From an uncultured Treponema sp. (GTDB lineage: Bacteria; Spirochaetota; Spirochaetia; Treponematales; Treponemataceae), in NCBI GenBank assembly GCA_947176045.1, contig CAMWPF010000002.1, forward strand, positions 1 to 34,225: 34,225 bases of DNA, given 5' to 3'. The stretch's first letter is position 1. The number at the start of each line of letters is the position of its first letter. The notes beneath the pieces were generated by a model that was not told where the DNA came from, made no database searches, and saw only the letters and a list, made by a program, of their open reading frames with translations. Position numbers and translations under genes: made by a program. Shown piece after piece: positions 1 to 34,225 of this stretch.

Positions 1-723
1 CAGCTGGTCCATAAAGTGCAGCGGCCCGCCCAAAAACGCGACGTGTCCGCGGATCGGCTTGCCGCAGGCAAGCCCCGAAATCGTCTGGCTCACGACCGCC
101 TGATAAATCGAAGCGGCGATGTCCTCGCGGCGCGCGCCCTCGTTGATGAGCGGCTGCACGTCAGTCTTCGCGAACACGCCGCACCGCGCCGCAATCGGGT
201 AGATTGTCTCCGCGCTTTTGGCAAGCGTGTTCAGGCCGTCCGCGTCGGTTTCCAAAAGCGCCGCCATCTGGTCGATGAACGCGCCGGTTCCGCCCGCGCA
301 CGTTCCGTTCATGCGCTGCTCCACGCCGCCGCTGAAATACGTAATCTTCGCGTCCTCGCCGCCAAGCTCGATCACAACGTCCGTCTGCGGAATCAGCTTC
401 TTGACCGCGGTGGTCGCCGCAATCACTTCCTGGATGAACGGGATGGAAAGCCACTGCGACACGGAAAGTCCGCCGGAGCCTGTTACCTTCACGCTGACCG
501 GCTGGGCGCTTCCGGCCGGAAGCCGCCGCTCCAATTCGTCGAACGCCTGCGAAACGACGGAAATAATCGTGCTGCGGATATCCGCGCGGTGCCGCTGATA
601 GTCGCTGTATATGATGGCGTCGTCGTCGTCCAGGACCGCAATTTTCACCGTCGTCGAACCGACGTCTATTCCAATTCTTATGGGAAGCACCTTTTCCGAT
701 GCTGTATGTTCTGTTGAATCCAT
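1..723 (-). CDS. 2-hydroxyacyl-CoA dehydratase activase (BadF/BcrA/HgdC-type ASKHA ATPase), partial, runs off the left edge
   Basis: Minus-strand translation from ATG at 723: MDSTEHTASEKVLPIRIGIDVGSTTVKIAVLDDDDAIIYSDYQRH... with MNGTCAGGTGAFIDQMA and AARCGVFAKTDVQPLINEGA, matching the Cys-containing [4Fe-4S] motifs of the family. The frame stays open to position 1, so it is missing from the ORF track. Confidence 0.9.
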   Translation of the reverse strand, partial: MDSTEHTASEKVLPIRIGIDVGSTTVKIAVLDDDDAIIYSDYQRHRADIRSTIISVVSQAFDELERRLPAGSAQPVSVKVTGSGGLSVSQWLSIPFIQEVIAATTAVKKLIPQTDVVIELGGEDAKITYFSGGVEQRMNGTCAGGTGAFIDQMAALLETDADGLNTLAKSAETIYPIAARCGVFAKTDVQPLINEGARREDIAASIYQAVVSQTISGLACGKPIRGHVAFLGGPLHFMDQL

Positions 724-857
724 TTTTCAATTGTACTGGTATCTTTTATTTTTTTCAATGAATATCTTGAATCGGACGCGCGGCTGAAGATTGCACAAAC
801 CGTCCATCTTGGGTATCCTAAATGAAGAAATCCACACTTCCATAAAAAGAGACGACT

Positions 858-2498
858 GTGACGCAATCGACGGAAAAAAAATCGCTCGTGAAATCCGGGC
901 TGCTGCTTTCACTGATGACATTCCTCTCCCGCATCATGGGACTGCTCCGCGAAATGACGAAGGCCGCGTTCCTCGGAACAAGCGCCTACGCGGACGCGTT
1001 CGGCATCGCCTTTATGATTCCGAACCTGTTCCGGCGGCTGTTCGCGGAAAACAGCATTTCAGTCGCGTTCATCCCCACGTTCCGCGGCTATCTTGAGGAC
1101 GACAGGGACGCCGGAACGCACGCCGCCATCCAGCTGTTCATCTCATCGACGCTGACGCTCGTCTCCTTCCTGACCGCAATCGTCACCGTGCTGGGAATCC
1201 TCGCGGCGCCGCTCATCGTTCCGATTTTCTACGGGCGCGGCGCGGACGCGGACATCCTTGCCGAAACGGCGTTTCTGACGCGGATTATGTTTCCGTACCT
1301 GTTCGTGATTTCCGCGGCGGCGTTCCTGCAAGGCATCCTGAACGGCTGCAACAGCTTCGCGCCGTCGGGATTCACGCCCGTGCTGTTCAACGGAATCGTC
1401 GTCGCCGTAACGTACTTCCTGACGCCGCAGCTGCCGAACCCGGAACACCTTCCGCAGGAAGCGCTGGCGGCGCGTGCCATGGCGTTCGGCGTGCTGACCG
1501 GCGGCTGCTTCCAGGCGCTGTTCCAGTGGCCGTTCGTGCGGAAGACCGGCTGGAAGACGACGCTCACCGGACTTCGGAACGCCTTCACAAATCCGGGAAC
1601 GCGGAAGGTCGTGGCGCTCATCGTTCCGACCATCATCGGAATGGCGGCGTACCAGCTCAACGACTTGGTTTCGACGGCGATTGCCGGAAAGACGGGAACG
1701 GGAACAGTCAGCAGCCTGCAATACTCCCTGCGACTTCAGGAGCTGATCCTCGGCATCTTCGCCGTTTCCATCGGAACGGTGATCCTGCCGGATCTGTCGG
1801 GGCTGGCGAAAAACCAGAAATGGCGCGAATTCAACGAAATGCTCGTACAGGCAATCAAAATCATCGCGCTCATCACGATTCCCGTTACGTTCTATTCGCT
1901 GGTTTCCGGCCGCGAGCTGATTTCGCTCGTGTACAAGACGAAGAATTTCGACGACAGATCTGTCGCGCTGACGCTCAGCGTCTTCCGCTTCCATATCGCC
2001 GGACTGTTCTTCATCGCCGCGAACCGCGTCATCTCTCCGGCGTTCTACGCGCAGGGCAACACCAAGCTGCCGACGCTCGCGGGCATCATCTGCTTCGGCG
2101 CGAACATCGCGCTCGCATTCCTGCTGTCCTTCCCGATGAAGGGAAACGGCATCGCGCTCGCCCTGACGCTCGCCAGCTTCGTCAATACAGCCTGCCTGTT
2201 CCTGTTCATGCGGAAAATGCCGTCGATGGACATGCGCGGCATCGCGAAAAAAATGCTCGGCTGCGTCGTGCGCACCACCTGCTTTTCCATCATCGCCGCG
2301 GCGCCCGCGTTCTTTGTGCGGCAGCTCCTCGTGCGCGCCGCCGCCGGACGCGGACGGCTCCTTGCATACGGAATCCCGGTGCTTGGAACCGCAGCCGTAT
2401 TCGCCGCCGTCGGCATCGCGCTGCTCGTCCTGTTCCGCGACGAGACCGCGGCCGCGGTCTCAGCAAAGCTGCGCGGAAAATTCCGGCGGAAGGCGTAG
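858..2498 (+). CDS. murJ: Lipid II flippase MurJ (MviN family)
   Basis: 546 aa polytopic membrane protein; SGLLLSLMTFLSRIMGLLREMTKAAFLGTSAYADAFGIAFMIPNLFRRLFAENSISVAFIPTF is characteristic of MurJ/MviN. Probable GTG start. Confidence 0.95.
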   Translation: MTQSTEKKSLVKSGLLLSLMTFLSRIMGLLREMTKAAFLGTSAYADAFGIAFMIPNLFRRLFAENSISVAFIPTFRGYLEDDRDAGTHAAIQLFISSTLTLVSFLTAIVTVLGILAAPLIVPIFYGRGADADILAETAFLTRIMFPYLFVISAAAFLQGILNGCNSFAPSGFTPVLFNGIVVAVTYFLTPQLPNPEHLPQEALAARAMAFGVLTGGCFQALFQWPFVRKTGWKTTLTGLRNAFTNPGTRKVVALIVPTIIGMAAYQLNDLVSTAIAGKTGTGTVSSLQYSLRLQELILGIFAVSIGTVILPDLSGLAKNQKWREFNEMLVQAIKIIALITIPVTFYSLVSGRELISLVYKTKNFDDRSVALTLSVFRFHIAGLFFIAANRVISPAFYAQGNTKLPTLAGIICFGANIALAFLLSFPMKGNGIALALTLASFVNTACLFLFMRKMPSMDMRGIAKKMLGCVVRTTCFSIIAAAPAFFVRQLLVRAAAGRGRLLAYGIPVLGTAAVFAAVGIALLVLFRDETAAAVSAKLRGKFRRKA

Positions 2499-2528
2499 GA
2501 ACGAACAGACCGCCGGAGCCAGCCGTAG

Positions 2529-2551
2529 GCCGGCATGACGCCGCCGCGCGG
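2529..2551. repeat. 23-nt direct repeat copy 1 (GCCGGCATGACGCCGCCGCGCGG)
   Basis: Identical to 4809-4831; lies between the convergent ends of murJ and the CotH-like gene. Confidence 0.85.
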
Positions 2552-2559
2552 GACGACAA

Positions 2560-4350
2560 TCATTCCGGCACGGAGAACGATTCTCCTGCAATCCACAAAA
2601 TCCGATTCCGCACCACGTCCTTGACAAAATCAAAATCCTCATCAAATGAATCAAGCGGCGGACTGCCGACCGGGTTTGGATGCGCGCCCCACCGCAGCGC
2701 GTCCAATTCAGCGGCGGACGAAATTGCGCCGCGGATCGCATCCGCCCGTGCGCACGCCGCATCTGCGTCCAGCCGGGCGGCATATTTGGAAACCGCGTCG
2801 TTGAATTCCGGCGTCTTGAACAGTGCGCCAAAATATATCGTGTTTCTGTCGATGAAATCCGTGTCATTGCGGCCCGCCGCCCAGTCGAAATCCCAAACCG
2901 GCCCAGCCTTTAGCAGATGCGCCGTGTTGTCGAACAAAACATAGCAGGATTTCGGATGTCCCAATTCGCCGTTGCGCATGACTTCATTGACCACGTAAAA
3001 CTGCGCGAACGAATCCACGTCGATATGCCGGATATCAGCAGCGTCGCCGTACAGCTCGCCTTCAATCTGCGCAATCCATTGTTCGATGTCTTTCAGCCTC
3101 TCGTCCGTCATTGAATCGTCGTTCTTGATGTTGTACGGCAGCCCCTTCTTTTCCGACTTGAATTTCCACGCTTCGTCAAAATATGTGTCCAATTCCATCA
3201 AATAATCATCGTCCTCGTCGATGGCGACGCGGTTTTCGTCCGCCTTGATCGCCTCGCCGAGCCAGTACAATCCAAGAAATTCACCGTTCAAGACGAGCTG
3301 CACATACTCGCCGCCGACCGTCCAGTCCATTCCAAGCTGTCGGCTCAGGCAGAACGCCATCTCATTCTTTATGAATGAATTGTCCAAATAGTTCGCAATC
3401 AGAACCCACCGCTTGTGCTTGGGCATTCCAAGCATTTCCCGCTTTTTGCCGAGCTTGAGCGCATACGGCTTCTTCTTCTGATTCCACGTCGAATTGCCGC
3501 GGCCGCGGATGAACGTTTCGACTGTTTCACAATTCCAATCGGCGTCGTCCGCCCCTGCAATGCTGATTGTTCCCGGAATCCAATCCTCCTTGTTCAAAAT
3601 GGGAACATCATTCGTATCAACCGTTACAACAGGAAGTCCCGAACCGACTGTCCGGCAGATTACAGCGGCATCCGAATCAACGGATTTTCTGCCGCCGCTG
3701 GAAACGAGCGTCGCCGTGCAATAATACTCCGCCAAAACATAGTCGTTCCGTTCCAGCGATGAAAACGGAAGCGAAACTTCGCACCAGCTCCCAAATTCAA
3801 CGGCGGACGCATCAGACGCGAACACTTCCGAAAATTCCGCCTCATTCGGATTTTTTCGGAACCATCGATAGGAAAGCTCTCCGGAGCAGTCGACGAAGAC
3901 AGTCGCCTTCAGCAGATAATCGTCCGCATACATCGGAATTTCCGCGCCTTCCGGCTGCGACCAGAACGCAAAAACCGGCTTCATGACCGCCACCCTGAAC
4001 GAGGCGGCAAAATCACCATACACAACGCGGACATCATGGGTTCCCGCCTCCGTCAGAACCGCCCCATCAGGCGGCTCCACGCTGTACGAATCCCGTTCCA
4101 GTTCACGACATGTTCCGTCTGCCTGCACATAGACGACGGAAAGCCCTTTCAAATCCAGCGCGTCCTCCACAAAATACTGCACCTTTTCGGGCGGCGATTC
4201 AACGCGGAGCGTTTCCGCATACACTGTCTCCGAAACGACTGTCTCGACAACTTCTGCCTCCTGCCTGCATCCAGCCGCAACTCCGGCGGCAAACAGCAGC
4301 AACGCCGAGTCCGCTAAAAAAATCAATGTGCTACGCGCTTTTTTCACCAC
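2560..4350 (-). CDS. CotH-like (spore coat kinase fold) lipoprotein with N-terminal Ig-like region
   Basis: Lipoprotein-type N-terminus (LLLFAAGVAAGC). CotH-family signatures: FIRGRGNSTWNQKKKPYALKLGKK, WVLIANYLDNSFIKNEMAF, GPVWDFDWAAG. GTG start (4350 or 4347). Confidence 0.85.
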   Translation of the reverse strand: MVKKARSTLIFLADSALLLFAAGVAAGCRQEAEVVETVVSETVYAETLRVESPPEKVQYFVEDALDLKGLSVVYVQADGTCRELERDSYSVEPPDGAVLTEAGTHDVRVVYGDFAASFRVAVMKPVFAFWSQPEGAEIPMYADDYLLKATVFVDCSGELSYRWFRKNPNEAEFSEVFASDASAVEFGSWCEVSLPFSSLERNDYVLAEYYCTATLVSSGGRKSVDSDAAVICRTVGSGLPVVTVDTNDVPILNKEDWIPGTISIAGADDADWNCETVETFIRGRGNSTWNQKKKPYALKLGKKREMLGMPKHKRWVLIANYLDNSFIKNEMAFCLSRQLGMDWTVGGEYVQLVLNGEFLGLYWLGEAIKADENRVAIDEDDDYLMELDTYFDEAWKFKSEKKGLPYNIKNDDSMTDERLKDIEQWIAQIEGELYGDAADIRHIDVDSFAQFYVVNEVMRNGELGHPKSCYVLFDNTAHLLKAGPVWDFDWAAGRNDTDFIDRNTIYFGALFKTPEFNDAVSKYAARLDADAACARADAIRGAISSAAELDALRWGAHPNPVGSPPLDSFDEDFDFVKDVVRNRILWIAGESFSVPE

Positions 4351-4473
4351 GCCCCCTTGCCATAAAAGGCATTTATCAAAACAAAGATTCCATACAATAC
4401 ATTTTTAACAGAATAACTTCCATATGGTCCAGTTTTTAAAAAATAAATTTCTTTTATGGTGTAATGACAGTGC

Positions 4474-4818
4474 ATGGGCTTTTCGGAAAATTTTCGTGAC
4501 GAACTTGAATATCAGGGAATCCAGCTGAAGGAATTTTCCAGACGTTCTGGAATCAGTTTGAACACATTGAACAAGTACAACTCCGGCTCAAGCGTCGTGC
4601 CGAACATCGAGACGGCAAAAAGAATTGCAGACACGCTTCATGTCTCGCTGGACTTTCTTGTTTCCGGGAGGCTGTGCGGCATTGAATCCCAGAATCCGAA
4701 AATCCAGGAAATTGCCAGAATGCTTCGGAAGCTTTCTCCAACGGAACTGGACGCAATTCAGGCAGTCGTCTCGGCCATTGCACAAAAGCACGGGGAAACG
4801 CACAAACCGCCGGCATGA
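4474..4818 (+). CDS. XRE/Cro-CI-type helix-turn-helix transcriptional regulator
   Basis: 114 aa; FRDELEYQGIQLKEFSRRSGISLNTLNKYNSGSSVVPNIETAKRIADTLHVSLDFLVSG is a canonical HTH_3 domain. Its last codons and stop lie inside the 23-nt repeat. Confidence 0.88.
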   Translation: MGFSENFRDELEYQGIQLKEFSRRSGISLNTLNKYNSGSSVVPNIETAKRIADTLHVSLDFLVSGRLCGIESQNPKIQEIARMLRKLSPTELDAIQAVVSAIAQKHGETHKPPA

Positions 4819-4831
4819 CGCCGCCGCGCGG
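4809..4831. repeat. 23-nt direct repeat copy 2 (GCCGGCATGACGCCGCCGCGCGG)
   Basis: Identical to 2529-2551; overlaps the XRE stop codon and ends just before the coaE stop. Confidence 0.85.
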
Positions 4832-4832
4832 C

Positions 4833-5498
4833 TTAGATGCGCCGGTTGAACGCCGCGACCAGCTTCCTTTCAAGCGCGGCAAGCCCGCCGCAGTTCCAGA
4901 CGCGGACCATCGGAATCCCGGTGGCGGCGTACGCGGAAAAAAGCCCGGACTGCGCGCGGAACCGCGCCACAACCTGCCCGAAGCGCAGATTGTCCCGGCG
5001 AAGAGCGCGCGCCAGACGCACAACCGCCGGCGCGTCCACAAAGATGATGCGCCCGCAGCGCTCCATAAGGGCGGGCGTCTTGTACAGAACCGCCGCGTTC
5101 AAAATGACGCCGGCGCAGCCCGCAGAAATCCGCGCCGCAATCTCCGCTTCCGCGCGGCGCACGACGGCGGGATAAACCAACGCCTCCTGCCGCGCAAGCA
5201 GTTCCGGCCGCGGAAAAACCAGCCGTCCCAGCGCGCGCCTGTCCAAGCGCCCGTCCGCACCGACAAGCCGAATGCCGGAAGCGGCGGCGTCCGCAGAAAA
5301 CGCCGACAGAATGTCCGCCTCGATTTCCTGAACCGCGCCGTGGACAAGCTCGTCCGCGTCCAGCGCGGCAAAGCCGTACTTTTCCAGAATCGCGGAGGCG
5401 GCGTTCTTCCCTGCCGCCATCGGCCCGGTTACGCAGAGAACCGGCGGAAGCGGCGCGCCGCCGGCAGCTTCCAGCGGAATGTTCCAGCGCGCGCTCAA
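4833..5498 (-). CDS. coaE: Dephospho-CoA kinase
   Basis: 221 aa; PPVLCVTGPMAAGKNAASAILEKYGFAALDADELVH with downstream VILNAAVLYKTPALMERCGRIIFVDAP. TTG start overlaps the polA stop (TTGA). Confidence 0.85.
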   Translation of the reverse strand: MSARWNIPLEAAGGAPLPPVLCVTGPMAAGKNAASAILEKYGFAALDADELVHGAVQEIEADILSAFSADAAASGIRLVGADGRLDRRALGRLVFPRPELLARQEALVYPAVVRRAEAEIAARISAGCAGVILNAAVLYKTPALMERCGRIIFVDAPAVVRLARALRRDNLRFGQVVARFRAQSGLFSAYAATGIPMVRVWNCGGLAALERKLVAAFNRRI

Positions 5499-8338
5499 TG
5501 GAATTCACCCCAGTTCTTGCCGCATTCAATCGAAACGCGGAGCGGCACGCGCAGCGCCACGGCATTTTCCATCTTTTCGCGCACAATGCGGACGGTCTCG
5601 CCGATTGCCTGCTCGTCATCCGGACATTCCAGAATCAGCTCGTCGTGCACCTGCACGAGCAGCCGGGCGCCGTCCGGACCTCCGCGGAGCGCGGCGTCAA
5701 CGTCCAGCATCGCCTTCTTCACAATGTCGGCGGCGCTTCCCTGAACCGGCGTATTCACCGCTACGCGCTCCGCTCCCGCGCGCTCGATCTTGTTGCGGCT
5801 GTTAATGCTCAAAATGGCGCGCCGCCTCCCGAAAATCGTCTCGACAAATCCGTCCCGCTCCGCCTTCCGCACCGTTTCGTCCATGAAATTCCGCACCGAA
5901 GCATACGTCTTGAAATAGTTTTCGATGAATTCCGCCGCCTGCGGCCGGGAAATGCCCAAACCGCCGGCAAGCCGGAAGGAACTCATGCCGTAGATGACGC
6001 CGAAATTGATGGTCTTCGCCGTGCGCCGCATCTCCGGCGTCACCGCCTCCGGCTCCACTCCGAAAATCAGCGCGGCGGTCGCCCGGTGGATGTCCGTTCC
6101 TGACTGGAAGGCGGCGCACATCGTTCCGTCGCCGGACAGATGCGCGAGCACCACCAGCTCAATCTGCGAATAATCCGCAGAAATCAGCACCGTCCCCGGC
6201 GCCGCCGTAAACGCACTTCGGATCCGGCGCCCTGCCTCGTTGCGCACCGGAATGTTCTGCAAATTCGGATCGCGGCAGGAAAGCCGCCCGGTCGCCGTTC
6301 CCGTCTGGATGAAGTCCGTGTGAATGCGCCCGGCAGCATCGCAGAGCAGCGGAAGCGTCTCCACATACGTCGATTGCAGCTTGGAAAGCTCGCGGTAGTC
6401 CAGAATCATGCGTGGAACCGCATCGAACAGCGCCAGCTCCTCAAGCACGGATGTGTCCGTCGAATAGCCGCGCTTCGTCTTCTTGCCGGGCTTGAGCCCG
6501 CGTTCCGTAAAAAGCACTTCCTGCAGCTGCTTTGTCGAAGCGATGTTGAACGGATGCCCGACTTCGGCGTAAATTCCGTTCTGGGCGTCCTCTATGTTCC
6601 GAGTCAGCTCCTCGTTGTATTGGAGCAGCGTCTGCGCGTCCAGATGGATTCCGGCGATTTCCATTTCCGCAAGCACTGGAAGCAGCTTCATTTCGATGTC
6701 GGAAAAAAGTTCCGCCAGCCCGCGCTCCGCAAGCCGTTCCCGAAGGACAAGCCACAGCTGGAACGTAAAGTCCGCGTCCTCAGCGGCATACGGCGCCGCC
6801 TTTTCCAGCGGCACGTCGGCGAACGTCTGCTTCTTCCCGACAATTTCATCATATTCCGTTCCGGAAAGCCCCAGATAGGCCTCCGCCAGATGCTCCAGAC
6901 TGTAGGCGTTCTTTCCCGTCCGGTCGGGCGACAGAAGCCACTCGGCAATCATCGTGTCGGCGAGCGTGCAGCGCGGACGCCCGCCGGAAAAGCTGATTCC
7001 GGCGGTGCGCAGCACCTTGTAGTCGAACTTTCCGTTGTGAAGGACGACCGTCACGGACGGCTCGTCGAACAGGCGCGCAATTTCACGCAGGGCGTCGGCA
7101 AGCGGCACAAAATCGCCCGCGTCAAACATATCGTTCGTAAAAATCGGAACGTAGACGGCGCTGCCCGCCGCGCAGCACAGGCTGAATCCGACCATGCGCG
7201 CGGAAAGCGTGTCCAATGAGTCCGTCTCGCAGTCAAAGGCGACCGTCCGCTCCGCCGAACGCAGGACGGCATCGACGAACTGCGAAAGCTCCCCGGCGCT
7301 GCGGACGGCGCGGTAGTCGCCGGAATTCTTGACAAGCGGCGCCCGCTGCGATTCGTCTGGAATTTCCGCGCCATCGCCGCCTTCTTCCGAAGGCGCCGCC
7401 TCCGTTCCGCCGCTGTCGGACAGCGCCTCGCCTGAGCCGCCGCCAGACGAAACGGCAAGTTCGACATACTGCTTCGCGACCGACGGAACGCCGAATTTTT
7501 TAAGCAGCTCCGCGGCGGCGGCGCAGTCCAGCACGACCGGCTCCCCGAACACCGCCCCATCTATTTCAGGGCAGGGAACATCCGCGCACAGCCGGACAAG
7601 CTGTTGGGAAAAATACGCGCTTTCCCTGCCGTCCGCCAGCTTCTTCTGCACGGCGCCCTTGATGTCGCCGATGTGCGCGTAAATGCCGTCCAGCGTTCCA
7701 TATTCGGCAAGCAGCTTCGCGGATGTTTTGACGCCGACGCCTTTGACGCCTGGAATATTGTCCGACGTGTCGCCGAAAAGCGCGAGCAGGTCCAGCAGCT
7801 GCGACGGCATGACGCCCCACTCCGCCTTCACACCGTCAACGCCCGTAACCTTCCAGACATCGGCATGATCCGGCTTGAGAATCTGCGTCGAATCCGTAAC
7901 AAGCTGCATCAAATCCTTGTCGCCCGAAAGAATCCTGCACGTCCGCCCGGCCGCCTCGCATTTTTTCGCGGCCGTAGCAATCACATCGTCCGCCTCGTAG
8001 CCCTCGCACTGAAGCACAGGAATTCCCAGCGCGCGCAGGACATCCTCAATCCACGGAATCTGCTCGTGCAGATCCTCCGGCGTCTTGTTGCGCGTCGCCT
8101 TGTATTCCGCATACAATTTGTGCCGGAACGTCGCACTTTTTGAATCCATCGCAGCGGCAATATGCAGCGGCTTGTAGTGCTTTAAAATCGAATGCAAATT
8201 CCGAAAAAATCCGAACAGCGCGGACACATTCTGTCCCGCCTGATTTGTCAGCGGACGTGAAACGAACGCAAAATAACAGCGGTAAATCAGCCCGTACGAA
8301 TCCAAAATATAGAATGTATTTTCGTCAAAATCAGCCAT
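5495..8338 (-). CDS. polA: DNA polymerase I (5'-3' exo, 3'-5' exo and polymerase domains)
   Basis: 947 aa; FYILDSYGLIYRCYFAF (5' nuclease), FDCETDSLD / HNGKFDYKVL / YAAEDADF (exo motifs), TATGRLSCRDPNLQNIPVR, VQVHDELILE (pol motifs). Confidence 0.97.
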   Translation of the reverse strand: MADFDENTFYILDSYGLIYRCYFAFVSRPLTNQAGQNVSALFGFFRNLHSILKHYKPLHIAAAMDSKSATFRHKLYAEYKATRNKTPEDLHEQIPWIEDVLRALGIPVLQCEGYEADDVIATAAKKCEAAGRTCRILSGDKDLMQLVTDSTQILKPDHADVWKVTGVDGVKAEWGVMPSQLLDLLALFGDTSDNIPGVKGVGVKTSAKLLAEYGTLDGIYAHIGDIKGAVQKKLADGRESAYFSQQLVRLCADVPCPEIDGAVFGEPVVLDCAAAAELLKKFGVPSVAKQYVELAVSSGGGSGEALSDSGGTEAAPSEEGGDGAEIPDESQRAPLVKNSGDYRAVRSAGELSQFVDAVLRSAERTVAFDCETDSLDTLSARMVGFSLCCAAGSAVYVPIFTNDMFDAGDFVPLADALREIARLFDEPSVTVVLHNGKFDYKVLRTAGISFSGGRPRCTLADTMIAEWLLSPDRTGKNAYSLEHLAEAYLGLSGTEYDEIVGKKQTFADVPLEKAAPYAAEDADFTFQLWLVLRERLAERGLAELFSDIEMKLLPVLAEMEIAGIHLDAQTLLQYNEELTRNIEDAQNGIYAEVGHPFNIASTKQLQEVLFTERGLKPGKKTKRGYSTDTSVLEELALFDAVPRMILDYRELSKLQSTYVETLPLLCDAAGRIHTDFIQTGTATGRLSCRDPNLQNIPVRNEAGRRIRSAFTAAPGTVLISADYSQIELVVLAHLSGDGTMCAAFQSGTDIHRATAALIFGVEPEAVTPEMRRTAKTINFGVIYGMSSFRLAGGLGISRPQAAEFIENYFKTYASVRNFMDETVRKAERDGFVETIFGRRRAILSINSRNKIERAGAERVAVNTPVQGSAADIVKKAMLDVDAALRGGPDGARLLVQVHDELILECPDDEQAIGETVRIVREKMENAVALRVPLRVSIECGKNWGEFH

Positions 8339-8393
8339 GCCGCCATTCTACACGGATTTTTCTGAAGGGGGAAGGCTTCCCGCCGCCAATCAA

Positions 8394-8421
8394 CATACCT
8401 CGACGCAAGCGTCGAGGTATG
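8394..8421. repeat. Perfect 28-bp palindrome CATACCTCGACGC-AA-GCGTCGAGGTATG
   Basis: 13-bp perfectly complementary arms around AA, between the groES terminator and polA. Confidence 0.9.
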
Positions 8422-8434
8422 AAACCCTCCGCAC

Positions 8435-8462
8435 GAATAAAAAAGGCGGCCTTCCGGCCGCC
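8435..8462 (-). terminator. Rho-independent terminator of groES
   Basis: On the minus strand GGCGGCC-GGAA-GGCCGCC is followed by TTTTTTATTC, 3' of the groES stop (8481). Confidence 0.85.
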
Positions 8463-8480
8463 CGACTGCAAGCGCTGCGC

Positions 8481-8756
8481 TTATTTTTCAATAACCGCGA
8501 TGATGTCCGCCATCTTGAGGACCAAGTGATCCTCCCCGTCAATCTTCACCTGCGTGCCGGCATATTTGTCATACATGATGTGATCGCCGACGCTCACAGT
8601 GATTTTCTCCTCGTCCGTTCCCGGACCGACGGCGACAACCATCGCTGTCTGCGTCTTTTCCTGCGCCGCATCAGGAATGATGATGCCGGACGCCGTCTTT
8701 GTCTCCGCCTTGTCGTTTTTTACGAGAACCCTGTCTGCCAACGGTTTGAGTTTCAT
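8481..8756 (-). CDS. groES: Co-chaperonin GroES
   Basis: 91 aa; MKLKPLADRVLVKNDKAETKTASGIIIPDAAQEKTQ...VGDHIMYDKYAGTQVKIDGEDHLVLKMADIIAVIE. SD AAGAGGAG upstream. Confidence 0.97.
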   Translation of the reverse strand: MKLKPLADRVLVKNDKAETKTASGIIIPDAAQEKTQTAMVVAVGPGTDEEKITVSVGDHIMYDKYAGTQVKIDGEDHLVLKMADIIAVIEK

Positions 8757-8791
8757 GTATATGCTCCTCTTATTTGATTGTTTTGCTATTA

Positions 8792-8821
8792 AATATATGA
8801 AGAAAACGCAGTCCTCGTCAA
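8792..8821 (-). promoter_or_regulatory. Sigma-70-type promoter of groES
   Basis: Minus strand TTGACG - 18 nt - TATATT upstream of the groES SD; no CIRCE-like inverted repeat seen. Confidence 0.65.
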
Positions 8822-8905
8822 TAAAAAACGGAAAATTCTACAAAATCTGCGGTTAAAACAGCCGGACGCGGCGCACTTCCGCCAAAAAGCGGGGCAAAAG
8901 AACGC

Positions 8906-8940
8906 ATTTTTCCGCCAGCTGCAACAGGCTGGGGAAAAAT
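8906..8940. repeat. Long imperfect hairpin in the sigma-factor upstream region
   Basis: ATTTTTCC(G)CCAGC - TGCAACAG - GCTGGGGAAAAAT: 13 bp paired with one bulged G. Confidence 0.75.
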
Positions 8941-9105
8941 GTCCCGCTCGCTTCCGGCGCGCAGTTCAAAAATCGCACGAACATCCGAAGGAACGCGCAC
9001 CAGCCGCAATCCAATGCCATTTTCAACATTTCAAATCACTGCATTGCAAGGAATTGCATCGCGCGCGCCATCCGCATCGAAATACATGACAGATTTTAAA
9101 ATGAT

Positions 9106-9121
9106 TGGCACAGAATTTGCA
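9106..9121 (+). promoter_or_regulatory. Sigma-54 (-24/-12) promoter
   Basis: TGGCACAGAATTTGCA matches TGGCAC-N5-TTGCW exactly, with GG and GC separated by 10 nt; 37 nt upstream of the preferred start codon of the sigma factor gene. Confidence 0.8.
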
Positions 9122-9158
9122 TAACTATTTGTATCTGACTGAAACAAGGAGAATGAAG

Positions 9159-9998
9159 ATGACAGGTGACGAAAGCGTTTTAGCGATGTATCTGAAAGAC
9201 ATCAACAAGGTTCCATTGCTTTCACGGGAAGAAGAAATTGAACTTGCCAAAAAGGCAGCCGGCGGCGACAAGGCCGCAAAAGATAAAATTGCACGGGCGA
9301 ACCTCCGCTTTGTCGTGAACGTTGCAAAAAAATACCAGAACCACGGACTTGATCTGACTGATTTGATCGGGGAAGGAAACATCGGACTGCTGACTGCCAT
9401 CGAACGCTTCGACGTCGGCAAGGGCTACCATTTCATCTCATACGCCGTCTGGTGGATCCGGCAGGCGATTTTGAAGGCCATCTGCGAAAAGAGCCGCTCC
9501 ATCCGGCTGCCCTTGAACCGCGCCAACGAGCTTGTTCAAATCGAACACGCCCGCAAGATCGTCGCCGGAAACAAGACGGAGGAGCAGGAATTTGAAGAAG
9601 TCGCCGCCATGCTCAACATGGACGCACGGCATGTCCGCGAAATGGTCACTATTTCCCGCGAAATGGTTTCTTTGGACGCAGTCGTCCACACGTCCGAACA
9701 CGACCACACGACTATGGGCGACTTTATCGAAGACACCGCTTCCGCGCAGCCGGATTCCGGCGTCATGCAGGAGGCCATGAAGAACGACCTCAACGAAGTG
9801 CTCGACACATTGAAGCCGAACGAGGCGCGCGTCCTGCGCCTCCGCTACGGCATCGGCCGGGAAAAGCCGATGTCGCTCAAAGAAGTCGGAGACGTCTGCA
9901 ACCTGACGAAGGAGCGAATCCGCCAGATTGAAAAGCACGCGATTGTCAGGATGCGCCATCCGACGCGGCTGCGCCGCCTTGAAGCGTATTCTGCATAA
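9159..9998 (+). CDS. Short sigma-70 family RNA polymerase sigma factor (group 2/RpoS-like architecture)
   Basis: MTGDESVLAMYLKDINKVPLLSREEEIELAKKA...DLIGEGNIGLLTAIERFDVGKGYHFISYAVWWIRQAI...LRLRYGIGREKPMSLKEVGDVCNLTKERIRQIEKHA. No region 1.1. ATG 9159 has SD AAGGAG 7 nt upstream; the ORF-track start at 9105 is inside the promoter. Confidence 0.93.
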   Translation: MTGDESVLAMYLKDINKVPLLSREEEIELAKKAAGGDKAAKDKIARANLRFVVNVAKKYQNHGLDLTDLIGEGNIGLLTAIERFDVGKGYHFISYAVWWIRQAILKAICEKSRSIRLPLNRANELVQIEHARKIVAGNKTEEQEFEEVAAMLNMDARHVREMVTISREMVSLDAVVHTSEHDHTTMGDFIEDTASAQPDSGVMQEAMKNDLNEVLDTLKPNEARVLRLRYGIGREKPMSLKEVGDVCNLTKERIRQIEKHAIVRMRHPTRLRRLEAYSA

Positions 9999-12210
9999 AC
10001 TGGAAGGCGTCGGCGCGCGCCTGCACGAGGATGTCATGGTCGCGCACGATGTCTGCAATTCCCAGCGTCAAGTTTCCCGCCTGAAGGGTTCCGGCAATTT
10101 CGCCGGGCCCTCTCAATTTTAAATCCTGATCGGCAATCAAAAATCCGTCCGTACTCTGCCGCAACACCTTCATCCGCTCGATTCCTGCCTGCGTGATGTT
10201 CCTGCTGTATATCAAAAAGCAGAACGCCTGCCCGCCGCCGCGACCGACGCGTCCGCGCAGCTGGTGGAGCTGCGCCAGTCCGAAGCGGTCGGCCTGCTCG
10301 ATAACGATGCACGTCGCGTTCGGAACGTCCACGCCGACTTCGATGACCGTCGTCGCGGCAAGCACGTGGATCTTCCCGCTGCGGAAATCAGAAAGGATGC
10401 GGATCTGCTCCTCCTCGTCGATTTTTGAATGGAGCAGCGCGCATTTGAATTCCGGGTACACTTCCGTGGAAAGCGTCTGGAACATCTCTTCGGCGGACTT
10501 GAGCCGCGCCGCGGAGCCGCCGTTCCGAAATTCCGCGCCATCGTCCGTGGCGCCGCCTGCCGCCCCGCCTGCGTCCGAAAATTCGGAACTGATTGCAGGA
10601 TATACGAAATACGCCTGCCGCCCTTCCAGCAGCTGCTTCCGAACGGCGCTGTAGGCGTTCCGCTCGTTTCCCTCGCAGACAAGGTACGTCTGGACAGGCT
10701 TGCGGCCGGGCGGCATCGTCTTGATGGACGACACGTCCAAGTCGCCGAACACAGTCAGCGCCAGCGTCTGCGGAATCGGCGTGGCGCTCATCATCAGAAG
10801 GTGCGGCTCCAGCGTAACGCCGCCGTCCGATTCCAGCTGGCGCCCCTTGCTGATGATCGTCTGCCGCTGCACGACGCCGAACCGATGCTGCTCGTCGATG
10901 ACGACAAGCTGCAAGTCCTTGTATACAACCTGCGCGGAAAACAGCGCGTGCGTTCCGATTATGATGTCGATTTCGCCGGACTTCAGCGCCTTCAGAAGCT
11001 GCATCCTGCCCGCCGCCTTGACGTTGCCCGTCAGGAACGCGACGGTAACGCCCAGCGGCTCAAGCAGCCGCGCGGCGGACTCAGCGTGCTGCCGCGCCAG
11101 AATTTCCGTCGGCGCCATGAACGCGCACTGCCCCTTCCAGCTGATTGCGCGGAGGCAGGCGAAGAACGCGACGAGCGTCTTGCCGGAGCCGACGTCGCCT
11201 TGCAGCAGCCGCGCCATCGTGAACGGCGTCTTTCCGGCATTCCCGTTCAGGAGGGAATTCCGCTCCGTATAGCCGCGGTCGATCTCCGCGTTCATTTCCG
11301 AAACGACCTTCCGCTGATCCGGCGTCAGCGGAAAGCCGAGCCGCCCGTACAGCTGCCGCTGCAACGGCGACAGCGCCTCCGCAAACGCCGCCTCCTGCGC
11401 GTCCTCCAGCACATCCGGCTGCGCGGCGGCATCTTCCGCGGCGGCGTCCGCAACGCTCAAATCGGCGGCGGGAATGGCGCCCTTGTGCCTCCACGCGCGC
11501 TCCGCCATGACGCACTGGAACTGGAACAATTCCTCATAAATGAGCGTCCGGCGCGCCTCTTGAATTTCCTGCGGCGAATCCGGCTGGTGGATCAATTTAA
11601 CCGCCGCCTGCTTGGACAGAAGCCCGCGCGCCCGGATGATTTTCTCAGGAAGCTCGTCCTCAATGCCGCGGACATACCGCGAAACCGCCGCCGCGACCGC
11701 CTTCCTGACATTCTTCTGGTTCAGCCCCTCGGTGAGCGCGTACACCGGCAGGATTCCGGCGTCCGGCAGCGGCATTCCGTCGAAGTCCTCGACCGCGCCC
11801 GAATCCGCAAGCTTCGTCACATCGAAAGACGTTGTCTGAATCTGCCCGTACTTGACCGAAAAACGCCCCGTTATGGCGACGATGGAACCGACCGGCAGCG
11901 AATTCTGGAGGAATTTCCGGTTGAAGGCGATGAGCGCGGCGGACGCCGTTCCGTCGGACACAATCAACTTCAGCGTCCGCATCTTTCCGTAGCCGAACCA
12001 TTCGTGTGCCGTTACCTGCGCCACGGTATGCACGTTCGCCCGCTCGAACGCGTCGATGGGAACGCGCCTGCGGCGGTCTTCATAATCACGCGGATACCAT
12101 TGCAGCAGCTCCGCGACGGTAAAGATGTTCAGCTTTGCGAACAGCTTCACCGTCGCAGGCCCCACGCCGGGCAGCGCGGAAACCGGCGATTTGATTTCGG
12201 CAAGCTTCAT
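9946..12210 (-). CDS. recG: ATP-dependent DNA helicase RecG
   Basis: 754 aa; LPGVGPATVKLFAKLNIFTVAELLQWYPRDYEDRR, RLLQGDVGSGKTLVAFFA, VVIDEQHRFGVVQR, LLMMSATPIPQTLALT, QLHQLRGRVGRG. Confidence 0.97.
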   Translation of the reverse strand: MKLAEIKSPVSALPGVGPATVKLFAKLNIFTVAELLQWYPRDYEDRRRRVPIDAFERANVHTVAQVTAHEWFGYGKMRTLKLIVSDGTASAALIAFNRKFLQNSLPVGSIVAITGRFSVKYGQIQTTSFDVTKLADSGAVEDFDGMPLPDAGILPVYALTEGLNQKNVRKAVAAAVSRYVRGIEDELPEKIIRARGLLSKQAAVKLIHQPDSPQEIQEARRTLIYEELFQFQCVMAERAWRHKGAIPAADLSVADAAAEDAAAQPDVLEDAQEAAFAEALSPLQRQLYGRLGFPLTPDQRKVVSEMNAEIDRGYTERNSLLNGNAGKTPFTMARLLQGDVGSGKTLVAFFACLRAISWKGQCAFMAPTEILARQHAESAARLLEPLGVTVAFLTGNVKAAGRMQLLKALKSGEIDIIIGTHALFSAQVVYKDLQLVVIDEQHRFGVVQRQTIISKGRQLESDGGVTLEPHLLMMSATPIPQTLALTVFGDLDVSSIKTMPPGRKPVQTYLVCEGNERNAYSAVRKQLLEGRQAYFVYPAISSEFSDAGGAAGGATDDGAEFRNGGSAARLKSAEEMFQTLSTEVYPEFKCALLHSKIDEEEQIRILSDFRSGKIHVLAATTVIEVGVDVPNATCIVIEQADRFGLAQLHQLRGRVGRGGGQAFCFLIYSRNITQAGIERMKVLRQSTDGFLIADQDLKLRGPGEIAGTLQAGNLTLGIADIVRDHDILVQARADAFQFMQNTLQGGAAASDGAS

Positions 12211-12809
12211 CAGAACGGAATCCGTATGAGCAGCGTCGTGATGATGGAAATCAAAATCCGCGCGCAGACGAGCAGCACCAAAATCGTAATGATTGAAACC
12301 AGCAGCGCGTTCCGATACGTGGGCGGCCTTCCGTTCGTCAGAAAGCTCGAAATGCGGAACACAATCGGTCCGAACGTGTTGTCAATCTGCGTCCAAATGG
12401 AATTGTAATAATTGCTCCGTCTGCTGAACAGGAACACGAAGAAGCGGATGATGAGCAGCAGGAGCAGGATTCCGGCGACCGACGAAAACGCCGACCAGAT
12501 CATCGCAACCAGATAGGCGAGGATTTCCCCGAAATGGACGCGCCCTGTCCGCGCAATGTTGCCGAGGATGGACGAAAGGACGGTCAGCAGCCCGATGGAA
12601 AGCACCGGCGAAAAGTCCAGTCCGCCGATATGGAGCGGCAGCCGCCGGAACAAGTTGAGGTACGGATCGCAGGCTGCGGACAAGAATCTGCCGAAGCCGC
12701 TGTAGTTCAGGCTTGGCAGCCAGCTGAGGATGATGCGCAAGAAGCAGAGCAGCGTATACATCGATACGATGCCGGCGCTGAGCTGGAAAAACATCTGGAT
12801 GACGTTCAT
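12210..12809 (-). CDS. YggT family membrane protein (two YggT repeats)
   Basis: 199 aa; LCFLRIILSWLPSLNYSGFGRFLSAACDPYLNLFRRLPLHIGGLDFSPVL and a second related half. Stop overlaps recG start (TGATG). Confidence 0.85.
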   Translation of the reverse strand: MNVIQMFFQLSAGIVSMYTLLCFLRIILSWLPSLNYSGFGRFLSAACDPYLNLFRRLPLHIGGLDFSPVLSIGLLTVLSSILGNIARTGRVHFGEILAYLVAMIWSAFSSVAGILLLLLIIRFFVFLFSRRSNYYNSIWTQIDNTFGPIVFRISSFLTNGRPPTYRNALLVSIITILVLLVCARILISIITTLLIRIPF

Positions 12810-12870
12810 GGTTTGATTCCTCCGAATACATCAATGAGCCGGAAACAGCGGAGCGGCGCAGACAGACGCA

Positions 12871-15800
12871 TCATGCCGTCCACACGTCCTTTACAAGCGG
12901 AAATTCCGAAATTTCGGAAATCGTTTCTTTGTCGGATTGCACCATGAGCATGGATGCCGCCTTGACGATATACGAACCACTTTCTGTATCTATATGAAAA
13001 TATACATGGCATGAGCCGTTTTTGCCAAACAAAAAATCCTTCAATTTGAAAATTTCCGATTCGGAATACAGCTGGCGGTCCAACTCGATATGAACTTCCT
13101 GAATGGAGCGCGCCTTCAGTCCGTCCGGATCTTCCATGCTGTCAACGAGGAGGGACGGCGGCTCGCGGCTTCCGTCCACCTTTCCCTTGAACGCGCAGAT
13201 GGCGCCGTCCTGAATTTTCCCGCGCAGCTGCTCCCACGTCTTCGGGAAGAACGTCAGCTCAATCTGCCCGGAAAAATCCTGCAATTTGGCGAACGCCATT
13301 TCCTTCCCGGACTTCGTGATGATTGTGCGCAGCCCCATGACCATGCCGAGCGCCGTGTGGACGCGCCCCGAATTCCTGTTCCGCCACGAATCCTGCCCAG
13401 CCGCCGCCTTTTCAGCATCGGCCTCCTTCGCCATGCGCCCGATGTTCTGGGAATTCAGCGTGACGGAACTGGCGATGACTTTTTCGTAGCTGTCCAGCGG
13501 ATGTCCGCTCACATAGCAGCCGATGATTTCCATTTCGTCGTTCAGCTTCGCCATCAGCGGAACGTCTTCGGAGTTCTCGAAGACGAAATCGGGATACACC
13601 TGCTCGTCCACATCGCCGAACAAGTCGCCCTGCCCGTTCTCCGTGCCCTCGCGCTTCATTTCGACATACGCAATCGCCTTCTCCATGTTCGCGGAAAGCG
13701 TCGGGCGGTTGACGCCGAATTTGTCGAAGGCGCCCGTCTTGATGAGGATTTCGACGGCCTTCTTTCCGACCTTCCGAAAGTCCGTCCGCTCCAAAAAGTC
13801 AAGGAATCCCGCATACGGCCCGTTCTCCGTCCGCTCGTCCACGATGGACTTTGCCGCCTCCTCGCCCATGCCCTTGAGTCCGCGCAGTCCGAATACGATG
13901 TGCCCGCCGATGACGTCGAAAACGGCGTCCGACGCGTTGATGTCCGGCGGATCGACAGGAATTCCCATGCGGCGCGCCTCCAGAATGTAGGCGGGCAGCC
14001 CGTCCGTCGAAGTCAGCTCGTTCGTCAGGTTCGCCGCCATGAATTCCGCCGGCTTGTGGCATTTGAGCCAGCCCGTCCGATAGGCGACGACGGTGTACGC
14101 GGCGGCGTGCGACTTGTTGAAGCCGTAGCCCGCGAACGGAACCATGATTTCAAAAATGTCGTCCGCATGCTTTTCCGTAAATCCGCTCTTGATGGCGCCC
14201 TCGATGAATTCCTTCTTCTTCGCCATCAGGACTTCCGGCTTCTTCTTTCCCATGGCGCGCCGCAGCATATCCGCGCCGCCCAGCGAAAATCCGGCAATCT
14301 TCTGCGCGACCTGCATGACCTGCTCCTGATACACCATGACGCCGTACGTCTCCTTGAGCAGGCTTTCAAGGCACGGGTCGGGATAGTGGACGGTTTCCGG
14401 CTTCCACTTGCCCTCGATGTACTGCGGAATGTAGTCCATCGGACCGGGGCGGTAGAGCGCGTTCAAGGCGACAAGCTCCTCGATGCGGCGCGGCTTCGCC
14501 TGCCGGAGGATCTTCTGCATTCCCGGACTTTCAAACTGGAAGATTGCGACCGTGTCGCCTCGGCAGAACAAGTCGAACGTCTCGCTATCCGTCTCGCTGA
14601 TATCCTCGATGTGGAATTCCGGCTCGTCCGCCGCGCGGTGCTTGTTGATGATCTCCTCGGCGTAGCGGATGAGCGACAGCGTCTTGAGTCCGAGGTAGTC
14701 CATCTTGACAAGGCCGCACGGCTCGATGATGTCCATCGTGTACTGCACGCCGACTTCGCCCGTCTTCGGATCCTTGAAGATCGGCGCCCAGTCGGGAAGC
14801 GGCGTCAGGGAGATGACCATGCCGGACGCGTGGAGGCCCGTGTTCCGGTTGACGTTCTCAAGCTTGAAGGCAAGGTCGAACAGCCGCTTGTAGCGCGGAT
14901 CGTCGCGGTATTGGATCAGCTGCCCGTTGTCGGGATGCTTTTCGTCCGGCGGTGTGAACGCGTCCTTGAGCTTCGCCTTCGGATTGTCCGGAATGCCCTT
15001 CTTGAGCATATTGACTTCGGGAAGCGGAACGTTGAGGACGCGCCCGACGTCCGCGATGACCGCCTTTGCCTTGAGCGTTCCGAACGTAACGATATGCCCG
15101 ACCTGCGGCTCTCCGTACAAGTCGCGCGTGTGCTGGATGATGTCCTGCCGGAAGTCGTAGTCCATGTCCACGTCGAAGTCCGGCATGGAGACCCGCTCAG
15201 GATTCAGGAAGCGCTCGAAGATCAAGTCGAACCGGAACGGATCGATGTCCGTGATTGTCATCGCATACGCGACGAGCGAACCCGCCCCGGAGCCGCGCCC
15301 CGGCCCGATCGGAATCTTGTTCCGCTTCGCCCAGTTGATGAATTCCCAGACGACGAGGAAGTAGCCGGAAAATCCCATCTTGAAGATGATTTCCAGCTCG
15401 TACATCGCGCGGTCCACGATTTCCTTCGTAACATCCTTGTAGCGCGCGCGAAGCCCCGTTTCGACGAGGTGCAGGACGTAGGAATCCTGCGTCGGGAACT
15501 GGGACGGAATGGCGAATTTCGGGAGGCAGTCCTTCAGCTCCTGCGTCTTGTACTGGTGGATCGTAAGGTCGCACATGCGGGCGATTTTCAGCGTGTTTGA
15601 AAGCAGCTCGGGATGTTCCGGGAAGAGCCGCGCCATCTCCTGCTCGCTCTTCATGTACCATTCCGTGCGCCCGTCGCCCATCGTCTGGTGCGGCTCGTCG
15701 AGCAGCTTCTTGAAGCCGATGCAGCGCAGGACGTCCTGCGCCTCGGCGTCCTCCTTGAAGCAGTAGTGGATGTCGTTCGTGACGACCATCGGAATGTTCA

Positions 15801-16440
15801 TTTTTTCCGCGAGGGCGATGAGCTTTTTGGCGACCGCCTTCTGGTCGGGAATTCCATGATCTTGCAGCTCGATGTAATAATGATCCGGCCCGAACAGCTC
15901 GGAATACCGGCGGACAAGCTCCTCCGCGGCGGCGTCATCGCCGTGCAGGAGCATCTGAGGAAGCTGCCCCTGGATGCAGGCGGAAAGGCAGATCAGTCCG
16001 CTGTGCCGCTCCTTGAGCATTTCAAAATCGATGCGCGGCTTGCCGTAGTACAATCCTTCCGTGTAGGCGCGGCTGGAAAGCCAGCACATATTGCGGTAGC
16101 CTTCCTGATTTTCGCACAGCAGGATCAGATGGTAGTACTTTCCGCCGTACTTCGTGCGCTCCTGAACCGTATGGTCGCCTTCCGCAACATAAAATTCCTC
16201 GCCGACAATCGGATTGATGCCGTTCGCGTGGCAGATGTGCTCGAAATTGAGCGCGCCGAACATATTTCCGTGGTCGGTGAGGGCGAGCGCCGGCATATTG
16301 AGCTGCTTGGCGCGGGCGATGAGCGTGTCGATTTTCGACGCGCCGTCCAAAATCGAATAGTCCGAATGGACGTGCAGGTGGACGAAATTGGAAGCCGGCG
16401 TCCCTTCCGGCGCGCCGGGAAAAACATGAATGTCTGCCAT
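12871..16440 (-). CDS. dnaE: DNA polymerase III subunit alpha
   Basis: 1189 aa; N-terminal PHP domain (FVHLHVHSDYSILDGAS, ALTDHGNMFGAL), GPGRGSGAGSLVAYAMTITDIDP, PDFDVDMD, C-terminal OB region. Confidence 0.97.
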   Translation of the reverse strand: MADIHVFPGAPEGTPASNFVHLHVHSDYSILDGASKIDTLIARAKQLNMPALALTDHGNMFGALNFEHICHANGINPIVGEEFYVAEGDHTVQERTKYGGKYYHLILLCENQEGYRNMCWLSSRAYTEGLYYGKPRIDFEMLKERHSGLICLSACIQGQLPQMLLHGDDAAAEELVRRYSELFGPDHYYIELQDHGIPDQKAVAKKLIALAEKMNIPMVVTNDIHYCFKEDAEAQDVLRCIGFKKLLDEPHQTMGDGRTEWYMKSEQEMARLFPEHPELLSNTLKIARMCDLTIHQYKTQELKDCLPKFAIPSQFPTQDSYVLHLVETGLRARYKDVTKEIVDRAMYELEIIFKMGFSGYFLVVWEFINWAKRNKIPIGPGRGSGAGSLVAYAMTITDIDPFRFDLIFERFLNPERVSMPDFDVDMDYDFRQDIIQHTRDLYGEPQVGHIVTFGTLKAKAVIADVGRVLNVPLPEVNMLKKGIPDNPKAKLKDAFTPPDEKHPDNGQLIQYRDDPRYKRLFDLAFKLENVNRNTGLHASGMVISLTPLPDWAPIFKDPKTGEVGVQYTMDIIEPCGLVKMDYLGLKTLSLIRYAEEIINKHRAADEPEFHIEDISETDSETFDLFCRGDTVAIFQFESPGMQKILRQAKPRRIEELVALNALYRPGPMDYIPQYIEGKWKPETVHYPDPCLESLLKETYGVMVYQEQVMQVAQKIAGFSLGGADMLRRAMGKKKPEVLMAKKKEFIEGAIKSGFTEKHADDIFEIMVPFAGYGFNKSHAAAYTVVAYRTGWLKCHKPAEFMAANLTNELTSTDGLPAYILEARRMGIPVDPPDINASDAVFDVIGGHIVFGLRGLKGMGEEAAKSIVDERTENGPYAGFLDFLERTDFRKVGKKAVEILIKTGAFDKFGVNRPTLSANMEKAIAYVEMKREGTENGQGDLFGDVDEQVYPDFVFENSEDVPLMAKLNDEMEIIGCYVSGHPLDSYEKVIASSVTLNSQNIGRMAKEADAEKAAAGQDSWRNRNSGRVHTALGMVMGLRTIITKSGKEMAFAKLQDFSGQIELTFFPKTWEQLRGKIQDGAICAFKGKVDGSREPPSLLVDSMEDPDGLKARSIQEVHIELDRQLYSESEIFKLKDFLFGKNGSCHVYFHIDTESGSYIVKAASMLMVQSDKETISEISEFPLVKDVWTA

Positions 16441-16506
16441 ACAGACGATTTTACTTCAAAAGCGGATTATTCACAACACGGAAGCGCCGGACGGACGCGC
16501 CGCGCG

Positions 16507-18462
16507 CTACGGGCGGTATTCCGGCGGCGCGTCCGCGGCAAGCGCAAGGGACGCCAGATCGTCGAGGTACTGGGCTTCGGCGGCTGACTGCGGCGTCGTC
16601 CCGGAAGTGCGCAGGGACTTCCGCTGCCCGTCCTGCTTCTTCCGCCGCTCCGCCGCAAGCGCGCGCGCCGCCATCAGAATTTCCGCCGCCTCCCGCGCGC
16701 GGACGTGGATCGCCTGCGCCACGGCGGCCTCCTCCGCGCCCGCCAGCCCTTCCATCGTCGAAAACGCCTTCATAAGCTCCCGCGCGCGCTTCTCCCCGAC
16801 GCCGGGCAGCTCCGTGAACAGGCTGGCCGTATTTTCCTTGGTGCGCAGGCGCTGGTTCCGGCTGGTCGCAAACCGGTGCGTCTCGTCGCGGACGCGCTGC
16901 AGCAGGCGCAGGGCGTCGCTCCGCTTCGGCAGGCGGACCGGCTCGCTGCATCCGGGGCGGAATATTTCCTCGTCCCGCTTGGCAAGCCCCGCGACAGGAA
17001 TGTCAAGCCCCAGCGCCTTCAGGACGCCTTCCACGGCGTTGACCTGCCCGATGCCGCCGTCGATGAGAATCAAGTCGGGAAGCTCCGCCTGCTCGTTGAG
17101 GAGGCGCGTATAGCGTCGGCCCGCCGCCTCCCGCATCGACTGGAAGTCGTCGATGATTCCGTCCGTCGTCCGAAGCCGGAAGTACCGGTAGTTCTTCTTG
17201 TCGGGATTTCCGTTGTAGAAGCTGATGAGGCTCGCGACCGGGAATTTTCCGCCGATGTGCGCGATGTCGAATCCTTCAATCCGCACCGGCAGGCGTCCCA
17301 GATGCAGGATTTCCTTGAGCTCCTGCAACGCCGGAATGTCGCCGCGCTCGCGCATCCTGCGGATGATGTCCTCCTTCGCGTTTTCAAACGCCATGTTCAT
17401 CGCCGCCTTGTGCCGCGGCGCGTTTTCCATCGCATCGGAAACGAGCGCGACGTCCGCCTCCATGCCGAACGCTTCGGAAATCCACTGCCGCAGGTAGTCA
17501 AGCCCGACCTGCGTCGGAACGTAGATGTGCGGCGGAATTTCCTCCGGCGCCGTGTAGTACGCGTTCATGAATTCGCCGGTCAGATCATCGTCATCGTTGA
17601 GGCTCGTCACGCGGTAGTTGTCGCGCCCGAGCATCTTTCCGCCGCGGATTTTCAGCACGGTGAAGCTGACCAGCTCGCCCTCGCGGTGATGGGCAATGTA
17701 GTCGCGGTCCTCATTGTCAAAGCTTTCAACCACGTTCTGGTTCTGCATGACCATGAGCGCGCGCAGGCCGTCGCGCAGCCGAGCCGCCTTTTCGAAATTG
17801 AGCGCCGCGGCAGCAGCCTTCATTTCCGCCGTAAGCTTGCGGACGGTTTCATCGCCTTTTCCCTCAAGAAGCTCCGCGATTTCTCCGAAGAATTCAGTGT
17901 AGGACTTTCCGGTGATTTTTCCGCAGCACGGCGCCCTGCACTGCCCCAGATGGTAGTACAGGCACGGCGACTCCCGCCTGCGGAACACCTTGCAGTGGCG
18001 CAGCGGATAGATGCGGTACAGCGTGTCGATGAACGAATCGAGCGCCCCGGCGTCCGGATACGGCCCGAAGTACAGGGAGCCGTCGTGGACGACGCTGCGC
18101 GTCTTGAAGAGGCGCGGAAACTCCTCCTTCGTAATGCGCAGGACGGGATACGACTTTCCGTCCTTCAAGTTGATGTTGTAGCGCGGCGTGTATTTTTTGA
18201 TGAGGTTGTTTTCCAGCAGGAACGCTTCGTATTCGTTCGCTGTTGTGATATATTCAATGGAATGTGCATGGGAAACCAAAAGGCGCGTCTTGATGTCCTT
18301 GCTTCCCGAAAAGTACGAGGTCAGCCGGTTCTTCAAGTTCTTGGCTTTCCCGACATAAATGACGTCGCTTTGGGAATTTCTCCAGAGATAGACGCCGCTG
18401 GACGATGGAGCTTTCAATGCGGTCTGATGCAACCTTTCACGGACGGAATCACTGTTGGACAT
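16507..18462 (-). CDS. uvrC: Excinuclease ABC subunit C
   Basis: From ATG 18462: MSNSDSVRERLHQTALKAPSSSGVYLWRNSQSDVIYVGKAKNLKNRLTSYF (GIY-YIG), UvrB-binding region, LPDLILIDGGIGQVNAV, ELPGVGEKRARELM (HhH). The ORF-track upstream extension to 18603 is unlikely. Confidence 0.96.
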   Translation of the reverse strand: MSNSDSVRERLHQTALKAPSSSGVYLWRNSQSDVIYVGKAKNLKNRLTSYFSGSKDIKTRLLVSHAHSIEYITTANEYEAFLLENNLIKKYTPRYNINLKDGKSYPVLRITKEEFPRLFKTRSVVHDGSLYFGPYPDAGALDSFIDTLYRIYPLRHCKVFRRRESPCLYYHLGQCRAPCCGKITGKSYTEFFGEIAELLEGKGDETVRKLTAEMKAAAAALNFEKAARLRDGLRALMVMQNQNVVESFDNEDRDYIAHHREGELVSFTVLKIRGGKMLGRDNYRVTSLNDDDDLTGEFMNAYYTAPEEIPPHIYVPTQVGLDYLRQWISEAFGMEADVALVSDAMENAPRHKAAMNMAFENAKEDIIRRMRERGDIPALQELKEILHLGRLPVRIEGFDIAHIGGKFPVASLISFYNGNPDKKNYRYFRLRTTDGIIDDFQSMREAAGRRYTRLLNEQAELPDLILIDGGIGQVNAVEGVLKALGLDIPVAGLAKRDEEIFRPGCSEPVRLPKRSDALRLLQRVRDETHRFATSRNQRLRTKENTASLFTELPGVGEKRARELMKAFSTMEGLAGAEEAAVAQAIHVRAREAAEILMAARALAAERRKKQDGQRKSLRTSGTTPQSAAEAQYLDDLASLALAADAPPEYRP

Positions 18463-18463
18463 T

Positions 18464-19987
18464 ATGAACACCAAAAACCAGTATATCAGAAAATCGATTT
18501 TTATGCTCTCCCTCATCCTGCTGGCAGGCCCGCTCTGCGCCGAAACATACGAATTGGGCGGCAGGACCGGCTGGGCGGACGTCCCGACCCGCAACGGCAT
18601 CACGACAGGAAGGGGGCGGTTCGGCTATGAAAGCCTGGAACTGGACACGAATTCCGCCGTCCGCACGGAATTCACTGATATGCTGCTTACATTCGAGGAC
18701 AATTCCGCTTCCGACCTCGCCGGAAAATACACCGTCGTCAAGAACAACACGTTCATCTCAAAAAAAGCGGGAATCGGCAAGGGCGCGGCGCTCAGCCGGA
18801 ACAAGGACGGCGGACTGGTGCTTTCCGGCGACAGGACGAGCTTCTTCAGCAGCGAAGGGCCGGCCGGCTCCTTCCTGATCGACTTCTGGATCTGCCCGTC
18901 CGTCGTGGAAAACGGCGAAATCCTGCTCAAATGGCGCTCCTCCCGCAACATCGGCGGCGCAGTCGTCTACCAGCTGATCACGCTTTCCTTTTATCAGAAC
19001 AGGCTGCTCTGCCTGTTCTCGAACATCTTCGACGGCTGGACGAAGGACGACGGCGACGTCCGGCTGCTCGGCCGGGAAAAGCTGGTTCCGCGGCGCTGGA
19101 CGCACCACACCATCGCGTTTCAAGAAGATACGGGAACGCTGGAGTACCGGCTCGACGGAAAGCTTGAAGACATCATGTTCATCACATCGACGGAGCATGA
19201 AGGCGGCGCCATCTATCCGGCGGTCATGGGCGTTCCGGCGGACGTCGAACTGTGTCCGTCGTATTCAGGATTGCTGGACGATTTCCGCATCATGCGCAGC
19301 TTTTCCGACGTCAGCGCGTTCGCCGTAGAGGAGAACGACGCTGCAATCAATCCGCATCTCTACAAGCCGTCCGGCGGACGGTTCGAGTCAATTCCAATCC
19401 TTACGAAGGCCGGCTCCCGCATGAATTTTGTTTCCGCGGAAATGAACATGCCTCCGCAGACGATGGTGCAGCTGTACGTGCGCGCAGGCGACAACTACTT
19501 CAACTGGAACGAAAGCAGCCCAGAATGGATTCCGGTGGAAAGCGGCAGGCCGATTGAAAATCTGTCCGGCCTCTATTTTCAAGTCGCCGCAGACTTGTTT
19601 CCGGACGGCGCAGGCACAGTCACGCCGTCCGTCACGCGGATTACGCTCGACTACACCGTCCTGCCGGAGCCGCTTCCGCCGTTCAAGGTGTCCGCGGAAC
19701 CCGGGGACGGATTCGTAACGCTTTCATGGAGTCCGTCCGTCGACGACAACGTGGGCGGCTACTACATTTACTACGGCACGCGCTCCGGCGAATATCTGGG
19801 CAGAACCGCGGCGGAAGGACTGTCGCCGGTCAACGCCGGAAACGCGACGACGTACCGCATTTCCGGATTGGACAACGGAACCATTTACTATTTCGCAGTT
19901 TCCGCATGGTCGAGCATCGACAGCCGCGTCAGCGGGCCGCTGTCAAAAGAAGTGTACGCGCGGCCGTCCGTGCAGCCGCGCCGCTGA
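18464..19987 (+). CDS. Secreted LamG-like/jelly-roll plus fibronectin type III domain protein
   Basis: Signal peptide (KSIFMLSLILLAGPLCAETYELG), LamG-like middle (SFLIDFWICPSVVENGEILLKW...WTHHTIAFQEDTGTLEYRLDGK), C-terminal FnIII (PPFKVSAEPGDGFVTLSWSPSVDDNVGGYYIYYGT...). Start could be TTG 18455. Confidence 0.8.
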   Translation: MNTKNQYIRKSIFMLSLILLAGPLCAETYELGGRTGWADVPTRNGITTGRGRFGYESLELDTNSAVRTEFTDMLLTFEDNSASDLAGKYTVVKNNTFISKKAGIGKGAALSRNKDGGLVLSGDRTSFFSSEGPAGSFLIDFWICPSVVENGEILLKWRSSRNIGGAVVYQLITLSFYQNRLLCLFSNIFDGWTKDDGDVRLLGREKLVPRRWTHHTIAFQEDTGTLEYRLDGKLEDIMFITSTEHEGGAIYPAVMGVPADVELCPSYSGLLDDFRIMRSFSDVSAFAVEENDAAINPHLYKPSGGRFESIPILTKAGSRMNFVSAEMNMPPQTMVQLYVRAGDNYFNWNESSPEWIPVESGRPIENLSGLYFQVAADLFPDGAGTVTPSVTRITLDYTVLPEPLPPFKVSAEPGDGFVTLSWSPSVDDNVGGYYIYYGTRSGEYLGRTAAEGLSPVNAGNATTYRISGLDNGTIYYFAVSAWSSIDSRVSGPLSKEVYARPSVQPRR

Positions 19988-20021
19988 ATACAACGCATCC
20001 TTGAAACGAGGTTTTCAACGT

Positions 20022-22631
20022 ATGGAAGAAAAAGAACTTGTTTTGAAACGCGCAAAAAATGCCGTCATTTCCAGAGACTTTCCGCTCGCGGCGCGGCTGT
20101 ATTCCTCGCTTTTGGACGAGGAGCCGCAGAATCAGGAGCTGCTCGCCGCCATGGGGAACCTGTACATCAAGGCCGGCGAAGATGAAAAGGCGCTTCCCTT
20201 TTTTGAAAAAATCCTTGCCGCCGCGCCGGGCAACGTGGACGCCATGAACCGCGCCGGAGGAATCTTCCGGCGGCTCAAGCGCTACGACGATGCCGTCCGC
20301 ATCTTGAACCACGCGCTGCAATTCAAAAAGAATTCTGCGGAAATCAACTACACCCTCGGCTTCACATACAAGTCCATGGGCAGAATCAGCGACGCGACCG
20401 GCTGCTTCGAGCAGGTTGTCGCACAGAATCCCCGCGACGTCCTCGCATACAACCACCTCGGCGCCATCTACGCGCAGCAGAAGGAATATGGAAAAAGCAT
20501 CGCGGCATACAAGCGCGGCCTTCAGGCGGATCCGAACCATCCGATCCTTCAATACAATCTTGCCAAAAGCTGCGAGGCAGTCCATGACGATTCCGGAGCG
20601 CTCGCCGCATACGAAACGGCGCTCCGCGCAAAGCCGGGCTGGACGGACGCGCTCGCCGCGTATACGGAGCTGCTCCTGCGGCTTTCCCGCACCAAGACTG
20701 CCATGGAAACCGTCCAGAACGGAATCGCGCTTTCGCCGGACGACGCCCACCTCCATGCGCTCCGCGGAACAATCCTGCTTGCGCAGGACGACTATTCCGC
20801 AGCCATAGCCGCGCTGGAACAAGCGGCGGCGCTTGCGCCGGATGATGCCGCCGTCTTCCTGCTGCTCGCCGATGCATACGAAAAATCCGGATCGGTGGAA
20901 AAGGCAGCGGACGCAGTCCGTTCCGCCGGACGAAAGTCAGAAGGCGATCCGGCGGCGCATCTGGCAGCGCAAAAGCGGGCCGTTGAAATCGCACTGTCTG
21001 CAAAGGCGTTCGACGACGCGTCCCGCCGCCTCAAACGCCTCGCCGCCGCCTCAAAGCGCAACGCAGAACTGCTCGCGCTCGGCGGGCAATACTACATCTG
21101 CAAGCAGAACGACGGCAATGTCCAGATTTGCCGCGAGAAAATCAAAAAAATCCGTCCGTCATACACGGACTTCCTCTACAAATGGGCGGAACGGTACCTT
21201 CAGCGCGGAGATGCGGCGGAAGCCGGCGCCACGTGCGACGAATTCCTTTCGCTGCATCCAGAATCCGTTCCGGCGCTGCTGCTCCGCGGAAAAATCAGCC
21301 TGTCGCTCGGCGACAGTGCGGCGGCGCAGACGGCGTTCTCAAAAATCCTCGCCATCGACCCCTGCAATGCCGCGGCGGCACGGCTCATGGCGGAACTGGA
21401 AGCGGCGCAGCAGGCCGGAGAACGCCCGCAGGCAGCAGTCCAGACGGAATGCGCGGAAAATCCGCCGGAACCGCCGGCGCCGGAACTGGAAGCCGAACCC
21501 GCCGCCGCACCGGAAGCAGAAACAGAACGCGAGGACGCGCCAAAAGCCGAATCCGACGATGATGCCGGCAGTCAAGAGGATCCGCTCCTCGCCATTTTGG
21601 ACGACGATGAGCAGGACATATTCGATTTGGACGACACCATGACGCCAGAAGGCAGCGACGACTCGGACTTGGAAAAATCGCTTCTGGCAGACGAACTGGA
21701 GCCGGAATCAGAAGCGCCCTTGGAGGCCGGACTCGCCGACGGATCAAAAGCCGAATCCGCCGACAACGCCGCGCCCGAAGACAGCGCACCGGACAATGCC
21801 GGCGCGCCGTCAGAGCAGCCGTCCGCCGAACAATCCGCGCCGCCGGGCGTCCCTCCGCACATCCAGGCGGGCAGCCAGCCGCAGCCTGTAATGCAGCCCG
21901 GCCTTTCCGGCTACGAAGCGGGAAAGCTTGCCGCCACCATGGAGCGGGCGGCGCAGCAGATGCAGCAGGCCGCGCAATCTGCGGAAAAGGCATGGAAGGC
22001 GGCGCAATTGTCCGAAGACGCAATCCAAGAACGGATGAACAAGCTGGCAGAGGACGCAGCGAGGACAGCCGCCGAAACAGCCGGACAAGAATGGAACGGC
22101 TCCGCGCGCAACCATGCGGAATCCGGCGGCGCGGAACCAGCCGAATCCAACGAATCAGCCGGCAATGCCGCGCATACGCCCGACGACGCCCAGGCGCGCT
22201 ACAACGACCTGCTCGCGCATGTCTCCCAAGCGCTGCCAATCATCAGCAGAACGCTTGAAAATCCGGACGCCGCCCAAAAATTCGACCGCGAAATCACGCT
22301 TTTCAAAAAACTGAACGCGCTCGGCGACACGCTTCCAGAAGAGCAGCGCGCGCAGTTCAAGACCGGACGGATGCGCCTCCTGCTCGACTATTTGATCGCG
22401 CGGCTTTCCGGCAAGCCGGGGCTGCTCAAAACGTCCCATTCGCTGCGCAAGTCAGGCGTTCTGGATGATTTTGCAGGCGAAAACACGCCCGAATCAGAAA
22501 ACCTGACAGGACGCGCGCTGCTCGACAAGGTGCTCGCCGACATGGAGGCGCTCGCCAAAGGGCTTGAGGACAAGGAGCTTTCCCAAGCGCTCATCAATTC
22601 CGCGAAAACCATCAGCGGCAGGCTGGACTAG
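20022..22631 (+). CDS. Tetratricopeptide repeat protein with long acidic/Pro/Ala-rich linker and helical C-terminal domain
   Basis: Multiple TPR units (LLAAMGNLYIKAGEDEKALPFFEKILAAAPGN, VLAYNHLGAIYAQQKEYGKSIAAYKRGLQADPN), then a D/E/P/A-rich linker and a predicted helical tail. Starts 34 nt after the FnIII gene. Confidence 0.88.
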   Translation: MEEKELVLKRAKNAVISRDFPLAARLYSSLLDEEPQNQELLAAMGNLYIKAGEDEKALPFFEKILAAAPGNVDAMNRAGGIFRRLKRYDDAVRILNHALQFKKNSAEINYTLGFTYKSMGRISDATGCFEQVVAQNPRDVLAYNHLGAIYAQQKEYGKSIAAYKRGLQADPNHPILQYNLAKSCEAVHDDSGALAAYETALRAKPGWTDALAAYTELLLRLSRTKTAMETVQNGIALSPDDAHLHALRGTILLAQDDYSAAIAALEQAAALAPDDAAVFLLLADAYEKSGSVEKAADAVRSAGRKSEGDPAAHLAAQKRAVEIALSAKAFDDASRRLKRLAAASKRNAELLALGGQYYICKQNDGNVQICREKIKKIRPSYTDFLYKWAERYLQRGDAAEAGATCDEFLSLHPESVPALLLRGKISLSLGDSAAAQTAFSKILAIDPCNAAAARLMAELEAAQQAGERPQAAVQTECAENPPEPPAPELEAEPAAAPEAETEREDAPKAESDDDAGSQEDPLLAILDDDEQDIFDLDDTMTPEGSDDSDLEKSLLADELEPESEAPLEAGLADGSKAESADNAAPEDSAPDNAGAPSEQPSAEQSAPPGVPPHIQAGSQPQPVMQPGLSGYEAGKLAATMERAAQQMQQAAQSAEKAWKAAQLSEDAIQERMNKLAEDAARTAAETAGQEWNGSARNHAESGGAEPAESNESAGNAAHTPDDAQARYNDLLAHVSQALPIISRTLENPDAAQKFDREITLFKKLNALGDTLPEEQRAQFKTGRMRLLLDYLIARLSGKPGLLKTSHSLRKSGVLDDFAGENTPESENLTGRALLDKVLADMEALAKGLEDKELSQALINSAKTISGRLD

Positions 22632-22702
22632 CCGCGCTTCCGGCTCGCCCCGTCCTTCTGCCGGACGCCTTCATTCCTCTGGTCATTTTTTTGAATCGCC
22701 AG

Positions 22703-22708
22703 TATAGT
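22703..22708 (+). promoter_or_regulatory. -10 element (TATAGT) of a candidate sigma-70 promoter for the M24 peptidase
   Basis: TGGTCA - 17 nt - TATAGT upstream of ATG 22738. Confidence 0.4.
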
Positions 22709-22737
22709 GGAGGCATACAACTACAGGCGGAGAACCA

Positions 22738-23877
22738 ATGACGGAACTTTCACGGGACGAACTCAAAAAACGGTACGCGGCGCGGCGCGCAAAGGTCGCG
22801 GCATATTTGAAGGAGCATGGCGTAGGAGCCGCTGTCTTCATAGACAGCGAGGAACGCCGGGAGCCGGCGCTGCGCTACTTCACCGGACATCCGAGCGATG
22901 CCGCGCTCATCATCTTCGATGACGGCGCGTCCGTCCTGATTCCGTGGGATGAAATCCTTGCGAAAAGCCAGGCGTCCTGCGGCAAGCTGATTCCGTACGC
23001 GCGCTACCGGAACAACGCGGTGGCGGCGGTGCAGGCGAACCTCAACGCGGCATCGCGCATTGAAAACCGCCGGGCGGAGCTGCCGCCGTCCACACCGTAC
23101 CTCCAGTTCCTCAAATTCGTGGACGCCGTGCCCGGCTGGGACATGAAGATAACGGAAGAAGGCGTCCATGCATACGCCGTCCGCCTGCGGGCGGTCAAGG
23201 ACGAATACGAAATCGCGTGCCTCAAGGAAGCGGCGCGCATCGGAGACTTGATCATCGACAGAATTGAGGCGGAAATCGGCAGCATCAAGACAGAAATAGA
23301 CGTCGCGCTGCTGATTGAGCGGGAATGCCGCGCGCATGGCTGCGAGCGCACCGGCTTCGACACGCTCGCCGCAGGCCCTGAACGCAGCTGGGCGATCCAC
23401 TGCTTCCCGAACTATACGGCGGGCGCGTGGCCCGGCGGCGGGCTTTCCATCCTCGACTTCGGCGTCGTCTGCAACGGATACACCAGCGACACGACGCTGA
23501 CAGTCGCGAAGGGGCCGCTTTCCGACGGGCAGGAACAGCTGCTGGCCCTCGTCCAGAAGGCCGCCGACGAATGCCTGCCGCTGTACCGCAAGGGCGTGCC
23601 GCTCCGAACCGCCGCTGAAAAAGCCGACGCAGTCTTCGCCGCCGCAAAGCGCAAGATGCCGCACACGCTCGGACACGGCATCGGGCTGGAAGTCCACGAA
23701 TATCCGCGCGTCAGCGCGGCGATGCCGGAATCGGCCGTTTTCGAGGCGGGCATGGTCGTAACGCTGGAGCCGGGGCTGTACGACGAGGCGCTCGGCGGCT
23801 GCCGCTTGGAAAACGACGTGCTCATTACGGAAGCCGGCAGCGAAGTCATCTCGCATTCGCGGATCATCCGCATATAA
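22738..23877 (+). CDS. M24 family metallopeptidase (Xaa-Pro aminopeptidase/dipeptidase)
   Basis: 379 aa; LSILDFGVVCNGYTSDTTLTV, HTLGHGIGLEVHEYPRV, FEAGMVVTLEPGLYDEALGGCRLENDVLITEAGSEVIS carry the metal-ligand motifs. Confidence 0.93.
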   Translation: MTELSRDELKKRYAARRAKVAAYLKEHGVGAAVFIDSEERREPALRYFTGHPSDAALIIFDDGASVLIPWDEILAKSQASCGKLIPYARYRNNAVAAVQANLNAASRIENRRAELPPSTPYLQFLKFVDAVPGWDMKITEEGVHAYAVRLRAVKDEYEIACLKEAARIGDLIIDRIEAEIGSIKTEIDVALLIERECRAHGCERTGFDTLAAGPERSWAIHCFPNYTAGAWPGGGLSILDFGVVCNGYTSDTTLTVAKGPLSDGQEQLLALVQKAADECLPLYRKGVPLRTAAEKADAVFAAAKRKMPHTLGHGIGLEVHEYPRVSAAMPESAVFEAGMVVTLEPGLYDEALGGCRLENDVLITEAGSEVISHSRIIRI

Positions 23878-23927
23878 TCTGAATCTGGGGGAAAGGCGCC
23901 TACGCCGGATGGAAGCGGTGCGCAGCA

Positions 23928-23950
23928 GTCTGCCGGCCCTGCCGGCAGAC
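23928..23950. repeat. Perfect hairpin GTCTGCCGGC-CCT-GCCGGCAGAC at a convergent gene junction
   Basis: 10-bp perfect arms and 3-nt loop between the M24 peptidase and MCP 3' ends; no flanking T-tract. Confidence 0.75.
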
Positions 23951-24024
23951 CGAGCGACAGCGGAGCCGCGGACAGCCGGAACACGGCCGGAAGCGTTCCG
24001 TCCAAAAAAGCAGGACGCCCGTCC

Positions 24025-26007
24025 TTATATAACGCCGTCCGGGTCGAATTCAACCGCATCGCCGCCGAAATCCTGCTCCAGCTGCGCTTGAAGCTCCGGC
24101 GAAATGACGTTCTGGATCGCGGAGCTGTCGATTTCCTGCCTGACTTCTTCGGAATCGTCGCTCGTTGTCTTGAACTGCTCCAGAACGTTCTCCAAATCGG
24201 TCATATTCTTGTAGCTTTCCTTGCTCAAAGTTCCGACATCCGTCATGCGCTTGACGATGTCCTCGGTTCCCGTCTGAATTTCCTGAATGTCGGCGACCGC
24301 TTCGTTGAACAGCAGGCTGATGGACGTGATTTCGGACGCCACCGTCTCCTGATGCTCCGCAAGGTTCGTGCAATAGCCGTGGATTTTCGCCGCGGAAGAC
24401 GCCGTGATGTCCGTCTTGTGGGTAACCTGCCGCGTCTGGTTGTCAAGCGCCTCGATGCCTTTGGTGATTTCATCGAACGAATCAATGACTTCGCGGGAGC
24501 GCGTGCTGACTCTGGAAAACGCGCCCGACGCCGCGCGGCTGGATTCGTTCGCCTCCGTCACCTTCGCGATGACTTTTGTAATCGCCTCGTTGATTTTGAG
24601 CGCGTTGTCCGCGGTTTCTTCGGCGAGCTTGCGGATTTCCTCCGCAACGACGGCGAATCCCTTGCCGTACTCGCCCGCATGCGCCGACTCAATCGCAGCG
24701 TTCATTGAAAGCAGGTTGGTCTGTTCTGCAACCGCGTTGATGATGGTGATGACTTCGCCGATTTCATCAAGCTGAGACATGACGTTCTCCAGAACCATCG
24801 TCGTCGCGTTGATCTTCTCATCGCCGTCGGCGACAAGCGAACGCATTTCTTCGGCGCTCCGGGAGCGGGCTTCGGCGCTTTCGCGGATTTTGATGAGCGT
24901 GCCGGACATCGCGGAAATCGCCGCGGAGCTTTCGTCAATCGCCGCCGTGTTTTCCGTGTTGTCTTCGACAAGCGTCTTGATATGGCTGTTGATTTCATCG
25001 ACCGCCACCACGGCGCGCGCCACAGAATCATTGATCTGCTCGAACTCCCGCGTGATGGACTTGATGCTTCCGTTGATCTGGGTCGTCGCCGCCGTCGTAC
25101 TGATGGCGGAATCGTTGATGGAATAGCCGGAGGAAATCGCCCGGGCGGCGGTCTTTTTGACGATGATGAAGAAGTCGTTGATTTCGCTGACCATGCCGTT
25201 CATGTTGTTCATGAGCGCCTGCATCTCGTTGCTGCCGTGGGGCGTGATTTCAGTCGTGAAGTCCTTTCTGGCAAGCGCGGACGAGAAGTCGCGGACGTCC
25301 CGGATATCGATCGTAATCTTCGACGTGCTGTGCAGGATGAAGATGAACAGGATCGCGCAGAAAACCAGGCTGAGCAGAATCAGCGCGCCGTTGAAATAAA
25401 GGCTGTACCGCGCGACCAGATTCAAAAGCATCTCGTTGACGTCCGCCATGACGAGCGCCAGCGCCGTCTCCTCCTTCATGATGTCGCGCATCTGCGTGTG
25501 TATCAGCAGCTGCTGGCTGTAGACGTCCTGTATCTCCTCCGAATCAGGATAATTTTCCGCCGCCGCCTGAATTCCGTTGCGGCGCACAAAGTCGGCGATT
25601 TCCTGCGGCAGCTGGACGTCCTGCATATTCTTGTACTGCGCGTTGAACGGATTGATTTTCGAGACGACCCGCGTCCAGACAGACAGCGCTTCCGTAATCT
25701 TGCCGGAAAGCCCGTCGGAAAAAAAGCGGCAGACAGGATCGTCCTCCAGCTCATGGAATTTCTTGTTCAGCGTGACGATTTTCGACTTCCAGTTGTCGTG
25801 AATCGCATCCGGCTCGATCGCCCATGAAACCGTCGTGTTCAGATAATTCGTGATGTCCGCAAGCCCCAGCTGCACGGACTGCTGGAGATACTGATAATCG
25901 CGCAGATTTTGAATGAAATTCACTCCGACGATTGTACAAAATATAAGGACCGCCATCTGCAGCGCTGCGACTGCGGCAATAATCGAAAATTTTCTGTTAA
26001 GTCTCAT
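24025..26007 (-). CDS. Methyl-accepting chemotaxis protein
   Basis: 660 aa; N-terminal TM, about 190-aa extracytoplasmic region, second TM, and signalling tip [51 protein letters not shown]. Confidence 0.95.
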
Positions 26008-26030
26008 TTGTTCCGCCTCAATATCTATTC

Positions 26031-26058
26031 ATTTTACCACACATTCCTTGATTTACAA
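26031..26058 (-). promoter_or_regulatory. Candidate sigma-70 promoter of the MCP gene
   Basis: Minus strand TTGTAA - 16 nt - TAAAAT upstream of the MCP start. Confidence 0.4.
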
Positions 26059-26099
26059 GAAAATCCGCCATGAACGGCATTGAGGCGGCGCAAAAGGCA

Positions 26100-27704
26100 T
26101 CAATACGCGCCCAGAATGGCTTCCAGCTTTTCCCTGCCGATAATCTTCATGAAGCTGGCAAGGCGCGGCCCCTGATCCTTTCCGATGAGCGCCTGGTACA
26201 TCGCGCGGAACAGCGCCTTCGGCTGCAGCTCCAGCGCCGCAGCGACCGCATACACCTTCTGCCCCAGCTCCTTTTCGTCCAGCTCGTCCACAAACGGCAG
26301 GCATTCCGCGCGGACGCGCCGCACCGCCTCCCGCTCCTGTTCGGAAAGCTCCGCCGTTCCGCCGTCAGCGCGCAGCGCGAACCGAAATTCCTCCGGCGCG
26401 CATTCCTTCACCCAGAACCATGCGCACTCCGCGCGGCGGCGCAGGCAGTCCTGCTGCTCCGGCCTAACGCCGCCGAGCGACGCAATCACCTTGCCGATGT
26501 CGCCGGAATACGTCTGGAGCAGCGTCGTAAGCAGCCGGAACGTAATCTGGTACGGCATGACTTCCGGCATCCTGTTGTCAATCTGCGACAGGATGTAGAT
26601 CCGCTTCTCCTTGTTGAACACTTCTTCGCTCTTCGCCTTGTCAACGCCCCAGACAATCCGCTCCGTAGCGTCGTAGTCCTCGTAGATTTTCAAGACGTCC
26701 AGATCGAAGCTGATGGCAAATTCCGTGTTCGGGCGGGTGCCGGCGAAGATGTAGCGGAGGACTTCCGGCTGGTAGACTTTGAGCGCGTCCGGCAGCGCGA
26801 CGACATGGCCTTTGGAAGAGGACATCTTGCCCGGAATTCCTTTGAGGTTGACGAAGTCGTAGCGCATGGTGATCGGCGCGTCCCAGCCGTAGACTTTCTT
26901 CGAAACGAGCTTCGCCGTGTCATAGGAGCCGCCGGGAGAGATGTGGTCCTTTCCGCCCGGCTCGAAGACGACCTTCTCCTCGTTCCAGCGCATCGGCCAG
27001 TCGACGCGCCAGCCGAGCTTCGCGCCCTTGAACGTGCGGAGGTCGGCGGTTTCGCAGCAGCCGCACTCGCACCGGTACGTGATGTTCCAGCCGCCGTCAT
27101 AGCCCGTGATTTCCGTCGTGTCGCGGCTGCACGCGCCGCAGAAAACGGAAACCGGCCAGTATTCGTCTCCGTCCTTCATCTTGTGCTGTTCGTCGCGGTA
27201 TTCGTTGAGGCATTCCTTGATGAGGGCGCGGTTCTGCATGGCGGTTCGCATTCCTTCCGCATAACGGTTGGCGCGGTAGCGTTCCGCCTGATACAGAAAT
27301 TCCGGATGAATGCCGACGCGCGGCAGCTCCTGCTCCACATCAACCTCATGATGGCGCGCGTAATTTTCGTTCCGTCCCGTCGTGTCGGGAACCATCGTAA
27401 TCGGAAAGCGCAGATAGCGCTCAAGCGTCTCCGGCTCCGGCATATTTGCAGGAACCTTGCGGAAGACGTCGTAATCGTCCCACGAATAAATAAAGCGGAC
27501 TGTCTTGCCGCGGTCGCGGAGCGCGCGGACGACCAAATCAACCGTGATGATTTCCCTGAAGTTGCCGATATGAACCGTTCCCGACGGCGTGATGCCGGAA
27601 GCGCAGGTGTACGACGGAAGGTCGCCCTTTTCGCGGATGATTTTCTCCGCCATCTGATCCGCCCAATGGCACAGCAGCGGATTCCTTTCGTTTTCATTGC
27701 TCAT
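26100..27704 (-). CDS. lysS: Lysyl-tRNA synthetase, class I (archaeal-type LysK/LysS)
   Basis: From ATG 27704: MSNENERNPLLCHWADQMAEKIIREKGDLPSYTCASGITPSGTVHIGNFREIIT; HIGN and GKMSSSKG motifs; Cys-rich zinc-like motif (CGACSRDTTE...YRCECGCCE). Confidence 0.95.
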   Translation of the reverse strand: MSNENERNPLLCHWADQMAEKIIREKGDLPSYTCASGITPSGTVHIGNFREIITVDLVVRALRDRGKTVRFIYSWDDYDVFRKVPANMPEPETLERYLRFPITMVPDTTGRNENYARHHEVDVEQELPRVGIHPEFLYQAERYRANRYAEGMRTAMQNRALIKECLNEYRDEQHKMKDGDEYWPVSVFCGACSRDTTEITGYDGGWNITYRCECGCCETADLRTFKGAKLGWRVDWPMRWNEEKVVFEPGGKDHISPGGSYDTAKLVSKKVYGWDAPITMRYDFVNLKGIPGKMSSSKGHVVALPDALKVYQPEVLRYIFAGTRPNTEFAISFDLDVLKIYEDYDATERIVWGVDKAKSEEVFNKEKRIYILSQIDNRMPEVMPYQITFRLLTTLLQTYSGDIGKVIASLGGVRPEQQDCLRRRAECAWFWVKECAPEEFRFALRADGGTAELSEQEREAVRRVRAECLPFVDELDEKELGQKVYAVAAALELQPKALFRAMYQALIGKDQGPRLASFMKIIGREKLEAILGAY

Positions 27705-27713
27705 AATGCGACG

Positions 27714-27742
27714 ATTATAATAGAAAGAATGCATTTTAGCAA
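27714..27742 (-). promoter_or_regulatory. Sigma-70 promoter of lysS
   Basis: Minus strand TTGCTA - 17 nt - TATAAT; expected TSS about 3 nt from the ATG. Confidence 0.65.
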
Positions 27743-27769
27743 TGCGGCGCGGAACGGCGGCAAGTCCGC

Positions 27770-28786
27770 TCATTCAAAAAGCGGATAGCACTCGAAGCCC
27801 GCCGTTTTGAGCGACGCGGCGACAGAGCCGTCCGGCTTTTCCTCCATGACGACAAGAAAGTACGTCGTGCCGCTGGCGCGCGCCTCCCGGCTGATGGACG
27901 CGTCAAACCCCTTTTCCTTGAGCCGTGCCGCGAACGAGCGCGCGTTCGACTCTTCGCGGAACAATCCCAATTGCAGCTTCGCCGGCTTTTCTGCGGCGGC
28001 ATCCGCACTGCTGGAAGCATCATGCGCAGGCGCATCCGGCAGGACAGCCTCCGGCGCGACGGAAACGCTTCGGTGCGGCACAAAATACCAGAACGGCGCG
28101 GGAAGAATCTGCGCCTTTCCGGAGACAATCGCCGCCTCCGCAGAAAGCGGAAACTCGCGTCTGAGCGCGTCCGCATATTCCGCAGAGCCGGAAAGGTACC
28201 ACAGCGTCAGAAGCAGCGACGGCTTGACGGACTGCATGGACGGCATGTCCGCATAGGCGCGCAGCAGCACAGCTGGCTCCGCAACGTCCGCCTCCGTTTC
28301 CGCGCGGCACAAGGCAATCCACTGCTCGTACAGCTTGATGGACGCCTGAATCTCGGCACTCTTTGAATTGCGCACGGCGGAATTCAAATACTGCGCCGCC
28401 ACATCGTATTCTCCGGCGTTCAAGGCGCAGCGCGTAGCGTCGATGACAAGCCGTTCGGCGGATTTCTTCACCATGCCTTCGGCGTCGCCCGCCGCAATGC
28501 CGGCCGCCGCCGCATACGATTTCCGGGCGTCGTCGTACAGCGCGAGCATCTCCTGCAACGAGCCGAGGAACGCGTACAGCGACCGTTTTTCCGAAAGCCC
28601 GGAAATCTGCGGAAGCGCGTCTTGAATGAACGAAACCGCCGCCTGCGGAGATTCCTTCGCAACCGCCTCATCGGCGACGGCGCGGGCGGTGCGCCCTTCG
28701 GCATCCGCCGCCCACACCGAAGAAGCAGATGAAGCAAAGGCAAAGGCGGCCGCGGCAAGGGCGGCGCGGAACGTCGGCAGCCTCAT
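27770..28786 (-). CDS. SPOR-domain protein with TPR-like N-terminal region
   Basis: Signal peptide, helical repeat region, C-terminal LQLGLFREESNARSFAARLKEKGFDASISREARASGTTYFLVVME, typical of SPOR. Confidence 0.85.
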   Translation of the reverse strand: MRLPTFRAALAAAAFAFASSASSVWAADAEGRTARAVADEAVAKESPQAAVSFIQDALPQISGLSEKRSLYAFLGSLQEMLALYDDARKSYAAAAGIAAGDAEGMVKKSAERLVIDATRCALNAGEYDVAAQYLNSAVRNSKSAEIQASIKLYEQWIALCRAETEADVAEPAVLLRAYADMPSMQSVKPSLLLTLWYLSGSAEYADALRREFPLSAEAAIVSGKAQILPAPFWYFVPHRSVSVAPEAVLPDAPAHDASSSADAAAEKPAKLQLGLFREESNARSFAARLKEKGFDASISREARASGTTYFLVVMEEKPDGSVAASLKTAGFECYPLFE

Positions 28787-29199
28787 GCGTCCTGCTCCGC
28801 GGCGGAAGCTCCGTCCTTCTGCGCGCCGTCTGCCGGAACGCCGTCCTGCGCCGGATCCGCCTGCCGCGCGGAAGCAGCGCCCTTCGCAACGTCAGTTCCG
28901 TCCGTTCCAGAACCTTCCGGAGCCTTCCGGACGCGGAACGGATGCCGCTGCTTTTTCACCGCTTCCGCAGGAACCGCTCTACCGCCCCGCTCCTTCTTCC
29001 GCCGCGCGCGGAAAAGGAAGGCGAACGGCATCGTAAAGAGCGCGCCCGCGATAAATGAAATCAAAATCGTAATGAAAACCGGCGCGGCCTTGAATGTATG
29101 GAAGATGACGCTCACATCGCAGCGGTTGTCCAAATTGAACCCGACGAAAAACGCGATGACGACCAGCCCGACGATTGTTCCAATCAGCCTCAGAACCAT
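28783..29199 (-). CDS. LapA (DUF1049) domain membrane protein
   Basis: From ATG 29199 (SD GGAGG): MVLRLIGTIVGLVVIAFFVGFNLDNRCDVSVIFHTFKAAPVFITILISFIAGALFTMPFAFLFRARRKKE. Stop overlaps the SPOR gene start by 4 nt. Confidence 0.8.
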   Translation of the reverse strand: MVLRLIGTIVGLVVIAFFVGFNLDNRCDVSVIFHTFKAAPVFITILISFIAGALFTMPFAFLFRARRKKERGGRAVPAEAVKKQRHPFRVRKAPEGSGTDGTDVAKGAASARQADPAQDGVPADGAQKDGASAAEQDA

Positions 29200-29248
29200 A
29201 AAATCCTCCAGATTTCCGCAGTTTCGCCCCGCATTCAAACGGCGGGCG

Positions 29249-29280
29249 CACTATAGCTCGTATTACAAACTACTATAGTG
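29249..29280. repeat. Inverted repeat CACTATAG-N16-CTATAGTG in a divergent intergenic region
   Basis: Perfect 8-bp arms between the lapA-like and trpB2 genes. Confidence 0.6.
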
Positions 29281-29332
29281 AAAAACACGCGGAGTTTCCA
29301 TTCCCCGGCGTGCAAAATGCGGCGCATTCCGC

Positions 29333-29361
29333 TTGTTATTATAAATAGAAACGCGTATAAT
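29333..29361 (+). promoter_or_regulatory. Sigma-70 promoter of the trpB2 gene
   Basis: TTGTTA - 17 nt - TATAAT, followed by SD GAGGAGG and ATG 29426. Confidence 0.7.
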
Positions 29362-29425
29362 AAGGGAAATGCCGGTTGCGGCGCAGCGCAAGCTGAATCA
29401 TTTGACTTTCCAGAGGAGGTCCGCC

Positions 29426-30811
29426 ATGAGCGAACAGAACATTCCCTACAAAATCTACTTGAACGAAGACGAAATGCCAAAGGACTGGTACAACGTCCGC
29501 GCCGACATGAAGAACAAGCCCGCGCCGCTTTTGAATCCGGGAACGCACCAGAAGCTGGAGTTCGACGACCTGCGCCCGGTGTTCTGCGACGAACTGATCC
29601 GGCAGGAACTCAACGAAACAGACCGTCTCATTCCGATTCCCAAGGAAATCCGCGAATTCTACAAGATGTTCCGCCCGTCGCCGCTCGTCCGCGCCTACTG
29701 CCTCGAAAAGAAGCTCGGCACCCCAGCGAAAATCTACTACAAATTCGAAGGGAACAACACGAGCGGAAGCCACAAGCTCAACTCCGCAATCGCGCAGGCG
29801 TATTACGCGAAGGCGCAGGGACTCAAGGGCGTTACGACGGAGACCGGCGCCGGACAGTGGGGAACCGCCCTTTCGATGGCGTGCGCGTACTTCGGACTTG
29901 ACTGCAAGGTGTTCATGGTCAAATGCTCCTACGAGCAGAAGCCGTTCCGCCGCGAAGTCATGCGCACCTACGGCGCGGACGTTACGCCGTCTCCGTCCAG
30001 TACGACGGAAGTCGGACGGAAAATTCTCGCCGAATTTCCGGGAACGACGGGAAGCCTCGGCTGCGCGATTTCAGAAGCCGTCGAAGCGGCGACAAGCAGG
30101 GAAGGCTACCGCTACGTCCTCGGAAGCGTCCTTTCGCAGGTCCTCCTGCACCAGACAGTCATCGGACTTGAGACGAAGACCGCGATGGACAAGTATGGAA
30201 TCGTCCCGGACGTCATCATCGGCTGCGCAGGCGGCGGCTCGAACCTCGGCGGCCTGATTTCGCCGTTCATGGGCGAAAAGCTCCGCGGCGAGCGCGACTA
30301 CCGCTTCATCGCCGTCGAACCGGCGTCATGCCCCAGCTTCACGCGCGGCGTCTTCGCCTACGACTTCTGCGACACCGGCAAAGTCTGCCCGCTCGCAAAA
30401 ATGTACACGCTCGGTTCAAGCTTCATCCCGTCAGCGTCGCACGCAGGCGGACTGCGCTACCACGGCATGAGCTCCATCCTGTCGCAGCTCTACCACGACG
30501 GACTGCTGGAAGCGCGTACGGCGGAGCAGACGGAAGTGTTCAAGGCGGCGGAATTCTTCGCCCGGACGGAGGGAATCCTCCCCGCGCCGGAAAGCAGCCA
30601 CGCCATCAAGGCTGCAATCGACGAGGCCAAAAAATGCGCCGAAACCGGCGAGCCAAAGACCATCCTCTTCGGACTGACCGGCACCGGCTACTTCGACCTG
30701 AAGGCATACGAATCCTACAACGACGGCACGATGGGCGACTACATTCCCACCGACGAAGAACTCAAGAAAGGCATCGACGGAATCCCGCGCTTCCCCGGCA
30801 ACGAATTCTAG
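29426..30811 (+). CDS. TrpB-like pyridoxal-phosphate-dependent enzyme (TrpB2 class tryptophan synthase beta)
   Basis: 461 aa; long N-terminal TrpB2-type extension, EGNNTSGSHKLNSAIAQAYYAK (PLP Lys), TETGAGQWGTALS, GCAGGGSNLGG (phosphate cup), no adjacent trpA. Confidence 0.92.
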   Translation: MSEQNIPYKIYLNEDEMPKDWYNVRADMKNKPAPLLNPGTHQKLEFDDLRPVFCDELIRQELNETDRLIPIPKEIREFYKMFRPSPLVRAYCLEKKLGTPAKIYYKFEGNNTSGSHKLNSAIAQAYYAKAQGLKGVTTETGAGQWGTALSMACAYFGLDCKVFMVKCSYEQKPFRREVMRTYGADVTPSPSSTTEVGRKILAEFPGTTGSLGCAISEAVEAATSREGYRYVLGSVLSQVLLHQTVIGLETKTAMDKYGIVPDVIIGCAGGGSNLGGLISPFMGEKLRGERDYRFIAVEPASCPSFTRGVFAYDFCDTGKVCPLAKMYTLGSSFIPSASHAGGLRYHGMSSILSQLYHDGLLEARTAEQTEVFKAAEFFARTEGILPAPESSHAIKAAIDEAKKCAETGEPKTILFGLTGTGYFDLKAYESYNDGTMGDYIPTDEELKKGIDGIPRFPGNEF

Positions 30812-30865
30812 GATTTCGGGCAAAGACGCAAAAAATGCCTCAGGAGGGGAAAGCAAACCTCGCCA

Positions 30866-30892
30866 GCGGAGCGACTCTCCCAGCCGCTCCGC
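30866..30892. repeat. Inverted repeat GCGGAGCG-N11-CGCTCCGC
   Basis: Perfect 8-bp arms 3' of trpB2; lacks a clear T-tract. Confidence 0.5.
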
Positions 30893-30917
30893 ACCTTCTG
30901 CCACTGTGTTCTCGTGC

Positions 30918-31410
30918 CTAGGAGTCGGCATGGACTGTTGGTACTTCAATATCTCCCACAGACGTACCGAACAGTCCGCTTAATTTCTTTCCTGTTGTTC
31001 CGTCGGCAAATGTGCCTTTGACATTTGAATCTTCCGGCTGACCTGCCTTAAAGGTGTAGGTAATGGTTCCGGTTATAGTACACATAGATTGCGTTTCCGT
31101 TCTGTGTCATAGAGGCTGCCGAAAAGCCCGGATAGTCATTTTTAATGTCGTCTATCGTGCTTCCTTCGGATACTTCTTTTTCTTCTGTATCAGCTTTTAC
31201 CACCTCGTAATTTGCGGGTGAGGCCGGATTGTCCATGTCAGTGTATGAGGCCGGCAGTTTCTGTTGCAAATGGTAGACCGTGTATGTGCCGGTTTTTGTA
31301 ATGCCGACAACATATTCTGGCACTGTTTGGGTTATTATCCTCGGCTCGGGACTGCATGCGGTGAACGCAACCAGTGCCGCCAGAAGCACGGCACATTTTA
31401 TATGTTTCAT
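30918..31410 (-). pseudogene. Small lipoprotein gene with probable frameshift near 31065; intact reading frame would continue to 30918
   Basis: ORF 31048..31410 begins MKHIKCAVLLAALVAFTACSPEP (lipobox) and ends ...GNAIYVYYNRNHYLHL*. Shifting one frame at ...AACCGGAAC|C|ATTACC gives ITYTFKAGQPEDSNVKGTFADGTTGKKLSGLFGTSVGDIEVPTVHADS* (48 codons). Confidence 0.65.
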
Positions 31411-31425
31411 AAAAATCCTCCGTAC

Positions 31426-32085
31426 CTACAGTTTGCACGAGAAACTTGCCTTTGCAAGAACAGGCCAGCCGGCTTCAAGGTTTGCACCGATATGCTCGGT
31501 AAAATACCACGTTGCACCGACTGTTCCGCCGATGTAGAACGCCGTTTTGTCAAGCGAGGTGTCTGTGTCGGTAATGTAGCGGGCAGTTCTTCTGTCGCGG
31601 TGGCTGTACCGTGTGTGGAGCACGTTCATACGCACTCCCGGACGCACGCCCACATACAGGTCGAGCCGCTGTACAGGAAGATTGAAGTGCCAGTTGATTA
31701 TTGCCGCCGCGACAATGTTGTTGTTGTACGAATGCAGGCGGCTTTCAAAGCCGAGATCCTTTCCCACGTCGGTTTCTTTTGAGCCGCTGTAGGAGGCCAT
31801 AATACCGAATCCGAGCGGACACGGTCCCAGCTGCAGCGCGTACTCCGCGCTTATTCCCATAACAGGAATGTAGTACTGAATGTCGCCGAACGCGTCCATG
31901 TCAAAGCCCGCGCCGCCGCTTAGTATGATGTTGTTCGGCTTCACTGTTCCGCCGAACGTCGTAAAAATCTCTTTTACGCCGGGAGACGCGGCGGCAGCGT
32001 CTGCTTCCTGAGCAAAGGCCGCACACGAAAGTGCCGCCGCAAGAACCAGACAGAACCGCCGCATTGATGTTCCGTTTTTTTTCAT
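31426..32085 (-). CDS. Predicted outer-membrane beta-barrel protein
   Basis: From ATG 32085 (SD AAGGAAA): signal peptide (RRFCLVLAAALSCAAFAQE), alternating hydrophobic strands, terminal barrel-like strands ending ASFSCKL. Confidence 0.7.
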   Translation of the reverse strand: MKKNGTSMRRFCLVLAAALSCAAFAQEADAAAASPGVKEIFTTFGGTVKPNNIILSGGAGFDMDAFGDIQYYIPVMGISAEYALQLGPCPLGFGIMASYSGSKETDVGKDLGFESRLHSYNNNIVAAAIINWHFNLPVQRLDLYVGVRPGVRMNVLHTRYSHRDRRTARYITDTDTSLDKTAFYIGGTVGATWYFTEHIGANLEAGWPVLAKASFSCKL

Positions 32086-32262
32086 TGTAGTTTCCTTATA
32101 TAAAAAACTCTGACGCTGTTTTTCTGTGCATACAGAGTGCCAGAGGCTGCAAAATACGCGGCCAGAGGTTTTTGCAATGACCGCATACACAAGCAGGGAG
32201 GCTCAAGGCACGCCGAAGCCGCCGCTGCTTGTTCTTTTTGGCAGCCGGTAAAAAATACCTGA

Positions 32263-34140
32263 TTAGTTAGACTCAGTTACCTCTACGGTCCATTTATTAC
32301 TCTCTGCTTTCTTGTCGCCCCATGTTTTCACTACTTTGTACACATACGTTGTTGAGCCGGAGTCCGCAACAGAAACAGTATCTGTGTATGTCTTGCTGTA
32401 ATCTTTCTTGCCTGTTCCCAAATTAGCATCAAGTTCTACCCATACAGCGTCATCGGAATTATATTCACTATTAGACCGATACAATGTGTACGAGTAGTCG
32501 GAAGAAGAATATTCATCTTCAACGGTGATTGATACCTTTTTATCTCCTTTTTCATCCGTAGCTGCAGCAGTGATTGACGGAACAGAAGGCTGAACGTCGA
32601 TTTCAACCGCATCAGAAATCCATTCGCCTGCTTTTTTGTCTGCCTGTGCAGTTGTAACGAGCATATACACGTTTACATCTTTGTGTTTTTCTGTGGTAAC
32701 AGTATAGCCGTTAGTATTATAGGTGGGGGCATCAACAAGCGGTTTTAACTGAGCCGTGAGGTTTTTGGCGTCTGCTTTGTCAAAGTCAGCCGCACATGGT
32801 GCTGTGCTGTCTGTAAGCGGTTTTTCAAGAATGTATACGCCTGTAACCGTAACATCGTCCGAAGAAGCAAGAGGAAGTGTAATTGTCCATTCGATGTCTT
32901 GTGTCAGATTGATGTAGTCAGTGTTTGCGTCAGCACCGCGGACGGTTGTGGTGCTTTGTGTGCTGACGAAAGCACTTACAGATGCAGTGTTAGAGGGGTT
33001 GCCACTGGTATTTTTGACAGGTGCAAACCGTGTGCCGTCTGTTACAACAAGCGTGTATGTGTAGTCGACAGTGTTGTCGGGAACAACATCTTCAACACGG
33101 AATGCGTTTTCGTTTGCTGCTGTTTCCGTTACGGCTCCGCTTACTGCCGTGTAGTCGTACTTTCCTTTTACAGAACGGTATACTTTGTAATATTCTGTCG
33201 GAACAGGAGTGTCGTCAGCGGTAAATTTTGCACCCTCAAAAGAGATGCTGACAGTCTTGCCGTCCGCAGTGTCTTTGTAAACGGCAGATATATTTGCATA
33301 GTAGTTGTAGGTGGTGGTGCCGCCCGATGTAGTGCTGCTGTTATAAACATTCAGGCTTTCTACCGTTACGCTTTCTTCTGAAACAACCTGCTCAGACGTG
33401 CCGAACAGCGAGTTTCCTGCATTGGCAACTACAACCGCCCTGTATACGCCCGGTGCGGTGATTGTTGTACTTTTTCCGATTGTTACGTCGTTTACCGCAG
33501 AAGTAACAGAACCGCTGACCGGAGTTTTTTCACCGATTGTCTCAAGTTCGTTGCCGCGTGTGTAGTAAATGTCGTATGAAAGATATGCTTTTACCGGCAT
33601 TGTGATGCCGAGTTTGCTGCTTGCGTCACGTGCAATGCGTATGTTTGAGGCAGAGACAACATAGTCGGCATTTCCTTTCGGGGATTCTTTTGTGCCGTAG
33701 TTTTCATAAGCGTACAGCTCAAGGGATTTTGTATCTGCCGGCGGAAGAATTCCTTTCACCGTAACGCCGCCGCTCATCGCGTTCTCCGTGTTCACAGAAC
33801 GTGAAGTAGAAGTAGAAGACTTGCTTTTTGCCTCAACATAGTATGTACGCTCAACGCCGTTCTTTATATTGCTTGTGTCAGAAGTCCGCAGCTCATTATA
33901 AGCAAAAGTCCAGCTGTCTATGCACACTCCGTTCTCATAGGCGTAGAGGACATAGCCGTTCGCACCTGCAACCGGCTTCCACGAGACAATGTTCATCCCC
34001 GGATATGCAGTTGCCTTTACCTCAGGAATTTCCAAGTACAATACAGTGTCGATGTGCGAATCATACGCCACATCGTCTGCACACGACACAAAAAACAGTG
34101 CTGCCAGAACCGCGGCAGCCGCCAAAAATGTTTTTTTCAT
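32263..34140 (-). CDS. Large surface lipoprotein with FnIII/Ig-like repeats
   Basis: 625 aa; MKKTFLAAAAVLAALFFVSCADD (lipobox FVSC), beta-rich repeats (IVSWKPVAGANGYVLYAYENG, YYKVYRSVKGKYDYTAVSG, DYSYTLYRSNSEYNSDDAVW), conserved Y/W FnIII-like spacing. Confidence 0.75.
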   Translation of the reverse strand: MKKTFLAAAAVLAALFFVSCADDVAYDSHIDTVLYLEIPEVKATAYPGMNIVSWKPVAGANGYVLYAYENGVCIDSWTFAYNELRTSDTSNIKNGVERTYYVEAKSKSSTSTSRSVNTENAMSGGVTVKGILPPADTKSLELYAYENYGTKESPKGNADYVVSASNIRIARDASSKLGITMPVKAYLSYDIYYTRGNELETIGEKTPVSGSVTSAVNDVTIGKSTTITAPGVYRAVVVANAGNSLFGTSEQVVSEESVTVESLNVYNSSTTSGGTTTYNYYANISAVYKDTADGKTVSISFEGAKFTADDTPVPTEYYKVYRSVKGKYDYTAVSGAVTETAANENAFRVEDVVPDNTVDYTYTLVVTDGTRFAPVKNTSGNPSNTASVSAFVSTQSTTTVRGADANTDYINLTQDIEWTITLPLASSDDVTVTGVYILEKPLTDSTAPCAADFDKADAKNLTAQLKPLVDAPTYNTNGYTVTTEKHKDVNVYMLVTTAQADKKAGEWISDAVEIDVQPSVPSITAAATDEKGDKKVSITVEDEYSSSDYSYTLYRSNSEYNSDDAVWVELDANLGTGKKDYSKTYTDTVSVADSGSTTYVYKVVKTWGDKKAESNKWTVEVTESN

Positions 34141-34225
34141 AAAAACACTCCATTTTTGTCCATATATAAGGACTTTTTAATATATCTAAGGCTGCAACGC
34201 AAACTTTCGTGCGTTTCGCCGGTAT

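Follow-up and report, generated by a model that had tools for sequence, protein, structure and literature searches.

The 2.3-kb block that separates murJ from coaE in an uncultured Treponema, and that is framed by perfect 23-bp direct repeats, is best explained as an acquired accessory-gene module inserted at the murJ/coaE boundary, with the repeats as its footprint (rough probability 0.5). According to this explanation, cotH and a divergent, self-contained XRE repressor would have entered the boundary together, and one 23-bp stretch, either duplicated or common to donor and target, would have come to flank the insert. The 3' end of xre would have run into this stretch and gained its stop codon there. 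The block was analysed within a stretch of 34,225 nt (the window), which belongs to a Treponema MAG of 1.86 Mb (313 contigs, 84.5% completeness).

The repeat pair and the genes between its copies

The longest exact direct repeat of the window is the 23-mer GCCGGCATGACGCCGCCGCGCGG, which occurs on the same strand at 2529-2551 and 4809-4831 (start-to-start distance, 2280 bp), exactly as the initial annotation had reported. The runners-up are 15 nt long, and the longest repeat in 100 dinucleotide shuffles of the window had a mean length of 15.3 nt and a maximum of 18 nt. No third copy with up to three mismatches is present elsewhere in the window or elsewhere in the 1.86-Mb MAG. With two copies only, the 23-mer is not common at unrelated intergenic sites, and the earlier suggestion of recombination between dispersed repeats finds no support. 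A dispersed repeat family was also considered and rejected: the core GGCGTCATGCCGGC, allowing one mismatch, gave nine matches compared with three for a control pattern, and was exact only at the two window copies.

The first copy (forward strand) lies in the tail-to-tail gap between murJ (858..2498, forward strand) and cotH (2560..4350, reverse strand), between the two stop codons. The second copy (forward strand) includes the stop codon of xre (4474..4818, forward strand) and ends 1 bp before the stop codon of coaE (4833..5498, reverse strand). Close members of the XRE family stop at EKYK or EKYN, whereas the window XRE runs on for ~7 residues (ETHKPPA) into the repeat. The XRE of another locus, L217 (G081:C71), likewise continues past the family end point into its own 46-nt repeat. 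The tail fits an insert edge at the 3' end of xre, with the stop codon contributed by flanking DNA, but is suggestive only, as C-terminal tails vary. The 3' end of xre (4793-4820) also matches antisense polA (5947-5974) at 24 of 28 nt. Given the four mismatches and a conserved polA motif, a polA-templated xre tail was rejected and the match is probably a coincidence.

Both genes of the block are transcribed divergently. The cotH product is a 596-aa lipoprotein with the signal LFAAGVAAGC, a Big_3 domain (PF07523) and a CotH kinase domain (PF08757) containing an invariant WDFDW motif. The kinase-domain match spans residues 281-584 and profile positions 1-319 of 322 (E 4e-34; 119 bits, gathering cut-off 23.8). 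In a comparison of ten homologues, D487 and D489, candidate catalytic residues for a putative kinase activity, are invariant and the GPVWDFDW region nearly so; CotH would presumably be active at the cell surface. Sequence comparison with the PDB returned chance or Ig-like matches only. The xre gene encodes a predicted 114-aa HTH_3 repressor with full-length similarity to the RstR family (NF041951), scoring 49.8 bits, below the curated NCBIfam cut-off of 80. The domain matches bear out the initial annotation of a divergent CotH-like lipoprotein and XRE regulator, and its observation that the block contains no recombinase is correct. In the library of papers searched, we found nothing relevant on Treponema CotH or on divergent XRE-lipoprotein pairs.

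The lower GC content noted by eye between the repeats was confirmed, at 52.1% compared with 61.3% for murJ and 67.7% for coaE. The individual values are 54.2% for cotH (GC3 0.64) and 49.3% for xre (GC3 0.56), with GC3 of 0.82 in murJ and 0.78 in coaE, and the codon usage of cotH and xre differs mildly from the rest. Surface proteins and regulators are commonly of lower GC. The gene at 32266-34140, which encodes a 625-aa putative lipoprotein (46% GC, no Pfam match), has strongly deviant codon usage and is a second candidate acquired gene of the window. Because it deviates even more than cotH and xre, composition alone is weak evidence. No tRNA was found at the block, nor any terminal inverted repeat: a search of 100 bp at each end gave no inverted match longer than 6 nt.

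The murJ/coaE junction and a related pair at another locus

In 53 of the 65 relatives whose murJ flanks could be read, murJ is followed by pepP, and neither coaE nor polA occurs in the murJ flank of any of the 65. In the window, ~20 kb (2499-22738) separate murJ from pepP (Peptidase_M24; 22738..23874, forward strand), which marks the far end of a rearranged block containing polA, recG, dnaE, uvrC and genes for a fibronectin-III-domain protein and a TPR protein. The pairing of polA with coaE is conserved. This gene order points to a lineage-specific rearrangement that involved the polA/coaE block. Since murJ-pepP is the conserved order in relatives, cotH/xre lies at a lineage-specific boundary, and the arrangement is not one that is ancestral and syntenic among them. 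The initial annotation overlooked that the murJ/coaE boundary marks a rearrangement, so that its neighbours formed no simple ancestral target. No genome compared has an empty murJ-coaE site; the nearest MurJ found is only ~77% identical to that of the window, and a direct empty site is therefore not demonstrable for this species.

The same divergent pair is present in the genome G037, where the XRE and CotH are 56% and 43% identical, respectively, to the window proteins. Among the loci examined, only in G037 does a close XRE stand beside a close CotH, giving the pair a patchy distribution. In G037 the pair takes up ~3.65 kb. The genes on either side of it are direct neighbours in two relatives, G045 and G172, with a gap of 12-15 bp, and the flanks share ~71% DNA identity with those in G037. 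The G045/G172 junction is an empty site for the G037 pair, which is a clear insertion. The G037 insert is bordered by a 26-nt direct repeat, one copy of which lies over the xre stop codon; the repeat is imperfect (23/26) and A-rich and carries little weight. Insertion is demonstrated for the G037 pair, and for the window copy we infer it. Together with the lineage-specific junction, the G037 insertion supports that part of the initial annotation which proposed a cassette between murJ and coaE.

XRE loci and predicted operators across the treponemes

The search for the XRE family covered 196 genomes of the genus. Short XREs of the window type are numerous, reaching 21 per genome, and point away from the upstream neighbour at 130 of 142 loci, compared with 189 of 501 control genes (38%; p about 5e-33). 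Their neighbours, as named by sequence inspection, include lipoproteins, acyltransferases, DNA methyltransferases and HsdM-like proteins. The pairing of one small regulator type with many different accessory genes is a recurring treponeme layout, of which cotH/xre is a modest but real example.

The first survey for flanking repeats covered 104 XRE places, and the second, on an independent set, 27 XRE loci. The strong cases in the first set measure 46, 45, 44 and 23 nt. Besides the window, three first-set loci (in G081, G161 and G190) have long direct repeats, with one copy at the xre stop region and the other on the far side of the cargo. At L267 (G161:C32), 130-nt direct repeats (7885-8014 and 9194-9323; 97% identical, unique in the genome) surround an XRE-cargo pair by a PIN-domain-like fragment. 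The G161 genome carries a true integron integrase (IntI), and these repeats may be long attC sites. At L299 (G190:C1), 85-nt direct repeats (7913-7997 and 10936-11020; 91% identical, two copies only in the genome) surround an XRE and a divergent lipoprotein. The repeat at L217 (7949-7997 and 12026-12074; 46-49 nt) is the source of the XRE stop codon; it belongs to a dispersed family with about 46 matches in the G081 genome, among which the flanking pair is the closest-matching one. None of the 27 loci of the second set has flanking repeats. With the window left out, the pooled data show flanking repeats at 3 of 96 XRE loci; the control counts are 3 in 696 (p 0.03) or 18 in 1392 (p 0.15). The idea that flanking direct repeats generally mark the XRE family was dropped on the result of the second set; repeats do occur at XRE loci, yet they are no hallmark of the family.

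The intergenic region of the window pair contains a candidate operator, TGCCATAAAAGGCA (4358..4371), of the form TGCC-N6-GGCA, at the cotH ribosome-binding site. A palindrome of the same form, TGCCTTTAATGGCA, is found upstream of xre in the G037 intergenic region, and operator-like palindromes such as these two are rare in shuffles. Even-centred dyads with at least 8 of 9 pairs occur in 43 of 130 XRE intergenic regions; in the divergent regions used as controls the rate is lower, at 12 of 122 (p 5e-6). Odd-centred dyads show no enrichment in the same comparison. XRE intergenic regions are richer in A+T (28% GC, compared with 37% in controls). Such richness alone, however, would also increase odd-centred dyads. 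The pattern fits a dimeric repressor with a predicted operator between the two genes. In the window, an XRE dimer would bind TGCC-N6-GGCA beside the cotH ribosome-binding site and keep cotH off until a signal acts; the XRE would probably repress its own gene as well. At locus L170, a strong hairpin comes after the 26-aa hydrophobic ORF at 4554-4634 (MTTYEKLALCVMILGLIIDVLTYFKK). The arrangement resembles that of type I holin-like toxins, and the ORF has no Pfam match.

Origin of the repeats and relation to known systems

The block stands exactly at a lineage-specific rearrangement boundary, with the normally adjacent murJ and pepP now 20 kb apart and uvrC-omp-TPR lying between them, and this position would also suit a different history: the 23-bp duplication might stem from break repair when the block from coaE to the TPR gene moved between murJ and pepP, cotH/xre being already beside one of the breakpoints. 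We consider such a scar possible but unlikely. Inversion breakpoints usually give inverted rather than direct duplications, no related 23-mer is found at the other boundary near pepP, and the repeats frame precisely cotH/xre, which is an insertion unit elsewhere (G037). Direct repeats around a gene pair that has no recombinase could alternatively be sites for a host or trans-acting tyrosine recombinase, either Xer- or integron-like, in which case the block would still be able to circularise. The resemblance of the XRE, at its sub-threshold score, to the RstR repressor of Xer-dependent CTX-type elements speaks for such sites, as do the Xer-like recombinases encoded in the same genome and the integrons known in Treponema (PMC3607928). 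However, the 23-mer contains neither AAC nor GTT core triplets, and so no attC R''/R' boxes, and it has no unusual fold; it is GC-rich and, compared by eye with the AT-rich dif consensus, unlike dif. No second site exists elsewhere in the genome, and in the search for an integron integrase the MAG, at 84.5% completeness, yields only Xer-like matches that score below the cut-off. We regard this origin as improbable.

Still less credible is a shared 3'-end signal or a coincidence, by which the 23-mer would be terminator-like, or otherwise selected in two tail-to-tail gaps, and uninformative on insertion. Both copies do lie in convergent 3'-3' gaps, but a T-run is lacking, the 23-mer folds no better than shuffles in any of the four contexts, and it is absent from every other gap of the genome. 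An RNA element was likewise dropped, as the repeats have no Rfam match. Insertion as one unit is the reading to which we return. Counted in its favour are a 23-mer in two copies only and longer than any shuffled repeat, the GC and codon contrast, the conservation of murJ-pepP, the G037 case, the patchy distribution, the xre tail, the repeats in G161, G190 and G081, and the enrichment of even-centred palindromes. Counted against it are the lack of an empty murJ-coaE site and of a recombinase, terminal inverted repeat, tRNA or attC at the block, the length of the repeat relative to transposase target duplications, the absence of repeats from the second set, the modest pooled p values, the imperfect and A-rich G037 repeat and the commonness of low GC in such genes.

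A wider model, which we put forward tentatively and with more doubt than belief, is that treponemes harbour recombinase-less regulator-plus-cargo modules. In these, an RstR-like XRE would stand nearly always divergent from a swappable gene (CotH, lipoproteins, acyltransferases, DNA methyltransferases), and the whole would be moved by a host mechanism that sometimes leaves direct repeats over the xre stop codon. If true, gut treponemes would have put one repressor type to repeated use in controlling a variety of exchangeable genes for surface and defence functions, and the movement of recombinase-less blocks could be approached directly through the repeat pair. The cotH/xre case offers a testable candidate operator, a candidate empty-site sequence and, in G037, a comparison locus with a clear insertion.

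The block shares features with several known systems. Like insertion sequences and MITEs with target-site duplications, it is surrounded by a short perfect direct repeat found nowhere else, but it has neither terminal inverted repeats nor a transposase, and the duplication is unusually long; to our knowledge, 23 bp exceeds the target duplications made by bacterial transposases. The cargo protein has a full match to the CotH kinase family (PF08757), including the conserved GPVWDFDW region, but is a Big_3 lipoprotein of a spirochaete rather than a spore-coat protein, and its kinase activity is putative. CTX-type elements integrate by means of host XerC/XerD. Their RstR/rstA control region resembles the window pair in its small Cro/CI-type repressor, with full-length similarity to RstR (NF041951), in the divergent orientation of this repressor to the facing gene and in having no recombinase of its own. 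It differs in that the window XRE scores under the cut-off, the repeats contain no dif-like sequence and the cargo is a CotH lipoprotein instead of replication genes. Integron gene cassettes have been described in T. denticola and T. succinifaciens (PMC3607928). Although the window repeats are only 23 bp long and without R'/R'' boxes, and the genome has no IntI above the cut-off, the cassettes are likewise recombinase-less blocks between direct repeats, variable among strains and found in the same genus (PMC3607928), and G161, the genome that contains the sister XRE locus with 130-nt repeats, encodes a true IntI.
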